Assembly (NCBI RefSeq): GCF_000972385.1
Contig: NZ_JXTE01000037.1
Coordinates: 1-64,000 of the forward strand
Source: Streptomyces sp. WM6386
Lineage (GTDB): Bacteria > Actinomycetota > Actinomycetes > Streptomycetales > Streptomycetaceae
Length of the DNA stretch: 64,000 bases
Reading direction: 5' to 3'
Shown piece after piece: positions 1 through 64,000 of this stretch (position 1 is its first letter; every line of letters begins with the position of its first letter). Position numbers and translations under genes: made by a program. The notes under the pieces were generated by a model. It was not told the origin of the DNA. It searched no databases and saw nothing but the letters and a program-made list of their open reading frames with translations.

Positions 1-200
1 CGAGGACGAGGCCCCGCCGTCCCGATCCCCACCCACCCGCAGGTGGCTGCGCCTGTCGATGCCGGTCCAGGTGTTTCAGCCCGTCCGGCGTTCGAGGACG
101 AGGCCCCGCCGTCCCGATCCCCACCCACCCGCAGGTGGCTGCGCCTGTCGATGCCGGTCCAGGTGTTTCAGCCCGTCCGGCGTTTGAGGACGAGGCCCTT
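1..200. repeat. Tandem 92-bp intergenic repeat, two full copies and a partial third
   Basis: Positions 1-92 and 93-184 are identical 92-bp units, and a third partial unit starts at 185 (TGAGGACGAGGCCC). The array probably continues left of the window, because the first unit begins at base 1. The core GAGGACGAG next to GTCCGGCGTT resembles an abundant Streptomyces intergenic repeat. No convincing gene covers it; the ORFs here are shadows of the repeat. Confidence 0.9.
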
Positions 201-215
201 CGGGCCGACGGGGGT

Positions 216-236
216 CCAGGGGGCGGCGCCCCCTGG
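216..236. terminator. Perfect GC hairpin downstream of the 92-bp repeats
   Basis: CCAGGGGGC (216-224) and GCCCCCTGG (228-236) form a 9-bp stem with a 3-base loop. It lies in the gene-free 1-380 stretch, and a hairpin of this type often follows the GAGGACGAG repeat in Streptomyces. It could stop transcription on either strand, but there is no T-run. Confidence 0.5.
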
Positions 237-327
237 AGGCGGGGTCGACGGGGCAGCAGCCCCTGGAGGGTGGGACGGGTAGGGGCGGCGGGGGCGAAAA
301 ACCACCCGCCCAGCCCCCCGCCCAGGT

Positions 328-363
328 AAAAAAGCGGCCCCGCCCGGCGATCCGGACGGGGCC
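328..363 (-). terminator. Intrinsic terminator of the malic enzyme gene
   Basis: Read on the minus strand, GGCCCCG (363-357) pairs with CGGGGCC (342-336), with an inner CCGG/CCGG stem. A run of six T follows (333-328). It lies 18 bases after the malic enzyme stop codon. Confidence 0.85.
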
Positions 364-380
364 ACCCACAGCTACCTGCC

Positions 381-1601
381 TCAGCGGCGGGCAACGCCTT
401 CCGCACGGGCCGCGGCCGCGACAGCCGCGGTAACGGCCGGAGCCACCCGCTCGTCGAACGGCGAGGGGATCACGTAGTCCGCCGCGAGGTCGTCACCGAC
501 GACCGCCGCCAACGCCTCCGCCGCCGCGATCTTCATGCCCTCGGTGATACGGGAGGCCCGCACCTGGAGCGCACCGGCGAAGATGCCCGGGAACGCGAGG
601 ACGTTGTTGATCTGGTTCGGGAAGTCGGAGCGGCCCGTGGCCACGACCGCCGCGTACTTGTGCGCGACGTCCGGGTGCACCTCGGGGTTCGGGTTGGCCA
701 TGGCGAAGACGAAGGCACCCTCCGCCATCGACGCCACCGCCTCCTCCGCCACCGTGCCGCCGGAGACGCCGATGAAGACATCGGCACCCTCCAGAGCGGC
801 CTCCAGGGACCCGGTGATGCCGGCCTTGTTGGTGAAGCCGGCGAGCTCCCGCTTGACCGGGGTCAGATCGTCCCGGTCCGCCGACACCACGCCCTTGCGG
901 TCGGCGACGGCGACGTCCCCGATCCCGGCGTCGACGAGGATCTTCGCGATGGCGACACCGGCCGCACCGGCGCCCGAGATGACCGCACGGAGCTCACCGA
1001 CCCCGCGCCCGGTCAGCCGCGCGGCGTTGCGCAGGGCGGCGAGGGTCACGACGGCCGTGCCGTGCTGGTCGTCGTGGAAGATCGGGATGTCGAGGGCTTC
1101 CTGGAGACGCTTCTCGATCTCGAAGCACCGGGGCGCCGAGATGTCCTCCAGGTTGACGCCGCCGAAGGAGGGGGCGAGCCGGACCACGGTCTCGACGATC
1201 TCGTCGACGTCCGTGCAGGCCAGCGCGATCGGCACCGCGTCGACGCCACCGAACTGCTTGAAGAGGATGGCCTTGCCTTCCATGACCGGAAGGGAGGCCT
1301 CGGGCCCGATGTCACCGAGTCCGAGCACGGCCGTGCCGTCCGTGACGACGGCGACGACGGAGGACTTCCACGTGTAGTCGTGGACGAGGTCGGGCTGCTC
1401 GGCGATGGCGCTGCACACCTTCGCCACGCCGGGCGTGTACGCGAGGGACAGGTCGTCCTTGTCGCGGATCGGCACGGTGGCCTGCACAGCCATCTTGCCG
1501 CCGCGATGCAGCGCGAACGCGGGATCGAAGGAATCGAGGGGCTCCGCCCCGTCCTGGCCCGTACCGCTGTCGCTGCGAGGATTGACGATCTCCGCTGCCA
1601 C
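381..1601 (-). CDS. NAD(P)-dependent malic enzyme
   Basis: This 406-aa protein is a short, bacterial-type malic enzyme that decarboxylates malate to pyruvate, linking the TCA cycle to pyruvate and NAD(P)H supply. The N-terminal malic domain carries LAYTPGVAKV and the metal-site region IFHDDQHGTA; the Rossmann domain carries the dinucleotide loop SGAGAAGVA, and MANPNPEV follows near the C-terminus. The length matches the single-domain MaeB type without the phosphotransacetylase extension. Translation starts at GTG 1601, with AAGGGG about 8 bases upstream. It is monocistronic, divergent from the amino-acid importer, and ends at an intrinsic terminator. Cofactor preference (NAD or NADP) cannot be read from the sequence. 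Confidence 0.93.
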   Translation of the reverse strand: MAAEIVNPRSDSGTGQDGAEPLDSFDPAFALHRGGKMAVQATVPIRDKDDLSLAYTPGVAKVCSAIAEQPDLVHDYTWKSSVVAVVTDGTAVLGLGDIGPEASLPVMEGKAILFKQFGGVDAVPIALACTDVDEIVETVVRLAPSFGGVNLEDISAPRCFEIEKRLQEALDIPIFHDDQHGTAVVTLAALRNAARLTGRGVGELRAVISGAGAAGVAIAKILVDAGIGDVAVADRKGVVSADRDDLTPVKRELAGFTNKAGITGSLEAALEGADVFIGVSGGTVAEEAVASMAEGAFVFAMANPNPEVHPDVAHKYAAVVATGRSDFPNQINNVLAFPGIFAGALQVRASRITEGMKIAAAEALAAVVGDDLAADYVIPSPFDERVAPAVTAAVAAAARAEGVARR

Positions 1602-2215
1602 TTGTTCTACCCCTTAGATATTCATGGTTTGAGGGTGGCCACTCCTGGTTGAGAAGTGGGCGGGCACCGCGTACGACCCTGTCGGTGATGCGTATGGGTC
1701 GTGCGCGACGGGCGCGCCGCACACGCGCCCTGAGCCCCGGATGAGGGGTGTAAAGAACCTTCTTACCGGACGGACGGCACCTGCGACGAGTCCATAAGTG
1801 CAAGGTCACATGACGGACCTTGTGGGCCACAGACCAGTGACATGAATCATGGTCAAATATGTGGACTCATCCTCGATTGCCTCTTGACGAGGACTTGAAC
1901 AGCGGACCCGGACGTCAAGGCCACGCTCGCATCCTGAGATGCGCCGAAGATCCTCCGGCCGGAAGGACAGATTCCCGCAGAAGGTGCGGCCGTGATGTCC
2001 GACCTGATGCGGTTCGGGGGTCACCCGTTATCCGATTTTGACATGGCTGGCCCCCTGAATGGTCCAGTCCGAATGGCAAGATGCCCTAATCACACGAGGT
2101 CGCGACACTCGAAGGCGTGTGCTCTCGTCGACCTGAGAAACCAAGGCATCCGTCGACCCCGTCGGCAGATGCCCGCCCCATCGGCAACTCCACCCATCCG
2201 CCGGAGGAACCCAAA
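1602..2215. promoter_or_regulatory. Divergent intergenic region with three palindromes
   Basis: This 614-bp gap separates the malic enzyme and amino-acid importer genes and must hold both promoters. It contains AAGAA-CC-TTCTT (1753-1764), CAAGGTC-N8-GACCTTG (1801-1822), and GACCA-N13-TGGTC (1832-1854) with CATGA-A-TCATG nested inside. A TTGACA hexamer is at 2038-2043, but I could not pair it with a clear -10. No credible small gene is visible. Confidence 0.6.
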
Positions 2216-3175
2216 ATGACCGCAAGCTCCCGTCGTACGACCGCCGCGCGCTCCAGGACTGCCGCGGTAGGCGCGATCGCGGTCGCAGGCGCCCTGCTTC
2301 TCACCGGTTGCGGTGACCAGACCAAGGACAACGGTTCGGACAGCTCCGACGCCGCCTCGACGTCCTCTGCTCCGCTGGCCGACAAGCTGCCCAAGGAGAT
2401 CCGCGACAAGGGCGTCATCAAGGTCGGTTCGGACATCGCTTACGCGCCGGTCGAGTTCAAGGACGACTCCGGCAAGACGGTCGGTATCGACCCGGACATC
2501 GCGGCCGCCCTGGGCAAGCAGCTGGGGGTGACGTTCGAGTTCGAGAACGGCACCTTCGACACACTGATCACGGGCCTGCGCTCCGACCGGTACGACATCG
2601 CCATGTCCGCGATGACCGACACCAAGGACCGCCAGGAGGGCGTCGACTCCGAGACCGGCAAGAAGGTCGGTGAGGGCGTCGACTTCGTGGACTACTTCAC
2701 CGCCGGTGTCTCGATCTACACCCAGAAGGGCAAGAACACCGACATCAAGACCTGGGCCGACCTGTGCGGCCGCAAGCTCGTGGTGCAGCGCGGCTCGGTC
2801 TCCGAGGACCTCGCCAAGGCCGAGGCCAAGAAGTGCCCGAGCGGCAAGAAGCTGGCCCTCGAGTCGTTCGACAACGACCAGCAGGCCCAGACCCGGCTGC
2901 GTGCGGGCGGCGCCGACGCCGGCTCCTCCGACTTCCCGGTGGCGGCGTACGCGGTCGCCCACTCCGGCGGCGGCAAGGACTTCCAGCTCGTCGGCGAGCA
3001 GGTCGAGGCCGCCCCGTACGGCATCGCGGTGGCCAAGGGCGACACCCAGCTGCGTGACGCCCTCCAGGCCGCCCTGGACGCGATCATCGCGAACGGCGAG
3101 TACGAGAAGGTCATGAAGAAGTGGGGCGTCGAGGACGGCTCCGTGACCAAGGCCACCGTCAACGGCGGCAAGTGA
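2216..3175 (+). CDS. Amino-acid ABC transporter substrate-binding lipoprotein
   Basis: This 319-aa extracytoplasmic binding protein belongs to the polar amino-acid (SBP_bac_3) family and captures a substrate, probably glutamate/glutamine-like or basic, for the permease and ATPase that follow. Its N-terminus has an Arg-rich region, a hydrophobic core and the lipobox LLTGC with lipidated Cys32. The mature part shows the family's VIKVGSDIAYAPVEF opening and an acidic IDPDIAAALG stretch. Start ATG 2216 has GGAGGAAC upstream; a longer frame from 2117 lacks a ribosome-binding site and would spoil the signal peptide. It is the first gene of a three-gene importer operon. Confidence 0.93.
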   Translation: MTASSRRTTAARSRTAAVGAIAVAGALLLTGCGDQTKDNGSDSSDAASTSSAPLADKLPKEIRDKGVIKVGSDIAYAPVEFKDDSGKTVGIDPDIAAALGKQLGVTFEFENGTFDTLITGLRSDRYDIAMSAMTDTKDRQEGVDSETGKKVGEGVDFVDYFTAGVSIYTQKGKNTDIKTWADLCGRKLVVQRGSVSEDLAKAEAKKCPSGKKLALESFDNDQQAQTRLRAGGADAGSSDFPVAAYAVAHSGGGKDFQLVGEQVEAAPYGIAVAKGDTQLRDALQAALDAIIANGEYEKVMKKWGVEDGSVTKATVNGGK

Positions 3176-3207
3176 CCGCGGACCGCGGGCACTGAAAGGC
3201 AACATCC

Positions 3208-4155
3208 GTGACTGCTGACATCGACAAGACGGACGGGCCGGCGGACACCCCGCCGGCCGGCCCGGAGGCCATCAAGGCGATCCCCGTCCGCCACTACGGG
3301 CGGTACATCTCCGCGGTGGTCGCGCTCGCCGCGCTGGGCGCCATCGTCTACGCGTTCTCCCAGGGCAGGATCAACTGGGGCGCGATCCCGGACTACTTCT
3401 TCAACGACCGCATCCTCAGCGGCGTGGGCAAGACGCTTCTGCTCACGGTGCTGTGCATGCTCATCGGCATCGTCGGCGGCATCCTGCTGGCGGTGATGCG
3501 CCTGTCGAAGAACCCGGTGACCTCGTCCATCGCGTGGTTCTACATCTGGTTCTTCCGCGGCACCCCGGTCCTGGTCCAGCTCATCGTCTGGTTCAACCTG
3601 GGCCTGGTCTTCGAGTACATCAACCTCGGGCCGGTCTACAAGGACGAGTGGTCGCAGTTCATGACCCCGTTCCTGACGGCCCTGCTCGGCCTCGGCCTCA
3701 ACGAGGCGGCGTACATGGCGGAGATCTGCCGCGCCGGCCTGCTGGCCGTCGACGAGGGCCAGACGGAGGCGTCGCACGCGCTGGGCATGAGTCATGCCAA
3801 GACGCTGCGCCGGATCGTCATCCCGCAGGCGATGCGCGTGATCGTGCCGCCCACGGGCAACGAGGTCATCAACATGCTGAAGACGACCTCGCTGGTGTCC
3901 GTCGTCCAGTACTCGGAGCTGCTCCGCGTCGCCCAGGACATCGGCCAGACCTCCGGCGCCCCGGCCGAGATGCTGTTCCTCGCCGCGGCCTGGTACCTCG
4001 TGCTGACCTCGGTCTTCAGCGTCGGCCAGTACTACCTGGAGCGGTACTACGCACGCGGCTCCAGCCGCAGCCTGCCGGCGACGCCGATGCAGAAGATCAG
4101 GGCGAACCTGCTGTCCCTGTCGAACCGTTCCTCGTCGGCGGGAGGCACCGCATGA
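3208..4155 (+). CDS. Amino-acid ABC transporter permease
   Basis: The 315-aa membrane permease is of the HisM/GltK type. It has several hydrophobic segments from about residue 30, and the EAA loop that contacts the ATPase at [31 protein letters not shown] is the usual conserved block of polar amino-acid permeases. The start is GTG 3208, 32 bases after the binding-protein stop, and the end overlaps the ATPase start by four bases (ATGA), indicating coupled translation. It probably forms a homodimer, since no second permease gene is present. Confidence 0.93.
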
Positions 4156-4913
4156 CCGCCATGGTGAAGTCCGAGGGCGTCCACAAGTCCTTCGGCCTGG
4201 TCGAGGTCCTGAAGGGCATCGATCTGGAAGTGCAGTCCGGCGAGGTGTTCTGCCTCATCGGCCCCTCCGGCTCCGGCAAGTCGACCTTCCTGCGGTGCAT
4301 CAACCACCTGGAGAAGATCAACGCCGGGCGGCTGTACGTCGACGGCGAGCTGGTCGGCTATCGCCAGAAGGGCGACAAGCTGTACGAGCTCAAGGACAGC
4401 GAGGTCGCGCTGAAGCGCCGGGACATCGGCATGGTGTTCCAGCGGTTCAACCTGTTCCCGCACATGACGGCCGCCGAGAACATCATCGAGGCGCCGGTCC
4501 AGGTCAAGGGCGTGAGCAGGGCCCAGGCCAGGGAACGGGCGCGGGAGCTGCTCGACCGGGTCGGGCTGGCCGACAAGGTCGACAGCTACCCCTCGCAGCT
4601 CTCCGGCGGCCAGCAGCAGCGCGTCGCCATCGCCCGGGCCCTTGCCATGGACCCGAAGCTGATGCTCTTCGACGAGCCCACCTCGGCCCTCGACCCGGAG
4701 CTGGTCGGTGACGTCCTCGACGTCATGCGCGACCTGGCCGAGTCCGGCATGACGATGATCGTCGTCACCCACGAGATGGGCTTCGCCCGCGAGGTCGGCG
4801 ACAGCCTGGTCTTCATGGACGGCGGCGTGGTGGTCGAGTCCGGCAACCCGCGTGACGTCCTGACGAACCCTCAGCACGAGCGGACGCAGGCGTTCCTGTC
4901 GAAGGTGCTGTAG
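4152..4913 (+). CDS. Amino-acid ABC transporter ATP-binding protein
   Basis: The 253-aa ATPase powers the importer. Walker A is GPSGSGKST (residues 37-45), the signature is LSGGQQQR (150-157), Walker B is LMLFDEP near 170-176, the D-loop is SALD, and the switch histidine lies in VVTHEMG. These match the GlnQ/HisP family. A short insertion near residues 68-85 ([16 protein letters not shown]) precedes the Q-loop. ATG 4152 overlaps the permease stop, which rules out the longer frame starting at 3453. A strong terminator follows. Confidence 0.95.
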
Positions 4914-4927
4914 CGGCGCTACGACGT

Positions 4928-4964
4928 GAAAGGGGCGGTACGAGAATCCCGTACCGCCCCTTTC
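4928..4964. terminator. Bidirectional terminator between importer operon and methyltransferase
   Basis: A 15-bp perfect inverted repeat (4928-4942 with 4950-4964) has a 7-base loop. The outer pairs are GAAA/TTTC, so a short A or T tract sits on each side. It separates convergent genes ending at 4913 and 4972. Confidence 0.9.
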
Positions 4965-4971
4965 GCATGCG

Positions 4972-5730
4972 CTACTTCACCGCGAGCAGCAACGTGTCCG
5001 AAGGCGAGCACCACACCGGGCGCGCCTCCCCGAAGCCCTTCTCACGCAGTACACGCGCGTGCCATGCGGCGGAGGGCATGTCGCCGTCGGCGTGGTCGCC
5101 GTAGATCTCGAAGCGGCGGGCGGTGGGCTCGGCGAGGACGGGGTCGTTGGCGGCGACCTGCCACCATTCGGACCAGTCGAGGGCGCCGTCGCGTTTGGCC
5201 TGATCCATGCGGGTGTGGCGCTGGGCGCGTTCGGCCGCGTTGATCCGGGGCGTGGTGTCGTCGATCATGTGGTCCGCGTTCATGAAGAGACCGCCGTCGC
5301 GGACCAGGCCCGCGACCTGACCGTAGAGGGCCGCGAGGGGTTCGCTGTGCAGCCAGTGCAGGGCCGTGGCGGTCAGGACGGCGTCGTACGACTCGTAGGG
5401 CAGCTTCGTCGGCCAGTTGGAGTCCTTGAGGTCGGCCGTCACGAAGGTGACCCGCTCGTCGGCCGCGAAGGTGCCCTCGGCGATGGCGAGGAGCGCCGGG
5501 TCGAGGTCGACCCCGGTGCTGACGGCCTCCGGGAACCGGGCGAGCAGCCGGGCCGTGATACTTCCCGTGCCGCACGCGAGATCCAGTACCCGGGGGCGGG
5601 GTCCGACGAGGGCCTCGACCATGTCGAGCATGATCCGGAAGCGCTCCTCCCGGTCGGGCATGTACCACTCCTGCTGCCGGTCCCAGCTCTCCTGCCAGGC
5701 TAGCCAGTCGGTTCCGGTACTCGTCGTCAT
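4972..5730 (-). CDS. Class I SAM-dependent methyltransferase
   Basis: The 252-aa protein has the methyltransferase fold: SAM-binding motif I VLDLACGTGSI near residue 48, an acidic motif GVDLDPALL about 20 residues later, and the ALHWLH region typical of Methyltransf_11/25 proteins. The acceptor cannot be predicted from sequence. Start ATG 5730 is preceded by GAGGGGGCTCCC; an in-frame ATG at 5751 is possible but lacks a good ribosome-binding site. It stands alone, convergent with the amino-acid importer and divergent from the CGNR gene. Confidence 0.85.
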   Translation of the reverse strand: MTTSTGTDWLAWQESWDRQQEWYMPDREERFRIMLDMVEALVGPRPRVLDLACGTGSITARLLARFPEAVSTGVDLDPALLAIAEGTFAADERVTFVTADLKDSNWPTKLPYESYDAVLTATALHWLHSEPLAALYGQVAGLVRDGGLFMNADHMIDDTTPRINAAERAQRHTRMDQAKRDGALDWSEWWQVAANDPVLAEPTARRFEIYGDHADGDMPSAAWHARVLREKGFGEARPVWCSPSDTLLLAVK

Positions 5731-5832
5731 GGGAGCCCCCTCTTCGAACATATGCGTAATACCCTGGAAGCACGATCAGCTGTTACCGACCGATCGCACG
5801 ACGACGATAGAACGCCTCCGTAAGGACTACAA

Positions 5833-6462
5833 GTGGAACTGGCCTATTACTCGGACTATGCCGTGCGTCTCGTCAACACCGAGGACCCGGCCCGGGGCAA
5901 GGACTCGCTCACCTCGGTCGAGGCCGTTCGCGAGCTGTTCGGCGCCAGCCAGGACGCGGGCCGGCGCGCCACCGAGGCCGACGTCAGCCGCTTCCGCTCG
6001 GTCCGCGGACGGCTGAGGGCGGTCTTCGAGGCCGCGGACGACGGCGACGAGAGCCTGGCGGTGAACCTGCTGAACTCACTCCTCCTCGAGTTCCCGGTGA
6101 GCCCGCAGATCTCCGGGCACGACCACCGCGACGACGACGGCCGCCCCTTGTGGCACATGCACCTGTCGGACCACCCGTCCAACGCGACCGCCGGCTACGC
6201 GGCCATCGCCGCGATGGGCCTCGCCTTCCACCTCACGGAGTACGGCGTGGACCGCCTCGGCCTGTGCGAGGCGTCGCCCTGCCGCAACGCCTATCTGGAC
6301 ACGTCCACGAACCGCTCCCGGCGCTACTGCTCCGACCGCTGCGCCACCCGCGCCAACGTGGCCGCCTACCGCGCCCGCAAGCGCCTGGAGGCCGACCGGT
6401 CGGAGAAGACGGGCCTGGCGCACGACAGCGCCCAGCGCGCGACGGCCAACGGCGAGCGCTGA
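5833..6462 (+). CDS. CGNR/ABATE-type zinc-finger protein
   Basis: The 209-aa protein fits the ABATE plus CGNR zinc-finger family, which is thought to act as stress-linked transcription regulators. The N-terminal ABATE-like part covers about residues 1-140. The C-terminal finger is CEASPCRNAYLD with a second pair YCSDRC; the family's eponymous CGNR is replaced here by CATR, followed by the basic tail YRARKR. The start is GTG 5833 with AAGGA upstream. Its last 97 bases overlap the convergent sodX reading frame. Confidence 0.8.
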   Translation: MELAYYSDYAVRLVNTEDPARGKDSLTSVEAVRELFGASQDAGRRATEADVSRFRSVRGRLRAVFEAADDGDESLAVNLLNSLLLEFPVSPQISGHDHRDDDGRPLWHMHLSDHPSNATAGYAAIAAMGLAFHLTEYGVDRLGLCEASPCRNAYLDTSTNRSRRYCSDRCATRANVAAYRARKRLEADRSEKTGLAHDSAQRATANGER

Positions 6463-6800
6463 TCCGGCCTGCGCGGCCGGTACCTCAGACGCACCTTGCC
6501 CAGGACCAGCTCGACGGGCACGACCCCGTAATCCGTGCTGTCGCCGCCGGCGTACGCGTTGTCCCCGAGCACCCACCAGCCGCCCTCGCGGCGTTCCGCG
6601 GCCCGCTTGACGACCAGCAGGTCCTGCTGGAACGGATGCCGCAGGACGACCACGTCACCCGGCCGGATCCGGGCCCCGTACTGCACCACGAGCCGGTCCG
6701 CGTGGTGCAGCGTGGGCACCATCGACGGCCCGGTCACCTCGGCCGGCCCGAAGGGCAGGAGCGCACCCCTGTGTTCGGTCTCCTGCGACAGCTCCGGCAT
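6366..6800 (-). CDS. sodX: Nickel superoxide dismutase maturation protease SodX
   Basis: The 144-aa S26/S24-type peptidase removes the N-terminal propeptide of nickel SOD, exposing the histidine that ligates nickel. The dyad is Ser26 in GPSMVPTL and Lys65 in LLVVKRAAE, and GDNAYAGGDSTDYG is the signal-peptidase box. It has no membrane anchor, fitting cytoplasmic processing. Start ATG 6800 has GGGGAGG upstream; the longer upstream frame crosses the sodN leader. It is divergent from sodN, the usual Streptomyces arrangement. The stop at 6366 makes its C-terminus run 97 bases antisense into the CGNR gene. Confidence 0.92.
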   Translation of the reverse strand: MPELSQETEHRGALLPFGPAEVTGPSMVPTLHHADRLVVQYGARIRPGDVVVLRHPFQQDLLVVKRAAERREGGWWVLGDNAYAGGDSTDYGVVPVELVLGKVRLRYRPRRPDQRSPLAVARWALSCARPVFSDRSASRRLRAR

Positions 6801-6945
6801 CCCCGGCACCTCCCCTGTCCGTTCATCCACCAGTCTGATACCGACCCCGGACTTTTGTCCTAAGCCCATGGGGGCACTCGCGAAATCGCCTCTCCCAGGG
6901 AGTAATGTCGCACCTGAGAAGACGATCACGAGGAAGGAATGCTCC

Positions 6946-7341
6946 ATGCTTTCCCGCCTGTTTGCCCCCAAGGTCAAGGTCAGCGCACACTGCGACCTGC
7001 CCTGTGGTGTGTACGACCCGGCCCAGGCCCGCATCGAGGCGGAGTCGGTGAAGGCCGTGCAGGACAAGATGGCCGCCAACGACGACCCTCACTTCCAGGC
7101 TCGCGCCACCGTCATCAAGGAGCAGCGCGCCGAGCTCGCCAAGCACCACGTCTCGGTGCTCTGGAGCGACTACTTCAAGCCCCCGCACTTCGAGAAGTAC
7201 CCGGAGCTGCACCAGCTGGTCAACGACGCCCTGAAGGCCCTCTCGGCCGCCAAGGCGTCCACCGACCCGGCCACCGGCCAGAAGGCGCTGGACTACATCG
7301 CCCAGATCGACAAGATCTTCTGGGAGACCAAGAAGGCCTGA
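6946..7341 (+). CDS. sodN: Nickel-containing superoxide dismutase
   Basis: The 131-aa precursor of Ni-SOD converts superoxide to oxygen and peroxide in the cytoplasm. A 14-residue propeptide precedes the nickel hook HCDLPCGVY, in which His1, Cys2 and Cys6 of the mature protein bind nickel; mature length is 117, as in the family. Start ATG 6946 is preceded by AGGAAGGAATGCTCC. In S. coelicolor the nickel regulator Nur controls it indirectly, through a small RNA from the sodF mRNA 3' end that pairs with the sodN leader; whether that pairing site exists here was not tested. A strong terminator follows. Confidence 0.97.
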   Translation: MLSRLFAPKVKVSAHCDLPCGVYDPAQARIEAESVKAVQDKMAANDDPHFQARATVIKEQRAELAKHHVSVLWSDYFKPPHFEKYPELHQLVNDALKALSAAKASTDPATGQKALDYIAQIDKIFWETKKA

Positions 7342-7400
7342 CGCACAGTCAGCCGTCCGTGACCGGCGATCGGTGCACCATCGCGGGTCAGCGGAGATCT

Positions 7401-7436
7401 GAAGGGGTCCGGCCGAAGTTCTGGCCGGACCCCTTC
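7401..7436 (+). terminator. Terminator of sodN
   Basis: GAAGGGGTCCGGCC (7401-7414) pairs perfectly with GGCCGGACCCCTTC (7423-7436) around an 8-base loop, 60 bases after the sodN stop. Confidence 0.88.
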
Positions 7437-7471
7437 GGCGTTCGTCGGCGAGCAGCCAGAGCGAAGGAGTC

Positions 7472-8314
7472 GTGGTGTCCTGCCTCAAGCCCGTGTCCGG
7501 TACCGAACTCCCGATCTGCCGTACCTGCGGAGTGCAGTACGCCGCGCCCCGCGCCGACTGCCCGATCTGCCTGGACGAGCGGCAGTACGTCGGCTGGGAG
7601 GGCCAGCGCTGGACCAGCCTGGCCGAGTTGCGCGACAGCGGCCGCCGCGGGCAGCTGCGCGAGGAGGGGCCCGGTGTCGTCGGCGTCGGTGCGGAGCCGT
7701 CCGTGGCCATCGGGCAGCGGGCGCTGCTGCTGCGCTCACCGGCCGGGAACGTGCTGTGGGACTGCGTGGGCTACCTCGACGACGAACTCGCCGCCGAGGT
7801 CGAGGAGCTGGGCGGCATCAGCGCGATCGCCGTCAGCCATCCGCACTTCCACGGCGCGATGACGGAGTGGGGCCGGGCCTTCGACGCCCCCGTGTACGTC
7901 CACGCCGCCGACCGTGACTGGGTCGGCCACCCCGATCCGCTGATCGAGTACTGGTCGGGCGACATCCACCCGATCGCCCCCGGCATGACCCTGGTCAACG
8001 CGGGCACGCACTTCGCCGGCGGCACCGTGCTGCACTGGGCGGACGACCCCGAGGGGCGCGGTGCGCTGTTCAGCGGCGACATCTTCATGGTGGTGATGGA
8101 CCGGCGGTGGATCAGCTTCATGTACAGCATCCCCAACTTCATCCCGGAGCGGCCGCGGACCGTCCGGCGCGCGCTGAGGCTGGTCGAGCCGTTCGGCTTC
8201 GAGCGCATCTACGGGGCGTTCTGGGGACGGGTGGTCACCGCCGACGGGGCGGCCGCGGTGCGGCGTTCGGCGGAGCGGTATCTGCGTTTCGCGCTGGACG
8301 ACGGTGAAGGGTGA
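7472..8314 (+). CDS. MBL-fold hydrolase-like protein with N-terminal zinc ribbon
   Basis: The 280-aa protein begins with two Cys pairs (CRTCG, CPIC) that look like a zinc ribbon, followed by a metallo-beta-lactamase-like fold. The usual HxHxDH motif appears as SHPHFHGAM, so the metal-site Asp is absent; HYADP-type residues and LFSGDIF later in the chain support the fold. Substrate and activity are unknown. Start GTG 7472 has GAAGGAG upstream. It is flanked by terminators or a long leader on both sides and appears to be transcribed alone. Confidence 0.75.
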   Translation: MVSCLKPVSGTELPICRTCGVQYAAPRADCPICLDERQYVGWEGQRWTSLAELRDSGRRGQLREEGPGVVGVGAEPSVAIGQRALLLRSPAGNVLWDCVGYLDDELAAEVEELGGISAIAVSHPHFHGAMTEWGRAFDAPVYVHAADRDWVGHPDPLIEYWSGDIHPIAPGMTLVNAGTHFAGGTVLHWADDPEGRGALFSGDIFMVVMDRRWISFMYSIPNFIPERPRTVRRALRLVEPFGFERIYGAFWGRVVTADGAAAVRRSAERYLRFALDDGEG

Positions 8315-8373
8315 CACAGATCACCCGAGACCCTCGCTCATAATTGCCCGCCTCATGAGGAATTGACGTTCTA

Positions 8374-8406
8374 TCGGGCGCTTGTGTTCCGCTGTCGGGC
8401 GCTTGT
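8374..8406. promoter_or_regulatory. Two direct repeats spaced 21 bp upstream of the PGRP amidase
   Basis: TCGGGCGCTTGT occurs identically at 8374-8385 and 8395-8406. The 21-bp period is two helical turns, which would place two protein copies on one DNA face. They lie about 77-109 bp before the amidase start. The regulator is unknown. Confidence 0.5.
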
Positions 8407-8482
8407 CTTCCCCATACCTTTCCCTTGGCAACACATCTGTGATGCCACTGGGGGCACTGTGACGAAAGGTGTGCGCGTCGAC

Positions 8483-10735
8483 ATGAGACGTCGTTGGTGG
8501 GGGGCGGCCGCGCTGACGGCCGCGACGGTGACCGGGGCACTGGTCGTCCAGGGCATGATCGGCGGTCCGGCGGACAGCGCGGCGGACGACGGCAAGTCAC
8601 GGCCCGTCAAGAGCAGCACCCGCACGGCGCAGCTGTCCGTGGCCGCCGACGGCACCTCGGCACAGCTCGGCAAGCGCGGCACCGCGCCCTTCAGCATGCT
8701 CGGCCTCACCTGGTCCGACACGTCCGCGCGCGTGAGCGCCACGATCGAGGCCCGCACCCGGGACGCCGAGACGGGCATCTGGTCCAAGTGGCTGACGCTG
8801 GAGGGCGACGGCGGCGAGGGCGAGCAGGGTGCCACGCGTGCCGGCACCGAGCCGGCCTGGGTCGGGGCGTCCGACGGCGTGGAAGTGCGGGTGGACGGCA
8901 AGTCCTCGGCCAAGCTGCCCAAGGGGCTGCGCCTGGACATGGTCGACCCGGGCTCCGGCACGGTGTCCGGCCTGGAGCCGGCCGCCTTCGCGATGGACGC
9001 CACCGAGTCGCCGAGCGCCTCTCCCGGCGAGAGCTCGACGGAGGCCTCCTCCGAGCCGTCCACCGGCGAGACGGACGGCACGGGCACACCCAGCGTGTCC
9101 ACGAGCCCGGCCGATACGCCCACGACCACCCCGCCGACGACCGGTACGCCGAGCGCGTCCACGTCACCGACGGCCACCCCGACCTCGACGGCTCCCTCCG
9201 CCCCGGCGTCCACCGTGCCGGAGCCGCCGATCACCTCGCGGGCCGGATGGGGTGCCGACGAGTCGATCAGCCCGGAGGAGCCGACCTATCTGCCGGGCGG
9301 GAAGATCAAGGCGGTCACGGTCCACCACACCGTCGACTCCAACGACTACACCTGCGAACAGGCGCCGGCCGTCGTCCGCGGCATCTACGCGTACCACGTG
9401 AAGACGCTGGGCTGGAAGGACATCGGCTACAACTTCCTTGTGGACAAGTGCGGCACGGTCTACGAGGGCCGCAAGGGCGGCGTCGACCTCCCGGTGCTGG
9501 GCGCGCACACCTACGGCTTCAACAGCCAGACCACCGGCATCTCGGTGCTCGGCACCTACACGGACGCGGCCCCGAGCACGGCCGCGATGACCTCCGTCGC
9601 CCGGATCGCCGCCTGGAAGCTCGGCCAGTACGGGGTCGACCCGGACGGCACCACCACGCTGACGGCGGGCGCGGACGGCAACAACTACTTCGGCAAGTCG
9701 TGGACCCTGGGCACCCAGCTGACGTACCCGACGATCATCGGTCACCGCGACGGCTACAACACCGAGTGCCCGGGTGACGCCTTCTACGCCAAGCTCTCCA
9801 CGATCCGCGGCTGGGCGGCGGGACCGGTCTCCGGCCTCACCCTCAAGTCGGTCACGGGCGCTGGTGTCATCGGCTCGACGACGTACGCCAAGGCTTCCGT
9901 CACCCTGAACTGGTCGGCCACCACCCCGTCCGCTCTGATATCGAAGTACGAGATCCTCGTCGACGGCAGGGTCGCCGCCACCACCTCGGGCACCGCCACC
10001 AGCGGCAAGGCGACCCTCACGGTCGGCAGCCACAAGGTCGCCGTTCGGGCCGTCCACCAGTCCGGCACCACGGCGAGCACCCCGACGGCCACGGTCGTCG
10101 CGGAGAGCACCGCGCCCACCTTCTCCACCAAGCCGAACCTCGCCCTGCGCACCGGCACGGTGAGCACCACGGCCGTCCCGCTCACGTTGAAGTGGAAGGC
10201 CACCGACACGGCCGCGCTCAAGGAGGTCAGGCTGACCGCCCCGGTCGCCAAGACCTACGGTCCGACGACGACCAGCGCCTCCCACACCGCCAAGTCCGGT
10301 ACGGCGACGGCCTGGTCGATGACGGCGTACGACCAGGCCGGCAACACCGCGACGGCCTCGGTCAGCGGCACCCCGGTGATCCTCCAGGAGACCTCGGCGA
10401 CGAAGTCGGGTACCTGGACGGCCAAGTCGTCGACCAGCTACCTGGGCGGCAAGTCGTACACCAGCAAGACCAAGAACGCCTCCCTGAGCTGGACGTTCAC
10501 CGGCCGCTCGGCGGCCTGGGTGGTCTCGCGGGCCTCGACCTCGGGCCAGGCGTACGTCTACGTGGACGGCACGAAGGTCGCCACCGTCGACCTCAAGTCG
10601 ACGACGACCAAGTACCGTGACGCGCTCTGGACGAAGACCTGGTCGAGCAGTGCCAAGCACACCGTCAAGATCGTGGTCGCCGCCACCAGCGGCCGCCCGA
10701 CGGTGACGACGGACGGGCTGGTCTACCTCAAGTGA
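8483..10735 (+). CDS. Secreted peptidoglycan-recognition amidase with Ig-like repeats
   Basis: The 750-aa exported protein is an N-acetylmuramoyl-L-alanine amidase of the PGRP/Amidase_2 type. It has a signal peptide (MRRRWWGAAAL then a hydrophobic stretch), a beta-rich N-terminal domain, a Thr/Pro/Ser linker near residues 205-245, and the PGRP domain with AVTVHHTVDSN, GYNFLVD and GHRDGYNTECPG, which carry the zinc-ligand His/Cys positions. The C-terminal third is Thr/Ser-rich beta-sandwich repeats that may bind the wall. ATG 8483 is chosen because it gives a proper signal peptide; GTG 8459 is an in-frame alternative. Confidence 0.88.
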   Translation: MRRRWWGAAALTAATVTGALVVQGMIGGPADSAADDGKSRPVKSSTRTAQLSVAADGTSAQLGKRGTAPFSMLGLTWSDTSARVSATIEARTRDAETGIWSKWLTLEGDGGEGEQGATRAGTEPAWVGASDGVEVRVDGKSSAKLPKGLRLDMVDPGSGTVSGLEPAAFAMDATESPSASPGESSTEASSEPSTGETDGTGTPSVSTSPADTPTTTPPTTGTPSASTSPTATPTSTAPSAPASTVPEPPITSRAGWGADESISPEEPTYLPGGKIKAVTVHHTVDSNDYTCEQAPAVVRGIYAYHVKTLGWKDIGYNFLVDKCGTVYEGRKGGVDLPVLGAHTYGFNSQTTGISVLGTYTDAAPSTAAMTSVARIAAWKLGQYGVDPDGTTTLTAGADGNNYFGKSWTLGTQLTYPTIIGHRDGYNTECPGDAFYAKLSTIRGWAAGPVSGLTLKSVTGAGVIGSTTYAKASVTLNWSATTPSALISKYEILVDGRVAATTSGTATSGKATLTVGSHKVAVRAVHQSGTTASTPTATVVAESTAPTFSTKPNLALRTGTVSTTAVPLTLKWKATDTAALKEVRLTAPVAKTYGPTTTSASHTAKSGTATAWSMTAYDQAGNTATASVSGTPVILQETSATKSGTWTAKSSTSYLGGKSYTSKTKNASLSWTFTGRSAAWVVSRASTSGQAYVYVDGTKVATVDLKSTTTKYRDALWTKTWSSSAKHTVKIVVAATSGRPTVTTDGLVYLK

Positions 10736-10753
10736 CGAGCCCGAAGTGACGAG

Positions 10754-10781
10754 AGGGGGCGGGGAGCGATCCTCGCCCCCT
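10754..10781 (+). terminator. Terminator of the PGRP amidase gene
   Basis: AGGGGGCG (10754-10761) and CGCCCCCT (10774-10781) pair around a 12-base loop, 18 bases after the stop. Confidence 0.75.
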
Positions 10782-10802
10782 TCTCCGTGCGATGCTGACC
10801 AG

Positions 10803-11195
10803 GTGAACCGTGAGGATCTCGTCAGACTGCGCAAGGCACGCGACCGCATGGACCGCGAGTACACCGAACCCCTCGACGTGACCGCCCTCGCGCGCACCGC
10901 CCTGATGTCCCCGGGCCACTTCCAGCGCAGCTTCAAGGAGGCGTACGGCGAGACGCCGTACGGCTATCTCATGACCCGTCGCGTCGAGCGCGCGAAGATG
11001 CTGCTGCGCCGCGGCGACCTCTCCGTCACCGATGTCTGCATGGCGGTCGGCTGTACGTCCCTCGGCTCCTTCAGCTCCCGCTTCACCGAACTGGTGGGCG
11101 AGACGCCGAGTTCCTACCGGGCCCGCTCGCACGAGGAGAGCGCGGAGATCCCGCCCTGCGTCGTGCGGGCGTACACGCGCCCCAGACGGACGTAA
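10803..11195 (+). CDS. AraC-family transcription regulator (HTH domain only)
   Basis: The 130-aa protein consists almost entirely of an AraC/XylS double helix-turn-helix (ALARTALMSPGHFQRSFKEA, then VCMAVGCTSLGSFSSRFTEL). It has no sensor domain, so it may respond to a separate factor. It is followed after 26 bases by a VOC-fold gene, a pairing that is common in actinobacteria and suggests the regulator controls it. Start GTG 10803 is chosen because upstream sequence is the amidase terminator; the ribosome-binding site is weak. Confidence 0.85.
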   Translation: MNREDLVRLRKARDRMDREYTEPLDVTALARTALMSPGHFQRSFKEAYGETPYGYLMTRRVERAKMLLRRGDLSVTDVCMAVGCTSLGSFSSRFTELVGETPSSYRARSHEESAEIPPCVVRAYTRPRRT

Positions 11196-11221
11196 CGCGG
11201 TTCCGACCTTAGGTTGGTCCC

Positions 11222-11632
11222 ATGGACCTGAAACTCCACACCTGTTTCATCGCCGTCGACGACCACGACAAGGCGATCGCCTTCTACTGCGACGTCCTGG
11301 GCCTGGAGGTCCGCAACGACGTCAAGTACGAGGGCATGCGGTGGACGACCGTCGGGTCGCCGCTGCAACCGGACGTGTCGATCGTCCTGGAGCCGCCCGC
11401 GGCCAACCCCGACCTCTCCCCCGCCGACCGGGAGGCGATGGAGCAGCTGCTGGCCAAAGGCGTGCTGCGCGGGGTCAACTTCACCACCGCGGACTGCGAC
11501 GCCCTCTTCGCCCGCGTGCAGGAATCCGGCGCCGACGTGATCCAGGAACCGACGGACATGCCGTACGGGGTGCGCGACTGCGCGTTCCGGGACCCCGCCG
11601 GAAATATGCTGCGGTTCATGCAGTCCCCCTGA
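11222..11632 (+). CDS. VOC/glyoxalase-fold protein
   Basis: The 136-aa protein has two beta-alpha-beta-beta-beta modules of the vicinal-oxygen-chelate fold: an opening LHTCFIAVDDHDKAIAFYCDVLG and an end RDCAFRDPAGNMLRFMQ. The family includes glyoxalases, bleomycin-type resistance proteins and dioxygenases; the substrate is unknown. It starts at ATG 11222, directly after the AraC regulator, and is probably co-transcribed with it. Confidence 0.85.
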   Translation: MDLKLHTCFIAVDDHDKAIAFYCDVLGLEVRNDVKYEGMRWTTVGSPLQPDVSIVLEPPAANPDLSPADREAMEQLLAKGVLRGVNFTTADCDALFARVQESGADVIQEPTDMPYGVRDCAFRDPAGNMLRFMQSP

Positions 11633-11647
11633 TCTACGATCCCCGGC

Positions 11648-12391
11648 ATGAGCATCCGCTGGACGTACGCCTTCGTCGACCGTCGCATCGAACTCCTCGA
11701 CCGGGCCCATGAGTTCTGGACGGCGGTCACGGACACGCGGCTGTCCGCCCCACGTGGCTCGCGGGGCGAGTTCGTGACCCTCGTACCCGACGGCGCCGAC
11801 GCCTGCGTCAAGGTCCAGGGCGTCGACGAGGGCGGCGGTGCCCACCTCGACTTCTCCGTGGACGTGGACGGCCTGCCGGAGTTCGTGCGGTCGGCTCTGC
11901 GGCTGGGCGCGACCATGGCGGCCGAGCACGAGGGGTGGGCCGTACTCCGCTCCCCCGCCGGGCACTTGTTCTGCGCGGTGCCCTGGCACGGGGAGTCGGT
12001 CCGCCCGCCCGTCGTCCACGGCAGCCGCCTCGACCAGGTCTGCCTCGACCTCGCGCCTTCGCTCTACGACACCGAAGTCACGTTCTGGAGCGCCCTGTTG
12101 CCCGGCTGGGAGTCCCGCCCCGGCTCGCTGCCCGAGTTCCACGTACTCGTGCCGCCGCCCGGCCTCCCGGTCCGCATCCTGCTCCAACGGCTCGGCGAGG
12201 AACGCGCCGGCTCCGCCCATCTCGACCTGGCCTGCGCGGACATCGAAGCGACCCGGGTCCGGCACGAGAAGCTGGGCGCGGAGACGGTCGCGCACGGCAG
12301 GCACTGGACGGTGCTGCGGGATCCGGCGGGCGGGACGTACTGCCTGACCGGCCGTGATCCGGAGACGGGCGGGCTGCCTAGCGCGCCGTGA
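11648..12391 (+). CDS. Two-domain VOC-family protein
   Basis: The 247-aa protein has two glyoxalase-like halves, each ending in a DPAG/SPAG-type strand (LRSPAGHLFCAV and LRDPAGGTYCLTG), so it is an internal duplication of the VOC fold. The function is unknown. It lies 15 bases after the previous VOC gene, so the two are probably in one transcript. Its last 14 bases overlap the convergent membrane-protein gene. Confidence 0.82.
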   Translation: MSIRWTYAFVDRRIELLDRAHEFWTAVTDTRLSAPRGSRGEFVTLVPDGADACVKVQGVDEGGGAHLDFSVDVDGLPEFVRSALRLGATMAAEHEGWAVLRSPAGHLFCAVPWHGESVRPPVVHGSRLDQVCLDLAPSLYDTEVTFWSALLPGWESRPGSLPEFHVLVPPPGLPVRILLQRLGEERAGSAHLDLACADIEATRVRHEKLGAETVAHGRHWTVLRDPAGGTYCLTGRDPETGGLPSAP

Positions 12392-12623
12392 CGCACAGGA
12401 CCGTCGTCCCGTCGCTCTCCTCCTCCGGCGGGCTGGGCGTGACGAGCCCGCACCGCTCCTTCCAGTCCTCCGGGAGCGACGGCTGCGGGCTGAACTCGGT
12501 CCGCCCCACCGGCTTCTGCGGCTCTTCCGAGTCCTGAAGCCACCAGGTGAGTCCGCCCCCGACGACCACCGCGACCGCCCACGCGATCACGGCCCATCGC
12601 CACCACCGGGGCCGGTGCGTCAC
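12378..12623 (-). CDS. Small single-pass membrane protein
   Basis: About 81 residues: a basic N-terminus, one transmembrane helix (WAVIAWAVAVVVGGGLTWWL), then a polar, proline-rich domain with two cysteines (ERCGLV, VLCVTAR) that could form an extracytoplasmic disulfide. The start is taken at GTG 12623, whose GTGA overlaps the upstream DUF952 stop; GTG 12629 is an alternative. No function is recognised. Confidence 0.65.
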   Translation of the reverse strand: MTHRPRWWRWAVIAWAVAVVVGGGLTWWLQDSEEPQKPVGRTEFSPQPSLPEDWKERCGLVTPSPPEEESDGTTVLCVTAR

Positions 12624-12946
12624 CCCCACGCCTCCACGTCCACCACTGCCTCCACCGGCAGCGGCCCGTAGATGTGCGGGAACTCCTCGGCACCGGGCTC
12701 CGGGGCCTCGTACTTCAGGGGTACGCCGAGCCGGTCGGGGTCGATGACCAGGAGCACCAGTTCGTCGGGGCCGTCGTAGGAGCCGTAGAGGAAGGCGGCG
12801 ACGTCCGGGAGCTGCGCGCGCGTCGAGCAGTGGATGAAGCCCACCTCCTGGAGGGTCTTGCCGCGGGTCGACATCTCGTACGTGCCGCGGGCGCGGGCGG
12901 CTTCCCAGAGGGCGCGTTCGGTCAGGTGCACGATGGGCGTGGACAT
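12620..12946 (-). CDS. DUF952 family protein
   Basis: The 108-aa protein matches the DUF952 family (HLTERALWEAA, GFIHCST, FPHIYGPLPVEAV), a small glutathione-transferase-like domain of unknown role. It starts at ATG 12946, just after the ECF42 sigma gene ends at 12956, and overlaps the following membrane protein gene by four bases, so the minus-strand genes here probably share a transcript. Confidence 0.85.
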   Translation of the reverse strand: MSTPIVHLTERALWEAARARGTYEMSTRGKTLQEVGFIHCSTRAQLPDVAAFLYGSYDGPDELVLLVIDPDRLGVPLKYEAPEPGAEEFPHIYGPLPVEAVVDVEAWG

Positions 12947-12955
12947 GGACTCACG

Positions 12956-14152
12956 TTATGCCCTGAGCCGTGCCGCCCGCCCGTGCAGATAGCGCTGCTC
13001 GGGCAGGCTCAGCGTCTGCGCGGCCGCCGACTCGTAGGCGGCGCGGGCTTCGTCGTACGATCCGGCGCGCTCCAGCAGATGAGCCCGTACGGCATCCCGG
13101 CGATGTCCCAACTCGCCCTCCAGGGCGTCCACTTCGGCGAGCCCCGCTTCGGGCCCGTGGACCATGGCGAGGGCGACCGCGCGGTTGAGGCGTTCGACGG
13201 GGCCGGGGACGAGGCGGACCAGGACGTCGTAGAGGCCGAGGATCTCCCGCCAGTCGGTGGCCTCGGCGCAGGGTGCCTCGTCGTGCACGGCGGCGATGGC
13301 CGCGCGCAGTCGGTACGGGCCCGCCGGGCCGCTGCTCAGGGCGCGGGTGATGAGAGCCACGCCCTCCTCGATCGCGGCCTTGTCCCAGCGGTCGCGGTCC
13401 TGTTCGTCGAGGGGCACGAGGTCGCCGTGCGGGCCGGTACGGGCCTCGCGGCGGGCGTCGGTGAGCAGCATCAGGGCGAGCAGTCCGGTGACCTCGCCGG
13501 TGTCGGGGAGGAGCCGGTGGACGGTGCGGGTCAGCCGGATCGCCTCGGCGGCGAGGTCGCGGCGTTGCAGCGCCGGGCCGGAGGTCGCCGTATAGCCCTC
13601 GTTGAAGATCAGGTACAGCGTGTGGAGGACGGCCGGCAGCCGCTCCAGCCCGTGGTCGGGCCGCCCGAAGCGCACGCCCTTGACGCGCTGCTTGGCACGG
13701 CTGATGCGCTGGGCCATGGTCGCCTCGGGCACCAGGTGGGCGCGGGCGATCTCGGCCGTCGTCAGACCGCCGACCGCGCGGAGGGTGAGGGCGATCTGCG
13801 CGGGTGGGGGCAGGTCGGGGTGGCAGCACAGGAAGAGGAGGGAGAGGGTGTCGTCGTCCTGCGGGACCCGCTCGGCCGGTGGCAGGGCGAGCGCCGCCGC
13901 CTTCTCCTCCCGCGCCCGCCGCGCGTCCTCCGCCCGCAGTGCGTCCACGAGCCGCCGCGAGGCCACCTTGATGAGCCAGCCGCGCGGATTGTCCGGCACC
14001 CCGGCCTCGGGCCACTGCCCTGCCGCCGCCAGGAGTGCCTCCTGTACGGCGTCCTCGGCGGCGTCGAAATGGCCGTAGCGCCTGATCAGCGCGGAGAGGA
14101 CCTGCGGCGCGTGCAGGCGCAGCAGGTCCTCGACGTCGGTCGTCCGTCGCAC
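12956..14152 (-). CDS. ECF42-type RNA polymerase sigma factor with TPR-like C-terminal extension
   Basis: The 398-aa sigma factor has region 2 near residues 10-75 (FDAAEDAVQEALLAA, NPRGWLIKVASRRLVD), region 4 near 105-160 (LTTAEIARAHLVPEATMAQR) and a helical, TPR-like extension of about 220 residues. Family knowledge: the ECF42 group has this extension in place of an anti-sigma factor and is encoded next to DGPF/YCII proteins, as here. The start is GTG 14152, five bases after the DGPF gene. Targets are unknown; in the group the DGPF gene itself is the usual target. Confidence 0.88.
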   Translation of the reverse strand: MRRTTDVEDLLRLHAPQVLSALIRRYGHFDAAEDAVQEALLAAAGQWPEAGVPDNPRGWLIKVASRRLVDALRAEDARRAREEKAAALALPPAERVPQDDDTLSLLFLCCHPDLPPPAQIALTLRAVGGLTTAEIARAHLVPEATMAQRISRAKQRVKGVRFGRPDHGLERLPAVLHTLYLIFNEGYTATSGPALQRRDLAAEAIRLTRTVHRLLPDTGEVTGLLALMLLTDARREARTGPHGDLVPLDEQDRDRWDKAAIEEGVALITRALSSGPAGPYRLRAAIAAVHDEAPCAEATDWREILGLYDVLVRLVPGPVERLNRAVALAMVHGPEAGLAEVDALEGELGHRRDAVRAHLLERAGSYDEARAAYESAAAQTLSLPEQRYLHGRAARLRA

Positions 14153-14157
14153 GCGGC

Positions 14158-14571
14158 TCAGATGTCCCCGGCGCCGTCCAGGATGGGGCGGATCACCACG
14201 GGGTGGTCGGGGGCGCCCGCGGGCTGCGGGCAGTGGGCGATGCGCTCGGCGATCTCCGTGACCCGCTCCAGGCTCGCGCAGTCCAGCACCCAGTAGCCGG
14301 CCAGCAGCTCCTTGGTCTCGCTGTACGGCCCGTCGGTGATCACGGCCTTGCCGTCCGCGCCGAGGCCGACGTGGCGGACCTTGGCGGGCTCGGCGAGGCC
14401 CTGGCCGTCGACCATCTCACCGCTCTCGGCCAGGTCGTCGTTGATCGCGCTCATGAAGGCGTACATCGCCTGGACCTCCTGCTCGCTCCAGGCCGGGGAG
14501 TCCGCGGAGGCCTTGCCGCGCATGGCCTCGTAGTCGGCCTGGGTTCCCTGCACCATGACCAGGTACTTCAT
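14158..14571 (-). CDS. DGPF/YCII-family protein partner of the ECF42 sigma factor
   Basis: The 137-aa protein has the YCII ferredoxin-like fold with the family motif DGPYSETKELLAGY (the DGPF position reads DGPY) and starts MKYLVMVQG. Proteins of this type are linked to ECF42 sigma factors; the biochemical role is unproven. It starts at ATG 14571 and is the first gene of the minus-strand cluster running to 12378. Confidence 0.88.
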   Translation of the reverse strand: MKYLVMVQGTQADYEAMRGKASADSPAWSEQEVQAMYAFMSAINDDLAESGEMVDGQGLAEPAKVRHVGLGADGKAVITDGPYSETKELLAGYWVLDCASLERVTEIAERIAHCPQPAGAPDHPVVIRPILDGAGDI

Positions 14572-14655
14572 GAGTCCACTCCTTCGGCTCCGGCCACCCC
14601 TGACGGGCGGCTCTCACAGGGGACGTCGGAGCCGGGCCCGGGTTCTCGACAGGAT

Positions 14656-14865
14656 TCAGGATTTTTTCGCGGCGGATTTCCTGCCGATCTTCTTCGCGCG
14701 CTCGTCCTCGGGCTCAGTGCCCTCCTCGACGTACGCCTCGCACTTCGGGTTCCGGCATGGCCCGGCCACCCAGACCGGGACCCACGCGCCCAGCGTCTTG
14801 TGACGCTTGACGACCGTCTCGACAGACTGTCCACAGGCGGGACAGGCATGTTTTTCGCTGTCCAT
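14656..14865 (-). CDS. Small zinc-ribbon protein
   Basis: The 69-aa protein carries CPACGQ and, 28 residues on, CRNPKC, a four-cysteine zinc-ribbon arrangement, followed by an acidic stretch and a Lys-rich tail (KKIGRKSAAKKS). The tail suggests nucleic-acid contact. Function is unknown. Start ATG 14865 has a weak AAGG upstream. Confidence 0.65.
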   Translation of the reverse strand: MDSEKHACPACGQSVETVVKRHKTLGAWVPVWVAGPCRNPKCEAYVEEGTEPEDERAKKIGRKSAAKKS

Positions 14866-14891
14866 GCCTTCAGAGTAGGGCGGACAGGGCG

Positions 14892-15476
14892 TCAGCGCTT
14901 CCTGCTGTACGTCCGCACGAAGACGCCGTTCTTGAAGGTACGGACTTCGTCGAGCCCGAACTCGGTGATCGAGAAGCCGGATCCGAACATCGGCATGCCC
15001 GAGCCGATGGTGACCGGGTACGTCTTGATGACGAGTTCGTCGATCAGGTCGAACAGCTCGCCCGCGATCTGGGATCCTCCGCACAGATAGATCCCCAACT
15101 CCCCTTCCTCGGCCTTCAGTTCGCGGACCTTGCCGACCAGGTCGTCGGCGATGATCTCGACGTTGGGGTCGGGCGACTCGGTCAGGGTGCGCGAGGCGAC
15201 GTACTCGCGCAGGTGGGCGTAGGGGCTGGTGATGCCCTGCTTCAAGCCCTCGTTGTAGCTGCCGCGGCCCTGGACGACGGTGTCCCACCGCTTGTTCTCG
15301 AGTGCGTCGAGGCCCAGGGCCCTGCGGCCCGCGGTCGCCAGGGTTTCCGGGTACTCGGCCGCGAGGAACGCCAGGAACTCCTCGTCGACGAACGGCATCA
15401 TGAACATCGCGTCGCCGCTCTCGTCCCCGATGAAGCCGTCGATGGAACAGGCGATGAAGTACGTGAGCTTGCGCAA
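14892..15476 (-). CDS. RibD/DHFR-like reductase
   Basis: The 194-aa protein has the dihydrofolate-reductase-like RibD C-terminal fold (LTYFIACSIDGFIGDE, LGIYLCGGSQIAGELFDLIDELVI). These proteins are probably NADPH reductases, but the substrate is unknown and it is unlikely to be the housekeeping DHFR. TTG 15476 is chosen because GGAAAGAG lies 7 bases upstream and homologues usually begin at RKLTYF. An ATG at 15536 would sit at or before the predicted transcription start. It is divergent from a TetR gene. Confidence 0.8.
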   Translation of the reverse strand: MRKLTYFIACSIDGFIGDESGDAMFMMPFVDEEFLAFLAAEYPETLATAGRRALGLDALENKRWDTVVQGRGSYNEGLKQGITSPYAHLREYVASRTLTESPDPNVEIIADDLVGKVRELKAEEGELGIYLCGGSQIAGELFDLIDELVIKTYPVTIGSGMPMFGSGFSITEFGLDEVRTFKNGVFVRTYSRKR

Positions 15477-15536
15477 GCTGGTCTCTTTCCGTCGGCTGGG
15501 TGTGCTGGCTGTGTACTGTCCGTTGAACGACTTCAT

Positions 15537-15565
15537 TTGTAGTGCTTCACTTGTAGTGGTTGCAA
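15537..15565. promoter_or_regulatory. Reductase promoter overlapped by repeated TTGTAGTG operator
   Basis: On the minus strand TTGCAA (15565-15560) and TACAAA (15541-15536) make a -35/-10 pair with an 18-bp spacer. The plus-strand octamer TTGTAGTG occurs at 15537-15544 and 15551-15558, inside this promoter, and AGTG-CTT-CACT is an inverted repeat between them. This is the likely binding site of the divergent TetR regulator. Confidence 0.6.
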
Positions 15566-15607
15566 GGTGTTTTCGGCATCCGGCGCAAGTAGGAGAGGGG
15601 ATTCCGT

Positions 15608-16198
15608 ATGGCGAGCAATCCGGAGCGACGGGCCGCACTGGTCGACGCGGGGGTCGAGGTGCTCTCACGGGAGGGGGCCCGGGGGCTGACGTTCCGTGCG
15701 GTGGACGCGGCGGCCGGGGTGCCGGTGGGGACCGCCTCCAACTACTTCACCGGGCGCGACGATCTGCTGCGCCAGATAGACGCCCGGCTGCATGTACGAC
15801 TCGCTCCCGATCCTTCGGTGCTCGCCGAACTGATGACGAGACCGAAGGACCGAGCGCTGGTCGCGGCCTTCATGCACGACCTCATGGCCCGCGCGACCCA
15901 CGACCGCACCGGCTATCTGGCCCTCCTGGAAATGCGCCTCGAAGCCACTCGCCGTCCCGAACTCCGGGATTCCTACACCAAGTCGGTACGTGGCGACCTC
16001 GACGACGGCATGCGGTTCCACCGCGACGCGGGACTCCCCGGCGGCGACGAAACGGTCGTGGTCCTCTACCTCGCGATGCTCGGCCTGATCCTGGAACACC
16101 TGACCCTGCCGGGGGTACTGGCCGGGGTGCTGCCGGGGGTGGGGGTGCCGGAGGGTGTGGTGGAGCGGATCGTGGGGGTGGTGGTGCCGGAGGAGTAG
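15608..16198 (+). CDS. TetR-family regulator
   Basis: The 196-aa regulator has an N-terminal TetR HTH (residues about 8-54, with LTFRAVDAAAGVPVGTASNYF) and a helical ligand-binding domain. Start ATG 15608 has AGGAGAGG upstream. It is divergent from the reductase gene across about 130 bp holding a repeated octamer, so it probably represses itself and that gene. The last 30 residues are Gly/Val/Pro-rich and repetitive. Confidence 0.88.
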   Translation: MASNPERRAALVDAGVEVLSREGARGLTFRAVDAAAGVPVGTASNYFTGRDDLLRQIDARLHVRLAPDPSVLAELMTRPKDRALVAAFMHDLMARATHDRTGYLALLEMRLEATRRPELRDSYTKSVRGDLDDGMRFHRDAGLPGGDETVVVLYLAMLGLILEHLTLPGVLAGVLPGVGVPEGVVERIVGVVVPEE

Positions 16199-16223
16199 CC
16201 GGCCCCGCCCAGCACCCCCGCGG

Positions 16224-16375
16224 CCGGACGCACCGCGGGGGTCGGACACACGTACCGCGGGACCGGACGCACCACGGCGGCCGGGCACACGCACCGCGGG
16301 ACCGGACGCACCACGGCGGTCGGGCACACGCACCGCGGGACCGGACGCACCGCGAGGGTCGGCGTCTCCTGGGTC
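16224..16375. repeat. 39-bp tandem repeat between tetR and GNAT genes
   Basis: The unit beginning CCGGACGCACC recurs at 16224, 16263, 16302 and 16341, exactly 39 bp apart; the two central units differ at only a few bases. Because 39 is a multiple of three, the repeats read as 13-residue repeats in shadow ORFs, but no start or ribosome-binding site supports a gene. There are no unique spacers, so it is a minisatellite, not a CRISPR. Confidence 0.85.
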
Positions 16376-16403
16376 CCGGCGGATGCCGCCCGCTCGCGTC
16401 GGA

Positions 16404-17003
16404 TCAGCCCCGTGGCTCGCGCCACATCGGCCACATCTGAGGGCCGGCCGGGAGGTCGAGCGCGGGGCCGGCGGGCTGGAAGCCGAGGCGTTCGTACAGG
16501 GCGCGGCTGCGGGCGCTGCTTGCCTCCAGGTAGGCGCAGAGGCCCTCGCGGTCGCAGCGGTCGAGGACCGAGGCGATGAGCGCGGTACCCAGGCCCTGGC
16601 CCTGGTGCTCCGGTGCCACGCCGATCATCCACAGGTATTCGTGGGCGCGGCCGGCGGGGTGGATGTCCGCCGTCAGCCGGCCGATCAGCTCGACGCGCTC
16701 GTTGTCCGGGTCGACTTCCGCGCGCAGCTCGGCGGGGCCATCGGCGCCCTCCTCGTCCGCGTGCTCGCCGTCCGGCACCGACAGCCACAGCGCACAGGCC
16801 GTACCGTCCTCGGTGACGTCGACGCGTCCCTCGGCCAGCACGATGTCGGTGAAGGCGGCCATGAGCCGATGGTGGGTCGTTCGGCGGTGCTCGTCACCCG
16901 GGAACACCCACCGGCTGACCGGGTCGTCCTGGAACGCCGCGTCCAGCAGTCCGACGACCAGCTCACGATCCCCTTCGCCCGCCGCCCGGATCGCCACACC
17001 CAT
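16404..17003 (-). CDS. GNAT-family N-acetyltransferase
   Basis: The 199-aa protein has the acetyl-CoA-binding motif A (LWMIGVAPEHQGQGLGTALI) and motif B (LEASSARSRALYERLGF). The acceptor is unknown. Start ATG 17003; no strong ribosome-binding site is visible. It is convergent with the tetR gene across the 39-bp repeat. Confidence 0.88.
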   Translation of the reverse strand: MGVAIRAAGEGDRELVVGLLDAAFQDDPVSRWVFPGDEHRRTTHHRLMAAFTDIVLAEGRVDVTEDGTACALWLSVPDGEHADEEGADGPAELRAEVDPDNERVELIGRLTADIHPAGRAHEYLWMIGVAPEHQGQGLGTALIASVLDRCDREGLCAYLEASSARSRALYERLGFQPAGPALDLPAGPQMWPMWREPRG

Positions 17004-17133
17004 GTTCCGCCCGCCCCTCGTATCAACAGCCCTTGATCATATGGGCGTTGACTCTATCGGGGTCCCAGTGGCGAGTGAGCCCGAAGAAAGGGGCGGGGCC
17101 CGCACGCCGTGGGGATGTGCGGGACCCGCCTGA

Positions 17134-17189
17134 CCGGAGCCCCTCGGGGCCGCGCGGGGTCAGGAGCCGCACGGCCCCGGGGGCTCCGG
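17134..17189 (-). terminator. Long hairpin downstream of the encapsulin/prenyl synthase operon
   Basis: CCGGAGCCCC-TCGGGGCCG at 17134 onward pairs with CGGCCCCG-GGGGCTCCGG ending near 17189, with a loop of about 18 bases. It lies about 55 bases after the polyprenyl synthase stop on the minus strand. Confidence 0.75.
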
Positions 17190-17242
17190 GGTCCGGGTCG
17201 ACTGCTTCCGCAGAGCAGTACGGCCTACTGAGGTATCAGCGC

Positions 17243-18318
17243 TCAACTGGTGCGCCGCGTCACGAACTCGGCCAGGGCCAGCAGTCCCCCCGCCGCCGCC
17301 GGCTCGGGCACCGCACGGGACAGTTCCGCCATCGCGCGGGCCATCCGGTCGGCCGCCTGGACCTGTGCCCAGTCACGTCCACCGGCCCGCTCGACGGCGA
17401 GTGCCGTCCGGTCCAGGTCCTCCTTCGCATACGGGGTCGCGTAGAGCTCCGCCAGTTCCGCGCCCGCCGGGGTGCCGGAGGCCAGCGCGGCGACCACCGG
17501 CAGGGACTTCTTGCGGACCGCGAGGTCGGCCCCGGCCGGTTTGCCGGTGTGGCGCGGGTCGCCCCATATGCCGATCACGTCGTCGATGAGCTGGAAGGCG
17601 AGTCCGGCCTCCCGGCCGAACGCGTCCAGCGCCTCGACGTCCTCCCGCGACGCGCCCGCGTACAGCGCGCCCAGCGCACAGGCACATCCGAGCAGCGCGC
17701 CGGTCTTGGCCTCGGCCATGGCGAGCACCTCGTCGACGGTGACCTCGCCGGGGCCCTGGGTCTCCATGGCCGTGTCCGCGTGCTGGCCGGCACAGAGTTC
17801 GACGACACAGGCCGTGAGCCGGGCGGCCGCGGCCCCGGCCGCCGGGTGCGGGTCCCGGGCGAGCAGCCCGAGGGCGAGCGCCTGGAGGGTATCCCCGGCG
17901 AGGATCGCGTCGGCGTCACCGAACACCGTCCACGCCGTGGGCCGGTGCCGTCGGGTGGTGTCCCGGTCCATCACGTCGTCGTGCAGCAGCGTGAAGTTGT
18001 GGACCAGCTCCACCGCCGCGGCCGCCCGCACGGCCACCTCCCGCGCCGCCGCTCCCCCAGTGCGGCGGCCGCGGTGAGGACGAGTGCGGGCCGTATCGCC
18101 TTGCCGGCGTTGCCCGCCGCCGGGGTGCCGTCGGCGTGCTCCCAGCCGAAGTGGTACAGCGCGATCCGGCGCATGGAGCCGGGGAGCGACTCGATCGCCT
18201 CGCGCAGCACGGGGTCGACCGACGCCCGGGCCCGCTCCAGGATCACCGCCGCCTCGTGCCCGTCGAGCGGCTCCGTCCCGGCAGGGTGCTGTGTCGCCTC
18301 CCTCATGAGCTCGGCCAT
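17243..18318 (-). pseudogene. Polyprenyl diphosphate synthase, frame broken by one base; likely encapsulin cargo
   Basis: This trans-isoprenyl diphosphate synthase would make a C10-C20 prenyl diphosphate. Its N-terminal part (MAELMREATQ to AAAALG) is in one frame and its catalytic part (VELVHNFTLLHDDVMD, later LIDDVIGIWGD, the two Asp-rich motifs) in another. The switch falls at a run of five C at 18054-18058 (five G in the sense strand); one added base joins both halves into exactly 359 codons with a normal sequence through the join. It may be a sequencing error, a real mutation or a frameshift site. ATG 18318 has GAGGGG upstream. In-frame GTG 18441 overlaps the encapsulin stop and would add 41 Pro/Ser/Thr-rich residues. 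Confidence 0.85.
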
Positions 18319-18431
18319 GGAGGTCCCCTCGGAGAGTCCGCGGACGGTGGCGTTTGTGCTGCGACTGGGCGCATACGACCGGGGTGTACCCGCCCGTGGG
18401 GGCGGGGACACGGTTCCCAGCTGCAGAAACG

Positions 18432-19838
18432 TCACCTCCACCGGCCGATCTCGACGTTCTCCAGCACGCCGAGCGCGTCCGGCACAAGCACCGCGGCCGA
18501 GTAGTACGCCGTCACCAGGTACTTGATGATCGCCTGCTCATTGATGCCCATGAACCGCACCGACAGGCTCGGCTCGATCTCGTCCGGGATACCGGCCTGC
18601 TGCAGACCGATGACGCCCTGCTCGGCCTCGCCGGTACGCATCGCGATGATCGAGGTCGTACGGGCCTCGGTGACCGGGATCTTGTTGCACGGGTAGATCG
18701 GCACCCCCCGCCAGGTGGGGATGCGGTTGCCGCCCACGTCGATGGTCTCGGGGACGAGTCCGCGCTTGTTGAGCTCACGCCCGATCGCGGAGATCGCGCG
18801 CGGATGCGCGAGCAGCAGCTTGGTGCCGCGCCGCCTGCTGAGGAGCTCGTCCAGGTCGTCGGGGCTGGGCACGCCGTCGTGCGGCTGGATGCGCTGGTCG
18901 TACTCGCAGTTGCTGAGCAGCCCGAACTCCCGGTTGTTGACGAGCTCGTGCTCCTGGCGCTCCTTCAACGCCTCCACGGTCAGCCTCAGTTGCTGCTCGG
19001 TCTGGTTCATCGGCTGGTTGTAGAGGTCGGCCACGCGTGAGTGGATGCGCAACACCGTCTGGGCCACGCTCAGTTCGTACTCACGCGGCCGGGCCTCGTA
19101 GTCCACGAAGGTGTGCGGGATGTCCGGCTCACCGCTGTGGCCGGCCGCGAGGTCGATCGCCTTCTCACCGTATTTGTTGGTGCTCTGCTCCGGGATCGCG
19201 CGCAGCGCCTGGAGGTGCTCACGCAGGGAGTCGGTGCGCTCCGCGACCTGTTCGACGGCGTTGCGCGGAAGGACGAGCACCGTGCAGCCGGTGACCGCGC
19301 GAGCGGTGTACTCCCAGATGGCCTCGGGGTCCAGCAGCGCCTGGTCGCCGAAGTAGGCGCCGTCGGCGAGGACTCCGAGGACGGCGTCGTCGCCGTAGGG
19401 GCCCGTGCCGATCTTCTCCACCCTGCCGTGCGCCAGCAGGAAGACCACGTCGGCCTGGCTGCCGAACGAGGCGATCACGTCCCCCGCCGCGAACTCGCGC
19501 TGCTCACACCGGCGGGCGAGCTCCGTGAGCACCTCCTCGTCCTCGTACGACCGAAGCGCCGGCAGTTCGCACAGTTCCTCCGGAATGACCTCGACCCGAT
19601 CGCCCGTCTTCACAAAAGTGACCCGGCCATCCCCCACGGCGTAGGTCAGCCGCCGGTTCACGCGGTACGTACCGCCTTGAACATTCACCCAGGGCAGCGT
19701 GCGCAGCAGCCAGCGAGAGCTGATCTCCTGCATCTGGGGTGCGGACTTGGTGGTGGTGGCCAGGTTCCGCGCGGCCGCCGTGCCGAGACTCTGCTGCGGC
19801 CGGCCCTGCTCGGTGCGGACCTCTTCGCCTACCGACAT
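18432..19838 (-). CDS. Family 2B encapsulin shell protein with cyclic-nucleotide-binding-like domain
   Basis: The 468-aa protein is often annotated as Crp-like or nucleotide-binding but reads as a family 2B encapsulin: an N-terminal arm and first shell part (residues 1-95), an inserted cNMP-binding-like domain (about 95-205, with [18 protein letters not shown] and [12 protein letters not shown]), then an SrpI/HK97-like shell region (240-468, with [24 protein letters not shown] and [14 protein letters not shown]). It lacks the HTH of a Crp regulator. The phosphate-binding cassette is altered (GDQALL for GExALL), so ligand binding is uncertain. ATG 19838 has GGGAGGG 9 bases upstream; the longer frame to 20162 has none. 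The prenyl synthase follows, with a possible 10-base overlap. Confidence 0.85.
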
Positions 19839-20122
19839 ATGAGAATTGCCCTCCCGGTCATACCCCCGCGCCGGTCTGCACCGGGGCATCGAACTGCGGA
19901 CCAGCCTTCCATCACGGAACGTGCCGGTGCTATTACACGAAAGAGTTGGAATGGATCTTCGATAACTGGGCAATACCGAGATCTCGCACACCGTTCCCGG
20001 CCCGGTGTCCGAAACGGCTCGCACACCGTACGAACCAGGTAGTCCCGGCTGCCCGCCCCGGGTACAAGCAGCGGTACGAGCCGGTCGCGACAGGCGGTCG
20101 CCGCGCAAGCGAAGGAGGCGGC
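19839..20122. promoter_or_regulatory. Divergent promoter region, encapsulin / PGRP amidase
   Basis: This 284-bp gap must hold promoters in both directions. On the minus strand TAATAG near 19936-19930 is a plausible -10 for the encapsulin operon, but I could not pair it with a good -35. I found no strong palindrome. Long ORF extensions through here lack ribosome-binding sites. Confidence 0.4.
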
Positions 20123-20713
20123 ATGGCCCCACCCATGTCCGCGAACACGTTCCTGGACGCACTGCAGGACGAGGGCGTCACCGTCGTCCAGGTCGGCGAC
20201 TGGAGACATCACAACCGCAATCACAAGGGCCCCTGGGGCCCGGTGCACGGCGTGATGATCCACCACACGGTGACCAAGGGCAGCGAACGCACCGTCGAAC
20301 TCTGCCGCGACGGCTACGAGGGCCTCCCCGGCCCGCTCTGCCACGGCGTGATCACCAAGGACGGCCGCGTCCACCTCGTCGGCTACGGCCGCGCCAACCA
20401 CGCGGGCCTCGGCGACGACGACGTCCTGCGCGCGGTGATCGCCGAGAAGGCCCTCCCGCCGGACAACGAGGCGAACACCGACGGCAACCGCCACTTCTAC
20501 GGCTTCGAGTGCGAGAACCTCGGCGACGGCAGGGACCCGTGGCCGGCGGCCCAACTGGAGGCGATCGAGAAGGTCGCCGCCGCGATCTGCCGCCACCACG
20601 GCTGGACGGAACGGTCGGTCATCGGCCACCTGGAGTGGCAGCCCGGGAAGGTGGACCCACGCGGCTTCACGATGGCGTCGATGCGGGCACGGATCAGGGA
20701 CCGTCTGAAGTGA
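20123..20713 (+). CDS. PGRP-type N-acetylmuramoyl-L-alanine amidase, apparently cytoplasmic
   Basis: The 196-aa protein is an Amidase_2/PGRP domain alone: [13 protein letters not shown] (first zinc His), [23 protein letters not shown] and [18 protein letters not shown] (second zinc His and a Lys at the catalytic-base position, with Asp where Cys sits in many zinc PGRPs). It resembles phage-type amidases. No signal peptide or transmembrane segment is seen. Start ATG 20123 has AAGGAGGCGGC upstream. It is divergent from the encapsulin gene. Confidence 0.85.
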
Positions 20714-20774
20714 GGAGCGTCCGAAGCAATGGCACGGATGTTCCGGGGGCGACCACGCAGGCGACAATGAGGGC

Positions 20775-21677
20775 GTGACCAGCACCGACCTCGCCGCCCT
20801 GCACCCCCGGCTCCCGTCGCCGCTGCAGGAGATCGAGGACGACCGCTTCACCCGTCGGGGCGTCCGCCTCCTCCTGAAACGCGACGACCTCATCCACCCC
20901 GACCTCGTCGGCAACAAATGGCGCAAGCTCGCCCCGAACCTCACGGCCGCGGCCGGCCGCACGGTGCTCACCTTCGGCGGCGCGTACTCCAACCACCTGC
21001 GCGCGACGGCCGCCGCGGGGCGGTTGCTGGGGCTGCCGACGGTCGGCGTGGTCCGCGGCGACGAACTGGCCGACCGGCCCCTGAACCCCTCCCTGACCCG
21101 TTGCGTGTCCGACGGCATGCGGCTGTGTTTCGTCGACAGGTCGACCTATCGCCGCAAGAACGAGCCATCGACTCTGGCAGCGGTTCTGCACGCGGCGGGG
21201 GCCGAGGACGCGTACGTCGTGCCGGAGGGCGGGAGCAACGCGCTTGCGGTACGGGGCTGCCGAGCGCTCGGCGAGGAGTTGCGGGGGCGGGCCGACGTGG
21301 TCGCGGTGGCGTGCGGGACGGGCGGCACCTTCGCGGGGCTGGCGGCGGGACTGGGGCCGGGTCAGCGGGTGTTGGGGATACCGGTGCTCAAGGGCGGTTT
21401 CCTGACGGCCGACATAGAGGGCCTGCAACGGGAGGCGTTCGGGGGCCGTCGCGGCGACTGGTCACTGGAGGACCGGTTCCATTTCGGGGGTTACGCACGT
21501 ACGACACCCGAACTCGACGCCTTCGCGGAGGACTTCGAGGGGCGCCACGGGGTGGGGGTGGAGCGGCTGTATGTCGCCAAGTTGCTGTATGGACTTGTTG
21601 CGTTGTCGGAAGAGGACACGTTTCCGGCGGGGACCAAGGTGGTCGCGGTGATCACCGGGAATCCGTTCCACGGATGA
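20775..21677 (+). CDS. PLP-dependent ACC deaminase / D-cysteine desulfhydrase-like protein
   Basis: The 300-aa protein is of fold-type II PLP enzymes in the ACC deaminase/D-cysteine desulfhydrase branch. LLKRDDL and GNKWRKL hold the likely PLP-binding Lys, FGGAYSNHLRA is the substrate-anion loop, and VACGTGGTFAGLAAGL is the PLP-phosphate loop. The reaction, deamination of ACC or desulfuration of D-cysteine, cannot be decided by eye. Start GTG 20775. It is convergent with the antiporter gene. Confidence 0.85.
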   Translation: MTSTDLAALHPRLPSPLQEIEDDRFTRRGVRLLLKRDDLIHPDLVGNKWRKLAPNLTAAAGRTVLTFGGAYSNHLRATAAAGRLLGLPTVGVVRGDELADRPLNPSLTRCVSDGMRLCFVDRSTYRRKNEPSTLAAVLHAAGAEDAYVVPEGGSNALAVRGCRALGEELRGRADVVAVACGTGGTFAGLAAGLGPGQRVLGIPVLKGGFLTADIEGLQREAFGGRRGDWSLEDRFHFGGYARTTPELDAFAEDFEGRHGVGVERLYVAKLLYGLVALSEEDTFPAGTKVVAVITGNPFHG

Positions 21678-21696
21678 TGAGCGGGACTACGAGATG

Positions 21697-23289
21697 TCAC
21701 GCCGCCTCCCGATACGCCGCCGCCTCCTCCAGGTCCAGCCTGCGCAGCAGGGTCCGCAGCATCTCGTCGTCGATGTAGCGCGCGTCCCGCAGCTTCACGA
21801 ACACCTCGCGTTCGGCGCCGATCATCTCCCGGGACAGCCGTCGGTATGTGTCGTCGACGGTCTCGCCGGTCACCGGGTTCACCGAGCCGAGGCGCTCCCA
21901 GACGGCGTTGCGGCGGCGTTCCAGGACCGTGCGGAGGCGGTCGGCAAGGGGTTGTGGGAGGGCGTTGCGTTCGTCGGACAGGAGGTCGTCCAGGTGGCGT
22001 TCGGCGGCCCGGGAGGCCTGTGCCTGGGCGTTGGCCTCCGCCAGGGTCTCGGCCTGGGCGTCGCGGCCGGGGAGCTTCAGCAGGCGGATCAGCGGGGGGA
22101 GGGTGACGCCCTGGACGACCAGGGTGCCGATGACGGTGGTGAAGGTCAGGAAGAGGATGAGGTTGCGGCCGGGGAACGGCTCGCCGTGCATGGTCTCGGG
22201 GATCGAGAAGGCGATGGCCAGCGAGACGACACCGCGCATGCCGGCCCAGGCGATCACGAAGGGCGCCTTCCAGGTGGGGTTGTCCTCACGCTCCCTGATC
22301 CGCGAGGAGAGCAGGAGCGGCAGGAAGGTCGCGGGGTACACCCAGACGAACCGGGAGACGACGACCACCGCGAAGACGGCCACCGCGTACCAGGCGGCGT
22401 CGCCACCCTCGTACTCCCCGAGACCCTTCACGACGACGCGCAGCTGCAGGCCGATGAGGGCGAAGACCGACGACTCCAGGACGAAGGCGACCATCTTCCA
22501 CACGGCGTCCTCCTGGAGGCGGGTGGCGAAGTCGACCTCCCACGCGCGGTGTCCGAGGAAGAGGGCCACGACGACGACCGCGAGGACTCCTGAGGCGTGG
22601 AACTGCTCGGCGGCGGCGTAGGCGACGAAGGGGATCAGCAGGGAGAGGGTGTTCTGGAGCAGCGGTTCCTTGAGGTGGGTGCGCAGCCAGTGGATCGGGA
22701 CCATCAGGATCAGACCGACCGCGACGCCGCCGACCGCCGCGAGCAGGAACTCGCCGATGCCGCCCGCCCAGGACGCGCCCTCGCCGACCGCGGCCGCGAG
22801 GGCGACCCGGTAGGCGGTGATCGCGGTGGCGTCGTTCACCAGGGACTCGCCCTGGAGGATCGTGGTGATCCGGGACGGCAGCCCCACCCGGCGCGCGACC
22901 GCCGTCGCCGCGACCGCGTCCGGCGGCGCCACCACCGCGCCCAGGACGAGTGCGCCGGTCAGCGACAGGCCGGGCACGATTCGGTAGGCGGCCCAGCCGA
23001 CGACGAAGGTCGCGAAGAGCACGTACCCCACGGACAGCAGCGCCACGGGCCGCAGTTGCGCGCGCAGGTCGAGGTAGGAGCTGTCGGTGGCCGCCGAGTG
23101 CAGCAGCGGGGGCAGCACGAGGGGCAGGACGACGTCCGGGTCGAGGGTGTACTCCGGGACCCCCGGGACGTACGAGAGCACCAGCCCCACGGCGACCAGC
23201 AGCAGCGGTGCCGGCACCGGGGTGCGCCGGGCCGCCGCGGCGACCGCGGCGCTGCCCGCCACCAGCAACAGCAGTGGCATCACGTCCAT
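21697..23289 (-). CDS. CPA1-family Na+/H+ antiporter
   Basis: The 530-aa protein has about 12 transmembrane segments (residues 1-400) and the CPA1 motifs APPDAVAATAV and ILQGESLVNDATAI, whose acidic residues carry ion exchange. The C-terminal 130 residues are charged and cytoplasmic (HLDDLLSDERNALPQPLADR), typical of actinobacterial NhaP/NhaG-like proteins. It probably extrudes Na+ and maintains pH. Start ATG 23289 is chosen because the upstream extension to 23349 is polar; the ribosome-binding site is weak. Confidence 0.9.
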   Translation of the reverse strand: MDVMPLLLLVAGSAAVAAAARRTPVPAPLLLVAVGLVLSYVPGVPEYTLDPDVVLPLVLPPLLHSAATDSSYLDLRAQLRPVALLSVGYVLFATFVVGWAAYRIVPGLSLTGALVLGAVVAPPDAVAATAVARRVGLPSRITTILQGESLVNDATAITAYRVALAAAVGEGASWAGGIGEFLLAAVGGVAVGLILMVPIHWLRTHLKEPLLQNTLSLLIPFVAYAAAEQFHASGVLAVVVVALFLGHRAWEVDFATRLQEDAVWKMVAFVLESSVFALIGLQLRVVVKGLGEYEGGDAAWYAVAVFAVVVVSRFVWVYPATFLPLLLSSRIREREDNPTWKAPFVIAWAGMRGVVSLAIAFSIPETMHGEPFPGRNLILFLTFTTVIGTLVVQGVTLPPLIRLLKLPGRDAQAETLAEANAQAQASRAAERHLDDLLSDERNALPQPLADRLRTVLERRRNAVWERLGSVNPVTGETVDDTYRRLSREMIGAEREVFVKLRDARYIDDEMLRTLLRRLDLEEAAAYREAA

Positions 23290-23351
23290 GGTTCTCGCCC
23301 GCCCTCGTTTTTCCGCGCGGCCTTCCGCGCGGCCGTCGTAATCTGGCAATC

Positions 23352-23612
23352 ATGAAACAGTGCACGCATGCCGACGCGCTGCCGCACCCGGAACCCGCCC
23401 CGCTGAGCGACACGTGTGTCGAGTGTCTGCGCGAGGGCCGACACCCGGTGCAGCTGCGACTGTGCCTCGACTGCGGCCACGTCGGCTGCTGCGACTCCTC
23501 GCCGGGCAGACATGCCACCGAGCACCACAAGGATTCCGGACACCCGATCATGCGGACATTCGAACCCGGTGAGAGCTGGCGATGGTGCTTCGTGGACCAC
23601 GTACTCGTATGA
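23352..23612 (+). CDS. UBP-type zinc-finger protein
   Basis: The 86-aa protein is a single zf-UBP domain: CTHAD, CVECLREG, LRLCLDCGHVGCCDSSPGRHATEH and HPIM give the Cys/His ligands. In eukaryotes the domain binds free ubiquitin C-termini; the actinobacterial role is unknown. Start ATG 23352 is divergent from the antiporter, 62 bp away. Confidence 0.88.
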   Translation: MKQCTHADALPHPEPAPLSDTCVECLREGRHPVQLRLCLDCGHVGCCDSSPGRHATEHHKDSGHPIMRTFEPGESWRWCFVDHVLV

Positions 23613-23636
23613 CCTCGGACCGCTCCGGTTTTCGAC

Positions 23637-23662
23637 GGTTCGACGGTCTGACGTCTGGGTAC
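23637..23662 (+). promoter_or_regulatory. Sigma-B/H-type promoter candidate upstream of prsH-sigH
   Basis: GGTT (23637-23640) and GGGTAC (23657-23662) with a 16-base spacer fit the Streptomyces stress-sigma consensus GNNT-N14-16-GGGTAC. It lies 210 bp before prsH, where multiple sigH promoters are known in S. coelicolor. An inverted pair GTGACGC (23739-23745) / GCGTCAC (23790-23796) lies downstream. Confidence 0.55.
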
Positions 23663-23871
23663 GTCAACCCGGCGCGCGTTCTTCCCAATTGGAGCCGCAG
23701 ACCCCTAGACACGGAGCGTGTCCACAGTTTTACTGTGAGTGACGCCGAGGGGTTGGGGTCCTGGGGACAGGAAAGTTGAGAGCGCGATAGCGTCACCGCT
23801 GAACCACACTTCGCGTTACCCCGGGGGGCGACCCTCGGCCCCGAAAAGCTTGTACCACCTTGGAGGTGAGG

Positions 23872-24285
23872 GTGTCCCAGATCGCAGGCGAGCCCGCGAC
23901 CCAGGACTTCGTGGAAGTCCGGCTGCCGGCTGCGGGTGCCTACCTGTCGGTGCTGCGTACGGCGACTGCCGGCCTCGCGGCCCGTTTGGACTTCACCCTC
24001 GACGAGATCGAGGACCTGCGCATCGCGGTGGACGAGGCCTGCGCGATCCTGCTCCAGCAGGCCGTGCCCGGCTCGGTGCTCAGTTGTGTCTTCCGCCTCG
24101 TCGACGACTCACTCGAGGTCACCGTCTCGGCGCCGACCACGGACGGTCACGCCCCCGCGCGTGACACCTTCGCCTGGACCGTCCTGTCCGCTCTCGCGGG
24201 CAAGGTCTCCTCAGCCGTGGACGACGACAAAACCGTTTCGATCAGCCTCTACAAACAGCGCGGCGCGGGACCCGGGCCGGCGTGA
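23872..24285 (+). CDS. prsH: Anti-sigma factor of the RsbW type (PrsH/UshX)
   Basis: The 137-aa GHKL-fold anti-sigma factor would bind and hold SigH. It shows the N-box ATP-site region DEIEDLRIAVDEACAILL and ends with DDKTVSISLYKQ. Start GTG 23872 has GGAGGTGAG upstream. The GTGA at its end overlaps the sigH start, so translation is coupled. In S. coelicolor this partner of SigH is released by anti-anti-sigma factors during osmotic stress. Confidence 0.9.
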   Translation: MSQIAGEPATQDFVEVRLPAAGAYLSVLRTATAGLAARLDFTLDEIEDLRIAVDEACAILLQQAVPGSVLSCVFRLVDDSLEVTVSAPTTDGHAPARDTFAWTVLSALAGKVSSAVDDDKTVSISLYKQRGAGPGPA

Positions 24286-25379
24286 GGACAGGGGACGGGC
24301 CGGTGCGTGACGAAGAGCGCGGCACACGGGAGCTGCCGACCGAGGGCACAGGCGGGTCCCGACGCACGGGGGACGGCGTCAACAGCATCCCCGAACAGGC
24401 CCGGCCGCATCCGGAGGACGACTCGCCGGAGGCCGGCTTCCTGGACGACGGGCAGCGGGATCAGGAAGGTGCCGTGCAGAGCGTGCCTCTGGACGGACGG
24501 ATCGGGGTCTCCCCTGTCCGAGCAGAGACGAGGGCTCGGGGAAGGGCGACGGGCGGGACGATGAGCGAGCACCAGCGAGACGATCAACAGGGCGCGCAGA
24601 GCGGGCAGGCCACGCAGCACAACCCTCAGGACCGCAGCGGAGCACGCGCGCTGTTCATCGAGCTGCGCAAGCTGCAGGACGGCAGCACGGAGTACGCGGA
24701 CCTGCGCAACCGGCTGGTCCGTATGCACCTGCCGCTCGTCGAGCACCTCGCGCGCCGCTTCCGCAACCGCGGCGAGCCGCTGGACGATCTGACCCAGGTC
24801 GCCACCATCGGCCTGATCAAGTCGGTCGACCGCTTCGACCCGGAGCGTGGCGTCGAGTTCTCGACGTACGCGACCCCGACGGTCGTCGGCGAGATCAAGC
24901 GGCATTTCCGGGACAAGGGCTGGGCGGTCCGCGTCCCGCGCAGGCTCCAGGAACTGCGCCTCGCGCTCACCACGGCGACGGCGGAGCTCTCGCAACTGCA
25001 CGGCCGCTCCCCCACGGTCCACGAGCTGGCCGAGAAGCTGGGCATCTCGGAGGAGGAGGTCCTGGAGGGCCTGGAGTCCGCCAACGCGTACTCCACGCTG
25101 TCCCTGGACGTCCCGGACACCGACGACGAGTCACCGGCGGTGGCGGACACCCTGGGCGCGGAGGACGAGGCGCTGGAGGGCGTCGAGTACCGCGAGTCGC
25201 TCAAGCCGCTGCTCGAGGACCTGCCGCCGCGCGAGAAGCGGATCCTGCTGCTGCGGTTCTTCGGCAACATGACGCAGTCGCAGATCGCGCAGGAGGTCGG
25301 CATCTCGCAGATGCATGTCTCCCGGCTGCTGGCGCGGACGCTGGCGCAGCTGCGGGAGAAGCTCCTGGTGGAGGAGTAG
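24282..25379 (+). CDS. sigH: Stress sigma factor SigH (SigB/SigF family)
   Basis: The 365-aa sigma factor serves osmotic stress response and septation in S. coelicolor. The core (from about residue 115) has region 2 (DDLTQVATIGLIKSVDRFDP, EFSTYATPTVVGEIKRHFRD), region 3 and region 4 (RILLLRFFGNMTQSQIAQEVG, SQMHVSRLLARTL). The first 93 residues are an acidic, disordered extension. GTG 24282 overlaps prsH; in-frame starts at GTG 24303 and ATG 24561 (SEHQRDDQQ) could give shorter forms, matching the several SigH sizes known in S. coelicolor. Confidence 0.93.
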   Translation: MRTGDGPVRDEERGTRELPTEGTGGSRRTGDGVNSIPEQARPHPEDDSPEAGFLDDGQRDQEGAVQSVPLDGRIGVSPVRAETRARGRATGGTMSEHQRDDQQGAQSGQATQHNPQDRSGARALFIELRKLQDGSTEYADLRNRLVRMHLPLVEHLARRFRNRGEPLDDLTQVATIGLIKSVDRFDPERGVEFSTYATPTVVGEIKRHFRDKGWAVRVPRRLQELRLALTTATAELSQLHGRSPTVHELAEKLGISEEEVLEGLESANAYSTLSLDVPDTDDESPAVADTLGAEDEALEGVEYRESLKPLLEDLPPREKRILLLRFFGNMTQSQIAQEVGISQMHVSRLLARTLAQLREKLLVEE

Positions 25380-25393
25380 CCGAGGGCCGGGCC

Positions 25394-25843
25394 CTACTTC
25401 TCCGCACCGCCGGCGTTGCCGGGCCCGCGGATTCCGAGGGCCCGGGTCGTCTCTGCGTTGACGAGCAGGACGAGCGCGGTGACCGCGACGACCGCGAGCA
25501 CGATCCCCGCCGGAATCGCCACACTGTCGGCCTGCAACAGGTTGTAGGCCACGGGCAGCGCCAGGATCTGTGTGATGACGGCGGGCCCCCGGCTCCAGCT
25601 ACGGCGGCCGAGCAGCCCCCGCGCGGCGAGCAGTGGCAGCAGGGCGAGGACGATCACCGTGATGCCGCCGGTGACACCGGTCTCCCTGTTGTCCGGGTCG
25701 CCCGTGAATCCCGCCACGAGCATCCACACGCCCCCGACGAACAGTGCGAGCCCCTCCAGCGCGGCCAGCGCGGCGGCGTAGGTCAGCCGCCGCGGCCGCG
25801 GACCGACGGTTTCCTCGGGAACGGGCGTCTGCTCACTGGTCAC
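25394..25843 (-). CDS. Four-helix integral membrane protein
   Basis: The 149-aa protein has four hydrophobic segments (about AALAALEGLALFVGGVWML, ITVIVLALLPLLAARGLL, AVITQILALPVAYNLL and IVLAVVAVTALVLLV) between polar ends. No function is recognised. GTG 25843 (MTSEQTPVPE) is preferred; GTG 25867 adds eight residues. It is convergent with sigH and may terminate against it. Confidence 0.75.
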   Translation of the reverse strand: MTSEQTPVPEETVGPRPRRLTYAAALAALEGLALFVGGVWMLVAGFTGDPDNRETGVTGGITVIVLALLPLLAARGLLGRRSWSRGPAVITQILALPVAYNLLQADSVAIPAGIVLAVVAVTALVLLVNAETTRALGIRGPGNAGGAEK

Positions 25844-25974
25844 CCCTGAAGGGTATCGGCCGCCCACAGCGCCCCCATGGCGGGCCCGAGCGTCTCTCCG
25901 GCGGTTCCGGGACCCATCGCCGTGGCGAGGTTCACGTGATCATCTCTTACTTGATCCCTACCTCGGCCTGTGCC

Positions 25975-25996
25975 GGGTACCACCCAGTAGGTACCC
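25975..25996. promoter_or_regulatory. 22-bp palindrome just upstream of the lipid kinase gene
   Basis: GGGTACC (25975-25981) and GGTACCC (25990-25996) form a perfect 7-bp inverted repeat with an 8-base spacer, ending 8 bases before ATG 26005. This position would block transcription or translation start, so it is a likely operator. Confidence 0.6.
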
Positions 25997-26004
25997 TGCA
26001 ACTC

Positions 26005-26973
26005 ATGCGTGCACTTCTCGTGGTCAATCCGGCAGCTACCACCACAAGCGCACGTACGCGCGATGTGCTGATCCACGCGCTCGCGAGCGAGATGAAGCTC
26101 GAGGCGGTCACCACCGAGTACCGAGGGCACGCGCGCGACCTGGGCAGGCAGGCGGCGGAGAGCCGGGACGTCGATCTGGTGGTCGCCCTCGGCGGCGACG
26201 GGACGGTCAACGAGGTCGTCAACGGTCTGCTGCACGCCGGGCCCGATCCGGAGCGCCTCCCCCGTCTCGCCGTGGTCCCCGGCGGCTCCACCAACGTCTT
26301 CGCCCGCGCCCTGGGCCTGCCCAACGACGCCGTGGAGGCGACCGGCGCGATCCTGGACGCTCTGCGCGACGGCAGCGAGCGCACGGTCGGCCTGGGCCTG
26401 ACCTCGGGCACGCCCGGCACGGAGGACGAGGCGGTGCCCGCGCGCTGGTTCACCTTCAACGCGGGTCTCGGTTTCGACGCCGGCGTGGTCGGCCGGGTCG
26501 AGCAGCAGCGGGAGCGCGGCAGGAAGTCGACGCATGCGCTCTACGTCCGCCAGGCCATGCGTCAGTTCTTCGGTGAGGCCCACCGCCGGCACGGCACGAT
26601 CACCTTGGAGCGCCCGGACGCCGATCCGGTGACCGATCTGGTGCTGTCCATAGTCTCGAACACTTCTCCGTGGACGTTCCTGGGCAATCACCCGATGTAC
26701 GCGTCGCCTAAGGCCTCGTTCGATAAAGGCCTCGACGTACTCGGTCTCAGCCGAATGACGACGACCGCGGTTGCCCGGTATGGCACCCAGTTGCTCACTT
26801 CGTCCCCCGAGCGTGGCCCGCATGGCAAGCATGCGTTCTCCCTGCACGACCTGGACCAGTTCACCTTGCATTCCAAGGTGCCCCTGCCCCTTCAGATGGA
26901 CGGCGACCACCTCGGGCTGCGTACGAGCGTGACGTTCACAGGCGTACGCCGTGCACTGCGTGTGATTGTGTGA
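26005..26973 (+). CDS. Diacylglycerol / lipid kinase family protein
   Basis: The 322-aa protein has the DAGK catalytic fold: VVNPAATTTS, VALGGDGTVNEVVNGLL (the GGDGT ATP loop) and VVPGGSTNVFARALGLP. It probably phosphorylates a lipid such as diacylglycerol or a sphingoid/undecaprenyl-type alcohol. Start ATG 26005 lacks a Shine-Dalgarno sequence, and the palindrome ends 8 bases upstream, so the mRNA may be leaderless. It is divergent from the membrane protein gene. Confidence 0.88.
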   Translation: MRALLVVNPAATTTSARTRDVLIHALASEMKLEAVTTEYRGHARDLGRQAAESRDVDLVVALGGDGTVNEVVNGLLHAGPDPERLPRLAVVPGGSTNVFARALGLPNDAVEATGAILDALRDGSERTVGLGLTSGTPGTEDEAVPARWFTFNAGLGFDAGVVGRVEQQRERGRKSTHALYVRQAMRQFFGEAHRRHGTITLERPDADPVTDLVLSIVSNTSPWTFLGNHPMYASPKASFDKGLDVLGLSRMTTTAVARYGTQLLTSSPERGPHGKHAFSLHDLDQFTLHSKVPLPLQMDGDHLGLRTSVTFTGVRRALRVIV

Positions 26974-27292
26974 GCAGAAAGGGCTGAAGTCCTTTCACTC
27001 GAACGTTTAGGCCAGGATCCACCCCATGGAAGTACGGCTGTGACCTAGTCGACACCGAGGAATCAAAAAAAACTTTCCGGAAGGGGTTGTATCCGCCGCT
27101 GAGGTTTGCGAGTCTCTACGTGGCGATCGGGACAGCCCGCAACACCGGCTCCACAGATCACCGGAACCCCTCTTCAAAACCCAGGACCACGCCGGGGAAA
27201 CCTGACGTTCGGCCCTTCACTTGTTGAGGGATTCGTGAAAGCGTTCACATTCACAAGCAACTTGCATGTAATACCAAGGAGAGGTAGCAGCC
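26974..27292 (+). promoter_or_regulatory. wblE upstream region
   Basis: The 319-bp gap contains an A-tract (eight A near 27065-27072), a TTTCCGGAA palindrome just after it, and GGGGTTGTATCC near 27081. The wblE ribosome-binding site AAGGAGAGG lies near 27275-27283. No protein gene is credible here. A long wblE leader is likely. Confidence 0.45.
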
Positions 27293-27550
27293 ATGGACTG
27301 GCGTCACAACGCCGTTTGCCGCGAGGAAGACCCCGAGCTCTTCTTCCCCATCGGCAACACCGGTCCTGCGCTGCTGCAGATCGAGGAAGCCAAGGCCGTC
27401 TGCCGCCGCTGCCCCGTCATGGAGCAGTGCCTGCAGTGGGCGCTCGAGTCCGGCCAGGACTCCGGCGTCTGGGGTGGTCTCAGCGAGGACGAGCGTCGCG
27501 CCATGAAGCGCCGCGCCGCCCGCAACCGGGCCCGTCAGGCTTCTGCCTGA
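27293..27550 (+). CDS. wblE: WhiB-family iron-sulfur regulator WblE (WhiB1-like)
   Basis: The 85-aa Wbl protein has four cluster-ligand cysteines (Cys9, Cys37, Cys40, Cys46) binding a nitric-oxide-sensitive [4Fe-4S] cluster, the GVWGG turn and a basic C-terminal tail (RRAMKRRAARNRARQ). It is closest to WhiB1/WblE, the essential type that binds sigma region 4. Start ATG 27293 has AAGGAGAGG upstream. It is monocistronic and ends at a terminator. Confidence 0.95.
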   Translation: MDWRHNAVCREEDPELFFPIGNTGPALLQIEEAKAVCRRCPVMEQCLQWALESGQDSGVWGGLSEDERRAMKRRAARNRARQASA

Positions 27551-27664
27551 CGCACCCACCCCGCCTGAGCTTGGCGGCGCGTACAGCGAGTACGCATCTC
27601 CCGCCCCCGAGCCGCAGCGCGCAGTACCCCCGATGCGCAGCACAAGCTGGCAACGAGCATTCGA

Positions 27665-27690
27665 GCCCCGGACCACTTCAGGTCCGGGGC
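27665..27690 (+). terminator. Terminator of wblE
   Basis: GCCCCGGACC (27665-27674) pairs with GGTCCGGGGC (27681-27690) around ACTTCA and is followed by TTCTT. Confidence 0.88.
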
Positions 27691-27731
27691 TTCTTGCTGT
27701 GCCCGTTTACTGAACACAGCGCGTTTCACTC

Positions 27732-29198
27732 CTACTTGTTCGCGCTCACCGGAACGTCCAGGATCACCCGGGTGCCGCCCCCCGGTGCCGGAACCATGTC
27801 GAACGTTCCCCCCAACTCGCCCTCCACCAGTGTCCGTACGATCTGAAGACCGAGGTTGCCCCCGGTGTGCGGGTCGAAGCCCTCGGGCAGACCGACCCCG
27901 TCGTCCTGGACCGTGACCAGGAGGCGGGCCTCCTTCGTCGTACCACCGCGGACGGCCGAGACCTCGACCGTGCCGGTGTCACCCTCGCGAAAGCCGTGTT
28001 CCAGGGCGTTCTGGAGGATCTCGGTCAGCACCATCGACAGCGGGGTGGCGACCTCGGCGTCGAGGATGCCGAAGCGGCCGGTGCGCCGGCCGGTGACCTT
28101 GCCGGGCGAGATCTCCGCGACCATCGCCAGGACCCGGTCGGCGATCTCGTCGAACTCCACGCGCTCGTCCAGGTTCTGAGACAGCGTCTCATGCACGATC
28201 GCGATCGACCCGACCCGTCGTACCGCCTCTTCGAGGGCTTCGCGGCCGCGATCGGACTCGATACGGCGGGCCTGGAGGCGCAGCAGGGCGGCGACCGTCT
28301 GGAGGTTGTTCTTCACCCGGTGGTGGATCTCCCGGATGGTCGCGTCCTTGGTGATCAACTCGCGCTCGCGACGCCGAAGTTCGGTGACGTCACGGAGCAG
28401 GACCAGCGAACCGATGCGGGTGCCCTTGGGCTTCAGCGGGATCGCCCTGAACTGGATGACCCCGTCACCCGACTCGATCTCGAACTCGCGCGGCGCCCAG
28501 CCGCTGGCGACCTTGGCGAGCGCCTCGTCCACCGGGCCGCGGGTGGGGGCGAGTTCGGCGGTGGTCATGCCGAGGTGGTGGCCGACCAGATCGGAGGCGA
28601 GGCCGAGACGGTGGTAGGCGGACAGCGCGTTCGGGGAGGCGTACTGGACGACACCGTCGGCGTCGAGGCGGATCAGGCCGTCGCCGACGCGTGGGGCGGC
28701 GTCCATGTCCATCTGCTGGTTCGCGAACGGGAAGGAGCCGGCCGCGATCATCTGCGCGAGATCCGAGGCGCTCTGCAGATAGGTCAGTTCGAGACGGCTC
28801 GGGGTGCGCACGGTGAGCAGGTTGGTGTTGCGCGCGATGACACCGAGGACGCGCCCCTCCCGTCGTACGGGGATCGACTCGACCCGTACGGGGACCTCTT
28901 CGCGCCACTCCGGGTCGCCCTCGCGCACGATCCGGCCTTCGTCGAGCGCGGCGTCGAGGAGCGGGCGGCGGCCGCGTGGGACGAGGTGGCCGACCATGTC
29001 GTCCTGGTAGGAGGTGGGGCCGGTGTTGGGGCGCATCTGCGCCACGGACACATACCGGGCGCCGTCCCGGGTGGGCACCCACAGCACGAGGTCGGCGAAG
29101 GAGAGGTCGGAGAGCAGCTGCCACTCCGACACCAGCAGATGGAGCCACTCGAGGTCGGAGTCGTCGAGGGCGGTGTGCTGGCGGACCAGTTCGTTCAT
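27732..29198 (-). CDS. PAS/GAF-containing histidine kinase of the HisKA_2 type
   Basis: The 488-aa soluble sensor kinase has an N-terminal GAF-like domain (about residues 25-150), a PAS domain (about 165-275, RLDADGVVQYASPNALSAY), a HisKA_2 dimerisation helix with phospho-acceptor His in REIHHRVKNNLQTVAALL, and a HATPase_c domain (NALEHGF, DDGVGLPEGF, GGNLGLQIV). There are no transmembrane segments and no adjacent response regulator. The start is taken at ATG 29198; GTG 29207 is possible, and neither has a clear ribosome-binding site. A DasR-like operator lies 320 bp upstream. Confidence 0.88.
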   Translation of the reverse strand: MNELVRQHTALDDSDLEWLHLLVSEWQLLSDLSFADLVLWVPTRDGARYVSVAQMRPNTGPTSYQDDMVGHLVPRGRRPLLDAALDEGRIVREGDPEWREEVPVRVESIPVRREGRVLGVIARNTNLLTVRTPSRLELTYLQSASDLAQMIAAGSFPFANQQMDMDAAPRVGDGLIRLDADGVVQYASPNALSAYHRLGLASDLVGHHLGMTTAELAPTRGPVDEALAKVASGWAPREFEIESGDGVIQFRAIPLKPKGTRIGSLVLLRDVTELRRRERELITKDATIREIHHRVKNNLQTVAALLRLQARRIESDRGREALEEAVRRVGSIAIVHETLSQNLDERVEFDEIADRVLAMVAEISPGKVTGRRTGRFGILDAEVATPLSMVLTEILQNALEHGFREGDTGTVEVSAVRGGTTKEARLLVTVQDDGVGLPEGFDPHTGGNLGLQIVRTLVEGELGGTFDMVPAPGGGTRVILDVPVSANK

Positions 29199-29660
29199 GG
29201 AGGGCACGTGTGCGAGCGTACCTGGCGGTATGTGGATGGCCTAAAAGCGCCGGGAAAAGCGCCGGGGATCGTACGGCCCTGCGCACCGGCCCGGTCCGGA
29301 CGAGCCCTGAGAACACCCGCGGGCCGCGGCGCCTGAGAGGGACCCTCAACCCTCTCGGCACCGCAGCCCGGAGCAACAACGGCCGCGGGGTGTGCGGTCC
29401 CGATCGGCCGAAGGATGAGGAGCCGGGGCAGTCAGGGCAGAGAGCACCGGTTCCTCGGTCCGCCTTCCTGTGCGGGGAAGGCGGAAGTCTGTGTATTCAG
29501 TTCTCTGCAACGCATTGTGGACTAGACCACTTCGATGTGTCCATGCGTTGGAGGCTGTTCGTTGTTGTCAGTTCTCCGAGGGTCTTCGAAGTGGCTCGAC
29601 CCCCGCTGGAGAACTGATCGGACGCCCTAGCATCCACCACGCAGCCTAACCCGTGTGGGT
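29199..29660. promoter_or_regulatory. 462-bp leader / intergenic region with hairpins and a dre match
   Basis: This gene-free stretch lies upstream of the histidine kinase and downstream of a TetR gene (both minus strand). It holds a 9-bp hairpin (CCGCCTTCC 29460-29468 with GGAAGGCGG 29476-29484), a dre match (29518-29529) and a long hairpin whose outer arms are CAGTTCTCC (29569-29577) and GGAGAACTG (29608-29616). The last could terminate the TetR gene or end a small RNA. Confidence 0.6.
29518..29529. promoter_or_regulatory. DasR operator (dre) match outside the das cluster
   Basis: TGGACTAGACCA matches the dre core TGGTCTAGACCA at 11 of 12 positions and is identical to the site upstream of dasR at 37226. 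Flanking bases (TGTGG...CCACTT) also fit. It is 320 bp upstream of the histidine kinase start. Confidence 0.65.
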
Positions 29661-30302
29661 TCATGTGCGGGGCCAGATGGCCATGGCAATTTCCGCGAGC
29701 GCTTCCAGTTCCGCCCGGCTCGCTCCGTCGCGCGCCTGCTGGGACATGCCGTTGATGATCGCCCCGGTATGGCGGGCGAGCGCTTCGGCGTCGACGCCGG
29801 GCGGGAGTGCGCCGGTGGCGATGTCCGCCCGGATACGACTCTCGAAGGCGGCGATGGTGGCGTTGCGCCGGTCGCGCAGGGAGTCCGCGACCTCCGGGGT
29901 CGTGCAGTTGATGGCCGCGTGGGCGATGAGGCAGCCGTGCGGGCGCTCCGGGTCCGTGTACCTGGCGGCGGCTTCCCGCAGGGTCCGTTCCACCACGGCG
30001 CGGGCAGTGGGTTCCTCGGCGAGGGCCCGGTCGGCGAAGGCGGCGTAGCGGGCGGTGTAGACGCTGACGGCTTCGTCGAAGAGGGAGCGCTTGTCGCCGA
30101 AGGCGGCGTAGAGACTCGGGGCGCCGATGTCCATGACCCGGGTGAGGTCGGAGACCGAGGTGGCCTCGTAGCCGTGCTCCCAGAAGGCGAGGATCGCCTT
30201 CTCCAGGGCGGTCTCCCGGTCGAAGGAACGGGGCCGGCCGCGAGTCCGGGCGGCGGGTGGGGTCTGCGCCTTCGTCTCCTTGCTGCTCACCATGGAGTGC
30301 AT
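29661..30302 (-). CDS. TetR-family regulator
   Basis: The 213-aa regulator has a TetR HTH near residues 27-72 (ALEKAILAFWEHGYEATSVS, LYAAFGDKRSLFDEAV) and a helical C-terminal domain with HGCLIAHAAINC, typical of the TetR_C group linked to SDR or efflux genes. ATG 30302 or ATG 30293 could be the start; neither has a ribosome-binding site, which suggests a leaderless mRNA. It is divergent from an SDR gene and likely controls it. Confidence 0.87.
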   Translation of the reverse strand: MHSMVSSKETKAQTPPAARTRGRPRSFDRETALEKAILAFWEHGYEATSVSDLTRVMDIGAPSLYAAFGDKRSLFDEAVSVYTARYAAFADRALAEEPTARAVVERTLREAAARYTDPERPHGCLIAHAAINCTTPEVADSLRDRRNATIAAFESRIRADIATGALPPGVDAEALARHTGAIINGMSQQARDGASRAELEALAEIAMAIWPRT

Positions 30303-30314
30303 TTTATAGCGGGT

Positions 30315-30373
30315 GCTAGAGAATTGTCGGCACCCTGCTGTACGGTCTTTCTGTATCGACCGCTAGGGAATTG
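30315..30373. promoter_or_regulatory. Repeated GCTAGRGAATTG operator between tetR and SDR
   Basis: GCTAGAGAATTG (30315-30326) and GCTAGGGAATTG (30362-30373) are direct repeats 47 bp apart in an 86-bp divergent gap. One copy is close to each gene start, as expected for a regulator repressing both directions. Confidence 0.6.
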
Positions 30374-30388
30374 CGAGGGGGCGTCGGC

Positions 30389-31150
30389 ATGGGTGGCACG
30401 GGTGTGCTCACGGGCAGGACGGCACTGGTCACGGGAGCGAGCAGGGGGATCGGGCGGGCGGTGGCCGAGCGGCTGGCGCGCGACGGGGCGCGGGTCGCCG
30501 TGCACTACGGCAGCAATGAGGCGGCGGCGAAGGAGACGGTCGCCGCGATCGAGGCGGCGGGTGGGAGCGCCTTCGCGATCCGGGCCGAGCTGGGTGTGCC
30601 CGGCGACGCGGAGTCCTTGTGGGAGGCCTTCGACCGGCATGCGCAGGGACTGGACATCCTGGTCGGCAACGCGGGCATGGCGCTCTTCGCGACCGTCGAG
30701 GAGACGGACGAGGAGCTCTACGACCGGACGCAGGCGGTCAACGCCAGAGCGCCGTTCTTCATCGTCAAGCACGGCCTGCGGCGACTGCGCGACCACGGCC
30801 GGATCATCAACGTCACGGCGGTGACGGACGCCGCCATCTCCCCCATCGCCGCCACCCACATGGCCAAGGGAGCCGTCACGACTCTGACCCGCTCCCTGGC
30901 GGCCGAGCTGGCACCGCGCGGCATCACCGCCAACTCGGTCGGGCCCGGCTTCATCGACACCGACCTGACGAGCGCGGCCCTGGCCGACCCCGCGATACGT
31001 GCGCACGCGGAATCCGTATCGGTCTTCAAGCGCGTCGGCACCACGTCCGACGTGGCCGATGTGGTGGCGTTCCTGGCGTCACCGGACTCCCGCTGGGTCA
31101 CGGGGCAGCACATCGACGCGACCGGGGGGTCCTTGCTGAGCCTGCACTGA
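30389..31150 (+). CDS. SDR-family protein lacking the catalytic Ser and Tyr
   Basis: The 253-aa protein has the short-chain dehydrogenase fold with an intact cofactor loop TGASRGIG (residues about 16-23) and NAG motif (VGNAGMA). At the active site, the usual ISS...YxxxK reads NVTAVTDAAIS then THMAK: the Tyr four residues before the Lys is Thr, and the catalytic Ser position is Ala. It may bind NAD(P) without normal catalysis. Start ATG 30389 has GAGGGGGCG upstream. Confidence 0.85.
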   Translation: MGGTGVLTGRTALVTGASRGIGRAVAERLARDGARVAVHYGSNEAAAKETVAAIEAAGGSAFAIRAELGVPGDAESLWEAFDRHAQGLDILVGNAGMALFATVEETDEELYDRTQAVNARAPFFIVKHGLRRLRDHGRIINVTAVTDAAISPIAATHMAKGAVTTLTRSLAAELAPRGITANSVGPGFIDTDLTSAALADPAIRAHAESVSVFKRVGTTSDVADVVAFLASPDSRWVTGQHIDATGGSLLSLH

Positions 31151-31276
31151 GCAGGCCGGGCGATGCCCACCGCGGTTCGGCAGCGGCCTCTCCTGTTCCA
31201 CTCCCCCAGCACACCCGTTCGTGGCCGTCCCGTACGGGCCGCTTCACCTGGGCAGGCAAAGCTGATTCTGTTAAAT

Positions 31277-31288
31277 TGGTCTAAACCA
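31277..31288. promoter_or_regulatory. DasR operator upstream of nagB
   Basis: TGGTCTAAACCA matches the dre core TGGTCTAGACCA at 11 of 12 positions, 29 bp before the nagB start. DasR control of nagB through an upstream dre is established in S. coelicolor. Confidence 0.9.
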
Positions 31289-31317
31289 CACAGCCCTTTC
31301 AGAACGGCAGGCCCAGC

Positions 31318-32103
31318 GTGGAAGTTGTCATCGTTCCGGACGCCAAGTCGGGCGGCGAGCTCATCGCCGAGGCCATGGCGCAGCTCCTGCGGCGCAAGCC
31401 CGACGCGCTGCTCGGCGTGGCCACCGGCTCGACACCGCTGCCGATCTATCAGGCGCTGACCGCGAAGGTGCGGGCCGGTGCGGTGGACGTCTCGCGGGCG
31501 CGGATCGCCCAGCTCGACGAGTACGTGGGGCTTCCCGCCGAGCATCCGGAGTCGTACCGGTCGGTGCTGCGGCGCGAGGTGCTGGAGCCGCTGGGGATCG
31601 GGATGTCCTCCTTCATCGGGCCGGACGGTACGGCGGAGGACGTTCAGGGGGCGTGCGAGGCGTATGACGCGGCGCTGGCGAACGCCGGGGGTGTGGATCT
31701 GCAGTTGCTCGGGATCGGGACCGACGGGCACATCGGGTTCAACGAGCCGTGTTCTTCGTTGGCCTCGCGGACTCGGATCAAGACGTTGACCGAGCAGACT
31801 CGGGTGGACAACGCGCGGTTCTTCGACGGGGACATCTCCCAGGTGCCGCATCACGTGATCACTCAGGGGATCGGGACGATCCTGGAGGCTCGGCATCTGG
31901 TGCTGCTCGCCACGGGTGAGGGGAAGGCGGACGCGGTGGCGGCGACGGTGGAGGGACCGGTCGCCGCGGTGTGTCCCGCGTCGGCGTTGCAGTTGCATCC
32001 GCATGCGACGGTCGTGGTCGACGAGGGGGCCGCGTCCAAGTTGAAGCTGGCGGATTATTTCCGGCATACGTTTGTCAACAAGCCGGAGTGGCAGGGGATT
32101 TAG
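31318..32103 (+). CDS. nagB: Glucosamine-6-phosphate deaminase
   Basis: The 261-aa enzyme converts glucosamine-6-phosphate to fructose-6-phosphate and ammonia, feeding N-acetylglucosamine into glycolysis. Motifs: LGVATGSTPLPIYQAL (phosphate loop), AQLDEYVGLP (catalytic Asp), GIGTDGHIGFNEP and SRTRIKTL. Start GTG 31318; the ribosome-binding site is weak and an ATG is absent. Glucosamine-6-phosphate is itself the DasR effector, so its level, set here, controls the das genes. It is convergent with dasD. Confidence 0.97.
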   Translation: MEVVIVPDAKSGGELIAEAMAQLLRRKPDALLGVATGSTPLPIYQALTAKVRAGAVDVSRARIAQLDEYVGLPAEHPESYRSVLRREVLEPLGIGMSSFIGPDGTAEDVQGACEAYDAALANAGGVDLQLLGIGTDGHIGFNEPCSSLASRTRIKTLTEQTRVDNARFFDGDISQVPHHVITQGIGTILEARHLVLLATGEGKADAVAATVEGPVAAVCPASALQLHPHATVVVDEGAASKLKLADYFRHTFVNKPEWQGI

Positions 32104-32147
32104 CGGTTGCGTCTGCCGGGTCCTGTGCGTTTCGGGCTGCGGGTTCG

Positions 32148-32204
32148 TCGTGGCTTGTCGCGCCCACGCGGCGGAGCCGCACAGTGATACAGCCCCGCGC
32201 CCCT
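32148..32204 (-). repeat. Dispersed palindromic repeat, copy 1
   Basis: Minus-strand copy of the element that runs, in plus orientation at its other sites, GGGGCGCGGGGCTGT then ATATGCGGCTCCGCCGCG then GGGCGCGACCAGCCACGA. Here it sits between the convergent nagB and dasD genes. The centre GCGGC-TCC-GCCGC is a hairpin. Confidence 0.85.
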
Positions 32205-32213
32205 GAGAGGCAG

Positions 32214-32254
32214 AGACAGGCGCCGGTTCCCTCCAGCGGAACCGGCGCCTGTCT
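32214..32254. terminator. Bidirectional terminator between nagB and dasD
   Basis: A 16-17-bp perfect inverted repeat (AGACAGGCGCCGGTTCC at 32214-32230 with its complement at 32238-32254) around a 7-base loop. Confidence 0.9.
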
Positions 32255-32265
32255 CGTCGTACCTG

Positions 32266-33753
32266 CTACTCCCCGGCGATGACCTCCGCCGCCGCCCTGC
32301 CGCACACCCTCGCCGCGCCGTGTGTCGCGATGTGCAGGGCGCCGCGTGCGGGGGCCTGAGGGACGCCCATCTCGACCACGATCGTGTCCGGGCGGCTGCG
32401 CAGGACGCTGTCCAGGGCTGCCGTCATCCAGGGGTGGCGGTGTTCGTCGCGGACGACGGCGACGATGCGGCGCCGGCCCGCTGCCGCCAGTGCGGCCATG
32501 CCGGCGCCCTCGCCCGTGAAGCTGCCCGTCTCCGTGCCGGGCAGCAGGCGGGTGACTTCCGCGGCCACGCCCCACGGGGTCTCGTCGCCCACCGCGAAGT
32601 TGGCGACCGGGGTGAAGGCGGCGACGTAGGGCGGTTCGGTGAGGGGGGTGGGGTTGTCGGCGCCGGTCAGGGTGAGGGCTCGGCGGGCTGCGCGGAGGCC
32701 TACCTCCGGGTCCGCCTCGGCCTCCGCGTCGGCCGCCGATGCCGCCGCGGTCCAGCGGGCGAGGGAGCGGACGCGTTCCGCCGCGTCCGCCAGCCGCTCC
32801 TCGGGGAGTTCGCCCGAGCGGACCGCCGACACCAACGCGTCGCGCAGCCGCCGTACCGTCTCGTCGTCCGCGAGGCCGCCGCCCACGCAGATCGCGTCCG
32901 CGCCGGCGGCGATCGCCAGCACGCTGCCGCGTTCGATGCCGTAGGTGCCCGCGATGGCCTGCATCTCCATGCCGTCGGTGACGATCAGGCCGTCGTAGCC
33001 GAGTTCGCCGCGAAGGAGGTCCGTCAGGACGTTGTGGGACAGCGTGGCCGGGTGGTCGGAGTCCAGGGCCGGGACCAGGATGTGGGCGCTCATCATCGCG
33101 CGGGAGCCGGCGGCGATCGCGGCGCGGAACGGGGAGAGTTCACGGGACATCAGCACCGGGAGGTCCACGTCGATACGCGGCAGGGCGTGGTGGGAATCGA
33201 TCGCGGTGTCGCCGTGGCCCGGGAAGTGCTTTGTGCAGGCGGCGACTCCGGCCGACTGAAGGCCCGTGACGTAGGCCGCCGTGTGCCGGGCGACCAGGTC
33301 CGCGGAGGCACCGAAGGAGCGGACGCCGATCACCGGGTTGTCCGGGTTGGAGTTCACGTCGGCCGACGGGGCCCAGTTGAGGTTGACCCCGCAGGCGGCG
33401 AGGCGGCGGCCCAGTTCGCAGGCCACCTCGCGCGTCAGGTCCACGTCGTCGACCGCGCCGAGTGCGTGGTTGCCGGGGAAGGAGGAGCCCGTCCGCACCT
33501 CCAGGCGCGTGACGTCACCACCCTCTTCGTCGATGGCGACCAGGACGTCGTCGCGTTCGGTGCGCAACTGGGCGGTGAGGGCGGACAGTTGGTCCGGGGA
33601 CGTGATGTTGCGGCCGAACAGGCCCACCGAGGCGAGCCCCTCCCCCAGGCGGCGCAGCAGCCAGTCGGGGGCGGTGGTGCCGGTAAAGCCGGGCTGCAGG
33701 ACGGTCAGGGCGTCGCGGGTGAGTGTGTCCGTACCGCTGGCGAAAGTCGTCAT
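32266..33753 (-). CDS. dasD: Beta-N-acetylhexosaminidase, GH3 (DasD)
   Basis: The 495-aa GH3 enzyme releases N-acetylglucosamine from chitobiose-like oligosaccharides. It carries the NagZ-type motif CTKHFPGHGDTAIDSH, whose His/Asp pair acts as acid-base, and the nucleophile Asp in IVTDGMEMQAI. No signal peptide is seen, so it probably acts in the cytoplasm on sugars imported by DasABC. It is 9 bases downstream of dasC, the end of the dasBCD transcript. An additional C-terminal domain of about 150 residues is present, as in other GH3 members of this length. Confidence 0.93.
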   Translation of the reverse strand: MTTFASGTDTLTRDALTVLQPGFTGTTAPDWLLRRLGEGLASVGLFGRNITSPDQLSALTAQLRTERDDVLVAIDEEGGDVTRLEVRTGSSFPGNHALGAVDDVDLTREVACELGRRLAACGVNLNWAPSADVNSNPDNPVIGVRSFGASADLVARHTAAYVTGLQSAGVAACTKHFPGHGDTAIDSHHALPRIDVDLPVLMSRELSPFRAAIAAGSRAMMSAHILVPALDSDHPATLSHNVLTDLLRGELGYDGLIVTDGMEMQAIAGTYGIERGSVLAIAAGADAICVGGGLADDETVRRLRDALVSAVRSGELPEERLADAAERVRSLARWTAAASAADAEAEADPEVGLRAARRALTLTGADNPTPLTEPPYVAAFTPVANFAVGDETPWGVAAEVTRLLPGTETGSFTGEGAGMAALAAAGRRRIVAVVRDEHRHPWMTAALDSVLRSRPDTIVVEMGVPQAPARGALHIATHGAARVCGRAAAEVIAGE

Positions 33754-33762
33754 CGGGTGGCG

Positions 33763-34638
33763 TTATCCCTTCACCGCGCCGGCGGTCAGGCCCGCGGCCA
33801 TCTTGCGCTGGACGAGGAGGAACAGGACGACGATCGGCACGGCCATCAAGGTGGATCCGGCCATCATCGGAGCGTATTCGGTGCCGTGCTTGGTGGTGAA
33901 GTTGCCCAGCCAGACGGTCGCCGTCTGGTTCTCCTGGCTGAGCAGCATGAGGGCGTAGAGGTACTCGTTCCAGGCCTGGATGAAGCCGTAGACCGAGGTG
34001 GCGACCATGCCGGGGGCGAGGAGCGGGAAGACCACGCGCAGGAACGCGGTCGTGCGGGAGCAGCCGTCCACCATCGCCGCCTCCTCCAGCTCCTTCGGGA
34101 TGTTGACGATGAAGCCGCGCAGCGTCCACACCGTGAAGGGGAGGATGAAGGTCAGATAGGTGAGGACCAGGCCGGACAACCGGTCGTACTGGCCGAGGTC
34201 GTTGAGCAGCAGGAAGACCGGGATGATCATCGCGACCAGGGGGACCATCTGGACCGCCAGGATGCCGACGATCACGATCTTGCGGCCGCGGAAGGCGAAC
34301 CGGGAGATGGCGAGCGCGGCCAGCAGGCCGATGACGATGCCGATCGCCACCACCGAGAGGGACACGACGAGGCTGCGGCCGACCGGGCCCCAGAAGTCGG
34401 CGATGTTCAGCGCCCGGTCGAAGTTGGAGAAGGTGATGCCGGTGGGCAGCAGGCTCGGGTCCGGGTCGATGGCGTCCTTGGCCGGCTTGAAGGCCGTGTT
34501 GAGCATCCAGTAGACGGGGAAGCCGGCGGTGACGAAGACGAGGAGACCGAGGAGGTTCCAGCCGGCCTTGGACTTCCGGCGCCCTGAACGGCCCTGCGAA
34601 CCGCGCCCCGACGTGGCGATCGCGCTCGTAATGGTCAT
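33763..34638 (-). CDS. dasC: Chitobiose ABC transporter permease DasC
   Basis: The 291-aa MalG-type permease has about six transmembrane segments and the EAA loop ELEEAAMVDGCSRTTAFLRVVFPL. It forms a heterodimer with DasB to import N,N'-diacetylchitobiose; the ATPase (MsiK in Streptomyces) is encoded elsewhere. ATG 34638 overlaps the dasB stop by four bases, so translation is coupled. Confidence 0.95.
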   Translation of the reverse strand: MTITSAIATSGRGSQGRSGRRKSKAGWNLLGLLVFVTAGFPVYWMLNTAFKPAKDAIDPDPSLLPTGITFSNFDRALNIADFWGPVGRSLVVSLSVVAIGIVIGLLAALAISRFAFRGRKIVIVGILAVQMVPLVAMIIPVFLLLNDLGQYDRLSGLVLTYLTFILPFTVWTLRGFIVNIPKELEEAAMVDGCSRTTAFLRVVFPLLAPGMVATSVYGFIQAWNEYLYALMLLSQENQTATVWLGNFTTKHGTEYAPMMAGSTLMAVPIVVLFLLVQRKMAAGLTAGAVKG

Positions 34639-35624
34639 TCGACGTCTCCGATCTTCAGCATCTGACGCATGTAGACCGCGACCACGCCGAGCAGGAGCAG
34701 CACGGTGAGCAGGGCGATCGCCGAGCCCTGGGCGTAGTCGTTGACCACGAAGGCACGGTCGTAGGAGTAGGTGGTGAGGAGCTGGAACTCGGCCTCCGGA
34801 TGCCCGTTGCGCATCACGAAGACCTGCGGGAAGACGCCCATGTCCCAGATGACCGAGAGCGTCGTGAGCATCACGATGATCGGCTTGAGGATGGGGAGGG
34901 TGACGAACCGGAAGACGCCCCAGGCGCCCGCGCCGTCGAGGCGGGCCGCCTCCTCCAGTTCGGCCGGGACCTGGGTGAGCCCGGCGCTGAGGGTGATCAC
35001 GACGAAGGGGACGGCTCCCCAGACCACGAGCAGCATGATCACGGCCAGGCCCTGTGGTCCGCTGGCGAACCAGTTGTGGCCGACCATCTCGACCCCGGGC
35101 AACTTGCTGAGCAGCGCGTTGAGGATGCCGTAGTCCGCGTCGAAGAGCCACTTGAAGACGGTGGTGGCGACGATGATCGGCATGCCCCAGCTGGCCACGA
35201 GGGCGATGTTGACGAGGGTCTTCACCCAGCCGGAGACCCGCTGGAGCAGCAGCGCGATCAGCATGCCGGCGACCATGGTGAAGATGACGCAGCCGGCCGC
35301 GAAGACGACCGTGCGCACGACGACCGCCCAGAAATCGCTGTCGCCCAGCACCTTGCTGAAGTTGTCGAATCCGACCGACTCGGCCGGCTTGAAGCCCCAC
35401 AGCTGGGACTGCCCGAACTCCTGGAAGGACAGGGTGACCAGGCGGACCAGCGGATAGCCGAGGACGAGCGCCAGGATCAGCAGACAGGGGGCGAGCAGCA
35501 GCCAGGGGGTGCCGGCGCCGCCGGGGCTGCGCCTTCTGGATGGCTTCTTCCCCACGGCCGGTGCTGGTGGTGGTGACTGCCGCGCCGGCGGCACTTTGGC
35601 AGTGGTCGTGTCTGCGGCACTCAT
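34635..35624 (-). CDS. dasB: Chitobiose ABC transporter permease DasB
   Basis: The 329-aa MalF-type permease has an Ala/Pro-rich cytoplasmic N-terminus (residues 1-37), about six transmembrane segments and the EAA loop ELEEAARLDGAGAWGVFRFVTLPIL. It starts at ATG 35624, 77 bases after dasA, beyond a hairpin that probably reduces read-through from dasA. Confidence 0.95.
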   Translation of the reverse strand: MSAADTTTAKVPPARQSPPPAPAVGKKPSRRRSPGGAGTPWLLLAPCLLILALVLGYPLVRLVTLSFQEFGQSQLWGFKPAESVGFDNFSKVLGDSDFWAVVVRTVVFAAGCVIFTMVAGMLIALLLQRVSGWVKTLVNIALVASWGMPIIVATTVFKWLFDADYGILNALLSKLPGVEMVGHNWFASGPQGLAVIMLLVVWGAVPFVVITLSAGLTQVPAELEEAARLDGAGAWGVFRFVTLPILKPIIVMLTTLSVIWDMGVFPQVFVMRNGHPEAEFQLLTTYSYDRAFVVNDYAQGSAIALLTVLLLLGVVAVYMRQMLKIGDVE

Positions 35625-35665
35625 CCGCGCGCTCCTCAGCGGTCCCTCAGGTCGTACGAGAAGCA

Positions 35666-35691
35666 GGGCCCCGTCACGCTCAACGGGGCCC
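35666..35691 (-). terminator. Hairpin between dasA and dasB
   Basis: GGGCCCCGT (35666-35674) pairs with ACGGGGCCC (35683-35691) around an 8-base loop. Located right after dasA, it probably acts as a partial terminator that makes dasA mRNA more abundant than dasBC. Confidence 0.8.
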
Positions 35692-35700
35692 CGCCGATGG

Positions 35701-36984
35701 TCACTTGGTGTTGATGACCTTGTCGATCGCGGCGTCCGCTTCCTTCGCGGCGTCCTCGACCGACTTCTTGCCGGTGCCGATGGACTGCAGCATGGTCTGC
35801 AGGACCTGGGCCTTCTCGACCTGGCCCCAGCCGGGCGCCATCGGGACGAACCAGTTGGACTCGGCCGCGGTGGCCGGGACCGCCGTCGCCGGGTCGTTCT
35901 TCAGGGTGGCGAGGTCGGTCTTGTTGTTGGGCAGGTTGCCCTTGGCCATCAGGCCCTTCTGGCCGGAGGAGCCGGTGAAGGCGTTGATCCACTCGGCGGC
36001 GACGGCCTGCGCGTCGGACTTCACCGGTACGGCGAGGTCGGAGCCGCCCAGGAAGACGGGAAGGTTCTTGCCGGACGGGCCGGGCATCACGAAGTTCTCG
36101 ACGTTGCCCTCGAGCTTGCCGGTCTTGTCGTTCTCCTTCGCCGCGGCGGTGGCGCCCTCCCAGGCGGGGGCGAAGATCATGCCGGACTTGCCCTGGCCGT
36201 AGACGATGTAGCGGTCGGACTCGTCCTTGGTCTTGTCGCCGTGCATGTACGTGTCGACGACGTTCTGGAACGCCTTCAGGCCCTTGACGGACTCGGGCGA
36301 GGAGAGGTTGGCCTTCCACTGGCCGCCGGACTCGACGGCGATGGAGCCGCCGGCGTCGTAGACGAAGGACATGGCCGCGTACCAGTCACGGGTGGGCTGG
36401 TACCAGGCGTTGAACTTGTCGCCCTCCTTCTTCTGGACCTTGTCCAGGGCGGCGGTGAGCTCGTCGTAGGTCTTCGGGGTGGACTTGACGCCGACCGAGG
36501 CGAAGAGGTCCTTGCGCCAGTTGGCGACACGGCCACCGGCGTAGTAAGGGACGCCGTAGGTCTTGCCGTCGTAGGTCACCGAGGCCTTGAGGCCGTCCAG
36601 CCAGGCGCCCGAGTTGTCGAACTTCGCCGCGTCGACGGGCGCGAAGGCACCCTTGACCATGTAGCTCAGCATCTCGGTGTTGCCCATCTCGACCACGTCG
36701 GGGGCCTTGTCGGTGGCGAGGACCGCGTCGAGCTTGGCGTTCTTGTCCGGCCAGCCGTAGTACTCGTGCTTGATCTTGATGCCGGGGTGCTTCTTCACGA
36801 TCGCCGCATCGGCGGCCTTCACCAGCTCGGGCCAGTTGTTCTGCGCGTCCACGGTGAGCCAGACGGTCAGTTCCTTGGCGTCGGCGCCGCTGTTGTCCGA
36901 GCTGCCGCTGTCACTGTCCCCACATGCCGCGATGGAGACCATCATGCCCGCGATACCGATCGCGGCTATCAGCTTGCGCTTCAC
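35701..36984 (-). CDS. dasA: Chitobiose-binding lipoprotein DasA
   Basis: The 427-aa extracellular sugar-binding lipoprotein has a signal peptide MKRKLIAAIGIAGMMVSIAAC with lipidated Cys21, then an SBP_bac_1 fold. It binds N,N'-diacetylchitobiose for the DasBC permease and links chitin use to development in Streptomyces. GTG 36984 has GAGGAGGG upstream. Two dre-like sites lie 70-110 bp upstream, so DasR represses it until glucosamine-6-phosphate accumulates. Confidence 0.96.
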   Translation of the reverse strand: MKRKLIAAIGIAGMMVSIAACGDSDSGSSDNSGADAKELTVWLTVDAQNNWPELVKAADAAIVKKHPGIKIKHEYYGWPDKNAKLDAVLATDKAPDVVEMGNTEMLSYMVKGAFAPVDAAKFDNSGAWLDGLKASVTYDGKTYGVPYYAGGRVANWRKDLFASVGVKSTPKTYDELTAALDKVQKKEGDKFNAWYQPTRDWYAAMSFVYDAGGSIAVESGGQWKANLSSPESVKGLKAFQNVVDTYMHGDKTKDESDRYIVYGQGKSGMIFAPAWEGATAAAKENDKTGKLEGNVENFVMPGPSGKNLPVFLGGSDLAVPVKSDAQAVAAEWINAFTGSSGQKGLMAKGNLPNNKTDLATLKNDPATAVPATAAESNWFVPMAPGWGQVEKAQVLQTMLQSIGTGKKSVEDAAKEADAAIDKVINTK

Positions 36985-37055
36985 GCCACCCTCCTCAGGG
37001 ATGCCACAAACCCCCCTGCCTCCCCGCACGAGCGTTGGGCCGGGACCTGGACCAA

Positions 37056-37091
37056 TGGTGTAGACCAGTACCGGGAGCTTGGACCAGACCA
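37056..37091. promoter_or_regulatory. Two DasR operators upstream of dasA
   Basis: TGGTGTAGACCA (37056-37067, 11 of 12 dre-core positions) and TGGACCAGACCA (37080-37091, 10 of 12) are 24 bp apart. Confidence 0.88.
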
Positions 37092-37203
37092 TGGAGCCTG
37101 TCAAGGGTGTCCGAATAGGCTCTGACCAGCCGTTATCCGACCTACATATGCAAGAACCTTTAAGTAAGAAGCCAGCGAAATCAGCGCCGCCGGAGTACTG
37201 TCT

Positions 37204-38070
<867 letters not shown>

Positions 38071-38082
38071 GAGCGCCCGAAC

Positions 38083-38138
38083 GGGCGCGGGGCTGTGTCG
38101 ATATGCGGCTCCGCCGCGCGGGCGCGACCAGCCACGAC
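38083..38138 (+). repeat. Dispersed palindromic repeat, copy 2
   Basis: Plus-orientation copy between dasR and the cstA-like gene, almost identical to copies at 42582 and 52116. Confidence 0.85.
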
Positions 38139-38222
38139 GGCGCCGCAGCCGCACGACGGCCCCACGGCCCCCAGCGGAGCGTTACCGCACGCGGTGTAGC
38201 GCAAGCGCGCATCCTGCTCTAC

Positions 38223-38254
38223 GGTCCTCCCGTCTCCGTATGGACGGGAGGACC
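38223..38254 (+). promoter_or_regulatory. 12-bp hairpin that sequesters the cstA ribosome-binding site
   Basis: GGTCCTCCCGTC (38223-38234) pairs perfectly with GACGGGAGGACC (38243-38254) around an 8-base loop; the second arm contains the GGGAGGA Shine-Dalgarno sequence of the gene starting at 38260. Folded mRNA should therefore translate poorly. Confidence 0.75.
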
Positions 38255-38259
38255 GCGCT

Positions 38260-40369
<2,110 letters not shown>

Positions 40370-40398
<29 letters not shown>

Positions 40399-40570
40399 GG
40401 GTGTGCGCTGGTACGTGCGGGAGCTGACCGACGAGTCGGCTTACGACCGCTATGTCGCGCACGTCCGCCGGGACCATCCGCAGGCGGACGTGCCGACCCG
40501 GCGGGCGTTCGAGCGGATGCGGACGGACCGCCAGGAGGCCGACCCGCGCCAGGGGTTCCGCTGCTGCTGA
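40370..40570 (+). CDS. YbdD/YjiX-family small protein
   Basis: The 66-aa protein has the family motif WYVRELTDESAYDRYVAHVRRDHP and ends with RCC. It is the conserved partner encoded after CstA, overlapping it by 29 bases; its role in transport is not established. Start ATG 40370. Confidence 0.9.
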
Positions 40571-40647
40571 CACCGATGTCGGACCTGTTGTCGCACCTTC
40601 ACCGAATCGACATACCGATATGCGGACGAGGTCTTCCGCTCCTGTCA

Positions 40648-40682
40648 CACCGTGACCTAGATTGCCTGCGCGTTACACGGTG
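40648..40682. promoter_or_regulatory. CACCGTG inverted repeat upstream of the DUF3311/SSS pair
   Basis: CACCGTG (40648-40654) and CACGGTG (40676-40682) face each other across 21 bases in the 137-bp gap before the symporter operon. They may be an operator; the match is short, so confidence is low. Confidence 0.35.
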
Positions 40683-40707
40683 ATCAGTGAGGGATCGGAG
40701 CCGCCGC

Positions 40708-40965
40708 ATGTCAACAGATTCGCCCGAGGCCAGACCAGCGGTGGTGACACCCGTGCGGGTCGTCATCGCCCTGTGCCTCCTGGCACCGTTCGTCGCCATG
40801 CTGTGGGTCGACTCGTACGCCAAGGTCGACCCCACGTTCATCGGCATCCCGTTCTTCTACTGGTACCAGATGCTGTGGGTGCTCATCTCCACCGCGCTGA
40901 CGATGGTCGCGTACCAGCTGTGGCAGCGTGACCAGCGCGCCCGCCGGGAAGGTGCCTCCAAGTGA
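40708..40965 (+). CDS. DUF3311 small membrane subunit
   Basis: The 85-aa protein has two transmembrane helices (VRVVIALCLLAPFVAMLWV and WYQMLWVLISTALTMVAYQLW) and matches DUF3311, the small protein always found before SSS-type monocarboxylate symporters. Start ATG 40708; the stop overlaps the symporter start as GTGA. Confidence 0.88.
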   Translation: MSTDSPEARPAVVTPVRVVIALCLLAPFVAMLWVDSYAKVDPTFIGIPFFYWYQMLWVLISTALTMVAYQLWQRDQRARREGASK

Positions 40966-42572
40966 ACGACGGCGTGAACGGCGTGGCACTCGCCGTCTTC
41001 ATCATCTTCTTCCTGGCCGTCACGGTCATGGGCTTCCTGGCCTCGCGCTGGCGCAAGGCCGAGAACGAACACACGCTGGACGAATGGGGCCTGGGCGGCC
41101 GGTCGTTCGGCACCTGGATCACCTGGTTCCTGCTCGGCGGCGACCTCTACACGGCGTACACCTTCGTCGCCGTACCGGCGGCGATCTACGCGGCGGGCGC
41201 GGCCGGCTTCTTCGCGGTGCCGTACACGATCCTCGTCTACCCGCTGATCTTCACCTTCCTGCCCCGGCTCTGGTCGGTCTCCCACAAGCACGGCTATGTG
41301 ACGACGTCCGACTTCGTGCGCGGCCGGTGGGGCTCCAAGGGCCTGTCGCTGGCGGTGGCCGTCACGGGCATCCTGGCGACGATGCCCTACATCGCCCTCC
41401 AACTCGTCGGCATCCAGGCGGTGCTGGACGTGATGGGCGTCGGCGGCGGGGAGAACACCAACTGGTTCGTGAAGGACCTCCCGCTCCTCATCGCCTTCGG
41501 TGTGCTGGCGGCGTACACCTACTCCTCGGGTCTGCGTGCCCCCGCGATGATCGCGTTCGTGAAGGACACCCTGATCTACATCGTCATCGCGGTGGCGATC
41601 ATCTACATCCCGATCAAGCTGGGCGGGTTCGACGAGATCTTCGGCGCGGCGAACGACAAGTACACCGCCGCCAAGGCGGGCGGCCTGGTCCCGCCCGCGG
41701 CGGGCCAATGGACGTACGCCACGCTGGCGTTGGGCTCCGCGCTCGCGCTGTTCATGTACCCGCACTCGATCACCGCGACGCTCTCCTCCAAGAGCCGTGA
41801 GGTGATCCGCCGCAACACCACGATCCTGCCGCTGTACTCGCTGATGCTGGGCCTGCTCGCCCTGCTGGGCTTCATGGCGATCGCGTCCGGAGTCGACGTC
41901 ACCAACCCGCAGTTGGCGATCCCGCAGCTCTTCGAGGACATGTTCCCGAGCTGGTTCGCGGGCGTGGCCTTCGCGGCGATCGGCATCGGCGCGCTGGTAC
42001 CGGCGGCGATCATGTCCATCGCGGCCGCGAACCTCTTCACCCGCAACATCTACAAGGACTTCATCAAGCCGGACGCGACGCCGGAGCAGGAGACGAAGAT
42101 CTCCAAGCTGGTCTCGCTGCTGGTGAAGGTGGGCGCCCTGGTCTTCGTCCTCACCATGGACAAGACGGTCGCCATCAACTTCCAGCTCCTGGGCGGCATC
42201 TGGATCCTCCAGACCTTCCCGACGCTGGTCGGCGGCCTGTTCACCCGCTGGTTCCACCGCTGGGCGCTGCTCGCGGGCTGGGCGGTCGGCATGATCTACG
42301 GCACCGTCGCGGCGTACGGCGTGGCCTCCCCCACGCAGAAGCACTTCGGCGGCTCGTCGAAGGAGATCCCGGGCATCGGCGAGATCGGCTACATCGGCCT
42401 GACGGCGTTCCTGCTCAACGTGGTGGTCGCGGTGGTCCTCACGTTCGTCCTGAGGGCCGCGAAGGCCCCCGAGGGCGTCGACGAGACCCGCCCCGAGGAC
42501 TACACGGCGGACGCGGGCGACCCGGGCGTACAGGTGGAGCTGCCGCCGGCGACTGCAGACTCCGCTCACTGA
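40962..42572 (+). CDS. Sodium:solute symporter, probable monocarboxylate (MctP/MctC-like) transporter
   Basis: The 536-aa SSS-family protein has about 13 transmembrane segments, with the family opening EWGLGGRSFGTWITWFLLGGDLYTAYTF and a later ANLFTRNIYKDF region. Relatives with a DUF3311 partner transport acetate, propionate or pyruvate. GTG 40962 overlaps the previous stop (GTGA), so the two are translationally coupled. A hairpin terminator follows. Two carboxylate importers (this and CstA) lie side by side. Confidence 0.9.
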   Translation: MNDGVNGVALAVFIIFFLAVTVMGFLASRWRKAENEHTLDEWGLGGRSFGTWITWFLLGGDLYTAYTFVAVPAAIYAAGAAGFFAVPYTILVYPLIFTFLPRLWSVSHKHGYVTTSDFVRGRWGSKGLSLAVAVTGILATMPYIALQLVGIQAVLDVMGVGGGENTNWFVKDLPLLIAFGVLAAYTYSSGLRAPAMIAFVKDTLIYIVIAVAIIYIPIKLGGFDEIFGAANDKYTAAKAGGLVPPAAGQWTYATLALGSALALFMYPHSITATLSSKSREVIRRNTTILPLYSLMLGLLALLGFMAIASGVDVTNPQLAIPQLFEDMFPSWFAGVAFAAIGIGALVPAAIMSIAAANLFTRNIYKDFIKPDATPEQETKISKLVSLLVKVGALVFVLTMDKTVAINFQLLGGIWILQTFPTLVGGLFTRWFHRWALLAGWAVGMIYGTVAAYGVASPTQKHFGGSSKEIPGIGEIGYIGLTAFLLNVVVAVVLTFVLRAAKAPEGVDETRPEDYTADAGDPGVQVELPPATADSAH

Positions 42573-42581
42573 AGAGACCCA

Positions 42582-42637
42582 GGGGCGCGGGGCTGTATCG
42601 ATATGCGGCTCCGCCGCGTGGGCGCGACCAGCCACGA
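42582..42637 (+). repeat. Dispersed palindromic repeat, copy 3
   Basis: Plus-orientation copy just after the symporter gene. Confidence 0.85.
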
Positions 42638-42647
42638 ACCACCCGCA

Positions 42648-42682
42648 GCGGGCCGCCGACAGCACCACCAACGGCGGCCCGC
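42648..42682 (+). terminator. Terminator of the symporter operon
   Basis: GCGGGCCGCC (42648-42657) pairs with GGCGGCCCGC (42673-42682) around a 15-base loop and is followed by TTTCG. Confidence 0.75.
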
Positions 42683-42702
42683 TTTCGTGCACACTCACCT
42701 GC

Positions 42703-43206
42703 ATGGACATAGAGATCCGGCCGGCGAAACCCACCGAGTACGCCGTCATCGGCGAGATCACAGCCCAGGCCTACCTGCTGGACGACCTCCTCACGTTCGG
42801 CGAGAGCGACTGGTACCTGGGCGAGTTGAGAGACGTCGCCAAACGAGCCGCGGCGGCCGAGGTAGTCGTGGCCCTCCTCGGCGGCGAGCCGATCGGCACC
42901 GTCACCTACGTCCCCGCCGGCGGCCCCATGGCCAACCTCGCCCGCCCCGGAGAGGCCGAGATCCGCATGCTGGCCGTGTCCCGGGCGGCCCGCGGCAGAG
43001 GAGCCGGCGAAGCCCTCGTCCGCGCCTGCATCGACCGGGCCAGAGCAGCCGACGACTGCACCGGCATGGTCCTGTCGACCCAGCAGATCATGCACGCCGC
43101 GCACCGCATCTACGAGCGTCTCGGATTCACCCGCGCCCCCGCACGCGACTGGGACCCGATCCAGGGCGTCGAGTTCACGCTTCTCACCTACGAGTTGACT
43201 CTCTGA
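42703..43206 (+). CDS. GNAT-family N-acetyltransferase
   Basis: The 167-aa protein has the acetyl-CoA motif IRMLAVSRAARGRGAGEAL and the C-terminal HAAHRIYERLGFTRAPARDW. The substrate is unknown. Start ATG 42703 lies between the symporter terminator and the B12 riboswitch, so it is probably transcribed from its own promoter. Confidence 0.87.
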   Translation: MDIEIRPAKPTEYAVIGEITAQAYLLDDLLTFGESDWYLGELRDVAKRAAAAEVVVALLGGEPIGTVTYVPAGGPMANLARPGEAEIRMLAVSRAARGRGAGEALVRACIDRARAADDCTGMVLSTQQIMHAAHRIYERLGFTRAPARDWDPIQGVEFTLLTYELTL

Positions 43207-43239
43207 AGTCGCTGCGACACAACATCTAGGGGTGCCAAG

Positions 43240-43400
43240 AGAACCCGGCACAAGATGTATGCTCATGCTCGCTGTCGTCGCAGGGGAATCCGGTGCGAAT
43301 CCGGAACTGTCCCGCAACGGTGTACTCATGCGTGCATAAGCACATATGAGAGTCAGTCCGAGGACCTGTCGACAGTGCGCCCAGGCCGCCGTGGCCCGGG
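43240..43400 (+). ncRNA. Cobalamin (B12) riboswitch of nrdABS
   Basis: The leader holds conserved cobalamin-aptamer blocks: GGTGCGAATCC near 43292, ACTGTCCCGCAACGGTG near 43306-43322, and the B12 box AGTCAGTCCGAGGACCTG near 43350-43369. A similar riboswitch represses nrdABS in S. coelicolor when B12 is available, so that the B12-dependent NrdJ is used instead. The expression platform is probably the GC-rich stem-forming stretch 43385-43430 and the nrdA ribosome-binding site at 43498-43506. The boundaries are approximate. Confidence 0.9.
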
Positions 43401-43514
43401 TGCCAAGACGTCCGGGCCTCGTGGAGTGGGCCGGTGGACGCGACGCCCCGTGCGCTCGTGTGCTGCCCCCTGCCCTCCGCAAGGCCCCCGTGCCGAGCGA
43501 GGGAGAGCCCCCAC

Positions 43515-45884
43515 GTGACCATCGCGCCAGTCGACCCGGCTTCAGTGACGCAGGCGGAGACCGACGGTCCCGGTACCGCACTGCTGCGGACCCTGACCGA
43601 GCTGACCGCCGACCTCCCTGACGCCGACCCCGGACGGGTCGCCGCCGCCGCACTGCGCGGACGGTCCGCCCGGGCCGACGAGTCGGAGCTGCGCGAGCTG
43701 GCGACCGAGGCGGCCGCGGGGCTGATCTCCGAGGACCCCGCCTACTCCCGGCTCGCCGCCCGGCTGCTGACGATCAGCATCGCCGCCGAGGCCGCCTCGC
43801 AGGGCGTCACGACCTTCACCGAGTCGGTCGCGGTCGGCCACCGTGAGGGCCTGGTCGCGGACCGCACGGCGGAGTTCGTCCGGGTGCACGCCGTCCGGCT
43901 CGACGCCCTGATCGACGTGCACGCCGACGACCGCTTCGGCTACTTCGGTCTGCGCACCCTGCACAGCCGTTACCTCCTGCGGCACCCGATCACGCGCCAG
44001 GTCATCGAGACCCCCCAGCACTTCATGCTCCGGGTGGCGTCCGGCCTCGCCGAGGACGACACGGCCAGGGCCGTGGACGAAGTCGCCGCGCTCTACCGGC
44101 TCATGAGCCGCCTCGACTACCTCCCCTCCTCCCCCACGCTCTTCAACTCCGGCACCCGGCACCCCCAGATGTCGTCCTGCTACCTCCTCGACTCCCCGCT
44201 GGACGAGCTGGACTCCATCTACGACCGCTACCACCAGGTCGCCCGTCTCTCGAAGCACGCCGGCGGCATCGGACTGTCGTACTCCCGTATCCGCAGCCGC
44301 GGTTCGCTGATCCGCGGCACCAACGGGCACTCCAACGGCATCGTCCCGTTCCTGAAGACGCTCGACGCCTCGGTCGCCGCCGTGAACCAGGGCGGCCGGC
44401 GCAAGGGTGCGGCCGCGGTCTACCTGGAGACCTGGCACTCCGACATCGAGGAGTTCCTGGAGCTGCGGGACAACACCGGTGAGGACGCCCGGCGTACGCA
44501 CAACCTGAACCTCGCGCACTGGATCCCGGACGAGTTCATGCGCCGCGTGAACGCCGACGGCCAGTGGTCCCTGTTCTCCCCCGCCGACGTGCCCGAGCTG
44601 GTCGACCTGTGGGGCGCGGAGTTCGACGCGGCGTACCGCGAGGCGGAGGCGAACGGCCTCGCCAAGAAGACCATCCCGGCCCGTGACCTGTACGGCCGCA
44701 TGATGCGCACCCTCGCACAGACCGGCAACGGCTGGATGACCTTCAAGGACGCCGCCAACCGCACCGCCAACCAGACGGCCGAAGCGGGCAGCGTCGTCCA
44801 CTCGTCCAACCTCTGCACGGAGATCCTGGAGGTGACCGACGACGGGGAGACGGCGGTCTGCAACCTGGGATCCGTCAACCTCGGCGCGTTCGTCCTCGGC
44901 GACGACATCGACTGGGAGCGGCTGGACGAGACCGTCCGCACCGCCGTCACCTTCCTCGACCGGGTCGTCGACATCAACTTCTACCCGACCGAGCAGGCGG
45001 GCCGCTCCAACGCCCGCTGGCGGCCGGTGGGCCTGGGTGCGATGGGCCTGCAGGACGTCTTCTTCAAGCTGCGGCTGCCCTTCGACTCCCCGCAGGCCAA
45101 GGCGCTCTCCGCCCGTATCGCCGAGCGCATCATGCTCGCCGCGTACGAGGCCTCCGCCGACCTGGCCGAGCGCAACGGTCCGCTGCCGGCGTGGGAGAAG
45201 ACCCGTACCGCGAAGGGTGTCCTGCACCCCGACCACTACGACGTCGAGCTCACCTGGCCGGAGCGCTGGGCGGCGCTGCGGGAGCGTATCGCCGCGGTCG
45301 GCATGCGCAACTCGCTCCTGCTGGCGATCGCCCCCACGGCCACCATCGCGTCCATCGCGGGCGTGTACGAGTGCATCGAGCCGCAGGTCTCGAACCTCTT
45401 CAAGCGCGAGACGCTGTCCGGTGAGTTCCTCCAGGTCAACTCCTACCTGGTGGCCGAGTTGAAGCGGCTCGGCGTCTGGGACGCGCAGACCCGGGAGGCG
45501 CTGCGCGAGTCCAACGGCTCGGTGCAGGGCTTCACCTGGGTGCCGCAGGACGTCCGCGACCTGTACCGCACGGCCTGGGAGATCCCGCAGCGCGGCCTGA
45601 TCGACATGGCGGCGGACCGTACCCCGTTCCTCGACCAGTCGCAGTCCCTGAACCTGTTCCTGGAGACGCCGACCATCGGCAAGCTCTCCTCGATGTACGC
45701 GTACGCCTGGAAGCAGGGTCTGAAGACGACGTACTACCTGCGCTCGCGCCCGGCGACGAGGATCGCCCGCGCGGCCCAGGCGCAGGCCCAGCCCGAGAAG
45801 ACCATCCCCGTCCAGCAGGTGACCGCCGAAGAGGCCCTCGCCTGCTCCCTGGAAAACCCCGAGTCCTGCGAGGCCTGCCAGTAA
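43515..45884 (+). CDS. nrdA: Ribonucleotide reductase class Ia, large subunit
   Basis: The 789-aa alpha subunit reduces ribonucleoside diphosphates for DNA synthesis. Landmarks are MSSCYLLDSP and SNLCTEILEV (the active-site cysteines), LAIAPTATIASIAG, the radical-path tyrosines TTYYLRSR, and the C-terminal thiol pair ESCEACQ. Start GTG 43515 has GAGGGAGAG upstream; the frame from 43434 overlaps the riboswitch and lacks a site. nrdB follows with a TAATG overlap. It is repressed by B12 through the leader. Confidence 0.96.
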   Translation: MTIAPVDPASVTQAETDGPGTALLRTLTELTADLPDADPGRVAAAALRGRSARADESELRELATEAAAGLISEDPAYSRLAARLLTISIAAEAASQGVTTFTESVAVGHREGLVADRTAEFVRVHAVRLDALIDVHADDRFGYFGLRTLHSRYLLRHPITRQVIETPQHFMLRVASGLAEDDTARAVDEVAALYRLMSRLDYLPSSPTLFNSGTRHPQMSSCYLLDSPLDELDSIYDRYHQVARLSKHAGGIGLSYSRIRSRGSLIRGTNGHSNGIVPFLKTLDASVAAVNQGGRRKGAAAVYLETWHSDIEEFLELRDNTGEDARRTHNLNLAHWIPDEFMRRVNADGQWSLFSPADVPELVDLWGAEFDAAYREAEANGLAKKTIPARDLYGRMMRTLAQTGNGWMTFKDAANRTANQTAEAGSVVHSSNLCTEILEVTDDGETAVCNLGSVNLGAFVLGDDIDWERLDETVRTAVTFLDRVVDINFYPTEQAGRSNARWRPVGLGAMGLQDVFFKLRLPFDSPQAKALSARIAERIMLAAYEASADLAERNGPLPAWEKTRTAKGVLHPDHYDVELTWPERWAALRERIAAVGMRNSLLLAIAPTATIASIAGVYECIEPQVSNLFKRETLSGEFLQVNSYLVAELKRLGVWDAQTREALRESNGSVQGFTWVPQDVRDLYRTAWEIPQRGLIDMAADRTPFLDQSQSLNLFLETPTIGKLSSMYAYAWKQGLKTTYYLRSRPATRIARAAQAQAQPEKTIPVQQVTAEEALACSLENPESCEACQ

Positions 45885-46912
45885 TGACCAGCGAAGCCAA
45901 GGCTGCACCTTCCAAAAACCTGCTCGACCCGGGCTTCGAGCTGACCCTCCGCCCCATGCGCTACCCCGACTTCTACGAGCGCTACCGGGACGCCATCAAG
46001 AACACCTGGACCGTCGAGGAGGTCGACCTCCACTCGGACGTCGCCGACCTGGCGAAGCTGTCCGAGGGCGAGCAGCACATGATCGGCCGGCTGGTCGCGT
46101 TCTTCGCGACGGGCGACTCGATCGTGGCGAACAACCTCGTGCTGACCCTCTACAAGCACATCAACTCCCCGGAGGCGCGCCTGTACCTGTCGCGCCAGCT
46201 CTTCGAGGAGGCCGTGCACGTCCAGTTCTATCTGACCCTCCTGGACACCTACCTCCCCGACCCGGCGGACCGTGCGGCCGCCTTCGACGCGGTGGAGAAC
46301 ATCCCCTCCATCCGTGAGAAGGCCGAGTTCTGCTTCAAGTGGATGGACTCGGTCGAGAAGCTGGACCGCCTGGAGACCAAGGCCGACCGCCGCCGCTTCC
46401 TCCTCAACCTGATCTGCTTCGCCGCGTGCATCGAGGGCCTCTTCTTCTACGGCGCCTTCGCCTACGTCTACTGGTTCCGCAGCCGGGGCCTGCTGCACGG
46501 TCTGGCGACGGGGACCAACTGGGTCTTCCGGGACGAGACTTGCCATATGAACGCCGCGTTCGCCGTGGTCGACACCGTTCGTAAGGAAGAACCTGACCTC
46601 TTCGATGACGAACTGGACCAGCAGATCACCGACATGATCCGCGAAGCCGTCGAGGCCGAGCTGCAGTTCGGGCGCGACCTGTGCGGTGACGGCCTGCCGG
46701 GCATGAACACCGAGTCGATGCGCCAGTATTTGGAATGCGTTGCTGACGAACGACTCGTACGTCTTGGCCTGAAGCCGGTCTACGGCTCCGAGAACCCCTT
46801 CTCCTTCATGGAGCTGCAGGGCGTCCAGGAGCTGACCAACTTCTTCGAGCGGCGGCCGTCCGCGTACCAGGTCGCCGTGGAGGGCACGGTCGACCTGGAC
46901 GAGGACTTCTGA
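45884..46912 (+). CDS. nrdB: Ribonucleotide reductase class Ia, small subunit
   Basis: The 342-aa beta subunit houses the di-iron/tyrosyl radical cofactor. It shows metal-ligand helices with FEEAVHVQFY and FRDETCHMNAAFAVVD, and a C-terminal tail (TVDLDEDF) that contacts NrdA. ATG 45884 overlaps the nrdA stop (TAATG), so the subunits are made together. A possible terminator or regulatory hairpin begins 14 bases after the stop. Confidence 0.96.
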   Translation: MTSEAKAAPSKNLLDPGFELTLRPMRYPDFYERYRDAIKNTWTVEEVDLHSDVADLAKLSEGEQHMIGRLVAFFATGDSIVANNLVLTLYKHINSPEARLYLSRQLFEEAVHVQFYLTLLDTYLPDPADRAAAFDAVENIPSIREKAEFCFKWMDSVEKLDRLETKADRRRFLLNLICFAACIEGLFFYGAFAYVYWFRSRGLLHGLATGTNWVFRDETCHMNAAFAVVDTVRKEEPDLFDDELDQQITDMIREAVEAELQFGRDLCGDGLPGMNTESMRQYLECVADERLVRLGLKPVYGSENPFSFMELQGVQELTNFFERRPSAYQVAVEGTVDLDEDF

Positions 46913-46925
46913 CCGAGGATCGTGG

Positions 46926-46967
46926 ATCCCTCCTCGCCGCTGTTACGTCACATCGGTGAGGAGGGAT
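46926..46967 (+). promoter_or_regulatory. Hairpin that sequesters the ribosome-binding site of the lipoprotein gene
   Basis: ATCCCTCCTC (46926-46935) is perfectly complementary to GAGGAGGGAT (46958-46967), which contains the Shine-Dalgarno sequence of the gene at 46973. It also lies where an nrdB terminator would be expected, so it could do either job. Confidence 0.6.
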
Positions 46968-46972
46968 TCTTC

Positions 46973-47398
46973 ATGCGCCGTATCGCGACTCTGGCCGTCA
47001 CAGCCCTACTGCTGGCCGGGTGCGGAACCCAGCCCGGCGGCGACCGAGGCGACAGCGGTGACTCCGTGTCGCCGTCGCCTTCCGGCTGTACGTCCGCACC
47101 GGAACTCCACGCCGCCGACAGTGGCCGCACGGTCTGTCTGGCGGTGGGCGGCACGGTCCGGGTCGCCCTGGACGGGGCCAAGAACCGGCCCTGGGCACCG
47201 GTCACCGCCGAGGGCAGCGGGCTGGAAGCCGCCAACAGCGGCATCGTGCTGCTGCCGGGTGACGCGAACGCCGCGTTCGAGGCGGTCTCGGCGGGCCGGA
47301 CGAAGCTCAGCTCCTCGCGACCACTGTGTGCCACCGAGACCGGCCGGGTCGCGTGCCAGGGGATTCAGGAGTGGTGGGTCACCGTGGTGGTGACATAG
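46973..47398 (+). CDS. Small putative lipoprotein
   Basis: The 141-aa protein has a short signal peptide MRRIATLAVTALLLAGC with a lipobox (LLAGC, Cys17), an acidic Ser-rich linker and a beta-rich domain with four cysteines. Function is unknown. Start ATG 46973 has GAGGAGGGATTCTTC upstream, held in a hairpin. It overlaps the convergent small membrane protein gene by 34 bases. Confidence 0.7.
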   Translation: MRRIATLAVTALLLAGCGTQPGGDRGDSGDSVSPSPSGCTSAPELHAADSGRTVCLAVGGTVRVALDGAKNRPWAPVTAEGSGLEAANSGIVLLPGDANAAFEAVSAGRTKLSSSRPLCATETGRVACQGIQEWWVTVVVT

Positions 47399-47580
47399 CT
47401 GCGCCGCTGCCGCCGGGCGCGAGGCTCGACGGCTACCTCGCGGTCCAGCTCGGCCTCCCTGATCTGACGGTCGATCCGCCGGTCGCGGACGATGCCGATC
47501 ACGGCGGGGGCGACCAGCAGAACCAGGATGGCGAGAACGATGAGCATTCCGATCAGTCCCTCTGTCTGTGCGGTAGTCAT
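47365..47580 (-). CDS. Small membrane protein
   Basis: The 71-aa protein has one transmembrane helix (GMLIVLAILVLLVAPAVIGIV) and a basic cytoplasmic tail with many Arg residues (RDRRIDRQIREAELDREV). Function is unknown. Start ATG 47580; it is divergent from nrdS and overlaps the lipoprotein gene at its 3' end. Confidence 0.65.
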   Translation of the reverse strand: MTTAQTEGLIGMLIVLAILVLLVAPAVIGIVRDRRIDRQIREAELDREVAVEPRARRQRRSYVTTTVTHHS

Positions 47581-47614
47581 GACACCACTGTCGCGCCGTA
47601 CACTCCTTACCAAC

Positions 47615-47653
47615 AGTGGCAGGACTGCCGTACAACCTCGATTTGCTGCCACT
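47615..47653. promoter_or_regulatory. Inverted repeats upstream of nrdS
   Basis: AGTGGCAG (47615-47622) and CTGCCACT (47646-47653) are an 8-bp inverted pair; inside it GGCAG-GA-CTGCC (47618-47629) is a compact palindrome. They lie 20-58 bp before nrdS and fit an autoregulatory site. Confidence 0.5.
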
Positions 47654-47672
47654 TCCGAGGCATACTGAAAAC

Positions 47673-48638
47673 ATGCTGAAGAACGTGGCGGCCGTCCTGC
47701 TCGACGGCGTGCACCCCTTCGAACTCGGGGTGATCTGCGAGGTGTTCGGCATCGACCGCAGCGACGAGGGACTGCCGACGTACGACTTCGCGGTCGCCTC
47801 GGCGGAGGGCCCGTCGCTGACCACCCATGTCGGCGGCCTCACCGTGGGCACGCCGTACGGCCTCGAGCGGCTGGAGGAGGCCGACCTGATCGCCGTACCG
47901 GCGGGGGCGGACTATGTCGTGCGCGACTATCCGCCCGAGCTGCTCGACGCCCTCAGAAGGGCCGTCGACCGGGGCGCCCGGGTGCTCAGCGTCTGCTCAG
48001 GCGTCTTCGTGCTCGGCGCCGCCGGACTCCTCGACGGGCGGCGCTGCAGTGTGCACTGGCGGCAGGCGGACGAGCTCGCCGTACGCAATCCGCGGGCGGT
48101 CATCGAGCCCGATGTCCTGTACGTCGACGAGGACCCGGTGATCACCTCCGCCGGCACCGCCGCCGGCATCGACGCCTGTCTGCACATCGTGCGCAAGGAA
48201 CAGGGACCCGAGGTCGCCAACAAGATCGCCCGGCGCATGGTCGTACCGCCGCACCGGGACGGCGGACAGGCGCAGTACATCGAACGGCCCTTGCCGAAGA
48301 GCTCGTGCGACACCGTCGGCGAGGTGCTCGTGTGGATGGAGCATCACCTCGACGAGGACGTCACCGTCGAGCAGCTCGCCGACCGCGCCCACATGTCCCC
48401 GCGCACCTTCGCCCGCCGCTTCCAGCAGGAGACGGGCACCACCCCCTACCGCTGGATCCTGCGCCAGCGCGTGCTGCTGGCCCAGCGGCTGCTGGAGGGG
48501 ACCGACGAGACGGTGGACGCGGTCGCGGGCCGAACGGGGTTCGGCACCGCGGCCGCACTGCGCCACCAGTTCGTACGGGCACTGGGGACCACCCCGAACG
48601 CCTACCGAAGGGCGTTCAGGGGGCCGGAAGCGGCCTGA
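47673..48638 (+). CDS. nrdS: AraC-family regulator NrdS with DJ-1/PfpI domain
   Basis: The 321-aa regulator has an N-terminal GATase-1/DJ-1-like domain (residues about 1-180, with VLSVCSGVFVLGAAGLLDG carrying the nucleophile-elbow Cys) and a C-terminal AraC double HTH (LADRAHMSPRTFARRFQQETG). In S. coelicolor the gene belongs to nrdABS. Here it is separated from nrdB by a lipoprotein gene and a minus-strand gene, so it is probably not in the same transcript. Start ATG 47673. Confidence 0.88.
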   Translation: MLKNVAAVLLDGVHPFELGVICEVFGIDRSDEGLPTYDFAVASAEGPSLTTHVGGLTVGTPYGLERLEEADLIAVPAGADYVVRDYPPELLDALRRAVDRGARVLSVCSGVFVLGAAGLLDGRRCSVHWRQADELAVRNPRAVIEPDVLYVDEDPVITSAGTAAGIDACLHIVRKEQGPEVANKIARRMVVPPHRDGGQAQYIERPLPKSSCDTVGEVLVWMEHHLDEDVTVEQLADRAHMSPRTFARRFQQETGTTPYRWILRQRVLLAQRLLEGTDETVDAVAGRTGFGTAAALRHQFVRALGTTPNAYRRAFRGPEAA

Positions 48639-48642
48639 GCGG

Positions 48643-50019
48643 TCACCTCGCGACGGGCCGCAGCAGCAGCTTGTGCGGGCGGAGCGTGATCCCCACCCGC
48701 GTCCCGTCGTCGGAGCCCGACACCTGCTCGAAGCGGTACTTCGTCGCGATGGCCGCCGTGATCAGCGACAGCTGCGCCATCGAGAAGTGGTCGCTCGGGC
48801 ACTTGCGGTTGCCCACGCTGAACGGACTCATGGCGTATTTCGGCACCTCCTTGACCCGCTCCGGAAGCCAGCGGTCGGGGTCGAACTCCAGGTTGCCCTT
48901 GTACGACTTCGCATCGCGCTGGATCGCGTACGGGCTGTACACGATGTCGGCACCGGCCGGAATGCGATACCCACCGAGTTCCGTGTCGGCGACCGCCCGG
49001 CGCGTCAATATCCACACGGCGGGGCGCAAACGCATGGCCTCGATGACGACATTGTTCGTGTGGGTCAGCGCCCGGACATCCTCGAATGCGACAGGACGGC
49101 CGCCCGTTACGGATTGAACCTCCTCGCACACCCTGTCCGCGTGTTCCGGATGTTCCGCGAGCACTTGGAGCAGCCACATGATCGTGGAGGCCACTGTTTC
49201 GCTGCCCGGGGTGAGTATGGCGACCACCTGGTCGTGGATCTCCTGTTCCCCGATGGGGTCGCCATTGTCGTCCTTCGCCTCCAGCAATGCCGTCAGCAAA
49301 TCGTCCGGCTTTTGACCAGATGCGCGGCGCTCGGCGACGATCTCGTCGACCAGCAGATGCAAATCGGCCAGGGCCGTGTTGAATTTGCGGTTGGGCGGCA
49401 GGGGCAGGTTGTACAGCGGTCCGAGCGGGACGACCATCCGCCGGTACATGCCGCGGAAGACGGTGGCGAGCGCCACGCACAGCCGCTCGGCCCGCTCGTC
49501 CATGAAGTCGCCGCGCAGCAGACAGCGGGCCGCGATGCGCACCGCCACCCGGAAGGACTCGGAGGTGCAGTCGATGGTCTCGCCGGGCTGCCAGCGCTCG
49601 GTGAGGGCGTGCGCCTCCTCCTCCATGATCGACCCGTATCCGGGTATCGCGTCGAGCCGGAACGCGGGCTGGATGGTGCGCCGTTGGCGCCGGTGGCGCG
49701 GGCCGTTGGCGGTGGCCACGCCCTCCTTGCCGAGCAGGCCCTCCAGGGACTGCCAGAGCGGCCCGTCGATGACGTAGTCGGGGTTGAGCGCCATGGCCCC
49801 GGTGAGGGCCGGTGTGGTGACGGCGTACACCGTCTTGGGGCCGAGCTTGAGCCGTACGACATCGCCGTGGTCACGCAGCTGGGACATGAAGGCCAGCGGA
49901 TCCCTCAGCAGCTTCAGCCCGTGCCCGAGGACCGGGACGGCCCCTCCCGCGAGGACCGGTTCACGCGGCCCGGGCCCCGGTGTCATCGGGGTTTCGGGCT
50001 TCACAGACTCGACGGTCAT
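48643..50019 (-). CDS. Cytochrome P450 CYP170-type, albaflavenone synthase
   Basis: The 458-aa P450 oxidises epi-isozizaene to albaflavenone. It shows the I-helix [10 protein letters not shown], the ExxR motif EAMRLRP and the heme loop [14 protein letters not shown]170A1 of S. coelicolor has a second, farnesene-synthase site in the same protein; a DD-rich stretch, [18 protein letters not shown], is present here, but whether it works is unknown. ATG 50019 overlaps the terpene synthase stop by four bases, giving coupled synthesis. The stop lies close to the nrdS end on the opposite strand. Confidence 0.94.
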
Positions 50020-51101
50020 TTCTCACCTGCCGTTTCGTTGTTGACGTACGGGGGTGTGGACCGGTCGTCCCAGCTGTCGACCATGTAGCGGCCGGACTCG
50101 TGGTGGAACCAGTAGACGGTGCTGAACCAGTTGCGCATATTGCCGACACAGGCCCGCACGGTGGCGCTCAGGTCTTTTCCGCGCAGGGTTCCGTCGTCGA
50201 GCGACGCGGCGAACCGCAGGGCTGACTTCTCGGCGACAAGGAATTCACTGATGCATTCCTCGACCCGTCGCCTGACTTCCCTTATGGCCTCCTCGAGTGT
50301 CAGCCCCTCGTGTTTGATGAGGCTGATCCCGAGATTGTGGACCTCGTCGCCCGCTATTTCCTTCGGCAGTGAACAGAGGTCGTTGTACCAGGCGGCGAAT
50401 TCCTGGCTCAGGAGTGCCGCCCGCCGATATGCCGGGTGTTTCCGAACCCGGTCCGGGAGTTCCCGGCCCGCGCTCGGCTCCAGAAGGTCGGTCCAGATCC
50501 AGTGCGCGAAAGTGAGGCGCCGGAGCGCGAGGTATTCCTCGACGGTCGGCACGACACCTTCGGTGCGGTTGCGGAATTCCCGGTCGTACGCCTCGATCAC
50601 CGAGTGGAAGTGCCGGGCGAACCGTGCGTTCCAGGTGCCGGGCAGGAACGCGTACAGCCGGACCATGGTGTCGGCGAACGCGGCGACCAGGGGATCCTCG
50701 TGGTGCAGATGCTCCTGGGGGGAGTCGAGTGCCGCGTCCAACCGGTACCTGAGCCGCCGCCAGGCCTCGCGCCGGTGGTGGACGATGTCGCGGTCGTGCC
50801 GGTCGTCCCAGACGAAGAACCACGCGCTGTAGTCCGCTATCGCCTGGAGGACCTCGTCGGGGGCGCCCAGGTAGTAGCCCGCCATGAGGTCCGTGTAGCA
50901 AAGACCGTCGGCATATTCCTCCACCTTGTCCGCCGGCATGAGCCGCTTTTCCAGCAGCCAGGTGCGTGTCTTCTCCTGGAGCTGGGGCCAATACGAGTGG
51001 AGTTGCCGGGGAAACGCCGCCTCGATCACCGGGAGAGAGAGCGACGGTGGGACCGCGATCGCTGTCGGTGTCGATGTGGTGCCGTGTGAGAAAGCATGCA
51101 C
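50016..51101 (-). CDS. eizA: Epi-isozizaene synthase (class I sesquiterpene cyclase)
   Basis: The 361-aa cyclase converts farnesyl diphosphate to epi-isozizaene. The Asp-rich metal motif DDRHD is at residues 99-103, the NSE motif NDLCSLPKE near 240, and the RY pair SGRYM near the C-terminus. Length and sequence match EizA. The start is GTG 51101 (MHAFSHG), with GAGAGGGG upstream. With the following P450 it makes the antibiotic/odorant albaflavenone. Confidence 0.96.
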
Positions 51102-51127
51102 GAACTAACCCCTCTCAGCCGCCAGTT

Positions 51128-51160
51128 GCGCACGCCCCTCCCGCAGTGCCGGGCGTGCGC
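51128..51160 (-). promoter_or_regulatory. Leader hairpin just upstream of eizA
   Basis: GCGCACGCCC (51128-51137) and GGGCGTGCGC (51151-51160) form a perfect 10-bp stem with a 13-base loop, 27-60 nt before the eizA start, just ahead of its ribosome-binding site. The remaining gap to the deformylase gene (51102-51391, 290 bp) holds nothing else I can name. Confidence 0.6.
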
Positions 51161-51391
51161 CGTTGCGTATCCCCGCACTTCCCATTCAGCACCACAACTG
51201 ACCGATCTGGGAACGGATTTGCACCATTCACTACCCCACAGTGCCGAGAATCTCCCCTTGTGTGACTGAATCTGGATCACTAAGGGAGCACATGCGATCG
51301 AACGTGCGACGGACAGACGAACGGCGCCTGGTCAGAGAGGGGAACCTGAACAGACGCCGTGCGCATGGGACTTGGGTGATCCCGAGAGGTC

Positions 51392-52042
51392 TCAGTCGTT
51401 GGCGACCACGGGGTATCGGGGCTCGTTCTCGGCCATCTGCCGCAGCGCGTCCTTGCGTTCACGCTTGGAGAGCCGGTCGATGTAGAGGTATCCGTAAAGG
51501 TGATCGGTCTCGTGCTGCAAACACCGAGCGAAGTAGCCGGTGCCGCGGACCTTGATCGCGTTGCCCTTCTCGTCCTGCCCGGCCAGCTCGGCGTAGTCGG
51601 GGCGGGCGAGCGGCGCGTACGCGGTCGGCACGGACAGGCAGCCCTCGTTGCTGTCGTCCAGGACGCGCCGGTCGGCGGGCAGGTCGACGAGCTCGGGGTT
51701 GCAGACCACGCCGACGTGCCGCTTGCCCTCGTCGTCCATGCAGTCGTACACGAAGACCTTCAGGTCGACGCCGATCTGGTTGGCGGCCAGGCCCACACCC
51801 TCGGCGGTGCGCTGCGAGGCGAACATGTCCGCCACCAGCTGGTCCAGCTCCGCGCCGAACTCGGTGACGTCCCTGCACTCCTTGTGCAGCACCGGGTTCC
51901 CGACGACGGTGATGGGCCGCGAGGTCCCACGCTCCCGCCAGCCGTTCTCCCGCTCCTCGGTCTCCTCGGTGTCGATGACGAAGCCCTCGTCGTCCACGGG
52001 GAGCACGCCCGCGTGCTGCTGATCGGTGTCCTGCTGCGCCAT
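51392..52042 (-). CDS. def: Peptide deformylase
   Basis: The 216-aa enzyme removes the formyl group from nascent proteins. The three motifs are GVGLAANQ (82-89), EGCLSVP (133-139) and QHETDH (HExxH at 177-181) with Cys135 as a metal ligand. An acidic N-terminal extension of about 40 residues precedes the catalytic domain. Start ATG 52042. It stands alone. Confidence 0.96.
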
Positions 52043-52115
52043 GACCGACGTATGCCTTCCTCAAACCAAGAACGGGGGAGTGATGCTGATACAGGGTAAG
52101 GGGAGCTTGCTTTTA

Positions 52116-52171
52116 GGGGCGCGGGGCTGTGTCGATATGCGGCTCCGCCGCGTGGGCGCGACCAGCCACGA
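52116..52171 (+). repeat. Dispersed palindromic repeat, copy 4
   Basis: Plus-orientation copy in the 150-bp gap between the deformylase start and the TPR gene end, nearly identical to copies 2 and 3. Confidence 0.85.
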
Positions 52172-52192
52172 CGGCGCCGCACCCGAAATCCG

Positions 52193-53275
52193 TCAGCACA
52201 CCTCTTCAAGATCACGCCAGTCACGCGAATCAGGGCTATCGGCAACCCACCCGTCCAGCAACCCCCGAACCAGCGCAGCCGGCGCAGCCACCCCGCACTC
52301 CCGCTCCGGCACCCACAGCTGCCCATCCGTCCGATGCCCCAGCGGCCCCGGATGCCCCGGCTCACTGTGATCGTGCGGATCGAGATGCTCCCCGTCCCCC
52401 TCGTCCGAGGGCATCTGGGACTCCGAGCACATCCGGCACAGCAACCGCACCGAAGAAGACCAGTCCTCCGCAGCGAACCCCGCGTCGGAGGCGAGCTGTT
52501 CCAACGCATCCCGGTCCGCCTCGGTGGCAGCCTCCAGCAGCACCACCCACGTCGGCACCGGCGACGGCGCCCACAGCTCGATCTCGTCGAACACGGGATA
52601 CGAGTGCCCGGCCGCGGTGGTCCGCTCGCCGTGCGGCACCCCGTCGTGGAGCACGACCTCACCCCACCGTCGCCCGGAGGACGGCAACGGAATCGACAGC
52701 ACCTCGATACGAGCAGGGTCCAGACGGCGGCCCCAGACCACCTCCGCCTCCCCCTCCGGCGACAGCCGCACCGCGGCGCTGCCGAGGTCCATACCGACCG
52801 GCTCCCCGGGGTCCGCTGCCCCGCCCGGCACCCGCAGCCCGTAGGCCTGCCAGGCCCGCCGGGCCAGCGGCCAGTCCTGGAGCGCGGTGGCCGCGATGCC
52901 GACGTTCCACCAGTCGGGTGCGCCCGTCTCCCGGTCGAGCAGCGCGACGGCCCTGAGGCCCGCGGCCCGCGCCTGCTCCCAGTCGTGGCGGAACTTGTGC
53001 AGCAGGGCGAGGTTGAACCAGGACTCGGACAGCCAGGGCTCCAGGTCGGCGGCCCGCGTCAGCAGCGCGCCCGCGTCCTCGTACCGACCGTCGCCGATCA
53101 GCGTGAACGCGCGGTCTGTGGCCTGCCGCCAGGAGGCGGAGGGCCGGTGCCGTCCCTTGCCGAAGATCCTCACGATTCCCGCCTGCCAGTTCCGTTCAGT
53201 GGGCTGGCCATCGCCCCCGGACACCCTCTTCTTCGCATCCAACCATGCGCGGCTGGAAGGGCGCTCATTACCCAT
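52193..53275 (-). CDS. TPR-containing protein
   Basis: The 360-aa protein has a TPR-like helical region at about residues 45-140 (DRAFTLIGDGRYEDAGALLTRAADLEPW, then SWFNLALLHKFRHDWEQARAAG) and a beta-rich C-terminal half ending in a Ser/Asp/His-rich stretch with CRMC. It is probably a scaffold or adaptor; function is unknown. Start ATG 53275, four bases after the HD-protein stop at 53279, suggests an operon. Confidence 0.8.
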   Translation of the reverse strand: MGNERPSSRAWLDAKKRVSGGDGQPTERNWQAGIVRIFGKGRHRPSASWRQATDRAFTLIGDGRYEDAGALLTRAADLEPWLSESWFNLALLHKFRHDWEQARAAGLRAVALLDRETGAPDWWNVGIAATALQDWPLARRAWQAYGLRVPGGAADPGEPVGMDLGSAAVRLSPEGEAEVVWGRRLDPARIEVLSIPLPSSGRRWGEVVLHDGVPHGERTTAAGHSYPVFDEIELWAPSPVPTWVVLLEAATEADRDALEQLASDAGFAAEDWSSSVRLLCRMCSESQMPSDEGDGEHLDPHDHSEPGHPGPLGHRTDGQLWVPERECGVAAPAALVRGLLDGWVADSPDSRDWRDLEEVC

Positions 53276-53278
53276 GGG

Positions 53279-54511
53279 TTACCCAACCGAGGGCAGGGTA
53301 AGACAGTCCCTCGCCAGCACCCGGGCCAGCGCCTCCACGACCTCGGGCGCGTAGTCCCCCGCGGTGGCGAGCCGCAGCTCCTCCAGCGCGGTGAGGGGCC
53401 CGCCGGGCCCGGCGTCCCGCGCCTTCTCCTCGTAGGCGTTCACCGCCCGCACGATCCGCGCGGCGACCGGCTGCTGCCGATAGGGGTCGGCCTGCCGCTC
53501 CACGACCACGGCGACCGTGCCGTCCACCCCCGTCTGCCGTACGACGGCCCCGCCGAGCAGGGCGATCCGCCGCTGCTCCTCGGTGGGCAGCCCCGCGGTG
53601 GCCCCCGCCGGCACCGGGTCGATCAGGCTCAGCTGTCCGATGTCGTGCATGAGGGCGGCGTACTCCAGGACGGTGAGATCGGGTCCGGTCAGCCCCAGGT
53701 CCCGCCCCACGGCCTTGCTGAGCTCGGCGACGCGGCGGGCATGCCCCGCGGGGGTGTAGCCGGCGATCTCGGTGGCCCGGGCGAGGGAGGCGATGGTCTG
53801 CCGGTAGGTGGTCCGTACGGCGGCGTACCGCCGGAAGGCCAGCTGGGTGAGGAGGAGGGGCGGGGAGAAGACGGGCAGCGCCCACAGTCCGACGACGGCG
53901 ACCGCGAGGGCCATCACCGCGCCGGTCGCGCAGACGGCGGAGCCGATGCCGAGCAGGGCCCGCAGCTCGTGCCTCAGCAGCGGGGCGAAGGGCCAGCGGG
54001 TGCGGGAGTGCGCGAGCGCGGCGGCGAGCACGGCGTCGCAGAGTGCGGTGAGGGCGAGGAGCGAGATCAGCACGAGGGCGTACGCCGGTCCGCCCCAGGC
54101 GTCGAGGACGCCCCGGTTGTAGAGGGGCTGGAAGCAGACGGCGCAGAACGCGGTGCTGAGCAGGCGTCGCGAGAGATGGTCGATCATCGGGCCCTGTCCG
54201 CGCGCGATGTGCGGCACGCTGCCGAGGAGCGCGGCGGCGAGCACGACGGTGACCACCTGGAGGACCCCGTGCGTGGTGGGCCGCCCGGCGTCCGCCCCGA
54301 GCAGCGCGTACGCCAGCGCCCCTGCGGCCCCGAGCGGCGCGGCCTCCCGTACCCGGGCTCCGGTCCACCGCGCGAGCTCACCGACGGTGATCAGCACCCC
54401 GAAGGCCAGCGCGACCCCGCGCTCCTCAAGCCCCGTCGAGAGGATGACCCCGAGCGAGACAAGGGCGAGAAGCCCCGCCGCCCCGTGCACAAGCAGCCGA
54501 GGCCACCTCAT
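53279..54511 (-). CDS. Membrane HD-domain protein, degenerate
   Basis: The 410-aa protein has about eight transmembrane segments (residues 1-210) and a C-terminal HD domain (HARRVAELSKAVGRD, YAALMHDIGQLSLID). The HHE..GYP region of a c-di-GMP phosphodiesterase is absent, and the second half of the HD domain is reduced, so it may be a sensor partner and not an enzyme. Start ATG 54511 has GGGGGTG upstream; the frame to 54583 is polar. Confidence 0.8.
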   Translation of the reverse strand: MRWPRLLVHGAAGLLALVSLGVILSTGLEERGVALAFGVLITVGELARWTGARVREAAPLGAAGALAYALLGADAGRPTTHGVLQVVTVVLAAALLGSVPHIARGQGPMIDHLSRRLLSTAFCAVCFQPLYNRGVLDAWGGPAYALVLISLLALTALCDAVLAAALAHSRTRWPFAPLLRHELRALLGIGSAVCATGAVMALAVAVVGLWALPVFSPPLLLTQLAFRRYAAVRTTYRQTIASLARATEIAGYTPAGHARRVAELSKAVGRDLGLTGPDLTVLEYAALMHDIGQLSLIDPVPAGATAGLPTEEQRRIALLGGAVVRQTGVDGTVAVVVERQADPYRQQPVAARIVRAVNAYEEKARDAGPGGPLTALEELRLATAGDYAPEVVEALARVLARDCLTLPSVG

Positions 54512-54550
54512 CCGCACCCCCCACGAGACCTGAGCCCGAGCCGCCACACC

Positions 54551-54750
54551 GAAGCACTCCCCGCAGACCAGAGCCCGGACCACCCCACCGGAGTGCCCCG
54601 CTCAAACCAGAGTCCGGAACGCCCCACCGCCGCGCTCCCGCCTGACCGGAGGCCCGACCACCCGACCGATGCACCCACGCCAGATTCGAACCCCGGCCGC
54701 CCCACCGATGCACCCACGCAAAACCCGAACCCCGGCCACCCCGCCCACAG
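54551..54750. repeat. Degenerate 39-bp minisatellite between the two HD genes
   Basis: GATGCACCCACG occurs at 54668 and 54707, exactly 39 bp apart; three earlier, more diverged units extend the series to about 54551. In minus-strand shadow frames it reads as 13-residue repeats (HRWGGRGSNLAWV, HRSGGRASGQAGA, RRWGVPDSGLSGA), but no frame joins either HD gene. The unit length equals that of the repeat at 16224, with a different sequence. Confidence 0.75.
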
Positions 54751-54761
54751 GCCCTGCCGCC

Positions 54762-56051
54762 TCATCGGTGCGCTCCGGGGCGGCTGGAGACCGGTCGGCG
54801 GGGGTGCGGTGGGCGCTCCTCGTCCGCGGTCACCGCGGGGTGCCAGCCGTGTCTGCTCAGTGCCCGCACCAGTGCCGTGACCATCCGCGGGTCGAACTGC
54901 GACCCGGCGCACCGCTCCAGCTCCTCCAGCGCGGTGGCGACAGGCCGTGCCCGGCGATACGACCGCGTCGACGTCATGGCGTCGAAGGCGTCGGCGACCG
55001 CCACCACCCGTGCGGACTCGGGAATCTGGCTCCCCACCAGCCCGTACGGATACCCGCTCCCGTCCAGCCGCTCGTGATGATGCAGTACGGCCGCCCGCGC
55101 CTCCCCCAGAAACGAGATCCCCCGCACCATCTCGTGCCCGTACTCGGGATGCAGCTCGATGACGCGCCGCTCCTGGGGGGTCAACGGCCCGTCCTTGCGC
55201 AGCAGCCGCGTCGGCACGCCCAGCTTGCCGACGTCGTGGAGGATCCCGGCGAAGCGGAGCACCTCGATGCGGCCCTCGTCCATGCCGAGCTCACGGGCGA
55301 TCATCATCGAGGCCTGGCCTACGCGCTCACTGTGCCCGCGGGTGTACTCGTCCTTGATGTCGACGGCCTGCACGAGTGCGCGGATGGTGGCCTGATGGGC
55401 GGCCTGTTCCCGGTGGTACTGGGCGAAGGCCCACCAGGACACACACATCGGCAGCAGCACGAGCAGCGCGGCGACGGGTCCGTACGGGCTGCGCCACAGC
55501 ACGGCCATCATCAGCCCGGCGAGCCCGTGCACGGCGATCGGTGCGAGGGAACGTACGAACAGACCGCGCCAGGCCAGCCGTACCGGCACCCGCTCGGCAA
55601 GCGTCAGGATGCCCCCGTCCAGCACGGTCAGCACCAGACAGAAGGCGATGACGGCCGCCCCGGCCGGGACGAGCACGTAGGGAAAGTCGGGGGCCACGAC
55701 GGCGTCCCTGCCGCCCAGCGCCCAGTGCACCCGGGACGCCGCCCAGACGGCGACGGCGAGTTGGGCGGCCCGCCAGATCCGGCGGAGCGAGCGCGGCCGC
55801 TGCGCGACCGGGGAGAGCAGCGCCCCCGGCAGCGCGACCAGCGCGGCGGCGGGGGGCGGCAGCAGGAAGGCCCCGGCGAGCAGCACGGGGTAGAAAGTGC
55901 CGGAGAGCCGCTCGCCCCCGGCGTAGAGGGCGGCGAGCAGGGCCACCGCCCACCAGGGGGCGGTCACCGCCGGCAGCGCGTGCACGCAGTACAGAGCGGC
56001 GAGGGCGACACCGACCACGTACACGCGTGCCCGTGCCGCTGTCCCCTCCAT
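54762..56051 (-). CDS. Membrane HD-GYP protein, possible c-di-GMP phosphodiesterase
   Basis: The 429-aa protein has about seven transmembrane segments (1-215) and a complete-looking HD-GYP domain: GHSERVGQASMMIA, LHDVGKLGVP, HHHERLDGSGYP and VAVADAFDAMTSTRSYR. HD-GYP proteins hydrolyse cyclic dinucleotides; activity here is untested. Start ATG 56051. A terminator-type hairpin lies between it and rsrA, so it is probably not part of sigR-rsrA. Confidence 0.87.
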   Translation of the reverse strand: MEGTAARARVYVVGVALAALYCVHALPAVTAPWWAVALLAALYAGGERLSGTFYPVLLAGAFLLPPPAAALVALPGALLSPVAQRPRSLRRIWRAAQLAVAVWAASRVHWALGGRDAVVAPDFPYVLVPAGAAVIAFCLVLTVLDGGILTLAERVPVRLAWRGLFVRSLAPIAVHGLAGLMMAVLWRSPYGPVAALLVLLPMCVSWWAFAQYHREQAAHQATIRALVQAVDIKDEYTRGHSERVGQASMMIARELGMDEGRIEVLRFAGILHDVGKLGVPTRLLRKDGPLTPQERRVIELHPEYGHEMVRGISFLGEARAAVLHHHERLDGSGYPYGLVGSQIPESARVVAVADAFDAMTSTRSYRRARPVATALEELERCAGSQFDPRMVTALVRALSRHGWHPAVTADEERPPHPRRPVSSRPGAHR

Positions 56052-56114
56052 GACGCCCCTTTGAGATCTCCCGAGCCGGCTCAGCTTCGGAGCCTAGGAG
56101 GGCAAGAGGGGGTT

Positions 56115-56135
56115 CCGCGGGCCGATTACCCGCGG
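56115..56135 (-). terminator. Hairpin after sigR-rsrA
   Basis: CCGCGGG (56115-56121) pairs with CCCGCGG (56129-56135) around a 7-base loop, 45 bases after the rsrA stop on the minus strand. Confidence 0.7.
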
Positions 56136-56179
56136 ATTAGCACGTTCGAGTGACGACAGCCCGTTCCCAGATGGGGAGT

Positions 56180-56485
56180 TCAGGCTTCCTGGGCCGGGGC
56201 CGCGGTGATGTCGTGCTCGGGCACCGCCTGCCCGGAGCGGATCAGGTCGAGCCGCCCCAGGACCTTGGAGCGCAGGTCGGTGGGGACGTCGTCATGACCG
56301 CAGCACCGCTTGACCAGCTTCTTCACGGCCTCTTCCAGGCCGTACTTCTCCAGGCACGGCGAGCACTCCGTGAAGTGCTGCTTGAACTTGTCGCGGTCGA
56401 CGTCCGGCATCTCACTGTCGAGGAACTCGTAGAGATGATCGAGTACCTCACTGCAGTCCGTCTCGTGCGGCTCTCCGCAGCTCAT
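56180..56485 (-). CDS. rsrA: Redox-sensing zinc anti-sigma factor RsrA
   Basis: The 101-aa ZAS-family protein binds SigR in reducing conditions and lets go when thiols form disulfides. Cys3, His7, Cys11, His37, Cys41, Cys44, Cys61 and Cys62 are present; the HxxxCxxC motif (QHFTECSPC) and Cys11 carry zinc and the redox switch. ATG 56485 overlaps the sigR stop by four bases, so sigma and anti-sigma are made together. Confidence 0.97.
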
Positions 56486-57330
56486 GAGCCCGAACCTTTC
56501 GCTTCGTTCGACTCTCCGGCGCCGGCCGGAACCAGCCCGCGCTCACGGGCGTAATCCTCGAGCATGCCGCGCAGTTGGCGACGGCCTCGGTGCAGCCGGG
56601 ACATCACCGTACCGATGGGTGTCCCCATGATGTCCGCGATCTCCTTGTACGCAAAGCCCTCAACGTCCGCCAGATAGACGGCGATGCGGAATTCCTCGGG
56701 GATCGCCTGGAGCGCTTCCTTGACGTCCGAGTCAGGCAGGTGGTCGAGCGCCTGCGACTCGGCGGAGCGCAGACCGGTCGACATGTGCGACTCGGCACGT
56801 GCGAGCTGCCAGTCCTCGATCTCCTCGGCCGCGGAGCGCTGGGGTTCACGCTGCTTCTTGCGGTACGAGTTGATGAAGGTGTTGGTCAGGATCCGGTACA
56901 GCCAGGCTTTCAGGTTGGTGCCCTCGCGGAACTGGTGGAAGGACGCGTACGCCTTGGCGTACGTCTCCTGCACCAGGTCCTCGGCGTCGGCCGGGTTGCG
57001 CGTCATGCGCAGGGCGGCCGAGTACATCTGGTCGAGGAATTCGAGCGCGTCCCGCTCGAAGCGCGCGCTGCGCTGCGAGGTGGTCTCCGTGCTCGTGCCC
57101 TGGCCCTCGGGCTGCTCCGCCTGGCCGTGTTCGGTCCCTGCGTCGGTACCGGGAACCGGACCCACCTCCTCAAGATTGCGGGCAGGAGCGAAACCGATCC
57201 CACCAGAATCGGAGGATAGAACACGATCCGGTCCGCCCGCCGCCCGAATAGGGCTGGTCTTGGCCGCGTGCAGCACCGTCCAGTCCAGGTCAGCGCGGCT
57301 GCTGCGGCTCGGGCAGATGGTCGAACCCAT
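56482..57330 (-). CDS. sigR: Thiol-oxidative-stress ECF sigma factor SigR
   Basis: The ECF sigma factor controls thioredoxin, mycothiol and protein-quality genes under disulfide stress. Region 2 is at [33 protein letters not shown] and region 4 at [37 protein letters not shown]. Two starts are supported: ATG 57330 gives 282 residues (unstable SigR' in S. coelicolor) and GTG 57165, codon 56, gives 227 (stable SigR). A perfect sigma-R promoter lies upstream of the long form. rsrA overlaps at the end. Confidence 0.97.
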
Positions 57331-57389
57331 GCGGCGGACTTCCTCTCTACGACGGTCGGTGCTGGTGCTTCAGCACTTCTGTCCGCCAC

Positions 57390-57415
57390 AACAGAGCTCC
57401 GGGGCTCAACATTCC
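57390..57415 (-). promoter_or_regulatory. Sigma-R autoregulatory promoter of sigR
   Basis: On the minus strand GGAAT (57415-57411) and GTT (57392-57390) are separated by exactly 18 bases, the sigma-R consensus GGAAT-N18-GTT. It lies 60 bp before the long sigR start and corresponds to the induced sigRp2 of S. coelicolor. The -35 is 8 bases before the upstream hydrolase gene's stop. Confidence 0.92.
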
Positions 57416-57422
57416 CGAGCCT

Positions 57423-58061
57423 TTACCCGAGTGACCCGGCCCACTTCACCACCGCGTCGGTGATGAGTGTCACGGCCTGCTCCTGAGTGAGGTCCGCCTT
57501 CTTCGGCACCGCGAACCCATGATCGCCGTACGCCACCTCGACCAGCTCATAAGCGCCGCCCGGGAACTCCTCCGGCTTCCCGAAGGGGTCGTTCCCGCCC
57601 TGTACGACCAGCGTGGGCACCCCGGACCCGAGCAGCTCTTCGGCCCGGGACTTCTCCGGCCTGCCCGGCGGATGCAGCGGGAAGCTGAGGGCGAGCACAG
57701 CGGCGGCGCCCAGCTCGACGGCGGTACGGCATGCCACGCGGGCCCCGGCACTACGCCCACCCGAGATGACGGGCAGCCCCGGCTCGGCCACCGAGGGCCA
57801 GATCCCCCGCCATCCCACGTCGAGCGTCTTCGGCGCGGACGCCACCTTCTTGCCCGCCACCCGCCAGGGCTGCTCGACGAGGGCGACGCTCACGCCGTGT
57901 CCGGGGAGGGTGTGCGCGAGGGCCTGGAGATCCCGCGCCTCGATACCGCCGCCGGCGCCATGGCTGGCGGCGAGGACGAGGCGTGCCTTCTTCGCGGGGT
58001 GCCAGGTGATGCGGGCGTCGCCGGCATCCGTACCGATGATCTCGGTGGTCACTTGGGTCAC
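57423..58061 (-). CDS. Alpha/beta-hydrolase family protein
   Basis: The 212-aa protein belongs to the KANL3/Tex30-like dienelactone-hydrolase group: LVLAASHGAGGG, the nucleophile elbow ISGGRSAGARVA, VVQGGNDPFG and YGDHGF (catalytic His). The substrate is unknown. Start ATG 58061 overlaps the following minus-strand neighbour region by a base or two, so it is probably co-transcribed with the SRAP gene upstream. The sigma-R promoter lies after its stop. Confidence 0.85.
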   Translation of the reverse strand: MTQVTTEIIGTDAGDARITWHPAKKARLVLAASHGAGGGIEARDLQALAHTLPGHGVSVALVEQPWRVAGKKVASAPKTLDVGWRGIWPSVAEPGLPVISGGRSAGARVACRTAVELGAAAVLALSFPLHPPGRPEKSRAEELLGSGVPTLVVQGGNDPFGKPEEFPGGAYELVEVAYGDHGFAVPKKADLTQEQAVTLITDAVVKWAGSLG

Positions 58062-58062
58062 G

Positions 58063-58902
58063 TCAGAAGAGTGTGCCCTCTTCGGGCCCCTCCAGCTCGG
58101 TCAGCAGCTCCGGTCCGTTGTTGCGGACGTTGCTGACGGCCGTGGAGACCGGGTAGGCGCGCATCAGGCCGCCCGGGGGCGGCTCCAGGAGGGAGCGGAG
58201 GTCCTCGACGTCCGTGCGGGACGGGTCCAGCCAGGAGTCCCAGCGGTCCGGGGTGAGCATCAGCGGCATCCGGGGGTGGATGTCGGCCAGCGCGTACGGT
58301 CCGTCGGCCGGGGCGACCGCGAGCGGGCTGGTCTCCGCCTCGGTGGTGATGACCGAGCAGGTCACCCACCAGGCCTGCGGGTGGTCGTCCGGGAGGGTCT
58401 TGTCCCGCCAGAACTCGTACAGCCCTGCCATCGCGAAGACGGATCCGTCGGCCGGCAGCACGAAGTACGGCTGCTTGCGCGGCCGCTTCTTCCTGCCCTC
58501 GACCTCCAGATCCCGCTCGGACTTCCCGGTGACCCACTCGTAGTAGCCGTCGGCGGGGATGATGCAACGGCGGGTGGAGAAGGCCCGCTTGTACGACGGC
58601 TTCTCGTGGACGGTCTCGGCGCGGGCGTTGATCATCCGGGCGCCGCCCTCGGGGGTCTTCGACCAGCTCGGCACCAGTCCCCACTTGAGCGTGCGCAGCT
58701 GACGAACCGGGCGGCCCGTGACGGAGGAACTGGTAGATGCAGCATCCGCGTCCTTAAGAGGACGGTCGAGGACGGCGTAGACCTCCTTGGTAGGGGCCAC
58801 GTTGTAGTCGGGGGCCAGTGTCTCCTCGGGCTCCCACTTCTCGATCTCAAAGATTCCTGCGAGATCCTCGGGCCTACGACTCGCTGCATACCGTCCGCAC
58901 AT
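58063..58902 (-). CDS. SRAP (YedK/HMCES-like) DNA-protein crosslink peptidase
   Basis: The 279-aa protein forms a protective crosslink to abasic sites in single-stranded DNA. Cys2 (MCGRYA) is the catalytic residue after Met removal; WGLVPSW, NARAET and [11 protein letters not shown] complete the family motifs, and HPRMPL carries the catalytic His. Start ATG 58902 is fixed by Cys2; the longer frame to 58998 would bury it. No LexA box was seen upstream. Confidence 0.94.
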
Positions 58903-59006
58903 ACGTGCCACACTGCCAGGCCCACCCGTCGCCCGACCACCACCCCTCAACGACGGCGCTACGCGCCGGCCCCTATTGACTCGACCAGAGGGAGCCACCG
59001 CCGAAC

Positions 59007-59720
59007 ATGGACACCAGCACAGCGACCTCTGTCTGGGACGAGCTGATCGGCACCCAGCCCGACCCCGACCTGTGGGTGGTTCTGGCCACCTTGGTCGCGG
59101 CGCTCGCCATAGTGGTCCCGCACAGCCTGTGGCGTGTCTCGCGCAACGCCATCACCATCGCCCACGAGGGCGGCCACGGTCTGATCGCCCTGCTCACCGG
59201 TCGCCAGCTCACCGGCATCCGGCTGCACTCCGACACCAGCGGCCTCACGGTCAGCCGCGGCAAGCCGCACGGCATCGGCATGATCCTCACCGCGGCGGCC
59301 GGCTACACCGCTCCCCCCTTGCTGGGCCTGGGCGGCGCGGCCCTCCTCGCCGCCGACCGCATCACGCTGCTGCTGTGGCTGGCGACAATCCTGCTCATCG
59401 CGATGCTGGTGATGATCCGCAACGCCTACGGCGCTCTGACGGTGGTCGTCACCGGCAGCACGTTCGTGATGGTGTCCTGGCTGGCGGGCCCCCAGGTGCA
59501 GGCCGCGTTCGCGTACGCGGCGGTGTGGTTCCTCCTGGCGGGCGGCGTCCGTCCCGCTTTCGAGTTGCAGGCGAAGAGGGTGCGCGGCGGCGCGGGGGAC
59601 TCGGACGCGGACCAGCTGTCACGCCTGACACATGTGCCGGCGGGGCTGTGGTTGTTCCTGTTCCACGCGGTGTCGTTGTGCTCGCTCATAGGCGGCGGCA
59701 GGTGGCTTCTGGAGGTATGA
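59007..59720 (+). CDS. M50-family membrane metallopeptidase-like protein
   Basis: The 237-aa membrane protein has HEGGH (HExxH-type zinc site) in a hydrophobic context near residue 53, about five transmembrane segments and a later charged region [12 protein letters not shown]. It belongs to the M50B-like group; substrate is unknown. Start ATG 59007. It is divergent from the SRAP gene. Confidence 0.85.
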
Positions 59721-59744
59721 CGCGCCCCGAAGGGGCAGGCGTCA

Positions 59745-59775
59745 GGGGCGCGGGGAACTGCGCGACCAGCCACGA
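59745..59775 (+). repeat. Dispersed palindromic repeat, internally shortened copy 5
   Basis: GGGGCGCGGGGAACTGCGCG followed by ACCAGCCACGA keeps both ends of the 56-bp element but lacks its central hairpin. It lies just before aroA. Confidence 0.75.
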
Positions 59776-59818
59776 TGGCGCCGCACCCAACACACGACCC
59801 CCCACTAAAGTGGACCCC

Positions 59819-61135
59819 ATGGCTTTGAACCCCTCAGACACCGCCCTCTGGCCCGCCCCCTATGCGAGCGGAGCCGTCGACGCGACGGTCCACGTCCCGG
59901 GGTCGAAGTCAGTCACCAACCGAGCACTCGTACTGGCCGCCCTCGCAAGCGAACCCGGCTGGCTGCGCCGCCCCCTCCGCTCCCGGGACACCCTCCTCAT
60001 GGCCGCGGCCCTCCGTGAAATGGGCGTGGGCATCGAGGAAGGCGTGGGCCCCGACGGTACGGGCGAGTCCTGGCGCGTCCTGCCCGCAGGCCTCCGCGGC
60101 CCCGCCACGGTGCACGTCGGCAACGCCGGCACCGTCATGCGCTTCCTCCCCCCCGTCGCCGCCCTCGCCGACGGCGAGATCCGCTTCGACGGCGACCCGA
60201 GGTCGTACGAGCGTCCCCTGAACGGCGTCATCGACGCCCTGCGCGTCCTCGGTGCCCGCATCGACGACGACGGCCGCGGCGCGCTCCCGCTGACGGTCCA
60301 CGGCGGCGGTGCCCTGGACGGCGGCCCGGTGGAGATCGACGCGTCCTCGTCGTCGCAGTTCGTGAGCGCGCTGCTGCTGAGCGGCCACCGCTTCAACCAG
60401 GGCGTGGAAGTCCGCCACGTGGGCTCCACCCTCCCCTCGCTCCCCCACATCCGTATGACCGTCGACATGCTGCGCGCGGTCGGCGCCCAGGTCGACACCC
60501 CGGAGTCGGGCGGCGAGCCCAATGTCTGGCGGGTCACGCCGGGTGCGCTGCTCGGCCGGGACCTGACGATCGAGCCGGACCTCTCCAACGCCCAGCCGTT
60601 CCTGGCGGCGGCCCTGGTGACCGGTGGCAGGGTCGTCGTCCCCGACTGGCCGAGCCGCACCACCCAGCCCGGTGACAGGCTGCGGGAGATCTTCACCGAG
60701 ATGGGCGGTTCCTGCGAACTCACCGAGTACGGCCTGGTGTTCACCGGTTCGGGTGCGATCCACGGCATCGACGTGGACCTGAGCGAGGTCGGCGAGCTGA
60801 CTCCGGGCATCGCGGCGGTGGCGGCGCTGGCCGACTCCCCCTCGACGCTGCGCGGCGTGTCCCATCTGCGCCTGCACGAGACGGACCGCCTGGCCGCGCT
60901 CACCAAGGAGATCAACGAGCTCGGCGGTGACGTGACCGAGACGGCCGACGGACTGCACATCCGCCCGCGCCGGCTGCACGGCGGGATCTTCCACACGTAC
61001 GAGGACCACCGGATGGCGACGGCCGGCGCGATCATCGGCCTCGCGGTGGAGGGCGTGCAGATCGAGAACGTGGCCACGACGGCGAAGACCCTGCCGGACT
61101 TCCCGGAACTGTGGACCGGGATGCTCGGGGCGTAG
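59819..61135 (+). CDS. aroA: 3-phosphoshikimate 1-carboxyvinyltransferase (EPSP synthase)
   Basis: The 438-aa shikimate-pathway enzyme joins shikimate-3-phosphate and phosphoenolpyruvate. Conserved sites: [49 protein letters not shown] and [14 protein letters not shown] 59819 gives the usual N-terminus; the large frame from 58976 reads through the M50 gene and has no start. rsgA follows after 13 bases, so the two are probably co-transcribed. Confidence 0.96.
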
Positions 61136-61148
61136 GGGCCTAGACATC

Positions 61149-62159
61149 ATGCGTCGCTACGGCAAGCACACCGACGAGGACGACATCCGCAGCCGCCCGA
61201 ACCGCAAGGGCAACCGGCCCCGTACGAACATCCGGCCCAAGCACGAGGAAGCGGTCGAGGGCATGGTCCTCACCGTCGACCGGGGCCGGCTGACCTGTCT
61301 GGTCGACGACACGGTCGTGATGGCCATGAAGGCCCGCGAACTGGGCCGCAAGGCCGCCGTCGTCGGAGACCGGGTGGCCATCGTCGGCGACCTCTCCGGC
61401 GAGAAGGACACCCTGGCCCGTATCGTCCGCATCGCGCCGCGCACCTCGGTGCTGCGCCGTACCGCGGACGACGACGACCCCTTCGAGCGCGTGGTCGTCG
61501 CCAACGCCGACCAGCTGGCGATCGTCACGGCCCTCGCCGACCCCGAACCCCGCCCGCGTCTCATCGACCGCTGTCTGGTCGCGGCGTTCGACGGCGGTCT
61601 GACTCCCCTCCTGGTCCTGACGAAGTCGGACCTCGCCCAGCCCGACAAACTGCTGGAGCTGTACGGCCACTTGGACATCCCGCACGTCGTCACCAGCCGC
61701 GAGGAACTGGAGAACGGCAGCGCGGTGGACCGGGTGCGGGAGGAACTCGACGGCAAGATCACAGCGTTCGTCGGCCACTCGGGCGTGGGCAAGACGACGC
61801 TGGTGAACGCCCTGGTCCCGGAGGAGCGGCGCCGGGTGACGGGTCATGTGAACGCGGTGACCGGTCGCGGCCGCCACACCACCACCTCGGCTCTGGCGCT
61901 GCCCCTGGCGGGCGACGCGGGCTGGGTGATCGACACTCCGGGCTTGCGGTCGTTCGGCCTGCACCACGTCGATCCGTCCCGCGTGATCCTCGCGTTCCCC
62001 GACCTGGTGCCGGGAACCGAAGGCTGTCCCCGTGCGTGCAGTCATGATGAGCCGGACTGCGCGCTGGACGAGTGGGTAGCCGAGGGGCACGCGGACCCGG
62101 CGCGGCTGTACTCGCTCCGCCGTCTGCTGGCGACCAGGGAACGCAAGGAAGGCGACTGA
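61149..62159 (+). CDS. rsgA: Ribosome small-subunit-dependent GTPase RsgA
   Basis: The 336-aa circularly permuted GTPase acts in 30S maturation. The order of motifs is LTKSDLAQ (G4), GHSGVGKTTLVNAL (G1), GRHTTT (G2) and DTPGLRSFGL (G3), followed by a zinc site CPRACSHDEPDC. An N-terminal OB-like domain follows a basic, disordered start. Start ATG 61149, 13 bases after aroA. Confidence 0.95.
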   Translation: MRRYGKHTDEDDIRSRPNRKGNRPRTNIRPKHEEAVEGMVLTVDRGRLTCLVDDTVVMAMKARELGRKAAVVGDRVAIVGDLSGEKDTLARIVRIAPRTSVLRRTADDDDPFERVVVANADQLAIVTALADPEPRPRLIDRCLVAAFDGGLTPLLVLTKSDLAQPDKLLELYGHLDIPHVVTSREELENGSAVDRVREELDGKITAFVGHSGVGKTTLVNALVPEERRRVTGHVNAVTGRGRHTTTSALALPLAGDAGWVIDTPGLRSFGLHHVDPSRVILAFPDLVPGTEGCPRACSHDEPDCALDEWVAEGHADPARLYSLRRLLATRERKEGD

Positions 62160-62235
62160 CCTCCGCGTTGTTTGTCTCCGTACAGGTTAGGTAAAGGCAT
62201 AATCGCACCGAGCCGGACATACGGGAGGACAGCAC

Positions 62236-62559
62236 ATGGCGTGGCTGCTGGTGGTGGTCGCCGGGTTGTTGGAGACCGGTTTCGCCGTGTGCCTCAAGCT
62301 CTCGCACGGCTTCACTCGGCTGTGGCCCACGGTCGCGTTCTGCATCTTCGCCCTCGGCAGCTTCGGCCTGCTGACGCTGTCGCTGAGGAAGCTCGACGTG
62401 GGCCCGGCGTACGCGGTGTGGACCGGCATCGGGGCGGCGGGTACCGCGATCTACGGCATGATCTTCCTCGGTGACCTGGTGTCGGTGCTGAAGCTCGTCT
62501 CGATCAGCCTGGTCATCGTGGGCGTGATCGGCCTCCAGCTGTCCGGCTCGGCACACTGA
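62236..62559 (+). CDS. SMR-family transporter (SugE/Gdx-like)
   Basis: The 107-aa protein has four transmembrane helices and the key Glu13 (LLETGFAVCLKLSHGF), with AYAVWTGIGAAGTAIYG in helix 3. It fits SugE/Gdx, which export guanidinium or quaternary ammonium ions. Start ATG 62236 has GGGAGGAC upstream. I checked by eye for a guanidine riboswitch and saw no convincing one. Confidence 0.9.
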   Translation: MAWLLVVVAGLLETGFAVCLKLSHGFTRLWPTVAFCIFALGSFGLLTLSLRKLDVGPAYAVWTGIGAAGTAIYGMIFLGDLVSVLKLVSISLVIVGVIGLQLSGSAH

Positions 62560-62737
62560 CGGCCGCTCAGCCGACCTCGCCGCGGCCCGACTCGCCCACC
62601 GGGCCGAGGACTTCACCCCACGCCGACGTGAGGCCGGCTCCCCCTGACGGCCGGTCCGCCGTCGAAGTCGGCCTCGGGCGCGGTCACTTCGAGCAACGGG
62701 CTCACCGCGAGGCCAGGGCCGACTGACGTAACAGCCC

Positions 62738-63343
62738 TCACACCGGCTGCCGGTGCAGTGCGCTGCGTACCAGGTCCGCGACCCCGCCCTCGCCCGGCGG
62801 GGCGGCCACGCAGGACAGTGCGATCCGGACGGTCAGCTCGCAGGAGCGGGCGAGATCGGCGAGGTCCGTCTTGTTCGCGCCGGGTCCGCAGAGCACCGCC
62901 ACGGCACGGTCGCGGACCAGTGCCACGAAGTCGCCGGGCGACGGCAGCGGGCCGTCCGCCCGGCGCTGTGCCGGTACGGCCGAGGAGGACGGGACCGCGG
63001 ACAGCGTCGGGGAGGGCAGCCGCTCGCTCCAGCAGCCGGTGAGCATGGCCCGTACGAGCGCGTTGTCCTTGGCGGTGGCCGCGGTCCACTCGGCGGTCGC
63101 GGTCAGCCGCTCACGCGCGTCGCTGTGGGTGGCGAGCGCGCGCTCGACGCCGGCGAGATATCCGTCGGCCTCCCTTCTCACCAGCGCGCGGGCCAGCCCT
63201 TCCTTGCTCCCGAACTCGTTGTAAAGCGTCTGCCGGGACACTCCTGCCGCCGCGGCGACGTCCACCATCCGCACGGTGGACCACGGCCGGCGGGCCAGCG
63301 CCGTGTATGCGGCGTCCAGCAGGGATTCCCTCGCTGCAGGCAT
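62738..63343 (-). CDS. TetR-family regulator
   Basis: The 201-aa regulator has an N-terminal TetR HTH (RMVDVAAAAGVSRQTLYNEFGSKEGL) and a helical C-terminal half. ATG 63343 is preferred to ATG 63346, because AGGAGG then sits 5 bases upstream. It is convergent with the SMR gene and not obviously linked to it; its target is unknown. Confidence 0.88.
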   Translation of the reverse strand: MPAARESLLDAAYTALARRPWSTVRMVDVAAAAGVSRQTLYNEFGSKEGLARALVRREADGYLAGVERALATHSDARERLTATAEWTAATAKDNALVRAMLTGCWSERLPSPTLSAVPSSSAVPAQRRADGPLPSPGDFVALVRDRAVAVLCGPGANKTDLADLARSCELTVRIALSCVAAPPGEGGVADLVRSALHRQPV

Positions 63344-63522
63344 CATCGCCTCCTAGGGGCGAGCGGCTCTGGGCCCAGATTTGACGCGCGTGAGGGCACT
63401 GTCAAGGGTTCGCGAAGGCATCGGGGGGCGCCCTTGATCCACCGCACGCCGTCCGGACGGGGCCCGTCCGCGCCTTGGTCCCGTGTAGCCCCGTACCTAC
63501 CACGGCAGATACCGTTCGCCCC

Positions 63523-64000
63523 ATGCCGGACTACCTCGACGACCTCCGCTTCGCCCACGTCCTCGCGGACGCGGCCGACGCAACCACCATGGACCGCTTC
63601 AAGGCGCTGGACCTCAAGGTCGAGACGAAGCCGGACATGACCCCGGTGAGCGAAGCGGACAAGGCGGCGGAGGAGATCATCCGCACCCATCTCCAGCGCG
63701 CCCGCCCGCGGGACGCGATCCTCGGCGAGGAGTACGGCGTCCAGGGCACCGGCCCCCGCCGCTGGGTGATCGACCCGATCGACGGCACCAAGAACTACGT
63801 CCGGGGCGTTCCCGTCTGGGCCACCCTGATCTCCCTGATGGAGGCGGCGGAGGGCGGCTACCAGCCCGTTGTCGGCGTCGTCTCCGCCCCCGCGCTCAAC
63901 CGCCGCTGGTGGGCCGCGAAGGGCCACGGCGCGTTCTCCGGCCGCAGCCTCACCTCGGCCTCCCGTCTGCATGTCTCCCGCGTCTCGAAGATGTCGGACG
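63523..64000 (+). CDS. hisN: Histidinol-phosphatase / inositol monophosphatase family, partial at window end
   Basis: The first 159 codons of an IMPase-fold phosphatase are present; the gene continues past 64000. Metal-site motifs are [15 protein letters not shown] and [19 protein letters not shown]. The [10 protein letters not shown] form is typical of the HisN branch that removes phosphate from histidinol phosphate in actinobacteria. Start ATG 63523. Confidence 0.85.

Follow-up and report, generated by a model that had tools for sequence, protein, structure and literature searches.

A family 2B encapsulin shell gene followed by a frame-broken prenyl synthase gene in Streptomyces sp. WM6386

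The window (the whole analysed stretch of 64,000 nucleotides from Streptomyces sp. WM6386) most probably contains an eshB-type family 2B encapsulin locus with a downstream prenyl synthase as its usual cargo; we put the probability of this reading at about 0.87. Such a system has already been described and is widespread, and nothing about the locus is unusual in kind. Among family 2B operons, PMC8346489 counts 900 that contain polyprenyl transferases, 888 of these coming from Actinobacteria, and PMC8049743 gives the polyprenyl diphosphate synthase gene as the commonest neighbour of family 2b shell genes. The additions made here are modest: two relatives keep the shell gene without an adjacent synthase gene, one of their genomes being listed as 100% complete; about half of the loci have a hairpin between the two genes; and a terpene cyclase encoded elsewhere in the source genome falls just short of the cut-off of an encapsulin-cargo model. 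The distinguished features are as follows (window positions).

17243..18058, minus strand: 3′ part of the prenyl synthase gene, with an Asp-rich DDVMD motif, in another frame than the 5′ part (NF041169 positions 66-333, 391 bits; PF00348, 175 bits)
18049..18318, minus strand: 5′ part of the prenyl synthase gene, frame broken at its end (NF041169 positions 2-67/68, 82-85 bits)
18385..18413, minus strand: intercistronic hairpin, about 20 nt past the shell stop codon (stem counts, covariation)
18432..19838, minus strand: gene of the eshB-type family 2B encapsulin shell protein of 468 residues (NF041163 and PDB 9bhu matches)
18441..19193, minus strand: HK97/SrpI-like shell domain, residues 216-466 (PF19307, 452 bits, Pfam)
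19236..19499, minus strand: cyclic-nucleotide-like domain, residues 114-201, with W175/E176 in the cassette (PF00027, 61 bits, Pfam)
19725..19790, minus strand: conserved N-terminal arm, residues 17-38 (mean pairwise identity 0.955, 29 aligned sequences)
23860-25379, same window: SigB/F-type sigma factor gene and anti-sigma-like gene
48643-51101, minus strand: epi-isozizaene synthase and P450 genes (NF045483, 742 bits, cut-off 675)

The product of 18432-19838 scores 771 bits on the NCBIfam model of family 2B encapsulin shell proteins (NF041163, cut-off 400), while on the family 2A model the same protein reaches 352 bits, below the cut-off of 380. Three solved shells, namely PDB 9bhu (residues 6-467, E=6.9e-194), 9bix (9-465) and 9bje (14-465), can be aligned with it over nearly its whole length, with E values ranging from 7e-194 to 1e-184. 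The two nearest proteins among the matches listed (the best 120 of 8000 scored) are 95% identical to it, and NCBI names both family 2B encapsulin nanocompartment shell protein. Its recognition as a family 2B shell is real and far beyond chance. A single family 2B shell gene lies above the cut-off in the source genome (G000), the second match scoring 44 bits, and the locus has one shell gene, not the two in one operon that characterize two-component systems. Besides the SrpI-like and cNMP_binding domains, no Pfam family, DNA-binding families included, was matched at E values up to 0.1. Shell family, domain insertion and a single shell gene in the source genome are established at the level of sequence. 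Since the AlphaFold model built from 29 close homologues is poor outside the cyclic-nucleotide-like domain (mean pLDDT 52), the assignment of the shell fold rests on homology.

These results bear out most of what the initial annotation had said of this gene. It had called the product a family 2B encapsulin, proposed a profile search against that family and made the claim dependent on an encapsulin match within residues 240-468; the search was run, NF041163 was passed (771 against 400 bits), the solved shells aligned and the SrpI-like match covers residues 216-466. The same match agrees with the claim that the final ~230 residues are SrpI-like, the lack of a DNA-binding domain holds for Pfam at E up to 0.1, and an insertion after residue 95 is consistent with a cyclic-nucleotide-like match at 114-201 that starts somewhere past ~95.

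Residues 335-338 of the shell protein read RRRG. In PMC12407261 the self-assembling Enc2 of S. lydicus has RRRK at this place and Enc1 has TVWK, so in sequence the window protein resembles the Enc2 type, not Enc1. By these diagnostic motifs, 9bix is taken to be Enc2 of S. lydicus and 9bje to be its Enc1. The window protein is like the S. lydicus shells in the RRR stretch of Enc2 and in the Trp of the cassette, whereas S. lydicus has two shell components (a xylulose kinase system) and the window locus one shell gene. Residues 17-38 are called an arm by analogy with the shells described in PMC12407261. The beginning of this segment (residues 17-24, SLGTAAAR; window 19766-19790) contains LGTAAAR, which lies near the terpene-cyclase cargo consensus GPTGLGTSAAR; on sequence, mimicry of the arm by cargo is possible.

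Residues Trp175 and Glu176 of the phosphate cassette are found in all 29 aligned relatives, and the position equivalent to 175 is also Trp in the three solved shells. We take the canonical Arg/Ser of the CRP phosphate-binding cassette to correspond to these two residues (aligned by eye); on that alignment the Arg and Ser/Thr by which cAMP or cGMP binding is recognized are replaced by W175 and E176. Residues 96-212 are the most variable segment measured, with a pairwise identity of 0.77 vs 0.92 for residues 241-468 (29 sequences). According to PMC12407261, work on this domain has shown that it binds no cyclic nucleotides. The altered cassette had been recognized in the initial annotation and is borne out in 29/29 sequences, but gating of the shell by a nucleotide ligand, suggested there too, finds no support: the Trp-Glu cassette and the reported non-binding weaken it, and a cyclic-nucleotide gate is unlikely.

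The gene downstream of the shell gene encodes a prenyl synthase whose two parts occupy different frames. NF041169 (encapsulin cargo polyprenyl transferase, cut-off 450) matches with its positions 2-68 at 18049-18249 and with positions 66-333 at 17249-18058, and the pieces, at 85 and 391 bits, each remain below the cut-off; the frame breaks at about 18049-18058, at a G-run. Because the halves lie in different frames, the long open reading frame 17243-18487 starts in the wrong one, and the ATG at 18318-18316 is the likely start codon. The nearest relative (L007) has an intact orthologue scoring 487 bits on NF041169, above the cut-off of 450. The identification of the next gene as a trans-prenyl synthase, made in the initial annotation, therefore stands for its 3′ part, which carries PF00348, and fails for a whole gene, the frame break having gone unnoticed there. 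Orthology and frame break are both plain from the sequence comparison. With the frame broken in the assembly, function of the shell/synthase pair in the source genome is not established.

A recent mutation or an isolated, local error fits the frame break best, and an assembly error confined to the G-run is conceivable. An assembly-wide error was rejected: when 52 open reading frames of L007 were compared over the 64 kb, seven were flagged, and on inspection by eye none of these was a clear mid-gene split; they appeared to be N-terminal extensions, fused reading frames or spurious antisense reading frames. The synthase gene stood outside this comparison and was assessed in the survey of named relatives. 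One flagged reading frame, near the N-terminus of an antiporter gene of the same window (about 23306-23313), could represent a second frame change. Of 23 comparisons with other members of the group, 21 place the part of the window synthase past the break no farther from them than that of L007. When the window and L007 are compared with each other, dN is 0.067 for the synthase core vs 0.025 for the shell, a ratio of 2.7 that exceeds the group median of 1.4.

Pairing of the two genes was examined in two sets of relatives, both selected on the shell match, so that the frequency of shell breakage is beyond their reach. The named set comprises the best 80 of 581 relatives, chosen for a good shell match and not at random; 78 could be judged, the sequences of L042 and L075 being too short. 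In 77 of these 78 loci the shell gene is followed by synthase-coding DNA, which forms one open frame in 74, is split in L053 and L079 and is cut by a contig end in L059. The one locus with no synthase gene beside the shell gene, L008, comes from a metagenome bin and by eye retains an apparent remnant of the synthase 3′ end. In the genus-drawn set (29 loci, L088-L116, of which one ends too soon; genomes may be shared with the named set) 27 of the 28 loci that could be judged contain synthase DNA, which in L093 and L098 runs off the end of the stretch; it is missing beside the shell gene in L090, as confirmed on a 5.7-kb stretch. The central claim of the initial annotation, a 2B shell whose likely cargo is a prenyl synthase, is upheld by NF041163, by the L007 orthologue and by the pairing in 77/78 loci, while the broken synthase frame tells against it in this assembly.

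Genome G141 (two contigs, listed as 100% complete) has an intact shell gene (locus L135, 768 bits) and no orthologous synthase gene, the remaining paralogues being at most 53% identical; G140 keeps the orthologue (84% identity). The two genomes form a natural comparison pair. Together with the window locus, the relatives make testable the loading of the synthase, the ligand, if any, of the degenerate nucleotide-like domain and the retention of the shell in G141 after loss of the synthase.

Both genes are under purifying constraint among the relatives, as estimated from codon substitutions. In a near group of 24 loci (276 pairs), picked by eye and not from a tree, the synthase core has a median dN/dS of 0.19 and the shell one of 0.18; outside this group (2140 pairs) both medians are 0.20.

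Cargo might also be encoded away from the shell gene, and the source genome was screened with the models of known cargo types. A second prenyl synthase, whose NF041169 score (396 bits) is close to that found in the window, is encoded on C1; it is flanked by what we presume to be squalene/hopanoid pathway genes. A two-domain terpene cyclase encoded on C346 (L142), presumably a geosmin synthase, reaches 1148 bits on the model of encapsulin cargo terpene cyclases (NF041168), just below its cut-off of 1200. The stretch between its domains contains GLTGPGTSAA, with no repeat of it at the C-terminus. This resembles GPTGLGTSAAR, given as the consensus of terpene-cyclase cargos in PMC8346489. At the DNA level, the match of C346 to the motif pattern required two mismatches and was no better than chance, and the gene is not adjacent to a shell gene. 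Over the whole source genome, NF041167 gave at best 47.5 bits (cut-off 400) and NF041166 at best 550 bits (cut-off 800), with its N-terminal 222 positions unmatched. The GPTGLGT DNA pattern occurs once in the genome, as does a reversed control, in a gene for what we take to be a secreted protease. Judged from these sequences, an unlinked cargo such as the C346 cyclase is possible.

These observations bear on an improbable, though not negligible, alternative, namely that the shell of this lineage is no longer coupled to the prenyl synthase and serves another cargo (e.g. the C346 cyclase) or a cargo-independent role. The frame break in the window and the gene losses elsewhere would then be stages of uncoupling, a view to which the split frames of L053 and L079 and the absence of the synthase gene beside the shell gene in L008, and of any orthologue in G141 (paralogues at 53% or less), lend themselves, as do the near-cut-off score of the C346 cyclase and the likeness of its GLTGPGTSAA to the cargo consensus. 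However, the synthase is intact in 74/78 judgeable named loci and constrained among relatives, while the cyclase falls below its cut-off, lies away from the shell gene and has a motif at chance level in DNA; nor does NF041167 or NF041166 have anything above cut-off.

The old view of EshA would instead make the product of 18432-19838 a CRP/FNR-type regulator or a ppGpp-related cyclic-nucleotide-binding protein. Its Pfam cNMP domain (61 bits) accords with this, and a 2019 review describes EshA as cAMP-binding and needed for (p)ppGpp synthesis (PMC6627660), but a protein lacking a DNA-binding domain, having a shell domain of 452 bits and matching solved shells nearly end to end is scarcely credible in such a role, and PMC12407261 cites evidence that domains of this kind bind no cyclic nucleotides.

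For the encapsulin locus, the following mechanism is proposed. The single-component HK97-fold shell is predicted to form a T=1 assembly of 60 subunits, with a size of about 28 nm by analogy with S. lydicus Enc2 and with the cyclic-nucleotide-like domains placed outside the shell, above the two-fold pores. The usual cargo would be the all-trans prenyl diphosphate synthase of the adjacent gene, probably one that makes geranylgeranyl diphosphate; its short N-terminus would mediate loading, and the intercistronic hairpin may hold the cargo below the level of the shell. The pores could be gated by a ligand other than a cyclic nucleotide. The length of prenyl synthase products is governed by an aromatic residue five positions before the first Asp motif, and by this rule the product is probably geranylgeranyl diphosphate. 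A literature search in a library without many subscription papers and all preprints turned up no experiment in which a prenyl synthase was loaded into a family 2B shell.

Polyprenyl transferase cargos are described in PMC8346489 as having a disordered N-terminal domain of 50-100 residues and no conserved motif. In the window synthase just 25 residues, counted from the ATG at 18318, precede the conserved ILERARASVDP, and an upstream start is possible. Extended by long repeats (such as PPLHGPAPRPET), the synthase N-termini of L017, L097 and L098 are roughly 100 residues long or longer. A segment resembling ERRxPIGTQ was found in 29 of 92 synthase N-termini, e.g. those of L026, L028, L044, L045 and L071 (shuffled mean 1.9, maximum 6), with a pattern written after the sequences had been seen, two loci dropped for want of an anchor and relatedness uncorrected. 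As the pattern is post hoc and the window synthase does not contain the segment, a shared loading tag is not claimed.

An alternative start, a GTG overlapping the shell stop codon, is unlikely in the near group, where substitutions between the shell stop codon and the ATG are equally frequent at the three codon positions (0.190, 0.193 and 0.192; 15 loci). In the last 60 shell codons, used as a control, the corresponding values are 0.015, 0.018 and 0.204; unaligned indels made a second control, run on synthase codons, unusable. Contrary signs are that where spacers of the near group vary in length, they do so in steps of three nucleotides (L013, L017, L043, L091 and L098), and that L104 has no ATG at the position of the synthase start. 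In the short-spacer relatives L026, L027, L029 and L030 the GTG at the overlap is the sole start before the core. The sequences thus leave some slight room for an upstream start.

In an unselected count over 110 loci, the spacer between the two genes contains a stem of at least 10 pairs in 49, vs 7.7 expected from shuffles. Four hairpin pairs show changes on both sides, and one of 500 shuffles scored as high (26 loci); the test is biased, since these 26 loci (23 distinct) were chosen as showing the hairpin. When the partners were shifted by -2, covariation scored just as high (0.114 vs 0.111), though pairs were fewer (69% vs 92.5%). A simple terminator scan did not call the intercistronic hairpin.

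The neighbouring genes of the window presumably match SCO5222-SCO5250 of S. coelicolor, in which we take a polyprenyl synthetase gene to adjoin eshB. Gene order suggests that the locus is the counterpart of eshB/SCO5249 (SCO5249 is named eshB in PMC3878966). The presumed likeness lies in neighbours and domain layout, and the window locus differs in its broken synthase frame. The EshA of Streptomyces linked to 2-MIB genes belongs to the same shell family and likewise has a terpenoid-related neighbour; its cargo is a terpene cyclase with a GPTGLGT motif, whereas the window locus has a prenyl synthase, a cargo type with no conserved motif according to PMC8346489. Farther along the window, 48643-51101 is presumably an albaflavenone-type operon. 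Its epi-isozizaene synthase scores far below cut-off on the encapsulin terpene-cyclase cargo models and is not proposed as encapsulin cargo.

The plus strand opposite the shell gene (window 19300-19803) matches Rfam family RF02735 (Sernc350) with 143.5 bits, and a match is also present in all three relatives searched. An antisense RNA was rejected as a candidate: divergence at fourfold sites is not lower there (0.343 vs 0.328 at residues 181-468; 98 loci), and for this reason the match probably reflects conservation of the protein. Fourfold-site divergence is low (0.098) in the first 11 shell codons. In Saccharopolyspora, sernc350 is antisense to SACE_3976, which encodes a cNMP-domain protein in a terpene cluster (PMC3827479); SACE_3976 may therefore be another family 2B shell gene.
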